Made by a program: the position numbers and the translations under genes
Shown here: positions 1 to 64,000 of the stretch, one piece after another
Numbering within the stretch: the first letter of the stretch is position 1
How the letters are laid out: each line of letters starts with the position of its first letter
Assembly: GCF_003544855.1 (NCBI RefSeq)
Contig: NZ_CP032101.1
Coordinates: forward strand, 2,418,001 to 2,482,000
Origin: Malaciobacter marinus
Lineage (GTDB): Bacteria; Campylobacterota; Campylobacteria; Campylobacterales; Arcobacteraceae
Length of the DNA: 64,000 bases
Reading direction: 5' to 3'
Notes under the pieces: model-generated
The model's input: only the letters and a program-made list of their open reading frames with translations
The model's database searches: none
Told to the model about the DNA's origin: nothing

Positions 1-702
1 CCATTTATTCAACTTTGCTTTTGGTTTAGCATTTCATATGAAGATATAATAGATGAAGATTTTATGACAACACTTTATCAAACACTATCTCTTGCAATTA
101 GTAGTGCTACACTAATAACTGCATTAGCATTGTTATTTGTATATAATGTAAGAAAACATCAAGATAAAACGTCATCAACTTTAACTCAAATTGTTAAATT
201 AGGATACTCAATTCCAGGTGCAGTTGTTGCTGTTGGAATTTTATCTTTCTTTTCAATTTTAGATAAATATGTTATAGATTTATTCTCTTCTACTTTTATT
301 ATAAGTGGCACAATAATAGCTATTATTTTTGGTTATTGTGTTAGATTCTTAGCAATTAGTATAAATAACTTTGAAGCAGGATTTAGTAGAATTCCACAAA
401 CATATGATGATGCTGCAAAAATTTTAGATGTTGGAGAAAAAACAACATTTGTAAAAATTTTTATTCCACTATTAAAAAACTCTGCATTTGCATCATTTAT
501 AATAGTATTTATTGAAGTAATTAAAGAACTTCCTTTGACAATGATTTTAAGACCTTTTAATTATGATACATTGCCAATTTTAGCTCTTGAATTAACACAA
601 CAATCTCAAATAGTCGAATCTTCTGTTCCATCAATGTTTATTATATTGATTGGAATGGTTTCAGTAATTTTACTAGCAAAAAATATGAATAAGGCACAAT
701 AA
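1..702 (+). CDS. ABC transporter permease, Fe3+/thiamine (FbpB/ThiP) type, 5'-truncated
   Basis: This is the C-terminal part of an inner-membrane permease. The reading frame is open from base 1 and the gene starts before the window; the first internal ATG at 64 is not a convincing start because in-frame codons continue upstream of it. The visible ~233 residues hold about five hydrophobic segments and a typical permease coupling region (AAKILDVGEKTTFVKIFIPLL, near residues 140-160 of the visible part), which in this family contacts the ATPase. The stop overlaps the start of the next gene (TAATG), so it is translationally coupled to an ATP-binding subunit. The family (two-domain FbpB/AfuB/ThiP permeases) imports ferric iron or thiamine-type ligands. 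The ligand cannot be told from this fragment because the binding protein lies outside the window. Confidence 0.8.
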   Translation, partial: PFIQLCFWFSISYEDIIDEDFMTTLYQTLSLAISSATLITALALLFVYNVRKHQDKTSSTLTQIVKLGYSIPGAVVAVGILSFFSILDKYVIDLFSSTFIISGTIIAIIFGYCVRFLAISINNFEAGFSRIPQTYDDAAKILDVGEKTTFVKIFIPLLKNSAFASFIIVFIEVIKELPLTMILRPFNYDTLPILALELTQQSQIVESSVPSMFIILIGMVSVILLAKNMNKAQ

Positions 703-1694
703 TGGTAAGTATAGAAAAGTTTGGTATATCATTTAATGATACAAAAATTTTAGAAAATATCTCATTTGATGTTAAACCAGGAGAAATTGTAACACTTCTT
801 GGTTCAAGTGGATGTGGTAAAACAACAATACTAAGATCAATAGCTGGGTTACAAAAAGAGCATGAGGGTACTATTTGTATAGGTAATGAGTGTGTTTCTT
901 CTAAAAAAGTTTATAAAAAAGATAGAGAGGTGGGATATATATTCCAAGATTATGCATTATTTCCACATTTAAACGTACATGAAAATATATCATTTGCTTT
1001 ATATAAACTATCAAAAAAGAAAAAAGAAAAAAGAGTAGATGAACTTTTAGAACAATTTAATATTGTTGATCATAAATATAAACAAATACACCAACTATCA
1101 GGTGGACAACAACAAAGAGTAGCTATTGCAAGAGCCATGGCAAATAATCCAAAAATTTTACTTTTAGATGAGCCTTTTTCAAACTTAGATGCGATGCTAA
1201 GATATAAAACAAAGATTTGGTTAAAAGATTTAATAAAACAGATGAATTTAAGTGCAATTCTTGTTACCCATGATAAAAAAGAAGCATTGTCAATATCAGA
1301 TAAAATAGGAATTATAAACGATAAGAAACTTATTCAATTTGATAATGCAAAGAAGATGTTTGAAAACCCAAATAGTTTATATGTTGCAAACTTTTTATGT
1401 GAGGTTAATGAACTTCCAAATAGATATATAAAAGATATTGGATTAAACATAAAAGAAGATAAAGTTGCAATTATAAAAATTGATGAATGTAAAATATCAA
1501 AAGATAAATCAAACTGTAAAGTAAAAATTTTAGATATCTCATTTTGTGGAGAGTATTATGAACTTGTATTAAATTTACTTGATTATGATAATACAGATAT
1601 GATAGTAAAATCTCATAGTATTGAAAATTTAAATATTAATGATGAAGCATTTATGCATATAGATAAAAAAGATATTAAAATAATAGATAAATAA
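702..1694 (+). CDS. ABC transporter ATP-binding protein, Fe3+/polyamine (FbpC/PotA) type
   Basis: This is the cytoplasmic ATPase of the importer whose permease precedes it, with a 1-nt start/stop overlap. The 330 residues show Walker A GSSGCGKTT near residue 34, signature LSGGQQQRVAIARA near 131, Walker B ILLLDEPF near 153 and the H-loop THDKKEAL near 190. About 90 residues follow the ATPase core and probably form the TOBE-like regulatory domain of FbpC/PotA/MalK-type subunits, although that part is divergent. A hairpin terminator follows directly, so this is the last gene of its operon. The importer type (iron, sulfate or thiamine) is inferred from the family only. Confidence 0.85.
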   Translation: MVSIEKFGISFNDTKILENISFDVKPGEIVTLLGSSGCGKTTILRSIAGLQKEHEGTICIGNECVSSKKVYKKDREVGYIFQDYALFPHLNVHENISFALYKLSKKKKEKRVDELLEQFNIVDHKYKQIHQLSGGQQQRVAIARAMANNPKILLLDEPFSNLDAMLRYKTKIWLKDLIKQMNLSAILVTHDKKEALSISDKIGIINDKKLIQFDNAKKMFENPNSLYVANFLCEVNELPNRYIKDIGLNIKEDKVAIIKIDECKISKDKSNCKVKILDISFCGEYYELVLNLLDYDNTDMIVKSHSIENLNINDEAFMHIDKKDIKIIDK

Positions 1695-1713
1695 GAGTCA
1701 AAAAACTCTTATT
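1690..1713. terminator. Bidirectional rho-independent terminator
   Basis: A 9-bp perfect stem (AATAAGAGT with ACTCTTATT) around an A-rich 6-base loop sits between the convergent ABC ATPase and ubiD-like genes. It is A/T-rich on both sides, so it can serve both strands. Confidence 0.75.
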
Positions 1714-1715
1714 TA

Positions 1716-3530
1716 TTATAATTGATATTTTCTTTGAAACTCTTCATCAATATCAATAATTCCTCTTTGTTTTAATGACTCTAAAACATCTTTTGAACAA
1801 TCAACATCATCAGGCCATCTTCTTTTAAAATTATCTAACTCATTTTTATTTGTACCATCTAAACAAATCGTACTATCTTGAATATATAAATCTCTATTAG
1901 AATCAATATTATTAACTACTCTCCAAAGTAACATATATGTATTATTAACATCATTTTGATTTTTTGCATCAACTATTATTAATATTTTAATATTTTCAAA
2001 TAGTGGTTTTAAATCATCAAATAGATACTTTTGATTTCTTTTTTTATCTACAGTTATAACTGTTACTGGATTTTTAGTATCTGTGTAATACTGTTTTAAA
2101 TCTTTTACCTCATCTGTTATTTCTTGCATTTTTAAAAGTAATTCATTGTCACTTAAAAGTGTAATTCCAAGTTCATTAATCTCTTCATTTGTACAATCAA
2201 GCCCTAACTTTCCACCAATTGCAAATTTTGGACTTGAATGGTCAAGTGCATCAACTACACCTTTTGAAATTAACATTTCATCAATATCAATTCTATTTAG
2301 AATATATCTAGTTATAGCATCATGATCTTCAAGTTCAGGAGCATCAGCATTAACAAAAATTGCATGTTTAACAAAACTCATTTGCCCTACTCCCCAAAAT
2401 GCATGCATCATTTGACTTGCATGACCTGGATATAAAGTTTTGATTTTAGCAATAATGAAATTATGGAAAACACCATTTTCAGGCATATAATAATCTATTA
2501 AATCAGGTGCTGTTGTTTTAAGTAATGGCAAGAAAATTCTCTCTGTTGCAAAACCCATATATTTATCTTCTAAAGGTGGTTTACCAACAACTGTTGCTAA
2601 ATATGTTGGCTCTTTTTTATGTGTTATTGCAGTTACTTCCATAAATGGATACTCTTCTTCTAAAGTATAATATCCAGTATGATCACCAAATGGACCTTCA
2701 ATTCTTAGTTTACTTGTATCAACAAAGCCCTCAATTATAAAATCATTATCTCTTGGTACATAAATATCATTTGTTATTGATTTTACAAGTTGTGCATTTT
2801 TATTCTTAACAAAACCATATAACATCAATTCAAAAATACCAATAGGAAGTGGTGCTTGTCCACACCAAATATACATAGGATCTCCACCTATTCCAATAGA
2901 TACTGGCATTTTTTTACCTGCTTTTTTATATTCATGAAAAAAATGATTAGAATCTTTATGTATTTGCCAATGTAAGCCCAAAGTATTATCTTCATAAACT
3001 TGAAGTCTATACATTCCTAAGTTTTTCATTTCACCATTTAGAGAAGTTGTATAAACTTGTCCCATTGTAATAAAAGGACCACCATCTTGTTCCCAAGTTG
3101 TTAAAATTGGTAATTCACTTAAGTTTGCATCACTTCCAAGTTTAATAACTTCTTGACACTCCCCTTTACCTTTACTTTTCTTAGGAATTGTATTTTTAAG
3201 TGCAAATAGTTTTCCAAATGTAGAAAGCTTTTCACTAAAAGTTGTTGGAGGCTTCATTTTTAATAAAGACTCTATCTCTTTCCCAATTTTATTTCCATCA
3301 CCTATAAAAAGTTCAACAGCTTTTTTCGAACCAAATACATTCATTAAAACAGGAATATCAAATTTTTTTCCATTTTTTTTATCAACTGGATTTGTAAAAA
3401 GTATAGCTTTTGAATCTTTTTTCTTAACTTCTACATAAGCAACATGCGGAATTTCCAAGTTTATATCCAACTCATCATCAATAATTTTCAACAAATTATG
3501 CTTTTTTAACAATTCAATTGCTTTTTTCAT
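1716..3530 (-). CDS. UbiD-family decarboxylase, menaquinone biosynthesis type
   Basis: This is a 604-residue member of the prenyl-FMN-dependent UbiD decarboxylase family, of the length and type usually annotated as menaquinone biosynthesis decarboxylase in futalosine-pathway bacteria. The motif RIEGPFGDHTGYY (about 276-288) is the family's active-site loop, and MYRLQVY (about 173) with GLHWQIH (about 185-191) carries residues of the metal/prFMN site. The fit with the neighbourhood is good: complex I, fumarate reductase and the TtrC-type quinol oxidase here would all use menaquinone. The enzyme needs a UbiX flavin prenyltransferase, which is not in the window. It is monocistronic and divergent from the aminotransferase gene. 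Whether the substrate is the naphthoate intermediate is inferred from the family. Confidence 0.8.
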   Translation of the reverse strand: MKKAIELLKKHNLLKIIDDELDINLEIPHVAYVEVKKKDSKAILFTNPVDKKNGKKFDIPVLMNVFGSKKAVELFIGDGNKIGKEIESLLKMKPPTTFSEKLSTFGKLFALKNTIPKKSKGKGECQEVIKLGSDANLSELPILTTWEQDGGPFITMGQVYTTSLNGEMKNLGMYRLQVYEDNTLGLHWQIHKDSNHFFHEYKKAGKKMPVSIGIGGDPMYIWCGQAPLPIGIFELMLYGFVKNKNAQLVKSITNDIYVPRDNDFIIEGFVDTSKLRIEGPFGDHTGYYTLEEEYPFMEVTAITHKKEPTYLATVVGKPPLEDKYMGFATERIFLPLLKTTAPDLIDYYMPENGVFHNFIIAKIKTLYPGHASQMMHAFWGVGQMSFVKHAIFVNADAPELEDHDAITRYILNRIDIDEMLISKGVVDALDHSSPKFAIGGKLGLDCTNEEINELGITLLSDNELLLKMQEITDEVKDLKQYYTDTKNPVTVITVDKKRNQKYLFDDLKPLFENIKILIIVDAKNQNDVNNTYMLLWRVVNNIDSNRDLYIQDSTICLDGTNKNELDNFKRRWPDDVDCSKDVLESLKQRGIIDIDEEFQRKYQL

Positions 3531-3604
3531 ATAAAACCTTATTAGTAATTAATCTTATTTTTATATCATTATATCTATAAAAAATAGTTTATGGTAGAGG
3601 TAAA

Positions 3605-4771
3605 ATGAAAAATTATAATTTTGATGAGTATATTAATAGAAAAAATAGTGATTGTGTTAAATATGATGGTTTAAAAAAATATTTTGATGTAGAAAATGCA
3701 AGACCAATGTGGGTTGCAGATATGGACTTTCAAACACCAAAGTTTATATTAGATGATTTAAAAAAAGTTTTTGACAAAAAGATACTTGGTTATCCAATAG
3801 TTAGTAATAAAGTACATGATAGTATAATTTCATGGTATAAAAAAAGACATGATTTATCTAATTTTACTGAAAATGATATCCTTTTGACAAGTGGCGTTGT
3901 TACAGCACTAAGTGCTTGTATTGAAGCTTTTAGTAATGAAAATGATGAAGTAATAATTCAAACACCAGTATATTTTCCTTTTTTCTCTGTTGTTAAAGAC
4001 AATAATAGAAAACTAATATTAAATCCATTAAAAAATTCTGATGATTATTACACTATGGATTTTAAAGATTTAGAAAATAAAATAACTTCAAAAACAAAAC
4101 TTTTAATTTTATGCTCACCACATAATCCAGTAGGCAGAGTATGGAGCAAAGAAGAACTTTTAAAATTGGCTAAAATATGTTATGAAAATAATATAACAAT
4201 AATAAGTGATGAAATACACTCTGATTTAGTCTTTAAAAAATTTACCTCTTTTTTACATCTTGAAGATAAATATTTAAATAATCTAGTTATATTAAATTCT
4301 CCTAGTAAAACTTTTAATCTAGCAGGATTAAATAGTTCATATATTATTTGTAAAAATTCCACTTTAAAAAAGAGATTAAACAGTGTCATTAACAAACATC
4401 ATATTGGTTCTGTTAATATATTTGGTCTAGAATCAATTATATCAGCATACAATAAAGGTGAAGAGTGGCTAGAGTTTTTACTTCAATACTTAAAAGACAA
4501 TATAAATTATGTTGATGATTTTTTAAAAGAAAATAATAACAGTATAACTTTCAATAAACCAGAAGCTACATATTTACTTTGGTTGAATTTTTCAAAAATA
4601 AAAGATTCTCACAAAAATATTTTTGACAGACTTTTACATAATGCTAATCTTGTATTAAATGATGGTTCAACATTTGGAAAAGAAGGAAAATACTATTTTA
4701 GGTTAAATATAGCATTAAGTAAAAATGAATTAATTAAATCACTTTCATATTTAAATAATGAATTTAATTGA
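3605..4771 (+). CDS. MalY/PatB-family PLP-dependent aminotransferase (cystathionine beta-lyase type)
   Basis: This is a fold-type I PLP enzyme of 388 residues. SPSKTFNLAGL places the Schiff-base lysine at about K235; D202 (in SDEIHSDL) and N174 (in SPHNPVGRVW) are the usual PLP-ring contacts. The opening NARPMWVADMDF is characteristic of MalY/PatB proteins, which cleave cystathionine or other C-S conjugates and sometimes act as aminotransferases. An upstream GTAGAGG precedes the start. It is divergent from the UbiD gene and followed by a hairpin before the nuo promoter, so it appears to be a single-gene unit. The precise substrate cannot be told from sequence. Confidence 0.85.
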   Translation: MKNYNFDEYINRKNSDCVKYDGLKKYFDVENARPMWVADMDFQTPKFILDDLKKVFDKKILGYPIVSNKVHDSIISWYKKRHDLSNFTENDILLTSGVVTALSACIEAFSNENDEVIIQTPVYFPFFSVVKDNNRKLILNPLKNSDDYYTMDFKDLENKITSKTKLLILCSPHNPVGRVWSKEELLKLAKICYENNITIISDEIHSDLVFKKFTSFLHLEDKYLNNLVILNSPSKTFNLAGLNSSYIICKNSTLKKRLNSVINKHHIGSVNIFGLESIISAYNKGEEWLEFLLQYLKDNINYVDDFLKENNNSITFNKPEATYLLWLNFSKIKDSHKNIFDRLLHNANLVLNDGSTFGKEGKYYFRLNIALSKNELIKSLSYLNNEFN

Positions 4772-4783
4772 CATATTTAAGTT

Positions 4784-4820
4784 AGAAAAAATGTTATTTT
4801 TAAAGTATTACATTTTTTCT
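4784..4820 (+). terminator. Putative terminator after the MalY-type gene
   Basis: An 11-bp perfect stem (AGAAAAAATGT with ACATTTTTTCT) has a 15-base loop, and its right arm carries six T. It lies just upstream of the nuo promoter and would insulate the two units. Confidence 0.6.
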
Positions 4821-4827
4821 CACTATT

Positions 4828-4856
4828 TTGACGAATGTGTAAAATAATCTTATAAT
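4828..4856 (+). promoter_or_regulatory. Sigma-70 promoter of the nuo operon
   Basis: The -35 box TTGACG (4828-4833) is separated by exactly 17 bases from the -10 box TATAAT (4851-4856). This is close to consensus and unusual for Campylobacterota, where -35 boxes are often weak. Transcription would start near 4863, about 60 bases before the chosen nuoA start. Confidence 0.75.
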
Positions 4857-4870
4857 ACCTTTATACTTAC

Positions 4871-4887
4871 TACAAAATATTGTACAA
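4871..4887 (-). promoter_or_regulatory. Putative operator in the nuo leader, shared with frd
   Basis: TACAA-N4-TTGTA is an imperfect palindrome placed 15-30 bases downstream of the -10 box. Read on the minus strand it contains TGTACAATATTT, identical to the left 12 bases of the palindrome in front of frdC. Its position over the transcript start suits a repressor. The regulator is unknown. Confidence 0.45.
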
Positions 4888-4922
4888 TCCAAACATAATT
4901 AAACTATATGGGAAGAAGTATA

Positions 4923-5285
4923 ATGTCAACAGAACTACTTTTAGCGTCAAGTGTCTTTATCATTATGGGATTAGTATTAACGAGTGTATTTGTACTCACT
5001 AGATACTTAGGCCCTAATAATAAGGATGACAAACAAAAAAACACAGTATACGAAAGTGGGGTTTCAAACCCAATAGGTACTACAAATCTTAGATTCTCAA
5101 TAAAATTCTATTTAGTAGCAATTCTTTTTGTGATTTTCGATGTAGAAATTATTTTCATGTTTCCTTGGGCAGTAAATATTAGAGAACTTGGATTTTTAGG
5201 TCTAGCAGAAATGTTTATGTTCATGGCATTACTATTTGCAGGATTAATTTATATTTATAAGAAAAAGGCGTTATCATGGGATTAG
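4923..5285 (+). CDS. nuoA: NADH-quinone oxidoreductase subunit A
   Basis: This is a small membrane subunit of complex I, at the interface between the peripheral and membrane arms. With the start at 4923 it has 120 residues and three hydrophobic segments; the conserved stretch YESGVSNPIGTTNLRFSIKFY and the acidic FDVEIIFMFPW helix are typical of NuoA. I chose 4923 over the in-frame ATG at 4908 because GGAAGAAG lies 5-6 bases before 4923 and would be coding if 4908 were used. It is the first gene of the nuo operon and overlaps nuoB by 10 nt. Confidence 0.93.
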   Translation: MSTELLLASSVFIIMGLVLTSVFVLTRYLGPNNKDDKQKNTVYESGVSNPIGTTNLRFSIKFYLVAILFVIFDVEIIFMFPWAVNIRELGFLGLAEMFMFMALLFAGLIYIYKKKALSWD

Positions 5286-5794
5286 GAGCAGAGTCATCAT
5301 TTGGAGATTCAATAATCACAACAAAGTTAGATCACGCAGTAAATTGGGGTAGATCATACTCTTTGTGGCCGATGGTATTTGGTACTGCATGTTGTGGTAT
5401 TGAGTTTATGTCTGTAGTTGGTGCAAAATATGACCTTTCTAGATTTGGTGCAGAAGTTGTGAGATTTTCTCCAAGACAAGCAGATTTAATGATAGTAGCT
5501 GGAACTATTACATATAAACAAGCACCTATCTTGAAAAAAATCTATGATCAAATGTGTGAACCTAAATGGGTTATATCTATGGGAGCATGTGCATGTTCTG
5601 GTGGTTTTTATGACAATTATACAACAGTTCAAGGAATTGATGAAATTATTCCTGTAGATGAATATGTATCAGGTTGTCCTCCAAGACCAGAAGCTGTATT
5701 AGATGCAGTAATGAGAGTTCAAGAAAAAGCTCAAAGAGAAACAGTGCTTGAAGATAGAGCGAAAAGAGAGTACAAAGGAATTTTAGATGCATAA
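5276..5794 (+). CDS. nuoB: NADH-quinone oxidoreductase subunit B
   Basis: This subunit carries the [4Fe-4S] cluster N2, the last cluster before quinone. Its 172 residues include the tandem cysteines C39-C40 in [10 protein letters not shown]105 in GACACSGG and C134 in SGCPPRP, which together form the N2 ligand set. The usual form of the third motif is GxCANSGG, so C107 is an additional cysteine. The gene overlaps nuoA at its start and nuoCD by 8 nt at its end, which indicates translational coupling. The identification rests on a full set of family motifs. Confidence 0.95.
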
Positions 5795-7418
5795 AAATGA
5801 ACTTTTAATTAATGCAAACGAAATAAGAAATACAATTTCTAAATTAAAAAAAGATGGCTATCCTCTTTTATTAGATATAACTGCTATTGATTATTTAGAA
5901 TATCCAGATGTAACTCCTAGTAGATTTGCTATTGTATATATTTTAAGAGATCATACATTTAAAAAATTTATAACAGTAAAAGCTTTTGTTGATGATATAA
6001 CTTTAACAGTTGATTCTATTTCAGATATGTATTATAGTGCAGATTGGGGAGAAAGAGAAGTATATGATCAATATGGAATAATTTTCAAAGGTCATAAAAA
6101 CTTAAAAAGAGTTCTTAACCACCATCAATTTAAAGGTCACCCTTTAAGAAAAGATTATCCAGTAACTAAAAGACAATTGTGTACACAAACAGAAGACTTA
6201 ATGGATGAAATGATTCCATTACTTGAATCTTATGGATATAGCAAAGAAGATCATGAAGATTTGATGTTTTTAAATGTTGGACCATCTCACCCAGCAAGTC
6301 ACGGTACAATTAGAAACTTTTTAGCAATGGAAGGAGAGTCAATTCAGGCTTGTGTAACAGAAGTTGGATACTTACATAGAGGATTTGAGAAATCATGTGA
6401 GACACATAATTATTCACAAGTTATTCCTTATACTGATAGACTTAACTATTGTAGTGCTATTTTAAATAATATTGGATATTCAAAAGCAATTGAAGATATG
6501 TTAGGAATTGATATAACTGCCCGTGCAAAAATGATTAGAATTATCATTGGTGAATTAAGTAGAATAATTGATCATTTAGTATGTAATGCAGCAAATATGG
6601 TTGACCTTGGAGGACTTACAAACTTTTGGTACTTATTCGCACCAAGAGATAAAAGTTATAACTTATTATCAAAATTAACAGGTGCAAGATTAACAAACTC
6701 ATACACAAGAATTGGTGGTTTAGAATTTGATTTGTATGATGGTTTTGAAGAAGATTTAAATGAAGTATTAAAAGATGTAGAAAATGGGATAAATGATGCT
6801 TTATCATTAGTAGAGCATAATAGAATTTTTCATGACCGAACACAAGATGTGGGTGTAATAAATGATGAGTTCGCAATTAGTGCAGGAGTTACAGGGCCTA
6901 ATTTAAGAGCATCAGGTGTTGCTTTTGATTTAAGAAAAGATGCTCCTTATTATGGTTATGAAAATTTTGATTTTGATGTAGCAATTGGAAGCCATGGTGA
7001 TGTATATGATAGAGTAATGGTTAAATTTGAAGAGATTAGACAATCAATGAGAATAATTAAACAAGCTATGAAAGAGCTTCCAGATGGACCATTAAATGTG
7101 GATCATCAAGGAGTATTACTTCCTGATAAAAAAGATGTATATGGAAATATTGAAGGATTAATGAATCAGTTTAAACTTACTTTTGAGGGTATTAAAGTTC
7201 CAAAAGGTGAGTACTATGGATATACTGAGGGTGCAAATGGAGAGTTAGGCTTTCATGTAACAAGTGATGGAACAGGTACACCTTATAAAGTAAAATGTCG
7301 TCCACCTAGCTTTTATTCTCTTGGAGCATATGCAAGAATTGTTGAGGGTGGAATGTTAGCAGATGCTGTTATTACAATGGCAAGTATGAATTTTATTGCA
7401 GGGGAGTTTGATAGATAA
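5787..7418 (+). CDS. nuoCD: NADH-quinone oxidoreductase, fused subunits C and D
   Basis: This single 543-residue polypeptide joins the 30-kDa (NuoC) and 49-kDa (NuoD) subunits. The NuoC part (about 1-135) ends with [12 protein letters not shown] and GHPLRKDYP; after a short linker the NuoD part begins near 158 with [15 protein letters not shown] and YLHRGFEK. NuoD lines the quinone-binding cavity next to cluster N2 on NuoB. Fused NuoCD is known from E. coli (about 600 residues), whereas many Campylobacterota have separate genes. No internal stop or ribosome-binding site suggests two products. It overlaps its neighbours at both ends. Confidence 0.93.
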
Positions 7419-7915
7419 TGAGTAAATTTAAATATACACCTGAAAATGAAACAAAGTTTCAAGAACAAATTAAAAAATACCCAAATAGTAACTCTATGAT
7501 GCTTCCAGCTTTATGGTTAGCTCAAGAACAAGAAGGTTGGGTAAGCCCAGATGCAATGATTTTTGTTGCTGATAAATTAAACAAATCTCCTATTGAGGTT
7601 TATGAATTTGCAACATTTTATACAATGTTTAATTTAAAACCTATTGGAACATATCATATTGAATTATGCAAAACATTGTCATGTATGGTAATGGGTGCTC
7701 CTGAACTTAAAAAATTCATAAAAGAGACAATTGGTATAAATCCAGGAGAAACAAGTGAAGATGGATTATTTCATTTTAGTGAGGTTGAGTGCTTAGGTGC
7801 ATGTGGAGGAGCTCCAATGTTTGCATTAAATGGACAATACCACGAAAATCAAAGTGTAGATTCACTAAAAAATGTAATTGAGGAGTGCAAAAATGCTAGT
7901 AAAAGTAGTAAGTAA
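7418..7915 (+). CDS. nuoE: NADH-quinone oxidoreductase subunit E
   Basis: This is the 24-kDa subunit, a thioredoxin-fold protein with one [2Fe-2S] cluster (N1a). In 165 residues the cluster ligands are visible as C84 and C89 (CKTLSC) and C125 and C129 (CLGAC). It pairs with NuoF in the NADH-oxidising module. C. jejuni complex I lacks NuoE/NuoF, so their presence separates this organism from Campylobacter. It starts on the last base of nuoCD and overlaps nuoF by 23 nt. Confidence 0.93.
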   Translation: MSKFKYTPENETKFQEQIKKYPNSNSMMLPALWLAQEQEGWVSPDAMIFVADKLNKSPIEVYEFATFYTMFNLKPIGTYHIELCKTLSCMVMGAPELKKFIKETIGINPGETSEDGLFHFSEVECLGACGGAPMFALNGQYHENQSVDSLKNVIEECKNASKSSK

Positions 7916-9137
7916 AAATTTTGATATTCCTAACTCACATAAATTAGAAGTAGCAAAAGATAATGGAAGATACTCTTCAATCGAAAAACTATTTACAATG
8001 GCACCAGAAGATGTAATAGAAGAAGTTACAAAATCAGGTTTAAGAGGTAAAGGTGGTGGTGGAGCACCATGTGGACCAAAATGGAAACTTATGCCAAAAG
8101 ATGATCCACGACCAGCATATTTAATTGTTAATGGAGATGAGTCTGAACCAGGAACATTTAAAGATAGACAAATTTTTCAATATGATCCGCATCTTTTAAT
8201 TGAGGGAATAATATGCTCATCTTATGCAATGAATATTCATGATGCATATATTTATGTAAGAGGTGAATATAAATGGTTTATTGATAGATTAAATGAAGCT
8301 ATCAAAGAAGCATATGAAGCTGGAATCATTGGTGAAAAAGTTATGGGTCATGATTATAGAATGGACATAACAGTTCATAGAGGTGGTGGAGCATATATTT
8401 GTGGTGAGAAATCAGCATTAATAGAATCACTTGAAGGAAAACGTGGACATCCAAGATTAAAACCACACCAAAAAGAGTGTGAATGGTTTTTTGATAATCC
8501 TGCAACAGTAAATAATGTAGAAACTATTGCAACTGTTCCTTTTATTGTAGAAAAAGGATATGAATCTTATACAGCATATGGAACTGAAAGATCACCTGGA
8601 ACTATGCTATTTGCTATGAGTGGACCTGTTAAGAATCCAGGTGTTTATGAACTAGCATTTGGTAATAAGATGATTGATGTGATTAATAAAATTGGTGGAG
8701 GGATGAAAGAAGGCAAAAAGCTAAAAGCCGTAATTCCTGGAGGTTCATCTTGCCCTATTTTAACTGCTCAAGAGGTAGAAAAAGCAGTATTAGATTATGA
8801 ATCAATGTGGGATATTGGTTCAACACTTGGTACAGGAGGGATGATTGTAATTGATGAAGATATGAGTATGGTTGATGTAGCTAAAAACTTAATTGAGTTT
8901 TATCATCATGAATCATGTGGGCAATGTACTCCTTGTAGAGAGGGCTGTGGATGGATTGACAAAATACTTGCAAAAGTGTTAGCTGGTGAAGGTACACAAA
9001 AAGATTTAGATACTATTTTAGAAGTATGTGAAACAATGAATGGTAAAACTATATGTGTTTTTGCACCTGCAGTTAAAGATATTATTAAAAGTATAATTAT
9101 CAAATTTAAAGATGAATTTGTAAAAGAATTTAAATAA
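7893..9137 (+). CDS. nuoF: NADH-quinone oxidoreductase subunit F
   Basis: This is the 51-kDa flavoprotein that takes electrons from NADH through FMN to a [4Fe-4S] cluster (N3). The start at 7893 is preferred over an upstream TTG at 7878 because AGGAG (7881-7885) sits 7 bases before it; this gives 414 residues. The N3 motif ESCGQCTPCREG is intact. The glycine-rich FMN/NADH loop reads GLRGKGGGGAPCGPKW where the family normally has GxRGRGGAGFxTGxKW, and the ICGEE motif reads ICGEKSALIES, with lysine in place of the second acidic residue. NADH use is therefore likely but not certain. Confidence 0.9.
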   Translation: MLVKVVSKNFDIPNSHKLEVAKDNGRYSSIEKLFTMAPEDVIEEVTKSGLRGKGGGGAPCGPKWKLMPKDDPRPAYLIVNGDESEPGTFKDRQIFQYDPHLLIEGIICSSYAMNIHDAYIYVRGEYKWFIDRLNEAIKEAYEAGIIGEKVMGHDYRMDITVHRGGGAYICGEKSALIESLEGKRGHPRLKPHQKECEWFFDNPATVNNVETIATVPFIVEKGYESYTAYGTERSPGTMLFAMSGPVKNPGVYELAFGNKMIDVINKIGGGMKEGKKLKAVIPGGSSCPILTAQEVEKAVLDYESMWDIGSTLGTGGMIVIDEDMSMVDVAKNLIEFYHHESCGQCTPCREGCGWIDKILAKVLAGEGTQKDLDTILEVCETMNGKTICVFAPAVKDIIKSIIIKFKDEFVKEFK

Positions 9138-9152
9138 ACCTAGGAGAAAATT

Positions 9153-10439
9153 ATGGCAAAGAATACAATGACATTAACTGACAATAGAAGTGGAAAGTCT
9201 TTTGAGTACAATATTATTGATGGTACTAGAGGACCAAGTGTTGTAGACATTAGAAGTTTCTATAAGGATTCTGGAATGTTTACTTACGATCCAGGTTATA
9301 CATCAACTGCTTCTTGTGAATCTAAAATCACATTCATTGATGGTGAGAACTCTGAATTAAGATATAGAGGCTATGATATTGCTGATCTTGCTGGAAAAAG
9401 ATCATATCTTGATGTATCGTATTTACTTATGATGGGAAGACTTCCTACAAAAGCTGAATCAGAAGATTTTGATTTAGAGATTAGACATAGATCATTTTTA
9501 AATGAAGGTATTATTAGATTATTTGATGCTTTACCAGATGGTGCTCATCCAATGGCTACAATGGGAGCTGCAACTACTGCTTTATCTGCATTTTATAAAG
9601 ATCATTTACATTTAGAAGATGAAGAAGAATTTAAAACAATGAGAAGAAGAATCTTAGCTAAAATGCCTACAATTGCTGCTATGGCATATAGAAACTCTAT
9701 TGGTACTCCATTAATTTACCCAGATGTAAATAAATATTTCACAGAAAACTTTTTATATATGTTAAGAGCTTATCCAGGTGGAAATATGAAGTACCTTGGT
9801 GGTGGAAAAAATGATGAGATTAAACAAGTTGAAGTTGATGCACTTGATGCAATTTTAACACTTCATGCTGACCATGAACAAAATGCATCTACAACAACTG
9901 TTAGAAATGTAGGTTCAACAGAAGCTCATCCTTATGTTGCTATTTCATCAGGAATTGCTGCTTTATGGGGAAGTGCACATGGTGGAGCAAATGAAAAAGT
10001 TATGGATCAATTAAGATTAATTGGTGATGTTAAAAATGTTCCATCTTACATTGCAAAAGCAAAAGATAAAAATGATCCATTCAGACTTATGGGATTTGGA
10101 CATAGAGTTTATAAAAACAGAGATCCAAGAGCTGAAACACTAAAAAAATTACAAGATAAATTAAAAGAAGAATTAAATCTTGATTCTAAATTACTAGATA
10201 TTGCACATGCAGTTGAAGAAGCAGCATTAAGTGATGATTATTTTAAAGATAGAGGTTTATATCCAAATATTGACTTTTATTCAGGTGTAATACTAACTGC
10301 ACTTAAAATTCCTGTTGCAATGTTTACTCCAATCTTTGTTATTGGAAGAATTCCAGGATGGATTTCACAATGGTCTGAGTTAAAACAAGATCCAACTCAC
10401 AAAATAGCTAGACCAAGACAATTATATACAGGTAACTAA
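9153..10439 (+). CDS. gltA: Citrate synthase
   Basis: This enzyme condenses acetyl-CoA and oxaloacetate to citrate in the TCA cycle. The 428-residue length and N-terminal domain match the hexameric, Gram-negative type II form. The catalytic residues are all visible: H276 in SAHGGANE, H317 in GFGHRVYKNRDPRA and D374 in YPNIDFYSG. An AGGAG lies just before the start. The gene sits inside the nuo operon between nuoF and nuoG, 15 bases after nuoF and 30 before nuoG, with no promoter or terminator recognisable between them, so it is probably co-transcribed with complex I. Confidence 0.95.
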   Translation: MAKNTMTLTDNRSGKSFEYNIIDGTRGPSVVDIRSFYKDSGMFTYDPGYTSTASCESKITFIDGENSELRYRGYDIADLAGKRSYLDVSYLLMMGRLPTKAESEDFDLEIRHRSFLNEGIIRLFDALPDGAHPMATMGAATTALSAFYKDHLHLEDEEEFKTMRRRILAKMPTIAAMAYRNSIGTPLIYPDVNKYFTENFLYMLRAYPGGNMKYLGGGKNDEIKQVEVDALDAILTLHADHEQNASTTTVRNVGSTEAHPYVAISSGIAALWGSAHGGANEKVMDQLRLIGDVKNVPSYIAKAKDKNDPFRLMGFGHRVYKNRDPRAETLKKLQDKLKEELNLDSKLLDIAHAVEEAALSDDYFKDRGLYPNIDFYSGVILTALKIPVAMFTPIFVIGRIPGWISQWSELKQDPTHKIARPRQLYTGN

Positions 10440-10452
10440 AAAATAGTTACCT
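10430..10452 (+). other. Intercistronic hairpin between gltA and nuoG
   Basis: A 9-bp perfect stem (AGGTAACTA with TAGTTACCT) closes an A-only loop. It spans the gltA stop codon and ends two bases before the nuoG ribosome-binding site (AAGGAG, about 10454-10459). No T-tract follows, so it is not a normal terminator. It may be a processing or translation-control element. Confidence 0.55.
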
Positions 10453-10469
10453 AAAGGAGATAACAAAAC

Positions 10470-11906
10470 ATGAGTGAAATGGTTAAAATATCAGTAAACG
10501 GAGAAGAATTAGAAGCTACTAAAGGTAGTCTTTTAATTGATACTTTATTAGATGAGAATATTCATATTCCTCATTTTTGCTATCACCAAGCACTAGGGAA
10601 AGATGGAAATTGTAGAATGTGCATGGTAGAAATTGAGGGACAAAAAAGACCTCAAATTGCATGTGATACACCTATTAAAGATGGTATGAGTGTAAGAACA
10701 AAGGGTGAAAATATAGAAAAAGTTAGAAGAGACATCTTAGAACTCCAACTAATAAATCACCCAATAGACTGTCCTACTTGTGATCAAGCAGGCGAATGTA
10801 AATTACAAGACTACTATATGGAATCAGGTTTCTATGACTCAAGAGTGAATGTTGATAGTAAAAATCATGCAAGAAAAAGAGTTGATCTTGGTGCAAATGT
10901 TATGCTTGACCAAGAAAGATGTGTTCTTTGTACAAGATGTGTAAGATTTTGTTCTGATATAACTGGAACAAATGAATTAGGTGTAATAAACAGAGCTGAT
11001 CACTCAGTAATTGGAACATTTCCTGGAAAACCACTTTCTAATCCGTATGCTATGAATGTGGTAGATTTATGTCCAGTTGGAGCACTAACATCAAAAGATT
11101 TTAGATTCCAACAAAGAGTATGGTTTCTTGAAAGTTTTAATGCAATTTGTAATGGCTGTTCAAAAGGATGTAATATTCATGTTGATCATAGAAAAGAGAA
11201 ATATAAAGATGACCAAATTTTCAGATTTAGACCAAGAGTAAATAAAGAAGTAAATGGTCATTTTATTTGTGATGAAGGAAGATTATCTTATCACAATGAG
11301 AATAAAAATAGATTTACAAATGCAATAGTAGATGCAAAAGAATCAACAGTTGAAAATAGTATTGCCTCAATGTTTAAGCTTATTGCTACAAATAAAGATG
11401 CATTCTTTGTACTAGGACCAAATCTTTCTTGTGAAGAAATACAAAATATAAAAGCTTTAGCTACTATGGTAAAAGCAAATATAACTGGATATTCTCCAAA
11501 CTATATTGATGAATCATTTGGTGATGATTATTTGAAAAAAAATGATAAAAGTGCAAATAGAGCTGCATTTAAAGAGTATCAAATAAGTGAAGACGAAAAA
11601 GAGTTTAAAGAAAATTTAGATAAATCTTCACTAGTTGTAATATTTGATAGTAGCTTTTTCAATGATAATTTAAGCTTATTAGAAAATAAAAAAGTAGTTA
11701 GTTGTTTCTCACATAATTGCATGACAATTAAAAAATCAAATGTAGCAATTGCCATTTCATCATTTTATGAAAAAAGTGGTACTTATATTAATTGTGATGG
11801 TGTAAAACAAAAAGTTATCTCTAAAATGAATAAAGAAAATCCAGCTTTATCTATCACTTCTTTAATAGAAGAGATGAAAAGTATGGTTGAAAAAGGAAAT
11901 ATATGA
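10470..11906 (+). CDS. nuoG: NADH-quinone oxidoreductase subunit G, short form
   Basis: This is the iron-sulfur subunit of the complex I peripheral arm. Ligands for four clusters are visible: [2Fe-2S] N1b at C37, C48, C51 and C65; N5 at H97, C101, C104 and C110; a [4Fe-4S] site at C151, C154, C157 and C201; and N7 at C227, C230, C234 and C267. The protein has only 478 residues, whereas E. coli NuoG has about 900 and most forms exceed 700, so most of the molybdopterin-oxidoreductase-like C-terminal domain is absent. The frame is clean and runs straight into nuoH (ATGA overlap), so this is not an obvious frameshift. Confidence 0.9.
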   Translation: MSEMVKISVNGEELEATKGSLLIDTLLDENIHIPHFCYHQALGKDGNCRMCMVEIEGQKRPQIACDTPIKDGMSVRTKGENIEKVRRDILELQLINHPIDCPTCDQAGECKLQDYYMESGFYDSRVNVDSKNHARKRVDLGANVMLDQERCVLCTRCVRFCSDITGTNELGVINRADHSVIGTFPGKPLSNPYAMNVVDLCPVGALTSKDFRFQQRVWFLESFNAICNGCSKGCNIHVDHRKEKYKDDQIFRFRPRVNKEVNGHFICDEGRLSYHNENKNRFTNAIVDAKESTVENSIASMFKLIATNKDAFFVLGPNLSCEEIQNIKALATMVKANITGYSPNYIDESFGDDYLKKNDKSANRAAFKEYQISEDEKEFKENLDKSSLVVIFDSSFFNDNLSLLENKKVVSCFSHNCMTIKKSNVAIAISSFYEKSGTYINCDGVKQKVISKMNKENPALSITSLIEEMKSMVEKGNI

Positions 11907-13186
11907 CAACAGTTTCTTTAGTAGTTATTATTATAAATATTCATATTGCATTGATTTTAGCAACAGGAATGACTCCTATTTTAGTATGGTGGGAAAGAAG
12001 AGTTGCAGGTTTTATTCAAGATAGAGCTGGTCCAAATAGATGTAATATTGGCCCAATTAGACTTGGTGGACTTATACAAAGTATAGCAGATATGTTAAAA
12101 TTAGTATTTAAAGAAGATTTTATGCCTAGTCATATTAGATATAAATTTTTCTTTACATTAGCTCCAGTGCTACTATTTTTTTGTATATTTTTAACATTTG
12201 GTGTTATACCTTTTGCAGATGATTTAATAATCGACAATCAATCACATATGATGCAAGCATTGCCTATGGGACTTGGTATTATGTGGTTTTTAGCATTTGC
12301 TGGTTTATCAACTTATGGAATTATTTTAGGTGGATATTCATCTGGAAGTAAATATGGTATTTTAAGTTCTATTCGAGCAACAGCACAAGTTATATCATAT
12401 GAAGCGGCTATGGCATTATCAGTTATTTCTATGATATTAACATATGGTTCAATTCATTTAGGAGATATGGTTGTAGCACAAGGAGAACTATTATTTGGTT
12501 TTATTCCTGCATGGGGTGTTTTTTTACAACCTTTAGCAGCACTTATTTTTATCGTTACTGCATTTGCAGAAGCTAATAGAGCTCCTTTTGATTTAGCAGA
12601 AGGTGAATCTGAAATTGTTGCAGGTTATCATACTGAATATTCAGCTATGAGATTTGGACTTTTTCAAGTTGGTGAATTAGCAGCACTATGTGCAGCAAGT
12701 GCTATTATTGTAACACTATTTTTTGGTGGATACCAAATTCCATGGCTAGATACTCAAACTCTTAAAAGTAATATTGATTATGTAATGATTGCTATCATGA
12801 TATTAGTTCCTATAAAAATATTTATTTTAACTTCTTGGATGAAAAAAAATAATAACTGGGAAGATGCAAGTGATATAAGAGCAAAAGAGACTGGAATTTT
12901 AAATAAAGTATTTTGGACAATTGGTATTCTTACTATTGCTTTATTTGCTTGGTTTTTATCAACTGGATTAAGTCAAAATGGTGTAGCAATTACAGTTGCA
13001 GTACTTCAAGTTTTAACTTTTATTATTAAGTTTTTTCTTGTTGCTTTAGTTTTTATCTGGATTAGATGGACACTGTTAAGATTTAGATACGACCAACTTC
13101 AAATGTTAGGTTGGAAAGTGTTATTACCTTTATCATTATTAAATATTGTAATAACAGCAACATATATTGTAGTTACAGGAAGTTAA
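11903..13186 (+). CDS. nuoH: NADH-quinone oxidoreductase subunit H with internal membrane insertion
   Basis: This membrane subunit joins the two arms of complex I and forms part of the quinone tunnel. Typical NuoH motifs are present: WWERRVAGFIQDRAGPNR near residue 29, FAEANRAPFDLAEGESEIVAG near 220, and the closing RFRYDQLQMLGWKVLLPL. At 427 residues it is about 100 longer than E. coli NuoH (325). The extra length lies between the GGYQIPW loop (near 280) and the last conserved helices (near 385), and includes two strongly hydrophobic segments. The start overlaps the nuoG stop. No assembly artefact is apparent because the frame is continuous. Confidence 0.92.
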   Translation: MTTVSLVVIIINIHIALILATGMTPILVWWERRVAGFIQDRAGPNRCNIGPIRLGGLIQSIADMLKLVFKEDFMPSHIRYKFFFTLAPVLLFFCIFLTFGVIPFADDLIIDNQSHMMQALPMGLGIMWFLAFAGLSTYGIILGGYSSGSKYGILSSIRATAQVISYEAAMALSVISMILTYGSIHLGDMVVAQGELLFGFIPAWGVFLQPLAALIFIVTAFAEANRAPFDLAEGESEIVAGYHTEYSAMRFGLFQVGELAALCAASAIIVTLFFGGYQIPWLDTQTLKSNIDYVMIAIMILVPIKIFILTSWMKKNNNWEDASDIRAKETGILNKVFWTIGILTIALFAWFLSTGLSQNGVAITVAVLQVLTFIIKFFLVALVFIWIRWTLLRFRYDQLQMLGWKVLLPLSLLNIVITATYIVVTGS

Positions 13187-13187
13187 T

Positions 13188-13694
13188 ATGGGAATTAAAA
13201 TAGTACCAAGACATGGAAAGTCACTAAAAGACAAACTTTATCTACCAGCTATTGCAGGTGGAATGAAGACAACTTTTAAGCACTTTGTTAAGAATTTAAA
13301 AGATACATCAAATCTTAGAACAATGTCATACCCAGAAGTACAGCCTGATGACTTAAGTGAGAGATACAGAGGTGTACATAGACTTACAAAATGGGATGAT
13401 GGAAGTGAAAAATGTGTTGCATGTTATATGTGTGCAACAGCTTGTCCTGCTGATTGTATATTTATAGATGCCCAAGAAAGATTTGATGGAGTTGCTGAAA
13501 AGAGACCAAAACAGTTCAAAATTGACCTTTTAGAGTGTGTTTATTGCGGGTATTGTGTTGAAGCTTGTCCTTGTGATGCAATTAGAATGGACACAGGAAT
13601 CTTTTCATTTACAGGTTCAACAAGAGAAGAATTTGTAGTTGATAAAGACTACTTAATGTCAAATGAACGTTCAAAGGATTTAAATGATGACTGA
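13188..13694 (+). CDS. nuoI: NADH-quinone oxidoreductase subunit I
   Basis: This is an 8Fe ferredoxin-like subunit that passes electrons from the NuoG chain to NuoB. Both [4Fe-4S] motifs are complete: C76, C79, C82 and C86 (CVACYMCATACP) and C117, C120, C123 and C127 (CVYCGYCVEACP). The length of 168 residues is normal. It starts two bases after nuoH and overlaps nuoJ by 11 nt. Confidence 0.95.
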   Translation: MGIKIVPRHGKSLKDKLYLPAIAGGMKTTFKHFVKNLKDTSNLRTMSYPEVQPDDLSERYRGVHRLTKWDDGSEKCVACYMCATACPADCIFIDAQERFDGVAEKRPKQFKIDLLECVYCGYCVEACPCDAIRMDTGIFSFTGSTREEFVVDKDYLMSNERSKDLNDD

Positions 13695-14208
13695 TATAGT
13701 TTTCGTAGCCCTAAGTATATTTGCAATAGCGGGTGCAATTGTAATGATACTAAGTAAAAGTCCAATCTATAGTGCATTAGGACTATTGATAACTATGCTA
13801 TCAATTGGTGGATTATTTGCCCTATTAAGCGCAAGCTTCTTATTTATGGTTCAAATAATTGTTTATGCTGGGGCAATAATGACTCTAATTCTTTTTATTT
13901 TAATGTTTCTTAATATTAAAGAAGAAGATTTACCAAAAGAACCAAAGAAATATTCATTGGTAGCTTTAGGAATATTATTAGTTTTACCTTTAAATATTTT
14001 AGTTTTAAAAGCAGTATCAAATCTGCCTGAAAAAGATTTAAATATAGTAGATGGTAACTTTGGAGATATAAAACCTGTTGGTATGGCACTTTATAATAAT
14101 TGGTTAGTATCATTTGAGCTTATATCAATACTATTATTAGTTGCGCTAGTAGGTTCAATTGTTCTTGCGAAAAAAAGAAAACCTAAAGAAAATAAAGGAG
14201 AACAATAA
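13684..14208 (+). CDS. nuoJ: NADH-quinone oxidoreductase subunit J
   Basis: This is a hydrophobic subunit of the complex I membrane arm, 174 residues with about five membrane segments. The conserved region MVQIIVYAGAIMTLILFILM is the pi-bulge helix (TM3) typical of NuoJ. Two adjacent ATG codons (13684 and 13687) are possible starts and the sequence does not decide between them. It overlaps nuoI upstream and shares one base with nuoK (TAATG). Confidence 0.93.
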   Translation: MMTDIVFVALSIFAIAGAIVMILSKSPIYSALGLLITMLSIGGLFALLSASFLFMVQIIVYAGAIMTLILFILMFLNIKEEDLPKEPKKYSLVALGILLVLPLNILVLKAVSNLPEKDLNIVDGNFGDIKPVGMALYNNWLVSFELISILLLVALVGSIVLAKKRKPKENKGEQ

Positions 14209-14522
14209 TGATAAGTTTATCATCATATGCATTTGTTTCAATGATGCTATTTTCAATAGGTGTTATTGGGGTTATTGCAAGAAAAAATATCTTTGTAATT
14301 TATATGTCAATAGAGCTAATGCTAAATGGTATTACACTATTTTTAGTTACATTTGCTAGATATCATTTTAATTTAGATGCACAAGTAATGACAGTACTAA
14401 TAATTGCGATAGCTGCTGCTGAAGCTGCAATTTTCTTATCAGTAATTATTTTATTATTTAGATCAAAAAAATCATTAGATACAGATGTATTTACTACACT
14501 AACACAAGGAGAAAAATCATGA
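14208..14522 (+). CDS. nuoK: NADH-quinone oxidoreductase subunit K
   Basis: This is a small membrane-arm subunit of 104 residues with three membrane segments. Two buried glutamates that take part in proton transfer in the family are visible, one in YMSIELMLNG and one in AAAEAAIFLS. AAAGGAG lies before the start. The gene is coupled to nuoJ by a 1-nt overlap and to nuoL by a 4-nt ATGA overlap. Confidence 0.94.
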   Translation: MISLSSYAFVSMMLFSIGVIGVIARKNIFVIYMSIELMLNGITLFLVTFARYHFNLDAQVMTVLIIAIAAAEAAIFLSVIILLFRSKKSLDTDVFTTLTQGEKS

Positions 14523-16405
14523 ATACTCCTTTATTAGTTTGGATAATTTTAGCTCCTTTATTAGGTGCTATATTAAATGCAGGATTTTATTTTTATCATA
14601 TAAAAAAGCAAAAAATTTCTGATAAAATATTTTCTATTATTGGTACAGGAACACCTTTAATTGCATTTTTAATTACACTTTATCTATTTTTACAGATGAA
14701 AGAAGAAGGTGTAATTTTCACTCAAAATTTATTCACTTGGATTTCAATTGGTGATTTAACAATCCAAATGAGCTTTCTTGGAGATAACCTTGCAATTTTT
14801 ATGTCAATGTTTGTTACATTTGTTGGTTGGCTAATTCATATTTATGCAATTGGATATATGAAAGGTGATGATGCATTTGGAAAGTTTTTTGCTTATTTTA
14901 ACTTATTTTTAGCATCAATGTTAATCTTAGTATTAGCAGATAATCCTGTTATTTTATTTATTGGTTGGGAAGGTGTTGGAGTTTGTTCTTACTTACTTAT
15001 TGCTTTTTACTATGGTGATAAAGAGAATGTTATTGCAGGTAATAAAGCTTTTATAGCAAATAGAGTCGGAGATTTTGGATTTTTATTAGGAGTTGTTACA
15101 CTATTTTTTGCAGTAGGTGCAGATTCACTTAGCTTTTCTACAATAGAAGCAAATATATCAAATGCTTCAAGTGAATTATTAATACTATCTGGTTTCTTAC
15201 TATTTGTTGGAGCAATGGGAAAATCAGCACAAATTCCATTATATGTATGGCTTCCTGATGCAATGGCAGGACCAACACCAATTTCAGCACTTATTCATGC
15301 AGCAACAATGGTAACAGCTGGTGTTTATATGGTTGCAAGATTTCACTTTTTATATAGTGGAATTGAAAACATTGGTCTGTTTATTGCTTATATTGGTGCA
15401 TTTTCTGCTTTATTTGCAGCTATAATTGCAACAAAACAACAAGATATTAAAAAAATACTTGCATACTCTACTATGTCTCAATTAGGATATATGTTTATTG
15501 CGGTTGGTCTTGGTTTTTATAGTTCAGGGCTATTTCATGTATTTACACATGCATTTTTTAAAGCTATGCTATTTATGGGTGCTGGTGGTATTATTATTGC
15601 ACTTCATCATGAACAAAATATCTTTAAAATTGCACAACACAGAGCTCAATTACCAATTATTCATTTTACATTCTTAGTTGGTGTAATTGCAATTTCTGGT
15701 ATTCCTCCATTTTCAGGTTTCTTTTCAAAAGATGCAATATTAGCAGCAGCTTTTCAAGAAGGTGAGTATTTACTTTGGGGAATTGGAATGTTTACCGCAT
15801 TTTTAACTGCATTTTATATGTTTAGATTATATTTTATCATTTTTGTGGCTCCTACAAAAAATGTTTCACAACATATTTATACATCTAAAACAATTACATT
15901 CCCACTTTTAGTATTATCTATTGGTGCAATTGCAGCAGGTTTTTTAAACTATCCCGCAATTTTTGGTGGAGAAACAATGGTTGATGCATGGCTTGTTCAA
16001 TTAAATTCAAATGTAATTCATATGTCTCACTCAACTGAGTACATATTAATGGCAGCTTCGATTATTGTAGCAGTTGCTGGTATCTTTGTTGCATATAAAA
16101 AATATGCAAAATTTGATATTTATAAGCCAGAGAGTGAAAAAGGAATTATTGCAAATAAATTCTTTGTTGATGAGTTCTATGACAAAATATTTGTACAAGC
16201 AAGTAAAAAATTAAGTACATTTATTGATAAAGTTGTTGATGAGAAAATCATTGATGGATTTATTATGACTGTTTGCAATGAGTTTGTTTCATTTGGAAAA
16301 AAAGTTGCAACTATTCAAAACGCAAATGTTAGATTCTATGCAGGATTTATGTTAGTTGGGATGAGTTGTATCTTTGTATATTTATATATTTTGTTAGGAT
16401 TGTAG
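14519..16405 (+). CDS. nuoL: NADH-quinone oxidoreductase subunit L
   Basis: This is the distal antiporter-like proton-pumping subunit, 628 residues with many membrane helices and the long C-terminal lateral helix region. GWEGVGVCSYLLIAFYYG (near 149) contains the conserved glutamate of TM5, and GPTPISALIHAATMVTAG (near 258) is the signature broken-helix region of the NuoL/M/N family. It overlaps nuoK by 4 nt and is followed two bases later by nuoM. The length matches other bacterial NuoL proteins (about 610-640). Confidence 0.95.
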   Translation: MNTPLLVWIILAPLLGAILNAGFYFYHIKKQKISDKIFSIIGTGTPLIAFLITLYLFLQMKEEGVIFTQNLFTWISIGDLTIQMSFLGDNLAIFMSMFVTFVGWLIHIYAIGYMKGDDAFGKFFAYFNLFLASMLILVLADNPVILFIGWEGVGVCSYLLIAFYYGDKENVIAGNKAFIANRVGDFGFLLGVVTLFFAVGADSLSFSTIEANISNASSELLILSGFLLFVGAMGKSAQIPLYVWLPDAMAGPTPISALIHAATMVTAGVYMVARFHFLYSGIENIGLFIAYIGAFSALFAAIIATKQQDIKKILAYSTMSQLGYMFIAVGLGFYSSGLFHVFTHAFFKAMLFMGAGGIIIALHHEQNIFKIAQHRAQLPIIHFTFLVGVIAISGIPPFSGFFSKDAILAAAFQEGEYLLWGIGMFTAFLTAFYMFRLYFIIFVAPTKNVSQHIYTSKTITFPLLVLSIGAIAAGFLNYPAIFGGETMVDAWLVQLNSNVIHMSHSTEYILMAASIIVAVAGIFVAYKKYAKFDIYKPESEKGIIANKFFVDEFYDKIFVQASKKLSTFIDKVVDEKIIDGFIMTVCNEFVSFGKKVATIQNANVRFYAGFMLVGMSCIFVYLYILLGL

Positions 16406-16406
16406 T

Positions 16407-17888
16407 ATGAGTGCAGATGTTTTATCTTTTATAATATTTTTACCAGCAGTTGTAGCCTTTGGATTAATGGTTACAACTAAAAATGTTGAAGCTGTTAGAA
16501 ATATAGCTTTTTTAGCAACTACAGTTGTTTTAGCTTTAGTGTTAAAGCTATATTTAGAGTTTGAACCAAGTGCAGGTATGCAGTTTGTAACAAATGCCTC
16601 ATGGATTAGTAGTTATGGAATCAATTATTACATTGGTGTTGATGGTTTTTCATTAACAATTTTAATGATGATTGCCATTTTAATTCCAACTTCATATTTA
16701 CTTTTATGGGAAGGAAGAACAAAAGGTTATTGGATTAATCTACTTCTAGTACAAACAGGTGTTACAGGTTCACTTTTAGCACTTGATGTTGTACTATTTT
16801 ACTTCTTTTGGGAAGTAATGCTTTTACCTGTATTTTTATTAATTGGTATATATGGTTTTGGCAATAAAGTATTTACAACAATAAAAGTTACTGTTTATAC
16901 AATGGCAGGTTCATTATTAATGTTTGTAGCTATTTTATATCTTGGTGTTGCATTTAATTCAGAATATGGTTATTGGTCATTTCAATACAATGATCTTATG
17001 AAAATAACAACATTAAGTTACGAAGAGAATATTTGGCTATTTCTAGCATTTCTTGCAGCATTTGCTATTAAAATTCCAATTTTTCCTTTACATACTTGGA
17101 TTATGGAAACATATAAAAATGCTCCAACTGGTGCAGTATTTTTATTATCATCAATTATGGCAAAATTAGGTGTTTATGCAATTGTAAGATTTATGATTCC
17201 TATTTTTCCTGATATTTATGTAGAGTTTTCTATGTGGTTTGTAATATTTGGTTTATTTGGGCTTGTTTACTTTGGTATAGCTGCCCTTATGCAAGATGAT
17301 ATAAAAAGAATGTTTGCATACTCTTCTGCCTCACATTTAAGTTTTATTTCTGCTGGTATTTTTTCATTGAATGAGTATGGAATTAATGGTGCATTATATT
17401 TAATTATTGCCCATGCAATTGCAACAGGTGCACTATTTTTACTTGTTGGTATTATTCATGAGGAAACAGGAACAAAATCTATTAAACAATTAGGTGGTAT
17501 TGCAAAAACAGCACCAATATTCACAGTTATATTTGCAATTATGTTATTTGCAAATATAGGATTACCAGGAACAAATGGATTTGTATCTGAATTACTAATT
17601 ATCTTTGGTATTTATGAATTTAATCATACTTTAGGTTATATTTCAGCTCTTACAGTAATTATTGGAGCTTCTTATATGTTGTGGATGTTTCAAAGAGCTA
17701 TTTTACAAAATAGAGATGGTGAATGCTTAAAAATGAGAGATTTAAAAATAAAAGAAATTATTGGCTTAACTCCATGGGTTATTTTAGTATTCTTAATGGG
17801 TATTTATCCTGATATATTTATAGATAAATTTGAGCCAACAGTGACTCATTATATCAATGACATTTTAAAAATTGGAGCAATGAAATGA
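16407..17888 (+). CDS. nuoM: NADH-quinone oxidoreductase subunit M
   Basis: This is the second antiporter-like proton-pumping subunit, 493 residues. The TM5 glutamate is seen in [20 protein letters not shown] (near 137), and the antiporter motif region reads [20 protein letters not shown] (near 226). It sits between nuoL and nuoN, overlapping nuoN by 4 nt. The C-terminal helices FMGIYPDIF are typical of NuoM. Confidence 0.95.
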
Positions 17889-19387
17889 ATCAATTAATCT
17901 TAATAATGCCAATTTTAATAGTTTTATCAGCAAGTGTTATATTAATGCTTTTAAGTGTATATGACAAATATTCTACAAAGAATTTTATTGTTATATCATC
18001 GATGTTTTTAATTATAGCTTTAGGTTTTTCTATTTTCTCATTTGAAGATATGTATTCAATAAAAGTTTATGGTGATATATTCAATAATGTACTTATATTT
18101 GATTCGTTTTCAAACTTTTTTACAATACTACTTATCTTAGGTACTTTGCTTACAATATTAATTGGTGAACATTACTTTTTACATAGAAAGTATTTCAAAG
18201 GTGAATTTTTCACTATTTTAATGTTTGCTTTATTTGGAATGATTTTACTGGCTAACTCAAATGAGCTTTTAACAGCATTTATAGCCCTTGAAATTGCTTC
18301 TTTTTCAGTATATGTGATGGTAGGATATAACAGTGATGACAATAAAAGAGTTGAAGCAATTTTTAAATATTTAGTTTTAGGTTCTTTTATAGGAGCCTTT
18401 TACTTATTAGGTACTGTATTAATTTATGGTGCAACACAAACAACAAACTTAAGTGAAATTTCAACATATATCGCAACACATAGTGGTGCAGAATTAAACT
18501 TAGTATATATAGGTATCACTTTAATTTTATTTACATTTTTATTTAAAATTGCAGCATTTCCATTCCAATCATGGGTATTAGATGTATATAGAGGTGCACC
18601 TATGATTATTACTGCTTATATGGCATCAGTATTTAAAATAGCGATTTTCTCATTTTTCTTAAGAATCTTCTTACAAGATATTGCTTCTATTATTGATTTT
18701 TGGGATACTATAATGTATGTATTAGTTATTTTAACTTTAGTATTTGGTACATGGTTAGCAGTAACTCAAAAAATTGTAAAAAGAATGTTAGCCGCATCAT
18801 CAATCGTACATACAGGATATTTATTATTGGCATTCCTTGCATTGGGACAAAATGGTGAAGCAGCATATGCAACAATGTTTTATCTTATTGCTTATTTAGT
18901 TACAGCAATTGGTGCATTTGGACTAATTTCACATATTATTTCTGAAACAAGTGTAAGAGTTACATATGATGACTTTAAAGGTTTATCAAAAGAAAGACCA
19001 TTTTTAGCAGCAATGATGACAATTTTTCTTTTAAGCTTGGCAGGTATTCCATCAACTATAGGTTTTATTGGAAAATTTTATGTATTTACAGAAGCAATTA
19101 ATGCAGGATTTGCAGCACTTGCAATTTTAGCAATATTTGCAACAATCGTATCTGTTTATTATTATTTTAGACTTATTGCAACAATGTATTTTTATCCAGC
19201 AAATGCATCTTGTGAAAGTGTAGGATTTAATGATAAAAGAGTTTCTACATATGTAATTGCATTCTTAGCTACTATTACTATTTTAGGTGGTATTGGTAGT
19301 GCTATTGTATTTTTTATTCCAATTCCAAGTATTGATACAATAATTGAGATTTCGCAAATGACTGTTAGATCATTATTTATAAAATAG
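17885..19387 (+). CDS. nuoN: NADH-quinone oxidoreductase subunit N
   Basis: This is the third antiporter-like subunit, 500 residues and the last gene of the operon. [16 protein letters not shown] (near 135) has the TM5 glutamate, and [23 protein letters not shown] (near 219) is the antiporter region. [16 protein letters not shown] matches the NuoN histidine-containing helix. A strong terminator with a GAAA loop follows 65 bases after the stop. Confidence 0.95.
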
Positions 19388-19452
19388 TATGTGTTATTAT
19401 GTAACAATTAACGTATAATATTTTAATTTTTCTTATTTAAACCACTACTTAT

Positions 19453-19480
19453 AAAAGCCCTAGAAATAGGGCTTTTTTTA
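19453..19480 (+). terminator. Rho-independent terminator of the nuo operon
   Basis: A 10-bp perfect stem (AAAAGCCCTA with TAGGGCTTTT) is closed by a GAAA tetraloop and followed by a T-run. It is the strongest classical terminator in the first half of the window. Confidence 0.9.
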
Positions 19481-19497
19481 TTTAACTTACTTTTTTA

Positions 19498-19514
19498 TGT
19501 ACAATATTTGTACA
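19498..19514. promoter_or_regulatory. Palindromic operator upstream of frdC
   Basis: TGTACAA-TAT-TTGTACA is a perfect inverted repeat with 7-base arms. It overlaps the likely -35 region of the frd promoter. The first 12 bases recur, in inverse orientation, in the nuo leader (4875-4886). Confidence 0.55.
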
Positions 19515-19537
19515 AGCTTACTATTTCTTTTTATAAT
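19508..19537 (+). promoter_or_regulatory. Putative promoter of frdCAB
   Basis: TATAAT at 19532-19537 is a perfect -10 box. The best -35 candidate is TTGTAC (19508-19513), 18 bases upstream and inside the palindromic operator. The transcript would begin about 70 bases before frdC. Confidence 0.5.
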
Positions 19538-19611
19538 GATTTTTGAAGATGATTTTTGCTATTATCTTTTTACGTTAAAAACATTAGTAATATCACTAGA
19601 AAGGATGTAAA

Positions 19612-20394
19612 ATGAGTGACCTAATTGAAGGTTATATTGGTACTACAACTGAAAGAAAAAAGAGTAGGCTTCCGGCAAGGCTTGATTATATTCAAAGTGC
19701 AACGGGTTTATTTTTAGCTCTTTTTATGTGGGCTCACATGCTATTAGTATCTTCGATATTAGTTAGTAAAGACTTTATGTATACTGTAACAAAAGCATTA
19801 GAGGGAAGTTTCATAATTGAGGGAGGACATCCACTATTTGTATCTGCAGCTGTTGCTGTGATTTTTGTTATATTTATTGTTCATGCTGCTTTAGGTATGA
19901 GAAAGTTACCTGGTAACTATAAACAATATCAAGTAGTAAAAGCACATGCAAAAAGTATGGGTCATGATGACACAAAATTATGGTTTATACAAGCATTTAC
20001 AGGTTTTGCAATGTTCTTTTTGGGTTCTGTACACTTATATATTATGTTAAGTAATCCAGGAGAAATTGGACCATATGCATCATCGGATAGAGTTGTTAGT
20101 GATTGGATGTGGCCTTTATATATCCTTTTATTATTAGCAGTTGAATTTCATGGGACAATTGGTCTTTACAGACTATGTGTTAAATGGGGTTGGTTTGATG
20201 GGAACAATCCAAAAGAGACAAGAAAAACTCTTAAAAAAGTTAAATGGGCATTAACTATATTTTTTCTTGTACTAGGTTTTGCTACATTAGCAGCATATAT
20301 GAAAATTGGTCTTGAACACAAAGCTAATTATGGTGAGAGATATGTGCCAACAGCAAAAATAATGAAAATTGACAATACTGGGAGGCTAGCATAA
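19612..20394 (+). CDS. frdC: Fumarate reductase dihaem cytochrome b subunit
   Basis: This is the membrane anchor of menaquinol:fumarate reductase. The 260 residues closely follow the Wolinella succinogenes FrdC plan with five membrane helices. Four haem-ligand histidines are visible: H42 (WAHM), H91 (IVHAALG), H141 (SVHLY) and H180 (EFHGT). E64 and E178 correspond to the Wolinella glutamates E66 and E180 implicated in quinol oxidation and the proton E-pathway. AAGGA precedes the start. It is the first gene of frdCAB, and the operon has its own promoter. In this group the enzyme may also serve as the succinate dehydrogenase. Confidence 0.94.
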
Positions 20395-20395
20395 T

Positions 20396-22381
20396 ATGAA
20401 AATTAATTACTGTGATGCATTAGTTATAGGTGGAGGATTAGCAGGACTTAGAGCGTCTGTTGCCGCACAAAAAAAAGGACTAAGTACAATTGTTTTATCA
20501 TTAGTTCCTGTAAAAAGATCACATAGTGCTGCTGCACAAGGTGGAATGCAAGCTTCATTAGGTAACTCAAAAATGTCTGATGGAGATAATGAAGATTTAC
20601 ACTTTGCAGATACTGTAAAGGGTAGTGACTGGGGATGTGATCAAGAAGTTGCAAGAATGTTTGTTCATACTGCACCAAAAGCTATTAGAGAATTAGCTGG
20701 TTGGGGTGTACCTTGGACTAGAGTTAGAGAAGGTTCAAGAGAAGCAGTTATCAATGCTAAAAAAACTACTATTACAGAAGATGCAGATAGACATGGTCTT
20801 ATTACATCAAGAGACTTTGGTGGAACAAAAAAATGGAGAACATGTTATACAGCTGATGCAACTGGACATACTATGCTATTTGGTGTTGCAAATGAGGCTT
20901 TAAAACATGAAGTTGATATTAGAGATAGAAAAGAAGCTATTTCAATTATTCATGAAGATGGAAAATGTTATGGAGCAGTTGTAAGAGATTTAATTACGGG
21001 TGAATTAGAAGCTTATGTTGCAAAAGGAACATGTATCGCAACTGGTGGATATGGAAGAGTATTTAAACAAACTACAAATGCTGTAATTTGTGAGGGTATT
21101 GGTGCAGCACTTGCACTTGAAACTGGTATTGCACCACTTTCTAATATGGAAGCTGTACAATTCCACCCTACTCCAATTGTTCCATCTGGAATTTTATTAA
21201 CAGAAGGTTGTAGAGGTGATGGAGGTATCTTAAGAGATGTTGACGGTCACAGATTTATGCCTGATTATGAGCCAGAGAAAAAAGAACTTGCTTCAAGAGA
21301 TGTTGTATCAAGAAGAATGATTGAGCATATTAGAAATGGTAAAGGTGTACCATCACCTTATGGTTTCCATGTATGGTTAGATATCTCTATTTTAGGTAGA
21401 GAGCATATTGAAAAGAACTTAAGAGATGTACAAGAGATTTGTCAAATCTTTAATGGTATAGATCCTGCTGATGAGGGTAAAAAAGGATGGGCTCCAGTTT
21501 TACCAATGCAACACTACTCAATGGGTGGTATTAGAACTAAACCAACTGGTGAATCAACAAGACTAAAAGGTTTATTTGCTTGTGGTGAAGCTGCTTGTTG
21601 GGATATGCATGGATTTAATAGACTTGGAGGAAACTCTGTATCTGAAACTGTTGTTGCAGGTATGATTATTGGAAACTATTTTGCAGATTTTTGTAAAGAA
21701 AATGACCTTACTATTCCAACTGCTACAATTCAAAAGTTTGTTGATAAAGAAGATGCATACTTAGATGAATTATTATCTCTTGATGGTAGCGAAGATATTT
21801 TTAAAATTAAAAATAGAATGAAAGATATCATGGATGAAAAAGTTGGTATTTTTAGAGATGGTCCACATTTAGAAGAGGCTGTTGAAGAGTTAAAAGAACT
21901 ATTAGAAAAAACAAAAAATATAACTGTAAAATCTAAAGAAAGAGCAGGAAATCCAGAACTTGAAGAAGCATATAGAGTTCCTAAAATGTTAAAAATTGCA
22001 CTTTGTGTAGCTAAAGGTGCAAGAGATAGAACAGAATCAAGAGGTGCACACTATAGAGAGGATTATCTAAAAAGAGATGATGAAAAATGGTTAAACAGAA
22101 CTTTATCTACTTGGCCAAATCCAAATGATATTGAACCAACACTTGAATATGCACCACTTGATGTTATGAAAATGGAAATGCCACCAGCATTTAGAGGTTA
22201 TGGTGCTAAGGGTATGATTATTGAAAATGAACTATCTGAAAAAAGGCAAGAAGAAGTTGACTCTATTAGAGAAAAACTTGAAGCTGAGGGGAAAGATAGA
22301 CATGAAATTCAAGATGCATTAATGCCATTTGAATTACCAATGAATTATAAAGAGAAAAATGAAAGAGTAGGAGACAAATAA
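20396..22381 (+). CDS. frdA: Fumarate reductase flavoprotein subunit
   Basis: This is the catalytic subunit with covalently bound FAD, reducing fumarate to succinate at the cytoplasmic side. The FAD dinucleotide loop is [11 protein letters not shown] (near 10-20), and H43 in [11 protein letters not shown] is the histidine that carries [13 protein letters not shown] and [10 protein letters not shown] belong to the dicarboxylate site. The length of 661 residues matches Wolinella FrdA. It follows frdC by one base and overlaps frdB by one base (TAATG). The family reaction is reversible in vitro, so direction in the cell depends on conditions. Confidence 0.95.
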
Positions 22382-23112
22382 TGAGTGTAGAAAAAGGTAG
22401 AGAAATAACTATATCAGTTCTTAAATTCAATCCTAGAAGTAAGGTTTCAAAACCTCACTTTGTAGATTATAAACTTGAAGAGACTCCAGGAATGACTCTT
22501 TTTATAGCATTAAATTACATTAGAGAGAATTTTGATGCTGATTTATCTTTTGACTTTGTTTGTAGAGCAGGTATTTGTGGTTCTTGTGGAATGGTTGTAA
22601 ATGGGAAACCTGCACTAGCTTGTAGAACACTTACATCAAGCTATCCAGAAGGAACATTAAAATTAATGCCAATGCCTGCATTTGAACTTATTAAAGATTT
22701 ATCTGTTAATACAGGTAAATGGATGGATAAAATGTCAAAAAGAGTTGAATCATGGATTCATACAAATGAAAAACCAGATATTTCAAAACTTGAAGAAAGA
22801 GTTGATCCAGATGTTGCTGATGAAACTTTCGAACTTGACAGATGTATTGAGTGTGGTATTTGTGTTGCTTCTTGTGGTACTATATTAATGAGACCAGAGT
22901 TTGTTGGTCCAGTTGGGTTAAATAGAGTAGCAAGATTTGAAGTTGATCCACATGATAATAGAACAACTGAGGATTTTTATGAATTAGTTGGTGATGATGA
23001 TGGTATTTTTGGATGTATGTCATTAATGGCATGCGAAGATCATTGCCCTAAACATTTACCATTACAAAACAAAATTGCTTATTTAAGAAGAAAATTAGTT
23101 TCAATTAAATAA
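22381..23112 (+). CDS. frdB: Fumarate reductase iron-sulfur subunit
   Basis: This subunit wires electrons from the FrdC haems to FAD. Three clusters are accounted for: [2Fe-2S] at C61, C66, C69 and C81; [4Fe-4S] at C155, C158, C161 and C222; [3Fe-4S] at C165, C212 and C218. The length of 243 residues is typical. Two palindromes follow at 23120-23205, closing the frd operon. Confidence 0.95.
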
Positions 23113-23119
23113 AACTTCT

Positions 23120-23156
23120 TTAATACGAAAAGAATTAACCTCCCTTTTCGTATTAA
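23120..23156 (+). terminator. First hairpin after frdB
   Basis: A 13-bp perfect stem (TTAATACGAAAAG with CTTTTCGTATTAA) has an 11-base loop. No T-run follows, so it may stabilise the frd mRNA end or act together with the second palindrome. Confidence 0.55.
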
Positions 23157-23159
23157 AAC

Positions 23160-23205
23160 AATATAAAAAGATAATTACCAAAATTGGTAATTATCTTTTT
23201 ATATT
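23160..23205. terminator. Long palindrome between frdB and the dynamin-like gene
   Basis: This is a 46-base perfect palindrome centred near 23182-23183 (core ACCAAAATTGGT), with a run of five T in its right arm and five A in its left. It can terminate on either strand and ends only 20 bases before the next start codon. Confidence 0.75.
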
Positions 23206-23225
23206 TAATGCTATATGGAGGCATA

Positions 23226-25550
23226 ATGAACCTAGCGAATGACTACTTTTTACTTTACCATGGAATTTTAATAAAAAAAGAGATTTCATATGAGATTAAA
23301 AAGTCAAATAAAAATGAATTCTTTGAAATAGTTGCTTTAATTTTAAGTGCAAATAGAAAAAATTATGAAAAATACTTACCTTTAAACTCTTTTAACTCTT
23401 TGTGTACTAAAATAATTAACAAAACACCAAATAATATAAATGAACTTTATCAACTTCAATACAATCTAATAGAAGAAATTATCAATTATGAAAATAATAA
23501 TATATCAATATTGCACAATGCATTTGAATATCTAAAAAATGAAAAAATAATTACTAATTCTGACAATGAAAAACTGATTTCTTTATTTGATCCTAGTGAA
23601 ATTAATAAAAAAGAGATAAACTCTGATATTTTTATAGATGATAATTTAAACTTTAATGAACATAAAGCTGAAATATCAAAAATCATAGAAGAGTTAAAAG
23701 AGATATTTAATAAACAAGATTTAAAACAAGAGCTTGAAGATACAATAAATTACATAAATTCTCAAAAATTCTCAATTGGAATCACTGGGGTTATGAATGC
23801 TGGTAAATCTACAATGTTAAATGCACTTATGGGTAAAGAGATATTAGGAAGTGCAGTTGTACCAGAAACTGCAAACTTAACAATTGTAAAATATGATAAA
23901 GATCCATCTGCAAATGTATTTTATTGGAATAAAGAAGAGTGGAATAAAATAGAAAATAGTGCCAATGAAATAGAATCAATTAAAGATTTTGTAAATGAAA
24001 CTAAATCATTGTTTAAAGATGAGTTAGATAATTATATAAAAGATGACACAAGAAGTGATAAAGTTGATATTGAAAATCTAGCTTCTTTCACATCAGCAGA
24101 AGCTAGTGGGAAAAGATGTAATTTAGTTAAATATGTAGAATTAAAATCAGATTTAAATTTTTTAAAAGATGGTATAGAAATAGTTGATACTCCAGGACTT
24201 GATGATCCAGTTATTCAAAGAGAAGAGATAACTAAAGAGTACTTATCAAATTGTGATATGATGTTACACTTAATGAATGTAAGCCAAAGTGCAACTTTAA
24301 AAGATGTAGAGTTTATTGTGGATGCATTATTATATCAAAATATTTCAAAACTATTAATAGTAATCACAAGAGCAGATACAGTATCAAAAGAAGAGTTAGA
24401 AGAAGTAATAAATTACACAAAAACTTCAATTAAAAGACAACTTCATAATTTAAATAAAGATAGTCAACTAGACTATATTTTAAAAACTATCAAATTTATT
24501 CCAATTTCTGGGAAAATGGCTTTACTTCATAGAACAGGAAAAGAAAAAGAGGCACTAGAAGCTGGATTTAAACTTGAAGATACAGGTATTGTGGAAATTG
24601 AAAACTATCTTTTTGAATCATTATTTGGGAAAAATAGTTCAAAAACAGAACTTATTATTAAAGGTGCTAAATCACAACTAATAAAAGCAATTGATAAACA
24701 ATATTCAGCATTAAATTATGAGTTAAGATTATTAGCAAAATCAAAAGATGAATTAGAAGCAGAATTAAAAGAGTTTAATAAAAAGAAATCTGCAAATGAA
24801 AAAATCTTTCAAGCAATGCAAGAAGATATAACTTATTATAAAAGTGATGCAAAGAATTATATAGAATCATTGGAAGCATTTTTAAGTACAGAATTAATAG
24901 ACTTACAAAATATTATCAGACAAAGAGTCGTTAGTGATGTAAAATATACATTTGAAAAAGAGAAGAAAAAACCTCTACAAAGTAGAATAATAAATATTAT
25001 ACAAACAGCATTAAAAGATGGGATAATTGATGTCGTAAGAGATTATAGATATAAATTTATAAAAAAATCTCAAAATATTGGTGAAATTTGTGAGCAAAAA
25101 TATCATGATTTTGGTTTTTCATTAAAACATGATAATGATAATTTTGATGCAAGAGGTTTTTTTCAACAAGACTTTAAAAGTGGATTCTTGACTTCTTCAA
25201 ATGATATATTAATTCTAAAAATCACTAATTTAGTTTCTAAATCAAAAGCATCAAAAATACAAAGTTTAGATTTACAAATTCAAAAAGTTTTAGAAGAAGA
25301 GTTTACAAGTATTGAAAAAAGTATTAAAACAAAAGCAAAAGAAGTTTCAGAACAATTAATTGATACATTTTTTGATACATTAAATGCACCACTTAAAAGT
25401 TTTGAAACTAAATTATTAACTAATGAGCAAATATTAAAAGAACAGATTAATTCATTTAAAGAAAATGATAAAAATAAAGATAAAATTTCAATCGAAATTC
25501 ATAAAAATTTAAAAAGATTAGAAACAATAAAAAAAGGTTGTAAAAAATGA
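23226..25550 (+). CDS. Dynamin-like GTPase, first of a pair
   Basis: This is a large GTPase of the bacterial dynamin-like family, which binds and remodels membranes. The start at 23226 (774 residues) is chosen over an upstream frame extension because GGAGG lies five bases before it and the extension would run through the palindrome. The G1 loop GVMNAGKST is near residue 187, G3 reads DTPGLDDP, and G4 is a TRAD variant. Long coiled regions follow. It overlaps the second dynamin gene by 4 nt. C. jejuni Cj0411/Cj0412, which form an asymmetric dynamin pair, also lie directly after frdCAB. Its cellular role is not settled. Confidence 0.85.
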   Translation: MNLANDYFLLYHGILIKKEISYEIKKSNKNEFFEIVALILSANRKNYEKYLPLNSFNSLCTKIINKTPNNINELYQLQYNLIEEIINYENNNISILHNAFEYLKNEKIITNSDNEKLISLFDPSEINKKEINSDIFIDDNLNFNEHKAEISKIIEELKEIFNKQDLKQELEDTINYINSQKFSIGITGVMNAGKSTMLNALMGKEILGSAVVPETANLTIVKYDKDPSANVFYWNKEEWNKIENSANEIESIKDFVNETKSLFKDELDNYIKDDTRSDKVDIENLASFTSAEASGKRCNLVKYVELKSDLNFLKDGIEIVDTPGLDDPVIQREEITKEYLSNCDMMLHLMNVSQSATLKDVEFIVDALLYQNISKLLIVITRADTVSKEELEEVINYTKTSIKRQLHNLNKDSQLDYILKTIKFIPISGKMALLHRTGKEKEALEAGFKLEDTGIVEIENYLFESLFGKNSSKTELIIKGAKSQLIKAIDKQYSALNYELRLLAKSKDELEAELKEFNKKKSANEKIFQAMQEDITYYKSDAKNYIESLEAFLSTELIDLQNIIRQRVVSDVKYTFEKEKKKPLQSRIINIIQTALKDGIIDVVRDYRYKFIKKSQNIGEICEQKYHDFGFSLKHDNDNFDARGFFQQDFKSGFLTSSNDILILKITNLVSKSKASKIQSLDLQIQKVLEEEFTSIEKSIKTKAKEVSEQLIDTFFDTLNAPLKSFETKLLTNEQILKEQINSFKENDKNKDKISIEIHKNLKRLETIKKGCKK

Positions 25551-27568
25551 AGTTATTACAACAATTTGTAATAGAGTATAAAGATGCTTACATAAAAAAA
25601 GATGTAGTTTATGAAAATAGTATAGAAGGAGAAATAAGAAAAGTAAAGGATTTACTTTTAGATGATGATTTTTTACCATCAGTTCAATTAAAATCAATTT
25701 TAGATAAATTTATTAGAAGAGCAAGATATCCAATGGAAGTTGCAATAACAGGACAATTTTCAGCTGGAAAGTCAACTTTTTTAAATGCTTTATTATCAAG
25801 AAATATTCTTCCAACTGGAATAACTCCTGTTACATCAAAAGTAAATTTTATAAATTATGGGGAAGAGTATAAATTAAGAATCACTTACAAATCAGGTGCA
25901 GAAGAATATTATAGTATTGATGCAATTGCTGATTTTACAGACCAAAGAAAAGAAGAGCTTGAAGAAGTAAAGTATTTAACACTATATGCTCCAATGGATA
26001 TTTTAAAAGATATATCTTTTGTTGATACTCCTGGACTTAACTCACAAAGCCAAGGTGATACAGAAACAACTAGAAGAGTATTAAGAGATGTGGGAGGAAT
26101 AATTTGGCTTACTCTTATTGATAATGCAGGAAAAATGAGTGAAGCAGAAGTTTTAGAAGAGTATATGCAACATTTTAAAAATAAATCTTTATGTGTATTA
26201 AATCAAAAAGATAAATTTACAAATGAACAAATCCAAACAACAACAAAATATATCAAAAATAGATTTAATAAATATTTTGCTGAAGTTATTCCAATATCTG
26301 CAAAACAAGCACTTGATTCAAGAAGACATCAAAAAAATATTTTACTTGAAAGTGCATATGAAGAAGTAACTAAAGAGTTTAAAAATAAATTAAATGAAAA
26401 TTTAGAAGTTAATTCCCTTGATTTTTTCTCTAAAGATTTTGATGAGTTTAAAAATAAAGTAAATAATATTCAATCAAAAGATACTTCACTTGATATGAAA
26501 CAACTTGAAGAATCAAACATAAATTCAGTTTTAGAATTTATTGATAATACAATTAGACCACAAGCAAAAGAATCAAAAGAGTTTGCTATAAAAAAAGATT
26601 TAAGAAATGTTTGTGATATTTTAATCAAAGAGTATGAAACAATTATTGGAACTTATGATTCTTTAATAGATATTTTAAAATCAACACAAGAACAAATAAT
26701 TGAAGCATTTGATAATATATATAAAAAATACTCTAAGGATTTATTTAATATCTATACTTCATTAGAATCTATTATGGATAAAATTGCAAATGAAACATTT
26801 AAAAATGTGAAAAGAATTACAGATTATAGATATCAAGAAAATAAAGGTAGTTTTTTATCATCAAAAAAAATAGAAAAAGTAGAGTTTACTAGCTATTGGA
26901 TAGATAGTGACAATGTATATAAAAACTTATTTTATGATGATCAAACAGTAGACAAAATGTTTAAACGTTCAATTAAAATGCTAAAAAACAATGAATTACA
27001 AACAGACGAAGCATTTAGAGCTGTTTATAGAATATTAAAATCAGAAATTCATAAATGGCAAGAAGCATATGAGAAAATCAAAAAACATAGAGAGATTGCA
27101 TCAGATTTAGAGTTTTCAAATACTAGACACTTTGCTGCAAAAGTATATGAAAATGTATTATCTGATTATCATAGAACTATATTAGAAAATATTTCTGCAC
27201 TTAGAAAAAAGTTTGCTTACTTTAATGGAGCTTTGTCATACTCTTATATACAAACAACCCAAGCAACTATAGCACACTTTGAACAACAAATACAAGAATC
27301 AGAAGAATTACACAAAAAAGAACCTACAAAATTCAATGTAGTTCATCCAAGAGAAGATGAAATACTTACAAAATTAAAAGTTAATTTTGGATTTGAAAAA
27401 ATTGAAGATTTTCTAACATCAAAAAGAAACTATTTATTTAAAATTATAAAATACTCTAAACAACAATATTTAGAGATAAATGAAGATAGAATAAAATTTG
27501 TTGAATCAAAGAAAGATATATATAATAATAAAATTAAAAAGCTATATGAGATAAAAGAGAGTATTTAA
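25547..27568 (+). CDS. Dynamin-like GTPase, second of a pair
   Basis: This is the partner of the preceding gene, 673 residues. The G1 loop GQFSAGKST lies near residue 69, G3 is DTPGLNSQ, and G4 is NQKD. The GTPase domain is near the N terminus, unlike the first protein, which has about 180 residues before it; this asymmetry matches the C. jejuni DLP1/DLP2 pair, where the two proteins assemble together. Helical stalk-like sequence fills the rest. It is translationally coupled to its partner by an ATGA overlap and followed by a strong hairpin terminator. Confidence 0.85.
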   Translation: MKLLQQFVIEYKDAYIKKDVVYENSIEGEIRKVKDLLLDDDFLPSVQLKSILDKFIRRARYPMEVAITGQFSAGKSTFLNALLSRNILPTGITPVTSKVNFINYGEEYKLRITYKSGAEEYYSIDAIADFTDQRKEELEEVKYLTLYAPMDILKDISFVDTPGLNSQSQGDTETTRRVLRDVGGIIWLTLIDNAGKMSEAEVLEEYMQHFKNKSLCVLNQKDKFTNEQIQTTTKYIKNRFNKYFAEVIPISAKQALDSRRHQKNILLESAYEEVTKEFKNKLNENLEVNSLDFFSKDFDEFKNKVNNIQSKDTSLDMKQLEESNINSVLEFIDNTIRPQAKESKEFAIKKDLRNVCDILIKEYETIIGTYDSLIDILKSTQEQIIEAFDNIYKKYSKDLFNIYTSLESIMDKIANETFKNVKRITDYRYQENKGSFLSSKKIEKVEFTSYWIDSDNVYKNLFYDDQTVDKMFKRSIKMLKNNELQTDEAFRAVYRILKSEIHKWQEAYEKIKKHREIASDLEFSNTRHFAAKVYENVLSDYHRTILENISALRKKFAYFNGALSYSYIQTTQATIAHFEQQIQESEELHKKEPTKFNVVHPREDEILTKLKVNFGFEKIEDFLTSKRNYLFKIIKYSKQQYLEINEDRIKFVESKKDIYNNKIKKLYEIKESI

Positions 27569-27581
27569 CTCTCTTTTATCT
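27549..27581. terminator. Bidirectional terminator between the dynamin pair and the porin
   Basis: A perfect stem of 13-14 bp (GATAAAAGAGAGT with ACTCTCTTTTATC) has a 5-base loop and overlaps the stop codon of the dynamin gene. It serves both convergent operons. Confidence 0.8.
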
Positions 27582-28807
27582 TAAAATTTATAAATTAATC
27601 TACTTAAAAAGATGTCATATGAATTATCACTATCTTTTTCATCATTAATATCAAAATACATAGCTTCAATATTTAAATTCTCATTAAAACTATAACTAAT
27701 CATATAATCATTCTCTTTTACCTCATCAACATCTGTTTCATAAGTGGTTGTATAAAAAGAGAAGTTCAATTTATTAGTTATATCATAAGAAGTGTATAAA
27801 CCTAAAGCATCTTCATCATAACCACTACTTAAATTCCCCATAGACCATTCATTCATAGCTGTATAAAAAAACTCCCCTCCAAAGCCTGTAAATAAAGATT
27901 TCTCTTTGTCTAAAGAACTTTTTGTGTATGCAGCTGCTACATATAAATCTTTATAAGTAAGGGATAACATTGTTCCATATAAAAATCCATCAACACCAGA
28001 ATTTCTATCCTCACTTTGATTTGAATATTGAAAAGAAATATCTGTTGATAAATCATTATTTATTTGATTATTAAAGTTTGTATCTAAATAGAAAACTTTT
28101 GAGTATTTATCTATATCATAATAATATGCTCTACTAAAAATATTTGAGAAACTAAGCTCTTTTTTAAACTCTGTACCAAATAGTGCAGTACCACTTGAAT
28201 CTTTTGTTCCCATTTTTTGGAATTCATTAAAATTTTTATTCTCCACGCTTAATAATCCAGCATCATATCCTTGCCATTTATCAAAATATCCAACATAAAA
28301 AGAGAAATCATTTACCTTATAATTTAACATAGCTCCTTGAAAAGTTTGAGGAGTTAATCTCATATCATCATCACCCATTAAAGGTGTATTAATTATTTGC
28401 CTACCTAAAACAAAAGAAATATCTTCATAACTTAAATTTAAACTAGCCTCACCTAAAAACATAAAATCACTATCTATAGAAGCAAAAGTTTTATAATCAC
28501 TTAATAGGTTATCATTACTTAGTTCACTAAAAGATTTTGAAAAATATGGGCTTAAAGTCATACTTATATTATCTTTGTATATAGGAAAATTAAACCTAAC
28601 TACTCCACCTATTGCTGTTTCATAAGAGTTCTTTTCACCTAATGCCTTTTCATTATTATAATCATAAGACAAATACCCTAATCTTAAATCACCACTAATT
28701 TCGATACTTTTTAAATATTCATCTAAACTATTAACTTTTTTATTATTTGCATTTAAAGAACTAACTAAAATTGTAGTCGCAAACAGACTTATTATATATT
28801 TATTCAT
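27581..28807 (-). CDS. Outer-membrane porin-like protein
   Basis: The 408-residue protein starts with a signal peptide (MNKYIISLFATTILVSSLNA, cleavage probably near 20). The rest shows alternating short beta-strand patterns rich in aromatic residues and aspartate/asparagine, and ends in a strand with terminal phenylalanine (LSRLIYKF), the usual outer-membrane insertion signal. It resembles the porins of Campylobacterota (OprD-like fold). It is the last gene of the ttrC-ttrB-ttrA unit, nine bases after ttrA, so it may admit tetrathionate or a related oxyanion to the periplasm. That role is inferred from position only. Confidence 0.75.
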   Translation of the reverse strand: MNKYIISLFATTILVSSLNANNKKVNSLDEYLKSIEISGDLRLGYLSYDYNNEKALGEKNSYETAIGGVVRFNFPIYKDNISMTLSPYFSKSFSELSNDNLLSDYKTFASIDSDFMFLGEASLNLSYEDISFVLGRQIINTPLMGDDDMRLTPQTFQGAMLNYKVNDFSFYVGYFDKWQGYDAGLLSVENKNFNEFQKMGTKDSSGTALFGTEFKKELSFSNIFSRAYYYDIDKYSKVFYLDTNFNNQINNDLSTDISFQYSNQSEDRNSGVDGFLYGTMLSLTYKDLYVAAAYTKSSLDKEKSLFTGFGGEFFYTAMNEWSMGNLSSGYDEDALGLYTSYDITNKLNFSFYTTTYETDVDEVKENDYMISYSFNENLNIEAMYFDINDEKDSDNSYDIFLSRLIYKF

Positions 28808-28816
28808 TTTTTGGCC

Positions 28817-31800
28817 TTATATTTTTGCTATTTTTACTGGTACACCATGTCTTGCTGTACAGCCAAATATTTTATCTCTATATAAGCTAGCACCTTTTCT
28901 ACTAGGATCTATAATATTAAACTCATTTACACTAATTCCACCAGCTCTTTGTTTTATTCCTTTTATTACTTTGCCATCAATATATGTATCATCTACACCA
29001 AAAGCACTATGTCCATATCCAGTTGGAATAACAATTGTATATCTTGCTACTGTATTATCTGCTTGGATAATCCCCTCAATGAATCTTCCTTGTACAGATA
29101 TAACTCTTGCAGTATCACCATTAATTAATCCAAGAAGTCTTGCATCTTCTATATTCATTTGTATAAAATTTGTTGGTGTTAAAGCTACAATTCTTGGTAA
29201 AACTACAGAATATGGACTTCTTAATTGACTTTTAAAAGTAGAAAAACTAAACGGATACTCTTTTTTATCATATAACTCATCTAATCTAGTTCCATCCCAA
29301 AATCTATCAACATCAAATATAGGCTGTCCATCAAAATATTCTCCATGGTAAGAGTCTTTTTTACTAGCTAAGCCTTCATTATATATTTGAAACTGTGTAT
29401 CCATTCTAATTGCACTTGTTAAAAACTCACCCTCATACCTTTGACCAAAATCTTCATATCTTCCACCTCTTGTTAACATAAAAGCAGTTGGACCAACTTC
29501 ATTATCTTTTAATTTACTATTTAATAAAGGAAGAACTCTATGAACACTTGAATAAATAAGGTCTTCTTTTGTTGGATTAGGCAAGACTTCATTTGTATGA
29601 GCAACATTAGCAAACAATCTTATATAATAATCCTCTGGAGTATGAATATCTATAAAATTACCATATTTGTCTTTTGCAGCATTTTTCCCTAATCCTGAAA
29701 GTTTTAAGTTTTTACTAACATCAATTAAAAATTGTTCCATACATACATGTTGATTTTTTTCATTTTTCATAGTTTTAGGTTCTACAACAGGCACACATGC
29801 AACATCTGCTATATATTCACTTCCCCACATTCTTGCATTTGCCCACTCTTCATACTGCACTGTATCAGGAATAATATAATCTGCATAAATATTTGTTTCA
29901 TTAATATAAGGATCAATTGCAATAAATAAAGGTAACTTTTTCACATCTTTAATTGATTCAATAACTTGTGGTTTTAAGCCAGAACAATTATATAAAGGAT
30001 TTGTTGACCAAGAAATCCAAGCCTTAAAATTAAATGGACTTCCATTAGCATGTGCAATTAAAGCTTCACCACTATTTTCTTGAGTGTATGTTGTAGTCCA
30101 AGCTTCATTTGCAGGATAAGGATCAATTCCCTTTGCAACTTTTTGTTTATATTCATAACTTTGTTCATAATCTCCTGATCGTTCAGCAGGGAAACCACTT
30201 GTGTGTGCATGTTCAAAAGCCATCAAATTATAAAGTGGTTCTTTACTTGTATCATACATAGATGCAAATCCAACTCCACCCATATGGTGCAAACCACCCT
30301 TAGCATTATGTGCTCCAACCAAACTATTTAATATAGTTGTAGCATAAGCAAAATGGCTTCCATCACTTGCATTACAACCTGTATTTGTTTCAATTCCTAC
30401 TTTTTGTCCATGACTAGTAAACTCTTTTGCAACCTGAATAATTTTTGATACTGGAATATTGCAATACTTAGAATAGCTTTCTAATGTTTGTTCATTTACT
30501 CTTTTTTTAAGTAAAGAAAAAGCAGAAACAACCTTAACCTTTGTTCCATCATTAAGCATAACAAAATCATCTACATAAAGCTTTGCAAGAGATTTAGATG
30601 AACTAGAAACATAATTATTTGTCTTTTCATCTACAACAACTTTTTCTTCACTTGAGCCAACTCCTAACTTATCAGCTGTTAAAAACTTATTATATAAAGG
30701 GTGAGATTTTTCTTTAACCACTAGATATGTTGCATTTGTAAAGTTTTTTTGTCCAATTTTATTAGCAGCTTCTTGAGATGGAGTTTTTAAATAGTTTTTA
30801 AAATATAGTCTATTATTAATAATATAATTTAAAAGTGCAAAAATAAAAGCTGTATCAGTTCCTGACTTTACAGGAATCCACTCACCATTAGTTTTTGTTG
30901 GTTCATTTGTAAGAGATCTTAATATTGGGTCAACAACTACATATTTAAAATCATCTCTTTGTTTTGCTTTTGCTAATCTTCTACCAACTGCATTTAAACT
31001 AACTCCTGACAAACCAGGGTTTGTTCCAATAAAAATTGCAAATTTACACTCTTCATAATCAATACTTGGTAGTGCCATTTCTGATGTTCCATCAAATGAT
31101 CCCATTCCACAACCTGCAACTTGTTGATGACCACAATATGCATCTTTGCATCCAATATTAACAGTTCCCCAAATACTATGGGCAAATCTTGTCATAAAAC
31201 TCCATCTAGCAGCTTGTTCAGAGTTTGCAGAAACAAATAATTGATTTGCTTTACTTCCAAAATCTGGATAATTTTTATTGGCTATAGTTTCTAAATCTCT
31301 AATATCTTTTAAGCCCTCAACATAACCTTCATTAAATAAATCTCCACCTTCACAAACCTCTTTTACTAGTTGCTCATAAGAGATAGTTTTCCATTTTTTT
31401 TCACCTCTTTTTCCAACTCTTTTTAAACATTTTGTAACTCTATGTGGATCATTTATTGCATCTAAAACTGCATTCCCTCTACCACAAACAGTTGCTCTTG
31501 TTGTTAAGCCCTCATCATTTTTAGCACTTAATTTTAAAAAAGCTTCCTTTACAGGAGTATTTAAATCCATTGGCTTATCTTGTGTTGCAGGAGAATAAGG
31601 ATTTCCACAAACTTTTAAGACACTATTAGTTTTATTATCAATTCTAACCCTTACTCCACAAGTATCAAAACATCCAAAACATCTTGAAAAAGCCAATCTT
31701 TGATTCTTATTTATTTCTAAATTTCCATTTTCTGTTACACTAAATTCAGCCTCTAAAGATGTGGGAGAAATAGCTTTTAACTCTTCATCACTTAAGCTCT

Positions 31801-31876
31801 CTTTTGCATTTAAAGTTGTTGTAGCAAAAGCTGCAGTTGAAACTGCACTTGCTTTTAAAAAATTTCTTCTATTCAT
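28817..31876 (-). CDS. ttrA: Tetrathionate reductase-like molybdopterin catalytic subunit
   Basis: This is a Tat-exported molybdopterin oxidoreductase of 1019 residues, the same length as Salmonella TtrA (about 1020) and similar to it along the protein. The twin-arginine signal is RRNFLK at residues 3-8. A [4Fe-4S] cluster is bound by C66, C69, C73 and C131 (RCFGCFDTC ... VCGRG). DAYCGH (C248) is the likely molybdenum cysteine. KRVGKRGE, KAWISWSTNPLYN and the C-terminal GVPVKIAKI are shared with TtrA. It acts in the periplasm with TtrB and TtrC. Related arsenate or polysulfide reductases remain possible. Confidence 0.8.
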   Translation of the reverse strand: MNRRNFLKASAVSTAAFATTTLNAKESLSDEELKAISPTSLEAEFSVTENGNLEINKNQRLAFSRCFGCFDTCGVRVRIDNKTNSVLKVCGNPYSPATQDKPMDLNTPVKEAFLKLSAKNDEGLTTRATVCGRGNAVLDAINDPHRVTKCLKRVGKRGEKKWKTISYEQLVKEVCEGGDLFNEGYVEGLKDIRDLETIANKNYPDFGSKANQLFVSANSEQAARWSFMTRFAHSIWGTVNIGCKDAYCGHQQVAGCGMGSFDGTSEMALPSIDYEECKFAIFIGTNPGLSGVSLNAVGRRLAKAKQRDDFKYVVVDPILRSLTNEPTKTNGEWIPVKSGTDTAFIFALLNYIINNRLYFKNYLKTPSQEAANKIGQKNFTNATYLVVKEKSHPLYNKFLTADKLGVGSSEEKVVVDEKTNNYVSSSSKSLAKLYVDDFVMLNDGTKVKVVSAFSLLKKRVNEQTLESYSKYCNIPVSKIIQVAKEFTSHGQKVGIETNTGCNASDGSHFAYATTILNSLVGAHNAKGGLHHMGGVGFASMYDTSKEPLYNLMAFEHAHTSGFPAERSGDYEQSYEYKQKVAKGIDPYPANEAWTTTYTQENSGEALIAHANGSPFNFKAWISWSTNPLYNCSGLKPQVIESIKDVKKLPLFIAIDPYINETNIYADYIIPDTVQYEEWANARMWGSEYIADVACVPVVEPKTMKNEKNQHVCMEQFLIDVSKNLKLSGLGKNAAKDKYGNFIDIHTPEDYYIRLFANVAHTNEVLPNPTKEDLIYSSVHRVLPLLNSKLKDNEVGPTAFMLTRGGRYEDFGQRYEGEFLTSAIRMDTQFQIYNEGLASKKDSYHGEYFDGQPIFDVDRFWDGTRLDELYDKKEYPFSFSTFKSQLRSPYSVVLPRIVALTPTNFIQMNIEDARLLGLINGDTARVISVQGRFIEGIIQADNTVARYTIVIPTGYGHSAFGVDDTYIDGKVIKGIKQRAGGISVNEFNIIDPSRKGASLYRDKIFGCTARHGVPVKIAKI

Positions 31877-31885
31877 CTTTTATCC

Positions 31886-32587
31886 TTATCTTTGCCATTG
31901 AATATTGTTATGTAAACTGTATCGTTGATTACTTTTATCTTGAGGAAGTCCTATATAAAACACATTTGGCTTTGTCCCTATATGAGCTTGTAAGACCATA
32001 GGGTATGAGTTATCTAATAGTTTTGAAACTTTGCTATTTTTATCATTTAAATCTCCAAACTCTCTTGCTTCTCCAATGCATGTTTCTACACAAGCAGGAA
32101 GCATACCTTTTGATGTTCTATGTACACAGAAGTTACACTTATCAACTGTATCTGTTTGTGTATTTTCAAATCTTACTCCCTCATAAGGACAAGCTTTAAT
32201 ACAATAATTACAACCAATACATGTTTTACTATCTACTACGATAATTCCATCTTCTTGTCTTTTATATGTTGCATTTGTAGGACAAACACTTACACATGAA
32301 GGTTCCTCACACTGATTACATAACATTGGAAAGTTAAAAACATACTGCTTATTTGATACATTTATAGAACTTTGATGTACTTCTGTTCTATGCTCATAAG
32401 CACTATTGCCATTCTCTACTCCACATGAAATAGTACATGCTTTGCATCCATTACATTTTGATAAATCAATAACCATTATTAGATGTTTTTTATTTTCTTT
32501 TCTAACTTTACTAATAGCACTAATAGCTGGTACTAATGCCAAAGTAGAAGCTGTTGCTGCTAATTTAAATATTTCTCTTCTTTGCAT
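31886..32587 (-). CDS. ttrB: Tetrathionate reductase-like iron-sulfur subunit
   Basis: This is a periplasmic four-cluster ferredoxin-like subunit of 233 residues. A Tat-type leader (RREIFK) precedes a hydrophobic stretch. Four cysteine groups are visible: CNGCKACTISC, CNQCEEPSCVSVCP, CIGCNYCIKACP and CNFC ... CVETC. This is the DmsB/PsrB/TtrB plan that links a quinol-oxidising membrane subunit to a molybdenum subunit. It lies ten bases from ttrA and from the NrfD-type gene, within one operon. Confidence 0.82.
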   Translation of the reverse strand: MQRREIFKLAATASTLALVPAISAISKVRKENKKHLIMVIDLSKCNGCKACTISCGVENGNSAYEHRTEVHQSSINVSNKQYVFNFPMLCNQCEEPSCVSVCPTNATYKRQEDGIIVVDSKTCIGCNYCIKACPYEGVRFENTQTDTVDKCNFCVHRTSKGMLPACVETCIGEAREFGDLNDKNSKVSKLLDNSYPMVLQAHIGTKPNVFYIGLPQDKSNQRYSLHNNIQWQR

Positions 32588-32596
32588 AATTAACTC

Positions 32597-33505
32597 CTAA
32601 TACATTTGACCAGCAAGTAATACTGAATATCTAAGACAAAAAGCTCCACCTAATAATGAAGTAATTAAAATATATTCACTTACATGGTTAAGTTTTCTAT
32701 TTCCTGCTAATACATATATATTTATAAGTAATGGAAGTAATAAACCTATACCAACTGCACCAATCCACCAAATCTGACCAACTACACTATTAAGTGTAAA
32801 AATATAAGTAATATCAAATGACTTTGAAATAATCATAACTGTATATGCAAAAATAACTACACAAATAAGTTCAAAAGTTAAAATTGAAGCATCAACTTTT
32901 GAGAAAGTTTTTGCATCATTAAAATCATCTTTTTTAAAGAAAAATACTTTTAAAAATACTACCAATGCAACTCCAGAAGATAAAGCAGAAACCATAAAAA
33001 GTACTACTAAAGCACTGTTATTCCATATAATATTGTGCATTACATCGCCAAGTAAAAAAGCAGTATATGTACAAATACCTATTGCCAAAACCATATTTAC
33101 TCTTGCTAATAGTTTTCTATATTTTCCTAAATTATACATAGAGGTAAAAGAAAAAATAAATAAAACTGCAAAAGGAACACTTAAAGCTAAAAGCCATGTT
33201 CCCCAACTCATAATTGAACTAGGTACAAAAACCATAAATAATTTATGAAATCTTAATAGCTTATCCATATTAAAACTACTTAGTCCATCTCTAAAAGTAG
33301 TTAAATCAAAAACAATCATAGCAATACCAAAAATCAAAACAGCTGTTCCTATAATACTGCTATATTTTGCCAATCTAAAGTAATTAGGTTTTTCTATTTT
33401 TTTATCTAATACATAATATGCACTAACAAAAATTGCTCCTGCTCCTGCTCCTGCAAAAAACAGATATAAGGCAACTAAAATACCCCAGTGAATTTCATGT
33501 CCCAT
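32597..33505 (-). CDS. ttrC: NrfD/TtrC-like quinol-oxidising membrane subunit
   Basis: The 302-residue integral membrane protein has about eight to nine hydrophobic segments and the NrfD/PsrC-family opening WGILVALYLFFAGAGAGAIFVSAYY. Proteins of this family oxidise menaquinol and pass electrons to the ferredoxin-like subunit. Salmonella TtrC is somewhat longer (about 340). It is the first gene of the operon; here the order is C-B-A, whereas Salmonella has B-C-A. A 16-base palindrome lies about 20 bases upstream. Confidence 0.8.
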   Translation of the reverse strand: MGHEIHWGILVALYLFFAGAGAGAIFVSAYYVLDKKIEKPNYFRLAKYSSIIGTAVLIFGIAMIVFDLTTFRDGLSSFNMDKLLRFHKLFMVFVPSSIMSWGTWLLALSVPFAVLFIFSFTSMYNLGKYRKLLARVNMVLAIGICTYTAFLLGDVMHNIIWNNSALVVLFMVSALSSGVALVVFLKVFFFKKDDFNDAKTFSKVDASILTFELICVVIFAYTVMIISKSFDITYIFTLNSVVGQIWWIGAVGIGLLLPLLINIYVLAGNRKLNHVSEYILITSLLGGAFCLRYSVLLAGQMY

Positions 33506-33525
33506 TGTAAATCCTTATTTTTATT

Positions 33526-33541
33526 ATGAATGGCCATTCAT
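33526..33541. promoter_or_regulatory. Palindromic operator upstream of ttrC
   Basis: ATGAATGGCCATTCAT is a 16-base perfect palindrome between the divergent ttrC and araC-type genes, 20-36 bases before the ttrC start. Read toward ttrC, a TAGAAT -10-like box lies just upstream, so a bound protein would cover the transcript start. TGAATG half-sites are common for TetR-family repressors. The regulator is unknown. Confidence 0.5.
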
Positions 33542-33667
33542 TTTTAAAATTCTAGGGTTTTCTGAAAAAATTAGCTTTACAATAAATGCTATTATTTAAC
33601 ATTTGATAAATTTTTAAAACTAATTTATAAAAGAAGAGAATATAATTCATTATGAAAAGGAGGAAAT

Positions 33668-34501
33668 ATGAGTAACATTATTTATCCTAATTATAACTAC
33701 AATATAGAAAAAGCTCTAAGCAAAATAGAAAAATCATTAGATGAAAATTTATATATAGAACAGCTTGCAAATATAAGTGGATACTCGCCATTTCACTTTC
33801 AAAGATTATTTAAAGAGTACACAGGAGAGAACATTGGAAGTTATATTAAAAGACTTCGAATAGAAAAAGGTGCTTTTATGCTCAAATACCAATATGAAAG
33901 AATATCAACAGTTGCTATTAGAACTGGTTTTAATAGCAATACTTCTTTTACTAGAGCATTTAAAAGATATTATAACATTTCTCCTTTGGAGTTTAAAGGC
34001 TTTTATAAAGATAAGTTTCTTTGTAATGATACTCCAACTTATAAAATTATTGAAGTTGAACCATTTGATGTATTTTTTATTAGAGTATTTGGAAATTACA
34101 AAACTTCAGAACCTTTAGCATGGAAAATACTAAGTAATAACTATACAAGTTTAATTAACAATAATCCTCAGTATGTTAGTATTTGTTATGATGAACCAAC
34201 TATATCTAAAAAATACTCCAAACTTAGATACGAAGCTTGTCTTTTATATGAAGAAGAAAAACATCAAAAATTTAAAAATAGGCTTTTAAGAAAAACAGTT
34301 GAAGGTGGTAGATATGCAAAATTTGAATTTGAAGGTAATTTAAATGAATTAGACTCATTTTTTTATTGTATATATGAGACTTTTTATCATTTAAATGACT
34401 TTCAAATAAGTTTAAAACCAACGTTTCAAGTTCACCATAACAATTTTAATAACTTACTTTATGGAAGAACAAAAACTGATTTGTTTATACCTTTAGATTA
34501 G
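33668..34501 (+). CDS. AraC-family regulator with GyrI-like C-terminal domain
   Basis: This 277-residue protein has an N-terminal AraC/XylS double helix-turn-helix (about 10-115; ANISGYSPFHFQRLFKEYTG and AIRTGFNSNTSFTRAFKRYY) and a C-terminal effector domain that looks like the GyrI/SOUL-type ligand-binding fold of Rob-like regulators. AAGGAGG lies before the start. It is divergent from the ttr operon, which could place ttr under its control, but Rob/GyrI-type regulators more often sense small amphipathic molecules. Its 3' end overlaps the convergent glycerate kinase gene by 17 bases. Confidence 0.85.
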   Translation: MSNIIYPNYNYNIEKALSKIEKSLDENLYIEQLANISGYSPFHFQRLFKEYTGENIGSYIKRLRIEKGAFMLKYQYERISTVAIRTGFNSNTSFTRAFKRYYNISPLEFKGFYKDKFLCNDTPTYKIIEVEPFDVFFIRVFGNYKTSEPLAWKILSNNYTSLINNNPQYVSICYDEPTISKKYSKLRYEACLLYEEEKHQKFKNRLLRKTVEGGRYAKFEFEGNLNELDSFFYCIYETFYHLNDFQISLKPTFQVHHNNFNNLLYGRTKTDLFIPLD

Positions 34502-35642
34502 TTTGTCCTAATTGTAATAAACTTGCAATTGAATATGCAATTCTACTTAGATTTTTATCAGCTTGAGACAAAAGATCTTCAATATTAAGTGGAGCAGGTG
34601 TAATATCAAAAATTGCTGTTGCTCCCAAAGTATAGAGTTTCTCATACCCTTCATCTAAACTTCCTGCTATAATAATTGCAGGCTTATTATAATGCTTTGA
34701 AAGTTTTAAAACTCCAGTAATAGTTTTTCCATAAATAGTCTGCTCATCAACTCTACCCTCACCTGTAATTATTAAATCTGCATTCTTAACTTTCTCTTCA
34801 AAATTTATTAACTTAATTACAGTATCAATTCCACTTTTAAACCTTGCATTTAAAAATGTATTTAGTGCAAAGCCTACTCCACCAGCAGCTCCAGCGCCTT
34901 GCTCATCTTTTGTTTTTTTTGCTAACTTTTTCTCACAGATTTTTGAAAATTTAAATATACTCTCTTCTAGAAATTCTATGTGCTTTGAAGTTGCTCCTTT
35001 TTGTTTTCCAAATATATGAGTAGCTCCATTTTTTCCACACAAAGGATTTGTAACATCACTAGCAATTATTATTTCAATATCTTTAAAAGCACTCAAGGCA
35101 CTAATATCAAAATTTTCAATTTTAAATATATCTTTTGCAGTCAAGATTTTCATAGCAGATATCTCTTCATTATGCTCATCATAAAATTTTACACCTAATG
35201 CTTGAAGCATTCCAATTCCAACATCATTTGTAGCACTTCCACCAATTGCTAAAATAAGTTTTTTTGCTCCATTTTTTATTGAATCTGCAATCAATTGACC
35301 AAAACCAAAACTTGTAGAATTTATAATATCTCTTTTTTCTTTTTTAACAATTTCTAAGCCACTTGCTTGTGCCATTTCTATAACAGCAGTTTTTTCATCT
35401 ATGAAAGCATATTTAGCTGTGATTTTTTCATCAATTGGATTTAATACTTCAACTTGTATCTCTTCACAATTTGCTGTTTGTGTGCAAATTGATTCTAAAG
35501 TACCCTCTCCTCCATCTGCTAAAAAAAACTTATTGTATTTTGCATCATTGAAAACTTTTGAAAAGCCCTTTTGTATTGAATTGGCAACTTGCATTGAAGT
35601 TAAAGAATCCTTAAATGAATCACTCGCAATCAATATATTCAT
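34485..35642 (-). CDS. Glycerate kinase (GlxK/GarK family)
   Basis: This cytoplasmic kinase of 385 residues phosphorylates D-glycerate. Family motifs are IASDSFKDSLTS at the N terminus, ADGGEGT near 43, AIGGSATNDVGIGMLQALG near 136, GAGAAGGVGFAL near 248 and TGEGRVDEQT near 293. The length is normal (about 375-390). It follows the GNAT gene by eight bases and probably forms an operon with it. The end overlaps the convergent AraC-type gene. Product position (2- or 3-phosphoglycerate) cannot be told here, and no other glycerate genes are nearby. Confidence 0.88.
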   Translation of the reverse strand: MNILIASDSFKDSLTSMQVANSIQKGFSKVFNDAKYNKFFLADGGEGTLESICTQTANCEEIQVEVLNPIDEKITAKYAFIDEKTAVIEMAQASGLEIVKKEKRDIINSTSFGFGQLIADSIKNGAKKLILAIGGSATNDVGIGMLQALGVKFYDEHNEEISAMKILTAKDIFKIENFDISALSAFKDIEIIIASDVTNPLCGKNGATHIFGKQKGATSKHIEFLEESIFKFSKICEKKLAKKTKDEQGAGAAGGVGFALNTFLNARFKSGIDTVIKLINFEEKVKNADLIITGEGRVDEQTIYGKTITGVLKLSKHYNKPAIIIAGSLDEGYEKLYTLGATAIFDITPAPLNIEDLLSQADKNLSRIAYSIASLLQLGQTNLKV

Positions 35643-35650
35643 AATATCTC

Positions 35651-36175
35651 CTAATAAATTGCAAGATTTTCTTGCATCATTTCATGAAGTTTACTATACT
35701 CTTTATTATTGATTGCTTTTTCATAAGATAATAAAGTTAAGATAATTGATTTATCCTCTTTTTTTAAAGGTATTTGAAAGTGTTTATAACTATTTTCTAT
35801 AAAATTAAGTCTTTTATAAAATTCTAATCTCTTTTTTGTTTGTTCATCACATACAGGTTCAATTTCTAAAACTACATTATTTTTATCTTTTAAAAAATCA
35901 TTTAATATTTTTGTTCCGTAAGATTGTCCTCTATACTCTGGATTGACAGCAAAATGTTCTACAAAATAAAAGTTATCAAACTTCCAATAAAATAATAATG
36001 CAATTAATTCATTTTTACTGTTTATATAACATAATGCAGTATAATTTTGATTTTTAAAGATTTTTTCTTGTGTAGTAAGTTGCCGTTTCTCATTTGAAGG
36101 AAAAGAGCCTTCATAAAGGCTCCATGTAGCTTTAAAAAGCTTAGTTTCAATTGATTCTAGTTTTATTTCTTGCAT
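35651..36175 (-). CDS. GNAT-family acetyltransferase
   Basis: This 174-residue protein has the GNAT core: a strand with HFAVNPEYRGQSYGTKILNDFL carrying the acetyl-CoA pyrophosphate loop (about 85-105), followed by VVLEIEPV and a tyrosine-containing segment LEFYKRLNF. The substrate cannot be predicted. It lies just upstream of the glycerate kinase on the same strand. About 30 residues of helical sequence follow the GNAT domain. Confidence 0.8.
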   Translation of the reverse strand: MQEIKLESIETKLFKATWSLYEGSFPSNEKRQLTTQEKIFKNQNYTALCYINSKNELIALLFYWKFDNFYFVEHFAVNPEYRGQSYGTKILNDFLKDKNNVVLEIEPVCDEQTKKRLEFYKRLNFIENSYKHFQIPLKKEDKSIILTLLSYEKAINNKEYSKLHEMMQENLAIY

Positions 36176-36186
36176 AAATATTCCTA

Positions 36187-36211
36187 AGTAAATTATATAT
36201 GTAAATTTACT
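36187..36211. terminator. Weak hairpin between the small unknown gene and the GNAT gene
   Basis: An 8-bp stem (AGTAAATT with AATTTACT) has a 9-base loop in a 71-base gap. No T-run follows, so it is only a weak candidate terminator. Confidence 0.3.
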
Positions 36212-36246
36212 CTAAATAATCTTAGAATATGCATATGCTAATGATT

Positions 36247-36681
36247 TTAGTTATTGTTTAAAAATCTCCACTTTGTAGGTTTTTCAAGTTTTATTACTTC
36301 TCTTACTTTTTGATAGTAAGTTACATTTTTAAAACCTAACTCTTTTAAAGCTCTTTTATATCTATATTTTACGTTTTCCCAATTTATAGACTCTTCTTCT
36401 TTACATATCTGATTTTCAATCCACTTAACTTCTGTATCTAAATCTAAAATTTTACTATTTACAGATTTTGGATAGTCATTATCAAAAGATACTTCAAAGA
36501 ATATTTTATTATTATTTTTGTTTACCCAAACAATATCATCTTTTGTTAATAGATTTTCTACCTTATAAAATAAATCCTCATCTTTTTGTAATATATCTAT
36601 AACATCATCCATATTATCTGTAATATTTGTTATTCTACTTGAAACTATAACTTCAGAAATTTCTTTTGCTAAATTCTCCAC
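36247..36681 (-). CDS. Hypothetical protein, 144 residues
   Basis: I do not recognise this protein. It is charged and lysine/glutamate-rich, with no signal peptide, no membrane segment and two cysteines at most. Predicted helices flank a short central beta-like stretch (WVNKNNNKIFFEVSF). A GAGTGGAG-type site precedes the start, and a TATAAT on the minus strand (36711-36716) gives a plausible promoter. It stands alone between the GNAT gene and the divergent ClC gene. Coding potential is supported by length and by a normal ribosome-binding site. Confidence 0.65.
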   Translation of the reverse strand: MENLAKEISEVIVSSRITNITDNMDDVIDILQKDEDLFYKVENLLTKDDIVWVNKNNNKIFFEVSFDNDYPKSVNSKILDLDTEVKWIENQICKEEESINWENVKYRYKRALKELGFKNVTYYQKVREVIKLEKPTKWRFLNNN

Positions 36682-36878
36682 TCTTACCCTTTATTTTAGT
36701 AATTACATATATTATAGCAAAATTTAAGGATTTTTGTGATTGATTTTTATTTTTTTTTGTTTTTTCAAAACAAAGTCCCAAAATATAGGCTCAAAATATT
36801 AAAATTTTTCTTTTTTCTAATCTTAAATTCATATTAAATTAGTTAGAATTAAAAGAAAACCAATTATTAAGTACTTTC

Positions 36879-38255
36879 ATGAAAAAACATATTATAGAAC
36901 AATCAGTTATATTTTTTAGTGTTACAAAATGGGTTTTATTATCATCTTTTATAGGTGTAACAATTGGCTTTATTATTGCATTTTTTTTAAATACTATTCA
37001 CCAAGCAGAAGTAAGTAGAGATTTTCTTCCTTTTGATTATTATTATTTATTGCCTTTTGCCTTGATGCTTAGTGTTTACCTTGTTAGAAAATTTGCTCCA
37101 AATGCAAAAGGACATGGAACAGAAAAAGTAATAGAAGCTGTACATAAAAGAGATGGTAAAATTGAAGTTGCAGTTATTCCTATCAAACTACTTGCAACAA
37201 TAATAACTCTTTTTGCTGGTGGTTCAGCTGGAAAAGAAGGTCCTGGTGCACAAATTGGTGCAGGCAGTGCTTCTTTTTTATCTGACCTTTTTAAATTTTC
37301 AAAAAAAGATAGGAAAAAACTTGTTATTTGTGGTATTAGTGCAGGTTTTGCTTCTGTATTTGGAACTCCTATTTCTGGAGCAATTTTTGGAGTTGAAGTA
37401 TTAATTGTAGGTATCATTATGTATGATGTACTTCTTCCTTCATTTATCTCTGGTTTTGCTGCATATACAACCGCAAAAATGCTTGGTGTAAACTATACAT
37501 ATTTTAATTTACATTTTTCTCAAGCAATTCCTATAGATTTAACTTTAGTTTTTCAAGTTATAATTGCAGGATTATTTTTTGGTATTGTTTCTGACTTTTT
37601 AATTACAGCTTTTAAAAAATCTGAATACTATATAAAAAGAATTGATATCAATATATATACAAAAGCTTTTTTAGGTGGATCAATTTTAGTAGTTTTATCT
37701 TTTTTTGTAGGAGATAGATATTTTGGATTAGGTCTTAATACAATATCAGATGTTCTTTATTCAGATCCAAGTATAGCAGAAGACGTCCCATGGTATGCAT
37801 TTATTATGAAAACCATATTCACCTCCATAACACTTTCTGCTGGTGGTAGTGGAGGAGTAATTACTCCTATATTCTATATTGGAGCCACAAGTGGACACTT
37901 TTTAGGTGGACTTTTTGGTGATAACCTTGCATTATTTGCAGCTTTAGGATTTACAAGTGTATTAGCAGGTGCAGCTAATGCTCCAATTGCAGCTACTATT
38001 ATGGCAGTTGAACTCTTTGGGGTAGAAATAGCCCATTATGCAGCAATAAGTGCTGTTATTAGTTTTTTAATTACTGGACATAGAAGTATATTTTTCTCAC
38101 AAATATTAAAAATGAAAAAGTCCGATATGTTAAGTATTGAATTTGGAAAAGATTTTGATAATAACGATATAGACTTATCTTCAAAAAGTAAAGAAAAAAT
38201 TGTAAAGATGAGAAGAAGACTTAAAAATATAATAAGACATACAAAAGAGGATTAA
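36879..38255 (+). CDS. ClC-family chloride channel/transporter
   Basis: This 458-residue membrane protein belongs to the ClC family. Selectivity-filter motifs are visible: GHGTEKVIEA near 79 (a variant of the GSGIP position), GKEGPGAQIGAG near 117 with the gating glutamate, and GGSGGVITPIFYIGATSG near 321. It has around ten membrane helices. The last 50 residues are a charged cytoplasmic tail without a CBS pair. Bacterial members are mostly Cl-/H+ exchangers, and the gating glutamate suggests exchange. It is monocistronic, with a bidirectional hairpin after it. Confidence 0.88.
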   Translation: MKKHIIEQSVIFFSVTKWVLLSSFIGVTIGFIIAFFLNTIHQAEVSRDFLPFDYYYLLPFALMLSVYLVRKFAPNAKGHGTEKVIEAVHKRDGKIEVAVIPIKLLATIITLFAGGSAGKEGPGAQIGAGSASFLSDLFKFSKKDRKKLVICGISAGFASVFGTPISGAIFGVEVLIVGIIMYDVLLPSFISGFAAYTTAKMLGVNYTYFNLHFSQAIPIDLTLVFQVIIAGLFFGIVSDFLITAFKKSEYYIKRIDINIYTKAFLGGSILVVLSFFVGDRYFGLGLNTISDVLYSDPSIAEDVPWYAFIMKTIFTSITLSAGGSGGVITPIFYIGATSGHFLGGLFGDNLALFAALGFTSVLAGAANAPIAATIMAVELFGVEIAHYAAISAVISFLITGHRSIFFSQILKMKKSDMLSIEFGKDFDNNDIDLSSKSKEKIVKMRRRLKNIIRHTKED

Positions 38256-38266
38256 CTCTTTTGTAT
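38239..38266. terminator. Bidirectional terminator between ClC and nitrite/sulfite reductase genes
   Basis: An 11-bp perfect stem (ATACAAAAGAG with CTCTTTTGTAT) has a 6-base loop. It sits across the end of the ClC gene and just before the end of the convergent reductase gene. Confidence 0.75.
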
Positions 38267-38267
38267 T

Positions 38268-39833
38268 CTAGTTATTTAAATCAATTTTTGTTAAATACTC
38301 TTTAAAACTTTTACTATTTAAGTTATCTTTTTTATAATCATTGATTAATTTTTCAATAAAACTTGGTACTTCATCTGCTGGTATTTTCAATTTTGAAGAT
38401 TGAGCAAATTTACTCTTAATTGTTCCTTGTAAATGTCCTCCTAATTGAATATCATAAGCCTCAACTCTTTGACCATCAACTCTTGTTTTACAACCAATTA
38501 ATCCAATATCAGAAATTTGAGAATGAGAACATGCATTTCCACAACCTGATACAGATATTTTAATATACTCATCAAAATCAGCACATTTATCTTCAAGATA
38601 TTTTATCAATGAATTTGTATAGTTTTTTGTTTCAGTAATTCCAAACTTACAAAACTCTCTTCCCGTACAACTTTGTATTATACCTCTAAATGTATTTGGT
38701 TCATAAGGATATCCTAAAGCATCAAACTCATCAGCTAACTGCTTTGCAACTTCATCTTTCACTCCATATACAATAAAGTTTTGTCTAGTTGTAAGTCTTA
38801 TTCCTTTTGCATCATACTTTTCTAAAATAGTAGCAAATTTTTCAAAATCATCACCTGGAACTCTTCCTGCTATTGTTGCAAATCCAATAAAACTTTCACC
38901 CTCAACTTTAGATTTATTTATTCCAAAATGATTTCTTTTTTCAATTGGTGTAATTTCTGGTTCTTCTAAACCTACTTGAAGTTTATATCCAATTTTATTT
39001 TCAATTTCATCTACAAATTTTTCAACTCCCCAATCATTAATTAGGTGTCTAATTCTTGCTTTATTTCTATTATGTCTATTTCCATTATCTCTAAAAATTT
39101 CTGCAACGGCAATTGATACATCTTTTATCTGTTCTTCTTTTACATATCTATTTGCTCTATATGCAATTTGTTTTGATTTTGATAATCCTCCACCAATTGT
39201 CAAATCAAATAATATTTCATCTTTTTCTTCAAAAGCTGTAAATGCAATATCTTGTATTTCATGCCCACAACAATGACATGCACATCCACTAACAGATAAT
39301 TTATATTTTCTAGGGAAATTACAAAATTGATCTTCATTTGTATCAAAATAAGTATCAATCTCTTTTACTATTTTTGTTACATCAATAATCTCATTATTAT
39401 CTAATCCACTAACTGGACATGTAACAATTGGTCTTGGTCCATCACCTGAAGCCATTCTTGATGTTAAACCAACAGACTCTAACATATTAAATATTTCAGG
39501 TAAATCTTTTATTTGTATATAATGAAACTGTACATTTTCTCTTGTTGTAAAATCAACTAAACCTTGTGCATATTTTTTTCCTATTTTAGCCATTACTTTT
39601 AATTGTTCAAGATTCATAGAAGCATCAACTAACTTTACTCTTTTCATAAAATACTTCTTGTCTTCTAAATCGTCATGATTTATATGAGGATACATTCCAT
39701 ACCACTTAAGCAAACCAATATAATCTTCACTTAAAGGTACACCCTCATTGGCTTCTTTATAAATATCATCTATAACTCTCAAGGGATTTCTAGATGCTTT
39801 TAATTGTTCAAGTTTTGATAATTCTTTTTCCAT
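38268..39833 (-). CDS. Sirohaem nitrite/sulfite reductase (NirA/Sir family)
   Basis: This 521-residue assimilatory reductase uses sirohaem coupled to a [4Fe-4S] cluster for a six-electron reduction of nitrite or sulfite. The cluster/sirohaem ligands are C389, C395, C431 and C435 (CTGREFC ... SGCGNAC). The duplicated ferredoxin-like half-domains are visible (VDFTTRENVQFHYIQIKD near 93 and IRLTTRQNFIVYGV near 345). SGCACHCCG near 183 is an N-terminal counterpart of the sirohaem loop. The electron donor is likely ferredoxin. Nitrite and sulfite cannot be distinguished from sequence alone; no nitrate or cysteine genes are adjacent. Confidence 0.85.
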   Translation of the reverse strand: MEKELSKLEQLKASRNPLRVIDDIYKEANEGVPLSEDYIGLLKWYGMYPHINHDDLEDKKYFMKRVKLVDASMNLEQLKVMAKIGKKYAQGLVDFTTRENVQFHYIQIKDLPEIFNMLESVGLTSRMASGDGPRPIVTCPVSGLDNNEIIDVTKIVKEIDTYFDTNEDQFCNFPRKYKLSVSGCACHCCGHEIQDIAFTAFEEKDEILFDLTIGGGLSKSKQIAYRANRYVKEEQIKDVSIAVAEIFRDNGNRHNRNKARIRHLINDWGVEKFVDEIENKIGYKLQVGLEEPEITPIEKRNHFGINKSKVEGESFIGFATIAGRVPGDDFEKFATILEKYDAKGIRLTTRQNFIVYGVKDEVAKQLADEFDALGYPYEPNTFRGIIQSCTGREFCKFGITETKNYTNSLIKYLEDKCADFDEYIKISVSGCGNACSHSQISDIGLIGCKTRVDGQRVEAYDIQLGGHLQGTIKSKFAQSSKLKIPADEVPSFIEKLINDYKKDNLNSKSFKEYLTKIDLNN

Positions 39834-40315
39834 TTTAAATCCTATTTAATTACTACTTTTTAATATTTTACATTAATACTTATATATTTTATATAAAATA
39901 AATTTATTTTTATTATAAGTAATTGATATTATAAAAAAATTTTACTTATAGTAAAGAAACAAATCTATTTAGTAAAACTATAAATTATATAAATTTATTT
40001 GATTTTAAATATATATAAACAATTATATTCTCATATTTTGTATAGAAAAGTAACAATCACTTTTTTTTTCTAATTTTTAAACACAAAAGAGCCATTTTAT
40101 GGGCTGTTGGTAGTTTTAATTACATATATTATGCTATAATAACAAATTATTGTATATTTTTTATATAGTAATTACTACATTTATGGCTAAAAAATAGTCA
40201 TTTGCATTCAAATAGTATTACGAATATAAAGTATATTATAAGTTTAATTTCAATTTAAAACATTTTGTGTGAAACTAACACAAATTAAATTTTAAATCAA
40301 TAATTTGGAGATAAG
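39834..40315. other. 482-base AT-rich intergenic region
   Basis: This region lies between the divergent reductase and TPP-enzyme genes. I see no gene or structural RNA in it. It holds a weak hairpin with one bulge (AGCCAT ... ATGGGCT, about 40090-40105), a TATAAT at 40135-40140, a 12-base palindrome TAGTAATTACTA (40166-40177) and an inverted repeat TTTGTGT-N7-ACACAAA (40264-40284) just before the TPP-enzyme start. It probably contains promoters for both genes. Confidence 0.5.
40264..40284. promoter_or_regulatory. Inverted repeat in front of the TPP-enzyme gene
   Basis: TTTGTGT and ACACAAA are 7-base arms separated by 7 bases, ending 31 bases before the start codon. It could be an operator or a short leader hairpin. 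Confidence 0.35.
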
Positions 40316-41983
40316 ATGAAAGCATCTGATTTATTTATCAAAGCTTTAGAAAACGAAGGTGTAGAATATATTTTTGGTATTCCTGGTGAAGAGAACCTAG
40401 ACTTACTTGAGTCACTAAGGCAATCACCAATTAAATTAATACTAACAAGACATGAACAAGGTGCAGGTTTTATGGCGGCAACTTATGGAAGGTTAACAGG
40501 AAAAGTTGGTGTATGTTTATCAACTTTAGGCCCTGGTGCTACTAACTTTGCAACTAGTGCTGCTTATGCACAGCTTGGTGGTATGCCAATGATGATGATC
40601 ACTGGACAAAAACCAATCAAAAAATCAAAGCAAGGTAGATTTCAAATCATAGATATTGTTGATATGATGAGACCTATGACTAAATATGCAAAACAAGTTG
40701 TTAATGGGAATAATATCTCTTCAATGGTACGAGATGCATTTAAAATTGCAACTGCTGAAAGACCAGGAGCTGTACATATCGAACTTCCTGAAGATATTGC
40801 AGAAGAAGAAACTGATGATACTGTATATCCAGTAAGAGAAGTAAGATACCCAAGAGCTGATAAAACTGCTATTTTAGATGCTGTTAGAATGATTGAACAA
40901 GCAAAAAGTCCTTTAATCTTAATTGGAGCAGGTGCAAATAGAAATAGAATTGGCAATGCTTTAACTGAATTAGTTAATGATACTGGAATTCCATTTTTTA
41001 CTACACAAATGGGTAAAGGTGTAATTGATGATAATCATAAATTATGTTTAGGAACAGCTGCATTATCTGATGATGACTTTATACATGGAGCAATAGTTAA
41101 AGCTGATTTAATTATCAATGTAGGTCATGATGTTATTGAAAAACCACCTTTTTTCATGCATGAAGGTGCAGAAGCAACTAAAGTAATTCACTTTAACTTC
41201 TTCCCATCAGAAGTTGATCCAACATATTTCCCTCATTTAGATGTAATTGGTGATATTGCAGGAAGTATTGAATACTTAAACAGAGCTTTATCTCCACAAG
41301 CTCACTGGGATTTTGACTTTTATAAATTAATAATTAAAACAATAAATAAAAGATTAACAAAATATTTTGGTGATATGAGATTCCCAATTTTACCTCAAAG
41401 AGCTGTTAAAACAATTAGAGATATTTTAGCTCCTGAGGATATAGTAACATTAGATAACGGTGTTTATAAAATCTGGTTTGCAAGAAACTATAAATGTGCA
41501 ATGCCAAACACACTAATATTAGATAATGCTCTTGCAACTATGGGAGCTGGTCTTCCATCAGCAATGGCTGCAAAAATGGTAAATCCAGATAAAAAAGTTG
41601 TTGCAGTTTGTGGTGATGGTGGATTTATGATGAATTCACAAGAAGTAGAAACAGCAGTAAGATTAGGATTAGATTTAACTGTTGTAATATTAAATGATGA
41701 TGCATATGGAATGATTAAATGGAAGCAAACAGGTATGGGATTTGATACTTATGGTTTAGATTATAACAATCCAGACTTTGTAAAATATGCAGATGCTTAT
41801 GGTGCAATTGGTCATAGACCTCAATCTTGTGAAGAGTTTACAGAAACTTTAGATAAATGTGTTAATTCTAAAGGTGTTCATATAATTGACTTAGCTGTTG
41901 ATTATTCTTTAAACCACGCAATTTTAAATGACCTTGTGAAAAATGCTGAAACATTATTAGAAGAAGGAGTAGATAATGAGTAA
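40316..41983 (+). CDS. Thiamine-diphosphate enzyme, acetolactate synthase (AlsS/IlvB) family
   Basis: This 555-residue TPP enzyme is most like catabolic acetolactate synthases. The catalytic glutamate is E47 in TRHEQGAGFMAATYGR, and the TPP-magnesium motif GDGGFMMNSQEVETAVRLG (near 440) continues to the asparagine of VVILNDD. No small regulatory subunit gene is adjacent, which fits AlsS rather than IlvBH. The next gene is an aldehyde dehydrogenase that starts 8 bases before this stop, so the two products may act in one pathway, such as decarboxylating a 2-oxoacid to an aldehyde that is then oxidised. Substrate is uncertain. Confidence 0.78.
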   Translation: MKASDLFIKALENEGVEYIFGIPGEENLDLLESLRQSPIKLILTRHEQGAGFMAATYGRLTGKVGVCLSTLGPGATNFATSAAYAQLGGMPMMMITGQKPIKKSKQGRFQIIDIVDMMRPMTKYAKQVVNGNNISSMVRDAFKIATAERPGAVHIELPEDIAEEETDDTVYPVREVRYPRADKTAILDAVRMIEQAKSPLILIGAGANRNRIGNALTELVNDTGIPFFTTQMGKGVIDDNHKLCLGTAALSDDDFIHGAIVKADLIINVGHDVIEKPPFFMHEGAEATKVIHFNFFPSEVDPTYFPHLDVIGDIAGSIEYLNRALSPQAHWDFDFYKLIIKTINKRLTKYFGDMRFPILPQRAVKTIRDILAPEDIVTLDNGVYKIWFARNYKCAMPNTLILDNALATMGAGLPSAMAAKMVNPDKKVVAVCGDGGFMMNSQEVETAVRLGLDLTVVILNDDAYGMIKWKQTGMGFDTYGLDYNNPDFVKYADAYGAIGHRPQSCEEFTETLDKCVNSKGVHIIDLAVDYSLNHAILNDLVKNAETLLEEGVDNE

Positions 41984-43370
41984 AAAAATAGAAGTTACAT
42001 CACCATTTGATGGTAAAGTAGTTGGAGAAGTTCCATTTAGTACAACAGAAGAAGTAGAGGCAGCTATTGATCTAGCACAAAATACTTTTTTAGACCACAA
42101 AAATGCTTTACCAAAATTTAAAAGAATTGAAATTTTAGAAAATGTAATGAAAATTATGTCTTCACAAGTAGAAGAGCTAACAAAGCTTTGTGCTAGTGAA
42201 GGTGGTAAACCTTACATGGATTCTAAAGTTGAAGTAAATAGAGCAATCAATGGTGTACAACTTGCTATTGAGCACTTAGGTGCTTTTGAAGGTAAAGAAA
42301 TAGCTATGGGTCATACTCCATCAAGTGCAAATAGAATGGCTTATACATTTAAAGAACCAATTGGGGTAGTTGCAGCAATTTCAGCTTTTAATCACCCTTT
42401 CAATTTAGCAGTACACCAAGTAATTCCTGCAATTGCGGTTGGTTGTCCAGTTATTATTAAACCTGCAACTCAAACTCCAATGAGTGCTATTAAATTAGTA
42501 GAAATTTTAGAAGAAGCTGGACTACCTAAAGGTTGGGCACAAGCTGTAGTTTGTGGAAGAGATGCTGGTGAATTACTTGCAACATCTCCTAAAGTTGACT
42601 TCTTAACATTTATTGGTTCAGGTGCTGTTGGTTGGTACTTAAACTCAAAAGTATCAAATGGAACAAGAGTTGCACTAGAACATGGTGGTGTTGCACCTGT
42701 AATTGTTGAGCCAGATGCAGATATTGATGCAATGATTCCTGATTTAGGAAAAGGTGGTTTTTATCATGCTGGACAAGTTTGTGTATCAGTTCAAAGAGTT
42801 TATGTTCATGAATCAATTTGTGATGAAGTAGCTACTAAACTAACAAACTATGCTTCAAACTTAGTTGTTGGAGATCAAATGGATCCAAAAACAGAAGTTG
42901 GTCCACTAATTAATAATAATGAAGTAGATAGAGTTGAAGAGTGGGTTAACGAAGCAGTACAAAAAGGTGGAAAAATTTTAACTGGTGGAAAAAGAATTTC
43001 AGCTTCTTGCTATGAACCAACAGTTATTTTAAATCCAGCTGATGATGCACTTGTTTCTACAAAAGAAGTATTTGGACCTGTTGTAATCATTTACTCTTAT
43101 TCAGATATTGATGAAGCAATCAATAGAGCTAATGGGCTTGAAGTATCTTTCCAAGCTGCTGTATTTACTAAAAATATTGACACAGCTTTAAATGCTGTTA
43201 AAAGATTAAATGGTACTGCTGTAATGGTAAATGATCATACTGCATTTAGAGTTGATTGGATGCCATTTGGTGGAGCAAAAGCCTCAGGACTTGGTCTTGG
43301 AGGAATTCACCACTCTATGGAAGAGATGTCAAACGAAAAAATGATGGTTATTAAATCACCAGTATTATAA
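41976..43370 (+). CDS. NAD(P)+-dependent aldehyde dehydrogenase
   Basis: This 464-residue enzyme belongs to the ALDH superfamily, resembling lactaldehyde and non-phosphorylating glyceraldehyde-3-phosphate dehydrogenases. The catalytic cysteine is about C269 (GQVCVSVQR) and the general base about E235 (ALEHGGVAP), with the usual spacing of 34 residues. The Rossmann segment FIGSGAVGWYL is present. It overlaps the TPP-enzyme gene and is followed by a strong terminator, making a two-gene operon. The aldehyde substrate is not evident. Confidence 0.85.
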   Translation: MSKKIEVTSPFDGKVVGEVPFSTTEEVEAAIDLAQNTFLDHKNALPKFKRIEILENVMKIMSSQVEELTKLCASEGGKPYMDSKVEVNRAINGVQLAIEHLGAFEGKEIAMGHTPSSANRMAYTFKEPIGVVAAISAFNHPFNLAVHQVIPAIAVGCPVIIKPATQTPMSAIKLVEILEEAGLPKGWAQAVVCGRDAGELLATSPKVDFLTFIGSGAVGWYLNSKVSNGTRVALEHGGVAPVIVEPDADIDAMIPDLGKGGFYHAGQVCVSVQRVYVHESICDEVATKLTNYASNLVVGDQMDPKTEVGPLINNNEVDRVEEWVNEAVQKGGKILTGGKRISASCYEPTVILNPADDALVSTKEVFGPVVIIYSYSDIDEAINRANGLEVSFQAAVFTKNIDTALNAVKRLNGTAVMVNDHTAFRVDWMPFGGAKASGLGLGGIHHSMEEMSNEKMMVIKSPVL

Positions 43371-43373
43371 TTT

Positions 43374-43405
43374 AAAAGACACAAAGTACTCCTTTGTGTC
43401 TTTTT
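43374..43405 (+). terminator. Rho-independent terminator after the aldehyde dehydrogenase
   Basis: A GACACAAAG/CTTTGTGTC stem with a 5-base loop is preceded by AAAA and followed by five T. Confidence 0.88.
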
Positions 43406-43485
43406 ATCTACTAAACAAATTATCTATCTTACTTTAGATACTTCATCTAGATAGTTATTAATCTTTTTTTTGTTATTATTAGCAA

Positions 43486-43680
43486 ATGAAAGAGAAAAAT
43501 CTAAAGTTATATCACGAATATACACACTATAAAAACCTTATGACCTACATACCAATAAATTATTGTAAAATTCAAAAAGATGATATTTGGATTGATGCTG
43601 TAATTTATGAAGCTGATGACAAAAGTTTATATGTAAGAAGTACTCAAGAGTTTATAGAAAAATTTTATTTAAAGAAGTAA
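43486..43680 (+). CDS. Small conserved-type protein, possibly DUF1653-like
   Basis: This 64-residue protein opens with YHEYTHYKN and closes with DDKSLYVRSTQEFIEKF. That layout (Y-x-HYK, a middle strand pair, then xWVRP-x-x-x-F) is reminiscent of DUF1653, but several signature residues differ, so the link is tentative. There is no strong ribosome-binding site; GCAAATG precedes the start. It stands between the ALDH terminator and sucC, 52 bases from the latter. Confidence 0.5.
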   Translation: MKEKNLKLYHEYTHYKNLMTYIPINYCKIQKDDIWIDAVIYEADDKSLYVRSTQEFIEKFYLKK

Positions 43681-43732
43681 CTTTACTTAAATATATGATT
43701 TATATACTTTAAAATTATGGAGTAAAATAATA

Positions 43733-44899
43733 ATGAATTTACACGAATATCAAGCAAAAAATCTATTTAAAAAATATGGTATCCCTACAACAAAGGGAAA
43801 GCTACTTACTCACTCTTCACAATTAGATGATATATTAGATACATTAGGTGAAGAAAACTTAGTAATAAAAGCGCAAGTTCATACAGGCGGAAGAGGAAAA
43901 GCTGGTGGAGTTGTTTTAACAAAAAATAAAAAAGAAGCAAAAGAAGTAACAAATAGGTTACTTGGAAGTAGATTAGTAACTTATCAAACATCAAAAGAGG
44001 GTCAACCTATAAACTCACTATATATTGAAAAACCTTGCGAATTTGACAAACAACTATATTTAGCTTTTCTTGTAGATAGAAGTAGCCAAAGAATAACTAT
44101 TATGACTTCAAGTGAAGGTGGAGTAGAAATAGAAGAAGTAGCAAAAAATGACCCTAAAAAAATTAAAAAAAATAAAATAAACCCAGTTGTTGGAATCATG
44201 CCTTATCAATGTAGAGAAATTGCATTTGATTTAGGATTAGATGACCATCAAGTAAAACAAATGATTCCTTTATTACAAAACATGTATAAAATGTTTTTGG
44301 AAAATGACTTATCATTAATTGAAGTAAATCCTTTAGTTATTACAAAACAAGGAGATTTAGTATGTTTAGATGGGAAAATCCAAGTTGATAATTCTGCACT
44401 ATTTAGACATAAAAAACTAAATGAAATTAGAGATGAAACACAAGAAGATGCAAGGGAATTACAAGCTGAGAAAATGCAGTTAAATTATGTTTCATTAGAT
44501 GGGAATATTGGTTGCATGGTAAATGGAGCAGGACTTGCTATGGCAACAATGGATTTGATTAAAACATATGGAGGTGAGCCTGCAAACTTCTTAGATGTTG
44601 GTGGAAGTACAAATGAACAAAGAGTTATTGAAGCTTTTAGAATTATTTTATCAGATAAAAAAGTAAATGGAATACTTATAAATATTTTTGGTGGAATTGT
44701 AAGATGTGATGTAATAGCAAATGGGATAATTGCAGCAGTTGAAAAAATGAATATGAATATTCCATTAGTAGTTAGACTTGAGGGAACAAATGCAAAAGAA
44801 GGCTTAGAACTAATTAGAAATTCTGGATTAAATATAAAAGAAGAGCAAGATTTAGATAAAGCAACTAAAAAAATAATAGAATTAACAAAAGGGAATTAA
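43733..44899 (+). CDS. sucC: Succinyl-CoA synthetase beta subunit
   Basis: This is the ADP-forming succinate-CoA ligase beta chain, 388 residues, the standard length. It has the ATP-grasp N-terminal domain ([17 protein letters not shown] at the start and [15 protein letters not shown] near 46) and the C-terminal CoA-ligase domain with [10 protein letters not shown] near 320. The enzyme interconverts succinyl-CoA and succinate with nucleotide phosphorylation in the TCA cycle. It is coupled to sucD three bases downstream. Confidence 0.95.
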
Positions 44900-44901
44900 T
44901 A

Positions 44902-45774
44902 ATGTCTATCTTACTTGATAAAAATACAAAAATAATGTGTCAAGGTATGACTGGAACACAAGGTACATTTCATACTCAAAAGGCACTTGAATATGGTACA
45001 AATATGGTTTGTGGTGTTGTTCCTAAAAAAAGAGGTTTAACACATCTTGGATTGCCTATGTATAATAGTGTTAGATGTGGGATTGATTTAACAGGAGCTA
45101 ATGCAAGTATTATTTATGTTCCTGCTCCATTTTGTAAAGATTCAATTATTGAAGCTGCTGAAAATGGAATCGAACTTATTGTTTGTATTACTGAGGGTGT
45201 TCCTGTAAAAGATATGCTTGAAGCAAAAGCAGCAGTTGATGCAAATGGTGCAAGATTAATTGGTCCAAATTGTCCAGGTGTTATAACTCCTGGAATTGGG
45301 AAAATGGGAATTATGCCAGCTCAAATTCATGAAGTTGGAAGTGTAGGAATTGTATCAAGATCAGGTACACTAACTTATGAAGCAGTAAATCAATCAACAC
45401 TTGCAGGACTTGGGCAAAGTACTTGTGTAGGTATTGGAGGCGATCCAATTCCTGGAAGTGATTTTATTGATATGCTTAAACTTTTCCAAGAAGATGAACA
45501 AACAAAATCAATTGTAATGATTGGTGAAATTGGTGGAACAAAAGAAGAACAAGCGGCTGAATATATAAAAAAACATATTACTAAACCTATTGTTTCTTAT
45601 ATAGCTGGTGTTACTGCACCAAAAGGAAAAAGAATGGGTCATGCAGGAGCAATCATTGATGGGGGAAGTGGAAAAGCTGAAGATAAATACAAAGCTTTAG
45701 AAGCAGCAGGTGTTACAACAGTAAAAACAATTACACATATAAAAGATGCACTATTAGAAGTAAATAAAAAATGA
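44902..45774 (+). CDS. sucD: Succinyl-CoA synthetase alpha subunit
   Basis: This is the alpha chain, 290 residues. It binds CoA in its Rossmann domain ([18 protein letters not shown] near 14) and carries the phosphorylated active-site histidine in [17 protein letters not shown] (near 249). [11 protein letters not shown] and [11 protein letters not shown] are family signatures. It directly follows sucC and overlaps the PhyH-type gene by 4 nt. Confidence 0.95.
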
Positions 45775-46508
45775 AACTAACAAATGAACAAATAGAAGAG
45801 TTTAATGAAAATGGTTTTTTACTAATTAGAAATTTTGCAAGTGAAGAACTTTGTAATAAAATCTTAGAAAAAGCAAATTACCATTTGGATAATAAAATCC
45901 AACCAATTGAAAGTGAACAAGAGTATTTAAAAATTAATGAAGGAAATATTACGGTTAGAAGATTAAGACAAGTTTATGATAGAGAAGATGTTTTTAAAGA
46001 GTGGATGACAGATACTAAAATAAGACCTATTTTAAAGCAACTTTTAAATGATACGCCTGTTTTAACCCTTGCACATCATAATTCAATTATGACAAAAATG
46101 CCAAAAGATAGTTCAAGAACAACTTGGCATCAAGATAGAAGGTATTGGAACTTTGAAAATGATGACTTAATTAGTATTTGGTTAAGTTTAGATGATGAGT
46201 ATTTAGATAATGGTTTATTAGAGTTTATTCCAAAATCTCATAAATTAAATTTAAAAAAAGAACAATTTGATGAAAGAATAAATTTCAAAGATAATATAAA
46301 AGAGAATAAAGAGCTAATTAATAATGCAGTTCATTATAATCTAAATAAAGGTGATATTGTTTTATTTCATTGTAAAACATTACATCATGCACATAAAAAT
46401 AATACAAAAAAACCTAAAATATCATTTGTTTATACAGTAAAAGCAAAAGCTAATAATTTTATTAAAAATACTAGAAGTGATTTTAAAGAAGTAGTTTTAG
46501 AAGATTAA
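45771..46508 (+). CDS. Phytanoyl-CoA dioxygenase (PhyH)-family Fe(II)/2-oxoglutarate oxygenase
   Basis: This is a 245-residue cupin-fold oxygenase. The iron triad is visible as H120 and D122 in [10 protein letters not shown] and a distal histidine among H205-H208 in [12 protein letters not shown]. It begins like PhyH proteins ([17 protein letters not shown]). The gene starts within the sucD stop (ATGA overlap), so it is co-transcribed with sucCD; since 2-oxoglutarate dioxygenases release succinate, the link may be metabolic, but that is inference. Substrate unknown. Confidence 0.8.
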
Positions 46509-46527
46509 AGAGATTTTCTCTTTAATC
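46503..46527. terminator. Bidirectional terminator after the PhyH-type gene
   Basis: An 11-bp perfect stem (GATTAAAGAGA with TCTCTTTAATC) has a TTT loop. It overlaps the ends of both convergent genes. Confidence 0.75.
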
Positions 46528-46887
46528 AGGTTCTGGAAGGCCATGTGGAGTTGGTTGTTTATTATAATCAAGTGCAACCATAATAACTTCATCTACATTT
46601 ACAATAACCTTATCTGTAGTTTTATTTCTAAGCTCACACCTAACTGTAATAGAAGTTCTACCTGTTTTTACAAGTTCTGTTCCAATAACTAAAATATCCC
46701 CAATATTTGCAGGGTTTTTAAATCTAACCTCACTCATTTTTACTAAAGCAAGTCTTGTAGTTCCAAGTTTATTAGCTGCAAAGATGATAACCTCTTCATC
46801 AATCCATGCTAAAGCTTGTCCTCCAAATAAAATTCCCGCTGCATTTAAATGAGGATACATAACTAATCTTTGTGTTCCATATTCCAT
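46522..46887 (-). CDS. Acyl-CoA thioesterase, hotdog fold (YciA/4HBT type)
   Basis: The 121-residue single hotdog-domain protein has the YciA/acyl-CoA hydrolase pattern: MYPHLNAAGILFGGQALAWIDEEV near 11-34 contains the catalytic-region aspartate and the asparagine/glycine motif, followed by VRFKNPANIGDIL and GRTSITVRCEL. It would hydrolyse short- or medium-chain acyl-CoA in the cytoplasm. It appears monocistronic and has a convergent terminator at its end. Confidence 0.85.
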   Translation of the reverse strand: MEYGTQRLVMYPHLNAAGILFGGQALAWIDEEVIIFAANKLGTTRLALVKMSEVRFKNPANIGDILVIGTELVKTGRTSITVRCELRNKTTDKVIVNVDEVIMVALDYNKQPTPHGLPEPD

Positions 46888-46955
46888 ATTTATTTAACCT
46901 CTTTTTTTATTGCGTATTTATAACAATTATATAGTAAATAGTAGATAAAAGTGAA

Positions 46956-47726
46956 CTATTTTTTTGGAAAAAATAATTCATAATCTTTTGGTATATTTTT
47001 AAAACTCTCTAAGTTTTTACTGATGAAACCATTTTTATTTAAAACTGCATTTATAATAACTTTATTATATTCAAAAACATTTTCATCACATAAGTATTCA
47101 TATACATTTACCCACTTTGCATCTTCTATTTCATCAGTATCATTAATATTTATATTATATGAAAGTGCTTTTGCAGAACATAAAATATATAAATTAGATT
47201 GTTCAAATTGATGGGGATAAAAATGTCCTAAACTAATGATTGATTCAAATTCAACTTTTATACCTGTTTCTTCATATGTTTCCCTTGCCACAGCAGTTGA
47301 AATTAGTTCACCATTATCTATGTGACCACCAGGAAGTTTATAGCCTATTTTTGATATTTTTTCTTTTATTACAAGAAGTTCTTCATTTTCATTTATGACA
47401 ACAACCCCTACACCTAAAGTATGATTTACAGCAGTTGGTATTATGGCATTTTTCACTAATTGTTTTACCATAAATACATAATTATGCTCACATGTATGAA
47501 ACTCAAATCCATGTTTTACTGCAATTGGTATAAAACTACTTTTTGTTATATCAATAGTTATCCATATGAGTCTTCTTTGTTTTTTTAAACAGTAATTTAT
47601 TAATTGTAGTAGATTTTTTTCAAACTCTATACTGTTATTTGGCATTGTATTTTTTTCTACTGTAATTCCATTATATGGATCTAAAACAATATCAAAGCAG
47701 CCAATAGTTTCAATATAATCACTCAT
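46956..47726 (-). CDS. Nudix hydrolase with NUDT6-like N-terminal domain
   Basis: This 256-residue protein has a C-terminal Nudix domain. The Nudix box GHIDNGELISTAVARETYEETG (about 134-155, split here between G-x5-E and RETYEETG) is complete. The first ~100 residues resemble the pre-Nudix domain of NUDT6 proteins, including RRLIWITIDITKSSFIPIAV and HGFEFHTCE. NUDT6 relatives are best known in eukaryotes and scattered bacteria. Substrate unknown. About 65 bases separate it from the thioesterase, so they may or may not share a transcript. Confidence 0.82.
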   Translation of the reverse strand: MSDYIETIGCFDIVLDPYNGITVEKNTMPNNSIEFEKNLLQLINYCLKKQRRLIWITIDITKSSFIPIAVKHGFEFHTCEHNYVFMVKQLVKNAIIPTAVNHTLGVGVVVINENEELLVIKEKISKIGYKLPGGHIDNGELISTAVARETYEETGIKVEFESIISLGHFYPHQFEQSNLYILCSAKALSYNININDTDEIEDAKWVNVYEYLCDENVFEYNKVIINAVLNKNGFISKNLESFKNIPKDYELFFPKK

Positions 47727-47753
47727 AAATAGACCTTTTTAAGTGAGATTAAA

Positions 47754-48380
47754 TCAATTTAAGTAGCTTTTAGCCAAAGTAACAACACCACTAATTATAA
47801 ACTGTATTGCTAAAGCTCCTACAATTAAACCCATAAGTTTTGTAATAACATTTTGTCCAGTTTGACCAAGATATCTTTTAATATGAATAGAATTTTTAAA
47901 AATAAAATAGAATATAATAGCATTTAAACAATAAGCAATACTAATAGAAGCTAAATCTATAAAACCATCTGCTTCATGTTTAAAAATAATAATTGTAGAA
48001 AATAGTCCCGTTCCAAATACAATAGGTATTGCAATTGGAATAATTGCTAATTCTTCATTTAATTTATCTTCATCATTTGATTTTACTTTTATATTTCCAC
48101 TTATCATAGAAAGTGCCATAAGTAATAATACTAATCCACCCATTACTTTCAATGAATTTATATCTAATCCAAATACTTTTAATACAAACTCACCAGCAAT
48201 AATAACAACAAAAAAAGAGATAACTATTGTATAAGTTGTTTTATAAGCTACTTTGTTAATCTCGGTTTTTGTTATATTTGGACTTAATATTGATAAAGCA
48301 ACAGCACTAATTCCAATAGGATCCATAATAGCAAAAAAAGTAATTGCTTCTTGCAGAAAATTAGCTAAGTAATCTTCCAC
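47754..48380 (-). CDS. MarC-family (UPF0056) membrane protein
   Basis: This 208-residue protein has about six membrane segments and the MarC-type opening FAIMDPIGISAVALSI (about 16-31). The family was once linked to multiple antibiotic resistance, but the function is not established. It starts on the base after the permease stop, so it is likely the fourth gene of the amino-acid ABC operon. Confidence 0.85.
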   Translation of the reverse strand: MEDYLANFLQEAITFFAIMDPIGISAVALSILSPNITKTEINKVAYKTTYTIVISFFVVIIAGEFVLKVFGLDINSLKVMGGLVLLLMALSMISGNIKVKSNDEDKLNEELAIIPIAIPIVFGTGLFSTIIIFKHEADGFIDLASISIAYCLNAIIFYFIFKNSIHIKRYLGQTGQNVITKLMGLIVGALAIQFIISGVVTLAKSYLN

Positions 48381-49346
48381 TTATGACATCCCACCTTTTG
48401 CATTATATTTCTTTTCTAGTAAATGCCCTAGATAACTTAATGAAAATGTTATACTTAAATAAACTAAAGCAATGACAATCCATGTTTCAAAAGGAGAAAA
48501 TGTATTTGCAACTATTTCTCTTCCAACCTTTGTTAAATCTGTAATTGCAATAACAGAAACTAATGAAGAATCTTTTACAAGTGCTATCATTTCTCCTACA
48601 AGTGTAGGTAAAGCTCTTTTCAAAGCTTGAGGAAAAATAATATGTCTTAAGGCTTGAAAATGAGAAATTCCTAATGAATTTGCAGCTTCAAGTTGGCCTT
48701 TATCTATTGATTGAATTGCACCTCTTAATATTTCAGCCATATATGCACCAAAAAATATACCAAGAGATAATACCCCTGCAACAAATCTATCTAATCCAAA
48801 AATATTCGCAATTATAAAATAAAATAAAAAAATCTGAACTAATAAAGGAGTTCCTCTAACAAGAGTAATATAAACTGTTGCAATATCCCGTAAAAATACA
48901 AAAGTAGATAATTTCATCAATGCAGTTATAATACCTAATAAATATGTCAATATTGCTGCAAAAAAGGATATTTTGATAGTTATCCAAAAGCCTTTTAAAA
49001 CAGGACCAATTTTAGTTGTTGTTCTAGAAGCAATATTATCAAATTCATAAATATCCGCACCAATTTCATATTCAAATGTATAACTACTATCAATATTTAA
49101 AAGGGTTTTCCCATCATCATTTTCTAAGTAGTACTTCCCTTTATCTTCTATCAAAACACCACCAACTGGTGCAGTTACACTTTGAGTTTGTTCATAAACG
49201 AAATACTTTGGAATAGAAGTCCACTTCCACTCATAATTCATATTTGATGCAGCAGTAAATAAAAAATATCCAACTGCCATATAAAACGCTAAAGCAATAA
49301 TATGCCCTAGTGTTTTATTTTGTGCTAAAGACTGTTTTTTACTCAT
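48381..49346 (-). CDS. Polar amino-acid ABC transporter permease
   Basis: This is a 321-residue His/Glu/Gln/Arg-type permease. An N-terminal membrane anchor and a periplasmic loop of about 85 residues precede the permease core (from about residue 112). The coupling segment EAANSLGISHFQALRHIIFPQAL (near 220) is the classical EAA motif. Only one permease gene is present, so a homodimer is likely. It lies between the binding-protein gene and marC on one transcript. Confidence 0.88.
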   Translation of the reverse strand: MSKKQSLAQNKTLGHIIALAFYMAVGYFLFTAASNMNYEWKWTSIPKYFVYEQTQSVTAPVGGVLIEDKGKYYLENDDGKTLLNIDSSYTFEYEIGADIYEFDNIASRTTTKIGPVLKGFWITIKISFFAAILTYLLGIITALMKLSTFVFLRDIATVYITLVRGTPLLVQIFLFYFIIANIFGLDRFVAGVLSLGIFFGAYMAEILRGAIQSIDKGQLEAANSLGISHFQALRHIIFPQALKRALPTLVGEMIALVKDSSLVSVIAITDLTKVGREIVANTFSPFETWIVIALVYLSITFSLSYLGHLLEKKYNAKGGMS

Positions 49347-49349
49347 TAT

Positions 49350-50165
49350 TTACTGAACTCTTTTTAACCAATTTGTATTAACAAACCATTTTTTATATAA
49401 TTTATCATAAGTATCTACTAATTTATCTTCTTTAATTTGTTTCAAGAAGTTATTTAACCAATTAAGAAAATCAGGGTCGCCTTTTTTAATAGCGAATGCT
49501 AAAGGTTCATATGTTAAAGGTTTATCCAAATGAACTAATCTTCCTTTTCCTTTACTAGCCATAAATATTGAGTTATAAGGTTTATCATTTACAAATGCAG
49601 TTGCATTTCCATTTAACACTTCAGAAACAGCTTCTACTTCTGTATCAAAAGTATTTATTTTTGCATTTTTAAAAAATTTTCTAGCAACAATTTCACCTGT
49701 TTGTCCAAGTTTTGCTGTAATTATATATTTTTTATCATCTAATTGTTTTGCATCTTTAATTTCATTTGCAAATTTATTATTTATTAATACAGTTTGACCA
49801 ATTACTAGATATGAATCTGAAAAATTAACTTTTAAGTTTCTTTTTTGAGTTATAGTCATACCAGCAATTATAATATCAAACTTATCAGTTAAAAGTCCTG
49901 CAATAATTCCTCCAAATCCAGTAGGAACTATTTTTAGTTTTACACCCATTTCTCTTGCCATTATTCTTGCAATATCAATATCATAACCAATAAGTCTACC
50001 TTTTTTATCTTTCATTTCAAAAGGCATATATCCAGGGTCTAGCCCTACTCTTAGCTCACCTCTTTGTACAATTTTATTTAGTGTTGAATTTTTCCATAAA
50101 TTCAAATCACCTGCACATAATGTTGAAGTTAAAAAAACTAACATTATTAAAAGTATTTTTTTCAT
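49350..50165 (-). CDS. Polar amino-acid ABC transporter substrate-binding protein
   Basis: This 271-residue protein has a signal peptide (MKKILLIMLVFLTSTLCAG, cleavage near 18) and a class-3 solute-binding domain. LRVGLDPGYMPFEMKDKKG and LIGYDIDIARIMAREMG are signatures, and the GMTITQKR segment normally contacts the ligand amino and carboxyl groups. The side-chain specificity cannot be read directly. It is encoded between the ATPase and the permease of the same importer. Confidence 0.9.
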   Translation of the reverse strand: MKKILLIMLVFLTSTLCAGDLNLWKNSTLNKIVQRGELRVGLDPGYMPFEMKDKKGRLIGYDIDIARIMAREMGVKLKIVPTGFGGIIAGLLTDKFDIIIAGMTITQKRNLKVNFSDSYLVIGQTVLINNKFANEIKDAKQLDDKKYIITAKLGQTGEIVARKFFKNAKINTFDTEVEAVSEVLNGNATAFVNDKPYNSIFMASKGKGRLVHLDKPLTYEPLAFAIKKGDPDFLNWLNNFLKQIKEDKLVDTYDKLYKKWFVNTNWLKRVQ

Positions 50166-50181
50166 TATTTTTCCTTGTGTA

Positions 50182-50925
50182 TTAATGTACTAATATTTCT
50201 TTTAAGAATTTTTTTGCTCTTTGACTTTTTGGGTTATTAAAAAATTCTAAGGGAGTATTTTCTTCTACAATTGCACCATTATCCATAAATACAATTCTAT
50301 CTCCTACTTCTTTAGCAAATCCCATTTCATGAGTAACGCAAACTAATGTATAATTCTCTTTTGCTAAATCTTTCATAACTGAAAGCACATCTCCTATTGT
50401 TTCTGGATCAAGTGCAGATGTAGGTTCATCAAAAAGTATTACTTTTGGCTTCATTGCTAAACTTCGTGCAATTGCAACTCTTTGTTTTTGTCCACCACTT
50501 AAATCAGCTGGATATGCATTTGCTTTATCTTCTAGTTTTACTTTTTTTAAAAGTTCCATTGCTATTTCATGTGCATCTTTTTTTGAAATATTCTTAACTA
50601 GAGTTGGAGCTATTGTGATATTTTCTAAAATTGTTAAATGTGGGAAAAGATTAAAATGTTGGAATACCATTCCAACTTCACTTCTTATAGCTTTTAAATT
50701 TTTTTTACTATTATGAATATGTAAATCATCAACTGTAATTTCACCATCATCAACTTCTTCAAGACCATTAATACATCTAATTAATGTAGATTTACCAGAA
50801 CCACTAGGTCCACAAATAACTACAATTTCACCTTGTTTTACTGAGAAATCTATATCTTTAAGTACATGAAAATCATCAAAATATTTATTGATTTTATTCA
50901 TCTTTATTATTTCATTATTATCCAT
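50182..50925 (-). CDS. Polar amino-acid ABC transporter ATP-binding protein (GlnQ type)
   Basis: This ATPase of 247 residues shows Walker [10 protein letters not shown] near 40, Q-loop [10 protein letters not shown] near 89, signature [16 protein letters not shown] near 141, Walker [15 protein letters not shown] and the H-loop THEMGFA. These are the typical sequences of GlnQ/HisP-type importers. It is the first gene of a four-gene operon (ATPase, binding protein, permease, MarC). The 173-base gap upstream holds the divergent promoters of this operon and the glycosyltransferase. Confidence 0.93.
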
Positions 50926-51098
50926 TAGCTCTCTTTTTTGAAAAATAGAAGCTATTATTTTACTGTATAGTCATTTAAAGGCAAATTAATAGATAATTTT
51001 TATATGACTAAAAGGATTATTTATCATTTTTAAAAATGCTTCTTTAATGCAACTATTTAGTTATATAATAATTACTTAATTTAAAAAAAGGAAGTCTT

Positions 51099-52211
51099 AT
51101 GAAAAAGTTTCTATATATAACAGATCAAGACGAATATACTGATCATAGTTTTATTGGTGCCTTTTTTGAAAAATATCTAGGTAAATATTTTGATACAAAT
51201 ATTCTTTATTTTTCTGAATTTAAATCAGATTTTGAAAGAAAAGATGAACAAAGATTTATACTACCATTAAAATTAAAAAAAGATTTACTAGATGAGTTAT
51301 CAAAAAATGGTATAGATATAGATTCATATGATTATATTGTAGTAAGAAATGATTTTGACACTTTAAAGCATATATTAAAAAGAAAAATCAAACATAATTA
51401 TAAAGTTGGATTTAGATTATCTTTTTCAAAAAGAATTGTAAAACTACAAGAAGATGAAGTAAGTAATAAAAAAAGTATTTTTGATGTTATAGGAAATAGT
51501 ATAAAAACAATAAGTGAAACAAATCTTATAAATGAAAGTGATATATTTATCCCTACTTCTGAACATATAAAAAAAGAGTTTTTCCCAAACATAAAAATAA
51601 AAACTTTTACAATTCCTCCTGCAATTGATCCAGAAGTTTTACATGAGAATATCCAGCATGTAGAAGATTTCAAAAGATTTTTTTATGCGGGAACACTAGA
51701 TAAACTTAGAGATTTTGAAACAATATTAAAAGCATTTAGCCAAATAAATAGCAATCAATTTAAACTTTCAATCTCTACTAAAGATCCAAAATATGCAGAA
51801 GAAATGCTTTCAAGGTTTCCTAATTTAAAAAACTGCGTAGAAATTTATAATGCAAGAACAAAGAGTGAACTTTTACAACTAATAGCAAAAGCTGACGTAG
51901 GATTATCTATCTTACCTGATATTGCACTATTTAATAGTTCAACACCTGTTAAAATTCTTGATTACTATTCTAGTGGTATTCCTTGTATTATGACAAATAG
52001 TACAAATAATCAAGAGCTATTTAAAAGTGATAATGAAGCTTGGTTTTGTAAATTTGATGAAACATCAATAAAAGAAAAACTTGAAGAGATTATTAGTTTA
52101 TCTAAAGAAGAAGTAGCACAAATAGGAATAAATGGACAAAAAAGATTACTTGAAGTAAGAAACTATGAAAAAATATCTAAAAATTTTGCTTTAGAATTAG
52201 ATTTATTATAA
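51099..52211 (+). CDS. Glycosyltransferase, GT4-like
   Basis: This is a 370-residue GT-B-fold glycosyltransferase. The C-terminal half shows RFFYAGTLDKLRDFETILKAF and a later PVKILDYYSSGIPCIMTNS, which matches the sugar-nucleotide-binding region of the GT4 family. The N-terminal half is less conserved. AAAAGGAAG lies before the start. It is alone on its strand, convergent with the methyltransferase. Donor and acceptor are unknown; a surface polysaccharide role is a guess from the family. Confidence 0.75.
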   Translation: MKKFLYITDQDEYTDHSFIGAFFEKYLGKYFDTNILYFSEFKSDFERKDEQRFILPLKLKKDLLDELSKNGIDIDSYDYIVVRNDFDTLKHILKRKIKHNYKVGFRLSFSKRIVKLQEDEVSNKKSIFDVIGNSIKTISETNLINESDIFIPTSEHIKKEFFPNIKIKTFTIPPAIDPEVLHENIQHVEDFKRFFYAGTLDKLRDFETILKAFSQINSNQFKLSISTKDPKYAEEMLSRFPNLKNCVEIYNARTKSELLQLIAKADVGLSILPDIALFNSSTPVKILDYYSSGIPCIMTNSTNNQELFKSDNEAWFCKFDETSIKEKLEEIISLSKEEVAQIGINGQKRLLEVRNYEKISKNFALELDLL

Positions 52212-52232
52212 GAAGGATTTAATCCTTCTTAT
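52208..52232. terminator. Bidirectional terminator after the glycosyltransferase
   Basis: Inverted arms ATAAGAAGGATT and AATCCTTCTTAT lie around a central T, practically a 9-10 bp stem with an ATTTAAT-type loop. It separates two convergent genes. Confidence 0.7.
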
Positions 52233-53013
52233 TCCACGAAATAAGTGCCCACTGTACATAGTCTTGTTCTTGTTTTTTTGTTAAATCTAATGAATCATAG
52301 TGTTGTTCTAAACGTTTTATCTCTTCGTCGTTTAAAGAATCTAAACTCCAAGAAATAGAATCAACAAACTTCTGTTTTGATTTATAAATAGTATTTCTTC
52401 CCTCACTATCAATAAAGTTAACTTCTGCTTTAATTCCTAGTGAATACAAAATATTTACCACATAAATATAATCAGGTTTTTTTATAATATCTTTGTTTAA
52501 TACATCTAAGATTTCATCACTTACAAAAGAACCACCTTTTTTATATGAAATAACAACTTTTTTATTTGCTTTGTCATTTAATTTTATCAAAGCTTCTTTC
52601 ATATCTTTTACTTCCATTGATCTTGAAGCAATAACTAAATCTGCATTTGGAACATCACTCCAATCATCATACCAAGACTTATTGATTGTTTTAATATTTG
52701 TTATATCATTATTTTTTGCATTTTCATTTAATAGTTCTAACATCTTTGTTGAATAGTCTAAACTATAAACTTTTTTTAATTTTGGTGCTAATTTTAATGA
52801 TAGATTTCCAACTCCACATCCCACATCTAAAACTGTCTCAATTTCTTGTAAGTCTAATCTTTGAATAAATTGTTCATTATATACTGATTTGTGAACTCTT
52901 TGATTCATAGAACTAGCTTTTTCATCCCAAGCCTCTTTTGCTTTTGGTTTAAAAGTTGTAAGCTCTTTTTGTTTTTTATATAACTCATTGAAATCTATAT
53001 CTTCATACTTCAC
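52219..53013 (-). CDS. Class I SAM-dependent methyltransferase
   Basis: This 264-residue protein has SAM-binding motif I VLDVGCGVGNLSLKLAP (near 78), motif II-like VYSLDYSTKMLELL and NADLVIASRSME. About 70 residues precede the core. It follows the BASS transporter gene by nine bases on the same strand, so it may be co-transcribed. The target is unknown. Confidence 0.82.
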   Translation of the reverse strand: MKYEDIDFNELYKKQKELTTFKPKAKEAWDEKASSMNQRVHKSVYNEQFIQRLDLQEIETVLDVGCGVGNLSLKLAPKLKKVYSLDYSTKMLELLNENAKNNDITNIKTINKSWYDDWSDVPNADLVIASRSMEVKDMKEALIKLNDKANKKVVISYKKGGSFVSDEILDVLNKDIIKKPDYIYVVNILYSLGIKAEVNFIDSEGRNTIYKSKQKFVDSISWSLDSLNDEEIKRLEQHYDSLDLTKKQEQDYVQWALISWNKKD

Positions 53014-53022
53014 GAAAAATCC

Positions 53023-53934
53023 TTATTGTGCTTTTTTTGACCAATATCCTGCAATAATTGAACCTGAGATATTATGCCAAATACTAAATATAGCTCCTGG
53101 TAAAGCACTTAATGGTGTAAAGTACTTTGTAGCAAGAGCAACAGCTAAACCTGAGTTTTGCATACCAACTTCAATTGCAACTGTTTTGCATACTTTATGC
53201 TCATATCCTAAAAGTTTTGAAATATAGTATCCTCCAGAAAGTCCAATTAAATTATGTAAAATTATTCCAACAAACATTGAAATTGCAATACTACTTATTC
53301 TTTCTTGATTTAAACCAATTACAATTGCAATTATAAAAATAATAGAACCTATTGATAAAAGTGCAAATAATTCTTCTCTTTTTGCAATATGTTTATGAAA
53401 AAAATGATTTAACACAAGACCTAAAAGTACAGGTAAAAGAACTATCTTCATAGTACTTAAAAGCATGCTAAATACTGGTACAGGTACAGTTTGTCCCACA
53501 TAAAGTAGTGTCAAATATGGAGTTATTACAATTGATAAAAGTGTTGAAACTACTGTCATTGTTATAGATAAAGCTACATCAGCTTTTGCTAAAAAAGCAA
53601 TTACATTTGAAGCTGTTCCACCTGAAACGGCACCAACTAAAATCATTCCTACTAATAACTCTGTAGAAAAATTCAATAACCTTGAAATAACAAAAGCAGC
53701 CAAAGGCATAAGCAAAAACTGTAAAAGTATAGTAATTGCAATTATTTTTGGTTTTGTTAAAACTCTTTTAAAATCCTCAACCTTTAAAGTAATACCCATA
53801 CAAAACATAATAAAAACTAAAAGTGGAATAATCCAACTTTTAAAACCAACTACAGCCTCAGGCTGAAAATATGCAAAAATTGATACTAAAATTGCCCATA
53901 AAGGAAATAATATTGAAATTTTTTTAATCATCAT
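53023..53934 (-). CDS. Bile acid:sodium symporter (BASS)-family transporter
   Basis: This 303-residue protein has about nine to ten membrane helices. MFCMGITLKVEDFKRV near 44, VGAVSGGTASNVIAFLAKADVALS near 100-123 and EVGMQNSGLAVALA near 251 are BASS-family signatures including the sodium-site crossover region. Bacterial members often transport organic anions or pantoate rather than bile acids. Two adjacent ATG codons are possible starts. The substrate is unknown. Confidence 0.85.
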   Translation of the reverse strand: MMIKKISILFPLWAILVSIFAYFQPEAVVGFKSWIIPLLVFIMFCMGITLKVEDFKRVLTKPKIIAITILLQFLLMPLAAFVISRLLNFSTELLVGMILVGAVSGGTASNVIAFLAKADVALSITMTVVSTLLSIVITPYLTLLYVGQTVPVPVFSMLLSTMKIVLLPVLLGLVLNHFFHKHIAKREELFALLSIGSIIFIIAIVIGLNQERISSIAISMFVGIILHNLIGLSGGYYISKLLGYEHKVCKTVAIEVGMQNSGLAVALATKYFTPLSALPGAIFSIWHNISGSIIAGYWSKKAQ

Positions 53935-53996
53935 CTATCCAAATTTTTTCCATATTTTACAAAAAAAGGTTTAAACTTTCTTGTATAATCTTGCTT

Positions 53997-54545
53997 TTAT
54001 TCTTCTTTTATATACTCTTTTACGCTAATTACTTGTGAAAAAATAGTTTTTAATGCTGACATATAAGAGTTATGAACTGTTTTTGCAGGAATTTTCTCAC
54101 CTAAAAACTCTAAATCTTTTGTAGCACAAGCATCACTTAAAACTGTGCATTTATAAGATAAATCAAAAGCTGCTCTTGTTGTAGAATCAATACACATATG
54201 ACTCATCATACCACAAATAACCAACTCTTTTATATCTTTTTTTTCAAGTTCTTCTTGTAGTTTTGTTTTTAAAAAACTATTTGGAAAATTTTTCTTTATT
54301 ACAATCTCACTTGATAAAGGAGCAACATTTTCATGTATATTTACTCCTTTTGTATCACAAACAAAAAAAGTTGCATCTTTTTTTGTATTTATATGTTGAA
54401 TGTGAAAAACTGGTAATTTATTTTTTCTAAAGTGCGTTAAAATCTCTTTTGCTTTTAAACTAGCTTCATTAGAGTTCACTAATGGATTTTTTCCTTTTTC
54501 AAAATAATCATTTTGAATATCTATAATTAATAATGCTTTATTCAT
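53997..54545 (-). CDS. Isochorismatase-family cysteine hydrolase
   Basis: This 182-residue hydrolase has the D-K-C triad: D9 (LLIIDIQNDYF), K85 (IVIKKNFPNSF) and C118 (CGMMSHMCIDST). These residues define the isochorismatase/nicotinamidase/YcaC superfamily. It overlaps the upstream EamA gene by 8 nt, so it belongs to the operon under TetR control. Family hydrolases act on amides or N-carbamoyl compounds; the substrate is unknown. Confidence 0.88.
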   Translation of the reverse strand: MNKALLIIDIQNDYFEKGKNPLVNSNEASLKAKEILTHFRKNKLPVFHIQHINTKKDATFFVCDTKGVNIHENVAPLSSEIVIKKNFPNSFLKTKLQEELEKKDIKELVICGMMSHMCIDSTTRAAFDLSYKCTVLSDACATKDLEFLGEKIPAKTVHNSYMSALKTIFSQVISVKEYIKEE

Positions 54546-55413
54546 AAATTTTCCTTTTATTGATTAAAATTATTCCTATTATTATTGTAATAATTCCTAT
54601 AATTTGATTAGCTTCTATTTTTTCTTCTAATAAGAAAAAAGAAACAACAACTGCACTTACTGGCACTAAATAAAAAATCGATGAAACTTTTGAAATTTCA
54701 CCATTCTTTATCATTACATATAAAAGTGACAAGGCACCAATACTAACCCCCACTGTCATATATAATAAAGCAATAGTAAAATCTAAATTCCAATTAATAT
54801 GACTATCTTCGTAAAGTAAAAATGGTATTACTAAAATAGTTGAACTTAAAGTTTGTATTGTACCACCTGAGTAAAGGTTCATATGAGAACAATACTTTTT
54901 TTGATATAAACTTCCAATACTCAAACCCATTAAAGAAACAAATGACCAAAACAATCCAAGCAAAGTTGTTGAAGAAAAATCAATTTTTGTATATACAACA
55001 AATCCAACCCCAACAAAACCTATAATCAAACCCAAGCAAACTTTTTTATTTACATCTTCATCTAAAAGTTTTAACGCCAAAAAAGTTACTATTATTGGTT
55101 GTAAAGCTATTATTAAGGCATTTGTAGCACCAGAGATTCCATAACTAATAGATAAGAATCCTCCTATTGAAAATATTCCAACTGTCAAACTACCTGCAAA
55201 TGCAATTTGAAAAAACTCTTTTTTTGTTTTTGGAAAAGGTATTTTAAAAACAATAGTAATCAAAAATAATATACAAAAAGCAATAAAAAATCGCAATTCT
55301 AAAAAAGCCATTGCAGATGAATTTTTTAAGCCATATTCACAAAAGATAAAACCACTTCCATATAAAAACATAAAGAAAAATGGCAAAATTGATCTTTTTA
55401 TATAAAAATACAT
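54538..55413 (-). CDS. EamA/DMT-family transporter, copy 2
   Basis: This 291-residue protein has ten predicted membrane helices in two EamA repeats. It is clearly a paralogue of the next gene upstream: both share SSAMAFLELR, LYQKKYCS-MNL-GG-IQT and the C-terminal VSSxFYLxPVxxVxVxxFxL. Drug/metabolite transporters of this family export amino acids or toxic compounds. It starts two bases after its paralogue ends and overlaps the hydrolase gene, so all three are co-transcribed. Confidence 0.85.
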   Translation of the reverse strand: MYFYIKRSILPFFFMFLYGSGFIFCEYGLKNSSAMAFLELRFFIAFCILFLITIVFKIPFPKTKKEFFQIAFAGSLTVGIFSIGGFLSISYGISGATNALIIALQPIIVTFLALKLLDEDVNKKVCLGLIIGFVGVGFVVYTKIDFSSTTLLGLFWSFVSLMGLSIGSLYQKKYCSHMNLYSGGTIQTLSSTILVIPFLLYEDSHINWNLDFTIALLYMTVGVSIGALSLLYVMIKNGEISKVSSIFYLVPVSAVVVSFFLLEEKIEANQIIGIITIIIGIILINKRKIYE

Positions 55414-55415
55414 AA

Positions 55416-56309
55416 TTAAGCTTTCTTTATTACAAGTTTTTTAGAATAATTTTTGTTTATTAATCCCATTGAAATAAGAACAATAATAATTCCTATAAAT
55501 ACATTTGACTCTATTTTATTATCTAAAACAAAATAAGCTACAAGAACTGAAACTACTGGTAATAAATAAAATAATGAAGATACTTTTGATACTTCACCAT
55601 GTCTAATCATATAATATAACAAAGACATAACTCCAATACTAGCAATCACAGACATATAAAATAAAGCAATTATAAATTCTCCATTAAATGAAACCCTTAT
55701 ATCTTCAAAATATAATAAAGGCAATACAACAATTGCAGAAACAAAAGTCTGAATAACTCCACCTGTAATCAAATTCATATTTGAGCAATATTTTTTTTGA
55801 TAAAGACTTCCAAAACTCATACCTAGTAATCCTAATACAGCAAATAAAAAACCAATTAATTCGTTTTTGTTAATTTCACTATCAAATCCCAATACAAGAA
55901 TTACTCCAACTAATCCAAATAATAATCCAAACCATGCTTTAATACTTACAGATTCACCTAAAAATCTCATTGCAAGAAATGAAACAACAATAGGCTGTAA
56001 AGAGATAATCAATAAACAAAAAGCAGGTGATAAGCCATAATCAATTGAATTAAAACATGCAATAGAAAAAACTCCTACAGATAAGATTCCAGCAATACCA
56101 ATATGAAATATTTCGATTAAGCTATTTGGAAATTTTAATTTAAATACAAATACAACAAATAGCAATACAATAAATGCAAATAAATATCTCAACTCTAAAA
56201 AAGCCATACTACTTGCATAAGTTAAACCCATTTGAATAAATACAAAACCAGCACCAGAAAGAGTAATAAAAGCTAGTGGTACTATAAAAGATTTTAATTT
56301 TAAAAACAT
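55416..56309 (-). CDS. EamA/DMT-family transporter, copy 1
   Basis: This 297-residue DMT transporter has ten predicted helices. It is the first gene after the TetR-type operators and its ribosome-binding site (AAGGAG, 56314-56319 read on the minus strand) touches operator 1. It is a tandem duplicate of the gene that follows. A lysine-rich tail ends the protein. Expression is likely repressed by the TetR-family protein encoded upstream. The exported compound is unknown. Confidence 0.85.
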   Translation of the reverse strand: MFLKLKSFIVPLAFITLSGAGFVFIQMGLTYASSMAFLELRYLFAFIVLLFVVFVFKLKFPNSLIEIFHIGIAGILSVGVFSIACFNSIDYGLSPAFCLLIISLQPIVVSFLAMRFLGESVSIKAWFGLLFGLVGVILVLGFDSEINKNELIGFLFAVLGLLGMSFGSLYQKKYCSNMNLITGGVIQTFVSAIVVLPLLYFEDIRVSFNGEFIIALFYMSVIASIGVMSLLYYMIRHGEVSKVSSLFYLLPVVSVLVAYFVLDNKIESNVFIGIIIVLISMGLINKNYSKKLVIKKA

Positions 56310-56317
56310 TTTTCTCC

Positions 56318-56333
56318 TTGACTATTTAGTCAA
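56318..56333. promoter_or_regulatory. TetR-type operator 1
   Basis: TTGACTA-TT-TAGTCAA is a perfect inverted repeat with 7-base arms. It lies over the expected transcript start to ribosome-binding-site region of the EamA gene, about 35 bases from operator 2. Confidence 0.75.
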
Positions 56334-56338
56334 ATAAA

Positions 56339-56368
56339 AGTATAGCAAAGTCTTGACTGATTAGTCAA
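56339..56368 (-). promoter_or_regulatory. Promoter of the EamA-EamA-hydrolase operon
   Basis: Read on the minus strand, TTGACT (-35, 56363-56368) is followed after 18 bases by TATACT (-10, 56339-56344). The -35 box is inside operator 2. Confidence 0.75.
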
Positions 56369-56370
56369 GA
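56351..56370. promoter_or_regulatory. TetR-type operator 2
   Basis: TCTTGACT-N4-AGTCAAGA is a perfect inverted repeat with 8-base arms, sharing the TTGACT/AGTCAA half-sites of operator 1. It covers the -35 box. Confidence 0.78.
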
Positions 56371-56380
56371 TTTTTAAAAT

Positions 56381-56950
56381 TTATTTTTTAAGTGTGTTTA
56401 AAAAAAGTTCTAGTTGAGAAATACAAGTTGTAAAACAACTTGCATCTTGAGACTTCTTTGCAGTGCCTATACACCCTTCAATTGAAGCTACTATATACAT
56501 AGAGAGTGCTTTTGTGTCATTGTGAGAGATTTCATTTTTTGCTATTGCTTTATCTAATACTTTTTCAAAAATATTTTCAAATTTTTTATAAACAATCTCT
56601 AAAGCTACTTTAAAATCCTTGTCAATAGGAGATAATTCTTGCATAAGATTATTTAGTTTACATCCAGATGTAAAATCAAAGTTATCTCTTTTTTTTATCA
56701 TCTGCATCATCTCATCACAGATATTTTCTTCATAATCTAATAATACACAATACTTATCATCAATATAAGCATTTACTTTTTCATTTATAACAGCAAGAGC
56801 TAACTCTTTTTTAGACTTAAAAAAGTGATACATACTTCCTTTGTTCATATTTGCTTTTTTTAAAATCTTATCAACAGAAGTTGCAGAGTAGCCATTATGA
56901 TATATCTCATCAAAGGCTACTGTTAGAAGTTTTTCTCTTGTGGTATTCAT
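56381..56950 (-). CDS. TetR/AcrR-family repressor
   Basis: This 189-residue regulator has an N-terminal TetR helix-turn-helix (about 4-50; AFDEIYHNGYSATSVDKILKKA and KGSMYHFFKSKKELA). The C-terminal ligand domain is of the common type containing several cysteines near the end (DASCFTTCISQ). Two matching palindromes lie directly downstream of its stop, in front of the EamA operon, which is the obvious target. The gene itself follows folA by nine bases and so is probably expressed constitutively with recQ-thyA-folA. Confidence 0.9.
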   Translation of the reverse strand: MNTTREKLLTVAFDEIYHNGYSATSVDKILKKANMNKGSMYHFFKSKKELALAVINEKVNAYIDDKYCVLLDYEENICDEMMQMIKKRDNFDFTSGCKLNNLMQELSPIDKDFKVALEIVYKKFENIFEKVLDKAIAKNEISHNDTKALSMYIVASIEGCIGTAKKSQDASCFTTCISQLELFLNTLKK

Positions 56951-56959
56951 ACTAAATTC

Positions 56960-57463
56960 TTAATCTTTTTTTGTATAGACTTTAAAACTCCAAGCTGGGC
57001 TTTTAATTCTATCTTCTTCTAAAATAGCTTCATAATCTTTTTGCTCAATTAAATCCCAAGAAGAAAAATCAATCTCTTTAAGATAAGCATCTGCTTTACC
57101 TTCAAAGTCAACCTCGCTTAAATACATTTTATCAACGTAAGGAAATAGTGTTTCATAGATATTTGCTCCACCTATTATAAAAAGTTCTTCTTCACCATTT
57201 GCTCTTGCAAAATCAAAAGCATCTTGAACTTCACTAAAAGCATGTACACCCTCATGGCTAAAGCCAGTTTTACTTAATACTAATGAAGTTCTATTTGGAA
57301 GAGGTTTTCCAATACTTTCAAAAGTTTTTCTTCCCATTAAAAGATGATGTCCTGAAGTAATCTTTTTAAAGTTTTTAAAATCCTCTGAGATATGCCAAAG
57401 CATTTTATTGTCTAAACCAATCTCCCAATTTTTACCATATGCAACTATCATTGAAATTTTCAT
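56960..57463 (-). CDS. folA: Dihydrofolate reductase
   Basis: This 167-residue enzyme reduces dihydrofolate with NADPH. MIVAYGKNWEIGLDNKMLWHISEDFKNF (N-terminal, split here) holds the active-site W-x-x-x-x-D/E region; HLLMGRKTFESIGKPLPNR and ELFIIGGANIYE are standard DHFR segments. It starts on the last base of thyA (TAATG), pairing the two steps that regenerate tetrahydrofolate after dTMP synthesis. Confidence 0.95.
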   Translation of the reverse strand: MKISMIVAYGKNWEIGLDNKMLWHISEDFKNFKKITSGHHLLMGRKTFESIGKPLPNRTSLVLSKTGFSHEGVHAFSEVQDAFDFARANGEEELFIIGGANIYETLFPYVDKMYLSEVDFEGKADAYLKEIDFSSWDLIEQKDYEAILEEDRIKSPAWSFKVYTKKD

Positions 57464-58326
57464 TATACTGCCATCTCCCCTTTAATTGCTTCATGACACT
57501 TGTAATTTACAAGTTCAAAATCACTCATTTTAAAATCATTTATATTTTCTATATCTTTATTTATTTTCATTGTTGGTTTTTCATATGGCGTTCTTGTAAG
57601 TTGTAGTTTTACTTGTTCCATATGATTTGAATAAATATGTACATCACCAAAAGTATGTACAAAATCCCCTACTTCTAACTTACAAACTTGAGCTATCATC
57701 ATAGTTAAAAGTGCATATGAAGCGATATTAAAAGGAACACCTAAAAATACATCTGCACTTCTTTGATATAACTGACAAGATAGTTTATTATTAGCTACAT
57801 AAAACTGAAAAAAAGTATGGCAAGGTGGTAATGCCATATTCTCAATTTCTGCTGCATTCCATGCATTTAAAATGATTCTTCTACTATCTGGGTTTGTTTT
57901 AATTTGATTAATTACATCTGCAAGTTGATCAACTTTTTTACCATTTGCACCTTCCCAACTTCTCCATTGACTTCCGTAAACTGGGCCTAACTCTTTTATG
58001 GTATCAGTATTTATATAACCTAAATCTTTACCTTGTTTATTGGCATTTGCAGTCCATACTGTTTTTTTATCTATTAGATTTTCTCTTTTGTCATCAAAAT
58101 GAATTTCTGCAAGTCTTCTTTCATCTGTACTTCCTTCAATAAACCATAAAAGCTCACTAATAATTGCTTTTAAATGTGTCTTTTTTGTAGTAACTAAAGG
58201 AAAGCCTTCACTTAAATCAAATCTCATTTGATATCCAAAAACAGAACTTGTACCAGTTCCAGTTCTATCTTCTTTTTTTATTCCATTATCTAAAATATGT
58301 TGTAATAAATCTAAATACTGTTTCAA
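57463..58326 (-). CDS. thyA: Thymidylate synthase (ThyA type)
   Basis: This 287-residue enzyme methylates dUMP to dTMP using methylene-tetrahydrofolate. The catalytic cysteine is C169 in [23 protein letters not shown] near 21 and [21 protein letters not shown] are ThyA signatures. Many Campylobacterota, such as C. jejuni and Helicobacter, use the flavin enzyme ThyX instead, so ThyA is informative for lineage. It overlaps recQ by 4 nt and folA by 1 nt. Confidence 0.95.
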
Positions 58327-60431
58327 TTGTTTTCCTTATTTAAATACTCATATAAATACAAGTATTTTCTTAATTCTTTTAAACTTTCATGCTCTAATCC
58401 AGTTTGAATCCATCTTTGAATTTCACTTGGAATAGTTAAAGGTTCTAAAAGTTGTGCTTTTTTCTCTTTTGATATTTTACCATGTTCAAATAAAAGTGAG
58501 ATATGAGAAAGAATAGAAGTTATTGCTAAATCTCTAATTTGTGATATTTCTTCTACTGTTTTTTCATCTTGTATTAATTCAAAAGTTTCTAAGTATGTTT
58601 TTGTAAGTTTTTTTAAAGGAATTTTATCTTCTAACTTTTCACCAAACTCTTCTTTTATACTTTTACATAAGCTTAAAAAATTCTTGCCATATTTTTCATA
58701 TTTTACAAGACCAACGCCATTTATATCAAGCATATCTTCTTTTGTAAGAGGTAGTTTTGAAGCTAACTCTTTTAAAGTTTTATCTCCAAATATAACATAA
58801 GCTGGTACTTCATGCTCTTGTGCTAACTCTCTTCTTAAGCTTTTAAACTTTTCATATAACTTTTCATCAAAACTTAACTGTGTATTCTCTTCTTCAAATT
58901 TTTGGGCAATACCTAACTTATCACTATCTATTAGAAGTTTTTCTTTGCCTTTAAGGATTTGCATTCCTAAACCACTTATTTTTAAGACTCTAAATTCACC
59001 TAAGTTAACTGCTTTTATATCTATTAGTTTATCAGCAATTGCTATCCATTCATTTTTACTTTTATCACTTCCCAAGCCATAAACATTTAGTCTGTCATGT
59101 CCAAACTCAAGAAGTTTTTGATTTTTTGAGCCTCTTAAAATATCAATAATATGATTTGTTCCAAAACGCTGTTCGCTTCTATAAACTGCACTTAAAAACT
59201 TTTGTGCATCAACACTTACATCAACTTGTTCAATCTCACCTTTTGTACAGTTATCACACAAAGTTTTACAATCATCAATCTCATCTTCAAAATAAGAAGC
59301 AATAATCTTATGGCGACAATTATTTGATACACAATATCTATACATAGCTTCAAGTTTATCAAGTCCAGTTTGTTTATAGCCTGTATCAATTGCATCTTCT
59401 ATTTGTATTTTTCTTTTTACCTCATCAGCTTTTGAATAAAGTAAATAAACATAAGACATATCACCATCACGACCTGCACGACCTATTTCTTGATAATAGT
59501 TCTCTAAGGTTTTAGGTAAACTTGTATGTATTACAAATCTAATATTTGACTTATCAATACCCATACCAAAAGCAATAGTAGCTACTACAATATCAATCTT
59601 TTCATATACAAAATCATCATAAACCTCATCTTTAATACTTGGGTTTAATCCAGCATGATATGCCTTTGAAGAGTAGCCATTTTCACACAAAAACTGCGCT
59701 GTTGATTCTGCTTCTTTTCTTGTAAAAGTATAAATAATTCCACATAAGCCTTTGTGAGTTTTAAGAAAATTTAGTATTTGCTTTCTACCATTTGTAATTC
59801 GTGGTTCTACTTTTATATCAAGATTGTTTCTATGTGTTTTAGCACGAAAATGTTTAGCATCATTGAGTTTTAAACTTGAAGCAATATCAGCTTCTACTTT
59901 TTTAGTTGCAGTTGCAGTAAATGCAGCAATACAAGTATCTGGGAAAAATCTTTTTAGCTTATCAAGATTTCTATACTCTGCTCTAAACTCATGTCCCCAA
60001 GCACTTACACAATGGGCTTCATCTATAACAAAATAGTTAATATTGATTCGCTGTAATACTCCTACAAACTCATTTGAAGTAAATCTTTCAGGTGCTACAT
60101 AGATAAATTTTAGTTTACCTTCTAAAAGCTTTTGCATTGTAAAACTATTTTCATCATTTGTTTGAGAAGAGCTTATCATCTCTGCTTTTATATTTAAATC
60201 ATTTAGTGCTTTTATTTGGTCTTGCATAAGTGCAATAAGTGGAGAGATTACTACTGTTACTCCATCCATAAGCAAAGTTGGTAATTGATAGCAAAGTGAC
60301 TTACCGCCACCAGTTGGCAAGATAGTTAAAACATCTTTTTTTTGGATAATACTATCTACAACTTCTTCTTGGAAACTTCTAAAGTATTCATGACCAAATA
60401 TATCTTTTAGTATTTTGTGTTTATTATTCAT
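58323..60431 (-). CDS. recQ: ATP-dependent DNA helicase RecQ
   Basis: This 702-residue 3'-5' helicase acts in recombination and repair. Walker A is LPTGGGKS (38-45), the DEAH box is at 137-140 with VSAWGHEFR, and motif VI reads [10 protein letters not shown]. The RecQ zinc site is [10 protein letters not shown] ... CKTLCDNC, followed by the RQC winged helix and an HRDC domain ([17 protein letters not shown]-like, near 540-610). The final ~90 residues continue the C-terminal helical region. It is first in the recQ-thyA-folA-tetR cluster with overlapping genes. Confidence 0.94.
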
Positions 60432-60558
60432 TTGAAGATTTTATCATAGCTTGGGTTATGGGTGTATGAAAGATTGTGAGAATAAAGAAGATGATAAGAG
60501 ATTTCAACTTTTAAATAATATTCTTGTAATATATTTAAAAAATTATATTTAAAGAGTT

Positions 60559-62316
60559 ATGATGGAATTGGTTTATTTATGGGTAGAAGAGTATAAAAAT
60601 ATAAAAAAACAAGGTTTTAACTTTTCTCCTAGATTTAAGTGTGAGTATGATGAAAAAACAAATGAATTAACTATTGATGAAAACAAAGAGTATGTAAGTA
60701 TTTTTCCTGAGAATATAAACCTCACTGCAATAGTTGGTGAGAATGGAACTGGAAAGACTTCTTTAATAGACTTTATAAATACATCTATAGATATTAAAAA
60801 TAAAAATTCTTTTTTATTTTTATATATAGAAAACAATATAAGGTATTATAAATCTAACTTGAAAATGTCTCCTACAAACTTTAACACTCTTAATAAATTT
60901 TATTTTACAAATAATAATTATAATTTTAAAAATACAATAATAAATGCTAAAAGTTATGATATAAATAATATATTTAAATTTTTTGTTTCAATATTTGAAA
61001 AAGTAGAAAATATTTATTTTAATCCAAAATCAATTTTAATCACAGAAAATAAAGAAAAAAAATCACAAATTATTGAAGAACTTTTAAAAAATATAAAAAA
61101 CAAAAATATTCAAAAAAAAGAATTATTAAAAATAAATATTTTTGTGTTAAACTTGATAAATGAAAACTTTAATAATGAAACTTACATAAATTTTTTGTGT
61201 GATGAATATGAATATATAGAAAGCCCAGAAATTTATGATGAAATTCAACAAAAAACATTAAGAACAAAATTAAAACAGAATGAATTTTATAAAGATTTTT
61301 TAGATTATTTAATAAATTTACTGATATCTTTAAAAAATAATTCAAAGAAACCTATTAATCCTTTTACAAATTTTATAAAAGACCAAAGAATATATTATCT
61401 TTTTAGAAATGTCAGAAGAATAAATTCTATAGAGGATTTTTTAGATGAATTAGTTGAAAGTAAATTTATCAAACAAAGATATCAAACTTTTTATAATGAC
61501 TGTAAAGATTATTTTGATTTAGAACAAAACTATCTTTATAAAAACATACAATTATCTAATGTAAAAATTGAAATAATTAATAAATTTAAAGAGCTCTTAA
61601 ATTTTGATTTTTTCGATAATAGAGAAGTATCTTTTAACAGCTTTAGCGAAGGGGAAAAAAACTTATTCCTATCAAACTTAGAAATATATTCTAAATTTCA
61701 AGAAGGTAATAAAATTATATTATTAGATGAAATAGAATTATTTTTACATCCACAATGGCAAAAACAATATATAAATAGTTTATTACAATTGTTTGAATTT
61801 AATCACATTCATTTTATTTTTGTTACACATTCACCTTTTTTACTTTCAGACTTACCAAAAAAAAATATAATATTTTTAGATAAAGTAGATGAAAATACAA
61901 AAGACAAATATCCTTCAATTAATATTGAAAAACTAGAAAAAGGAAATTGTCTAAATGTAAGTAAGTTTATTAATATAAATCCATTTGGAGCAAATATTCA
62001 TACATTACTTTCACATGGCTTTTTTATGAAAGATGGACTTATGGGTGAATTTGCAAAAAATAAAATTTCAAAAATATTAAAATTTTTAAGTGAGGAAAAT
62101 AAATTTATCGATTTAGAAGTTAAAATTTTACCTCCATTAAAAATACAAAATAACTTTTTTGAAAAAAATTTAAAACCTATTATTGAGTTTATTGGAGAAG
62201 AGTTTTTAAAAGAAAAGCTTTTAAAAATGTATGAAATTAAATTTCCAAAATGTAATGAAGCAAAAATAAAAGAATTAGAAAATGAAATAAAAAGATTAAA
62301 AAATGCTTCAAATTAA
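60559..62316 (+). CDS. AAA/ABC-type ATPase, Septu PtuA-like
   Basis: This 585-residue ATPase has an SMC/ABC-type split nucleotide domain: Walker A VGENGTGKTS (59-68), signature FSEGEKNLFL near 361, and Walker B IILLDEIELFLHP near 384, followed by a histidine switch FVTHSPFLLSDLP. The middle part is very rich in N, K, I and F. Ends in a short coiled coil (about 565-582). The next gene is an HNH nuclease and overlaps it by 14 nt; this ATPase-HNH pairing is the composition of the Septu anti-phage system (PtuA-PtuB). ATG at 60562 is an equally possible start. A+T content is extreme (6 G/C in 60901-60960), suggesting transfer. Confidence 0.75.
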   Translation: MMELVYLWVEEYKNIKKQGFNFSPRFKCEYDEKTNELTIDENKEYVSIFPENINLTAIVGENGTGKTSLIDFINTSIDIKNKNSFLFLYIENNIRYYKSNLKMSPTNFNTLNKFYFTNNNYNFKNTIINAKSYDINNIFKFFVSIFEKVENIYFNPKSILITENKEKKSQIIEELLKNIKNKNIQKKELLKINIFVLNLINENFNNETYINFLCDEYEYIESPEIYDEIQQKTLRTKLKQNEFYKDFLDYLINLLISLKNNSKKPINPFTNFIKDQRIYYLFRNVRRINSIEDFLDELVESKFIKQRYQTFYNDCKDYFDLEQNYLYKNIQLSNVKIEIINKFKELLNFDFFDNREVSFNSFSEGEKNLFLSNLEIYSKFQEGNKIILLDEIELFLHPQWQKQYINSLLQLFEFNHIHFIFVTHSPFLLSDLPKKNIIFLDKVDENTKDKYPSINIEKLEKGNCLNVSKFININPFGANIHTLLSHGFFMKDGLMGEFAKNKISKILKFLSEENKFIDLEVKILPPLKIQNNFFEKNLKPIIEFIGEEFLKEKLLKMYEIKFPKCNEAKIKELENEIKRLKNASN

Positions 62317-63226
62317 ATTTAATAAAACACTTTTTGATACGCATATCAAAGAAATATCTAAATCAATAAAAAAGTCTATTGAAAAACAATTGATGAAAAA
62401 TCTAGAGCAAAAAGAAAAAGAGTGTTTAAGTTATATAAAAGATAATTTAAAAGATATTTTAGAAGCTAATAACTCTAAAATGAAAGAATTTATAAAATAT
62501 TTTAAAAACAATTTTCCTAATAGTATTGGAAAAATAAATACAAAAGAAAAAAACTGGAAAAGAATATATAAAATACTAAGAAAAGATATTTTTGAAAAAG
62601 AGTATGTCAATTGGACAAAAAGAACAGAATATGGGGCATATAAATTTGTTCAAGATTTGGATTTAAAATCTTGTCCTTATTGTAATAGAAATTATACTTT
62701 TGTAGTAGATGAAAAAAATGGAAAGTTAAGACCAGAGATAGACCACTTTTATCCAAAGTCAATTTATCCTTTTTTAGCAATGAGTTTTTATAATCTTATA
62801 CCAAGTTGTTCTATTTGTAACCATACAAAAAAAGATAAAGTAAATTTAGACTTACTTAATCCATATGAAATAAAAGAAAATGATTTTAAACTAACTTACA
62901 TACCAAATGATATTGATTTCTTTAATATAGAAAAAGAAAAATACAATTATGATAGTTTTGAAATAGATTTTGTATCAACAAATAAAAATATAGAAACATT
63001 TAAACTAAAAGAGTTATACAAACAACATAAAGATATTGTTCTAGAGCTTTTGATAAAAAAAGCTTATTATCCAAAAAGCTATATAGAAGAATTAAAAGGT
63101 TTTGACTTTAGTGAAGATGAGATTTATAGATATTTACTTGGTAATTATAAAAAAGATGAAGATTTGCACAAACGACCTCTTTCAAAACTTATAAAAGATA
63201 TTAGTGAGGAATTGGACTTGATATGA
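62303..63226 (+). CDS. HNH endonuclease, Septu PtuB-like
   Basis: This 307-residue nuclease has a helical N-terminal part (about 1-110) and an HNH/zinc-finger domain: C124-x2-C127 (CPYCNRNYTF), D147-H148 (EIDHFYPKS), N164 and C169-x2-C172 with H174 (CSICNHTKKD). The layout matches HNH proteins paired with ATPases in Septu and in retron-associated PtuAB. It is translationally coupled to the ATPase gene. In known Septu systems, PtuA and PtuB form a complex that degrades DNA on phage infection; here that is inferred. Its last two codons lie inside the repeat beginning at 63221. Confidence 0.75.
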   Translation: MLQIKFNKTLFDTHIKEISKSIKKSIEKQLMKNLEQKEKECLSYIKDNLKDILEANNSKMKEFIKYFKNNFPNSIGKINTKEKNWKRIYKILRKDIFEKEYVNWTKRTEYGAYKFVQDLDLKSCPYCNRNYTFVVDEKNGKLRPEIDHFYPKSIYPFLAMSFYNLIPSCSICNHTKKDKVNLDLLNPYEIKENDFKLTYIPNDIDFFNIEKEKYNYDSFEIDFVSTNKNIETFKLKELYKQHKDIVLELLIKKAYYPKSYIEELKGFDFSEDEIYRYLLGNYKKDEDLHKRPLSKLIKDISEELDLI

Positions 63227-63450
63227 TAGCTTAAATTCTCTTCTCCCCAGACTTTGATGAAGCTGGAAGTTAAATATTTGTTTTGGTAAAGCCCGAAACT
63301 GTTTGAGCGTAAAAAAGAGTGCCAAATGCACTCTTTAGCGAGTTTTGTGCAGGGCAAAAATAAATATATAACTGTAAGGTAGCTTTGCCTTCATCAACTT
63401 GTCTGGTTGCTTTTTGTCTTACTTTTTACAATTAAAAAGTAAGAAAGCTA
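63221..63450. repeat. Structured intergenic element, GC-richer than its surroundings
   Basis: The 317 bases between the HNH gene and the VOC gene hold no convincing gene. The part up to 63450 is full of inverted segments: TTGATGAAG (63254-63262) with CTTCATCAA (63389-63397); a 9-bp hairpin AAAGAGTGC/GCACTCTTT (63314-63336); AGGGCAAA with TTTGCCTT (63351-63358 and 63384-63391); a 10-bp hairpin CTTACTTTTT/AAAAAGTAAG (63418-63443) flanked by TAGCTTT and AAAGCTA. The first 30 bases recur at 63971. It may be a dispersed repeat or a structured RNA. Confidence 0.6.
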
Positions 63451-63543
63451 AAAGGTATGATATTAATATTGCATATTGCCATATTTTTTTACTTACTAAA
63501 TAAATTTTAATATAATAATACAAATTTATATTATGGAGTTAAA

Positions 63544-63903
63544 ATGAATGAAAAACCAAAATTTGGCTTTGTTGTTGAGTATGTAAAAGATATAAATATA
63601 GCAAAAAAATTTTATGTTGAAACTATGAATCTTGATATCCAAAGAGAACATCCAAATTATATACAGTTTGATACTTTTGCTATTGCTACAGATGAACCAA
63701 TGGGTGCAGAAACAAAACAAGAAATATATTGGCTTGTAAATGATATAGATAATGTGTTTGATTTTCTTTCACAAAAAGCTGAAATTTGTCTAGCAATACA
63801 AGAGGTTCCTTTTGGAAAAGTATTTGGAGTAAGAGATCCAGATGGTTTTCCATGCTATATTCTTGAATTAGCAACTAAGCGACCTAGTAAAAAAATATTA
63901 TAA
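63544..63903 (+). CDS. VOC-family (glyoxalase/bleomycin-resistance fold) protein
   Basis: This 119-residue protein has one VOC domain: it opens with FGFVVEYVKDINIAKKFYVE, a typical first beta-alpha-beta unit, and ends with FGVRDPDGFPCYILELA, which has the conserved D-P-D/G and glutamate of the metal site. TATGGAG lies before the start. Substrate unknown; members include glyoxalases, dioxygenases and antibiotic-binding proteins. It is flanked on both sides by copies of the same repeat start. Confidence 0.85.
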   Translation: MNEKPKFGFVVEYVKDINIAKKFYVETMNLDIQREHPNYIQFDTFAIATDEPMGAETKQEIYWLVNDIDNVFDFLSQKAEICLAIQEVPFGKVFGVRDPDGFPCYILELATKRPSKKIL

Positions 63904-63935
63904 ATTGTTTATAGAACATTTGTTCTTTAAACAAT
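63904..63935 (+). terminator. Hairpin after the VOC gene
   Basis: An 8-bp stem (ATTGTTTA with TAAACAAT) is extended by one mismatch and GAAC/GTTC around an ATTT loop. No T-run follows. Confidence 0.5.
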
Positions 63936-63970
63936 ATCTAAACCTTAACTCTTCACTTTTGTAAATTTAC

Positions 63971-64000
63971 ATATGATAGCTCAAACTCTCTTCTTCCCAG
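63971..64000. repeat. Second copy of the repeat start, cut by the window end
   Basis: 27 of 30 bases match 63221-63250 in the same orientation (ATATGATAGC identical, then three C/T differences). The copy runs out of the window, so its full extent is unknown. Confidence 0.7.

Follow-up and report, generated by a model that had tools for sequence, protein, structure and literature searches.

The acrylate-responsive TetR repressor AcuR of Rhodobacter sphaeroides controls its own operon from a single operator ahead of acuR, and this operator, TAATAGAC-n6-GTCTATTA, overlaps the promoter and is backed by mutations (excerpts of PMC3017554). In Escherichia coli, NemR is a sensor of electrophiles and HOCl, with Cys106 and Lys175 given as the pair for HOCl sensing (excerpts of PMC7464077). 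In Bacillus subtilis, the qdoI promoter carries two operators of QdoR (YxaF), two boxes being needed to raise repression (excerpts of PMC8481877).

The TetR protein studied here is encoded in the window, by which is meant the whole 64,000-nucleotide stretch of DNA that was analysed. Its best NCBIfam match is AcuR, at 94.2 bits, which is under the cut-off of 247 for the AcuR equivalog model (NF051457). A GAC-N6-GTC core is common to the window sites and the AcuR operator as excerpted (PMC3017554), but in the window no AcuR-like operator precedes the repressor's own gene: the two sites, the sole close matches in the genome, lie behind tetR. The likeness to NemR is one of fold (TM 0.84 to 4yze, at 22% identity); neither nemA nor gloA, the genes that NemR controls, has a counterpart among the eight neighbouring proteins scanned, and, unlike in the NemR setting, the neighbours of tetR are not named as reductase or glyoxalase. 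The structure model (mean pLDDT 91.5) also resembles PA2196 (TM 0.85), 3qbm (0.85) and 3bru (0.76), and since many TetR proteins stand at similar scores among the best 50 matches, no single structural relative stands out. With QdoR and LmrA the protein has in common the C-terminal domain family PF21993, together with a match to 1sgm. In the QdoR system, however, the regulator's own gene carries an operator too according to the same excerpts (PMC8481877), whereas none was seen before the window tetR, and the flavonoid targets differ. Among the papers listed by a title-level literature search none bears by title on this TetR, and the 12 places viewed, out of 13 matches in PMC6682613, all hold words such as tetrathionate and no TetR regulator. 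Devices of this kind are known (AcuR/NemR/YxaF-like TetR); what is unusual is that the cargo changes while the repressor and the operator set are retained.

Twin palindromes between tetR and eamA1

On the minus strand, tetR is separated from the transporter gene eamA1 by a 71-bp gap (gene-sense letters ...AAATCTTGACTAATCAGTCAAGACTTTGCTATACTTTTATTTGACTAAATAGTCAAGGAGAAAAATG) that contains both palindromes (Table 1). The preliminary description had placed two matching palindromes here, centred 35 bases apart, one over the -35 box and the other between the start of transcription and the ribosome-binding site, and both the sites and this arrangement are borne out by the sequence and the predicted promoter. 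The centres, at 56325.5 and 56360.5, are 35 bp apart; the -35 box is contained in operator 1, and operator 2 begins 5 nt past the -10 box and extends from about the start site into AAGGAG. Judged by consensus match alone, the sequence ahead of eamA1 is promoter-like, with an 18-nt spacer and 10 of 12 consensus positions, in a region where such matches show no excess (21, vs 28.6 in shuffles). Transcription would begin near 56332, within operator 2.

Table 1. Features of the tetR-eamA1 gap and of the surrounding genes (window coordinates)
Feature	Position	Strand	Basis
Operator 1 (putative), TCTTGACT-N4-AGTCAAGA; letters TCTTGACTGATTAGTCAAGA	56351..56370 (core 56353-56368)	.	Sequence and matching sites in relatives
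Operator 2 (putative), TTGACTA-N2-TAGTCAA; letters TTGACTATTTAGTCAA	56318..56333	.	Sequence and matching sites in relatives
Predicted -35, TTGACT	56363..56368	-	Consensus match
Predicted -10, TATACT, TGC just before	56339..56344	-	Consensus match
Shine-Dalgarno-like AAGGAG of eamA1, first two bases within operator 2	56314..56319	-	Sequence
thyA, thymidylate synthase	57463..58326	-	PF00303, 390.8 bits
folA, dihydrofolate reductase	56960..57463	-	PF00186, 162.6 bits
tetR, 189-aa TetR-family regulator, LmrA/YxaF-like C-terminal domain	56381..56950	-	Domain matches
eamA1, EamA-family transporter	55416..56309	-	PF00892, 104.9 bits
eamA2, EamA-family transporter	54538..55413	-	PF00892, 110 bits
Isochorismatase-family hydrolase	53997..54545	-	PF00857, 125.4 bits
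SBF transporter close to PanS	53023..53934	-	PF01758, 146.7 bits
Methyltransferase	52219..53013	-	PF13847, 46 bits

The two sites are rare. With up to one mismatch, TTGACTNNNNAGTCAA has two matches in the window, both exact and both in this gap; 100 shuffles of the window gave a mean of 0.29, with two or more in 3 of them. In the whole 2,917,098-bp genome TTGACTANNTAGTCAA occurs at zero or one mismatch at just these two places. Ten additional places appear at two mismatches, but a reversed control pattern had 55 genome matches vs 12 for TTGACTANNTAGTCAA (zero to two mismatches), and the two-mismatch sites were therefore dropped as uninformative.

The tetR product belongs to the TetR family by its N-terminal domain (TetR_N, 49.2 bits, cut-off 24) and has an LmrA/YxaF-like C-terminal domain (PF21993, 38 bits, cut-off 27), with PF16925 also above its cut-off (32.6 bits vs 27). 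Both eamA1 and eamA2, whose products are 50% identical, match PF00892 over two stretches, as EamA transporters do. The operon of two exporters and a hydrolase that had been proposed is indeed present and is followed by two further genes in the same direction, for an SBF transporter (361.5 bits against the PanS model, under its cut-off of 400) and a methyltransferase, which may be co-transcribed with it. Upstream, recQ (named from sequence), thyA and folA abut or overlap, and folA ends 9 bp ahead of tetR. As the genome-wide search at zero or one mismatch also found no matching operator in front of tetR, the repressor is probably made together with recQ-thyA-folA and not self-controlled.

Linkage of the repressor gene to the paired sites

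The comparison covered 150 genomes, including the window's own, of which 111 had some match to the window TetR; 60 loci were compared, 40 of them close (L045-L084, 51-100% identity) and 20 distant (34-41%). An operator pair lies directly behind tetR in 30 of the 40 close loci. Two or more operators of the TTGACY type are found there in 28 (the first site of L054 with two mismatches), and at L082 and L083 the pair is a variant one with a spacing of 32 bp. Three others (L060, L065, L068) have TGGACT-type pairs ahead of a nearby permease gene (c42, Mem_trans), four (L062, L064, L066, L076) have a single site, and in three (L072, L081, L084) no operator site was found though the TetR is 54-57% identical. 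The paired-site pattern matches 34 of the 150 genomes and its reversed control none. The pattern yields 48 distinct pairs. A TetR-family match is at most 150 bp away from 45 of them, distant-branch TetRs included (e.g. G031, G079, G109 and G113); two of the other three belong to a second, triple-operator cassette of G082, about 1 kb from a TetR, and the third (G078, contig 143) precedes a frame that starts like an EamA protein.

Because relatives keep both palindromes next to the same repressor gene, these are very probably the operators of the adjacent TetR, as had been claimed for the TetR encoded directly upstream. Several distant TetRs (34-41% identity) were also seen beside pairs (L085-L104, and pairs in G031, G047, G079, G109, G113 and G139), with other central bases and placed either ahead of or behind the gene. 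In L048 (G034), the tetR frame is broken by one TGA, and both operators are kept, 35 bp apart.

The upstream side of tetR varies. A same-strand gene ends at most 25 bp ahead of it in 30 of the 40 close loci, the gene just upstream being c2 in 14, the LysE-type c11 in eight, folA (c6) in six and c49 in two. The c2 product (325 aa; L007:521-1498) has no Pfam or NCBIfam match, and c2 often adjoins a gene of the isocitrate-lyase/PEP-mutase family (c1).

Other readings of the palindromes fare poorly against these data. It is very improbable that they are sites of another regulator, e.g. of CRP/FNR type, next to a TetR gene by coincidence: the half-site TTGA...TCAA does recall that of FNR, but in an FNR site TTGA and TCAA are 6 bases apart, against 8 here, and the nearness of 45 of 48 pairs to a TetR of the same family would be left to chance. 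Just as little likelihood attaches to a role as RNA, the first palindrome being the terminator of tetR and the second a 5' hairpin of the eamA1 messenger. Operator 1 does score as terminator-like, with 8 pairs, and operator 2 folds in the leader at -5.3 kcal/mol; yet the stem of this would-be terminator counts 3 G-C pairs and lacks a long T run after it, such matches are at chance level (1 found vs 1.1 in shuffles), and pairs also precede genes without tetR in front (c42 in L060, L065 and L068; the EamA gene of G078 contig 143), although a hairpin role alongside operator function is possible. The least probable reading, to which hardly any weight is given, is a uracil/thymine sensor like RutR tied to the adjacent thyA: the RutR site, TTGACCANNTGGTCAA, is nearly identical to the window sites and the hydrolase is weakly RutB-like (45.6 bits, cut-off 378), but the TetR reaches 22.8 bits against the RutR equivalog TIGR03613 (cut-off 368), over residues 2-63 only, and folA is far from being its regular upstream neighbour.

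Under the reading as TetR operators, the spacing of the sites tracks promoter geometry. Across the 28 TTGACY-type loci the first two operators are 35 bp apart in 16 cases, 33 bp in ten, and 36 and 37 bp in one each; the geometry table leaves out L048, with its broken tetR frame, and L054, whose first site is TTAACT, both of which have pairs. A TATACT or TATAGT box with an 18-nt spacer accompanies every one of the fifteen tabulated 35-bp pairs (found by script in 14, by eye in L052). Of the ten 33-bp pairs, L067 has TATTCT and the other nine have TATAAT with a 17-nt spacer. For two of the 28 rows (L052 and L059), where the script gave ties, the -10 box was assigned by eye, with spacers of 18 and 19 nt. 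At these nine TATAAT loci a third operator follows after another 37-40 bp. On a simple reading, the sites may be placed so that each end of the polymerase footprint is covered, and the strongest promoters would have gained a third operator.

The three loci with TGGACT-type pairs ahead of the Mem_trans permease gene encode TetRs with the recognition helix ASKSSMYYFF, vs MNKGSMYHFF or a near variant in most close relatives. This parallel shift of recognition helix and operator base counts in favour of the TetR-operator assignment and lets TetR specificity be examined in a small experiment of nature. Against the assignment stands L060, where a single clear TTGACT-type site precedes the EamA gene next to the altered-helix TetR; the same genome (G036) also encodes a usual-helix TetR (L063), which could act at that site in trans.

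Varied cargo behind the putative operators

The TetR gene and its paired operators stay linked across genera, and cargo genes vary. The next same-strand annotated gene behind tetR encodes an EamA protein (c3) in 14 of the 40 close loci, a tautomerase (c20) in five, and an isochorismatase (c13) or a 2-hydroxyacid dehydrogenase (c8) in two each. In G003, where the TetR is 97% identical, no eamA gene separates the operators from the isochorismatase gene.

None of the nine triple-operator loci has an ORF of 60 aa that starts directly behind the operators. Four of them, plus triple cassettes in G082 and G078, have a Shine-Dalgarno-like sequence and a frame for a hydrophobic peptide of 27-30 aa, giving six copies (G014, G023, G036, G078, G082 and G086). 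The one copy searched had no Pfam or NCBIfam match. Over 23 codons and all pairs of the six copies, differences at codon positions 1, 2 and 3 number 97, 69 and 128, and the codon changes comprise 47 synonymous and 156 non-synonymous ones; we lean towards the short frame coding for a peptide. Loci with the peptide behind triple operators are L061, L063, L073, L075, L071 (about 1.66 kb behind the tetR start) and L110.

The other five triple-operator loci (G054, G062, G070, G073 and G080, of one genus) share a conserved stretch of about 190 nt, with C-rich segments, that opens at the predicted start and closes with a terminator-like hairpin. No reading frame common to all five was seen, and the stretch is apparently non-coding. 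Loci with this stretch behind tetR and triple operators are L069, L070, L074, L077 and L078, and also L105-L109. Scanned with a covariance model built on the 3' part of the stretch, the 150 genomes gave matches in these five only, once each and at this tetR, under stricter filters that may lose weak matches; Rfam gave no match in the 10 loci submitted. Four of 37 candidate pairs changed on both sides, a number reached in 3 of 500 shuffles, in five sequences of one genus whose relatedness alone can give such covariation; this points weakly to a structured RNA.

Altogether, these loci could be versions of one conserved regulatory module, a proposal that we put forward tentatively and with somewhat more doubt than belief: a steadily made NemR/AcuR-like TetR that has remained over long periods beside a promoter bearing two or three like operators, the third where the promoter is nearest consensus, and a swapped cargo of exporters, enzymes, a hydrophobic peptide of 27-30 residues or a structured non-coding RNA. 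If so, some members would be TetR-repressed small-RNA or small-peptide switches, and should the peptide and RNA versions prove genuine, the inducer of one member would hint at what those products respond to. The design of regulator, operator and promoter is readable across many Arcobacteraceae genomes, which offer a natural comparison of like repressors and sites with different cargo.

Proposed repression and inducer

The explanation in which we have good confidence, drawn from the genomic comparison, is that the palindromes are twin operators of the upstream TetR, which would repress the exporter operon until a compound triggers its release. In the uninduced state, a TetR dimer bound to operator 1 would mask the -35 box and a second, on operator 2, would cover the start site; with both occupied, RNA polymerase could not bind or leave the promoter. 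Tight repression through the two operators is plausible on this arrangement. A small or thiol-reactive compound would then free TetR from the DNA and switch on eamA1, eamA2 and the isochorismatase gene, probably with the two genes behind.

Induction by an exported small molecule, as proposed in the preliminary description, is not supported. In relatives, what follows the operators can instead be an apparently non-coding stretch, a short-peptide frame or a gene for a tautomerase or an isochorismatase, and G003 has no eamA gene between the operators and its isochorismatase gene; with cargo so varied, an exported substrate is unlikely as the general inducer. As no more than a first guess, the inducer could be a small reactive compound or an acid. 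In a profile alignment, C97 and K165 of the TetR align with NemR chain residues counted 108 and 177, which correspond to Cys106 and Lys175 given two extra residues at the chain start (own count), and the NemR pair is thus present. The AcuR-like Rhodobacter protein 3bru has C and K at the same positions, which means that the pair is no hallmark of NemR; it gives a weak hint of electrophile or oxidant sensing. Among the 60 relatives, C97 is kept as C in all 60 and K165 as K in 56.
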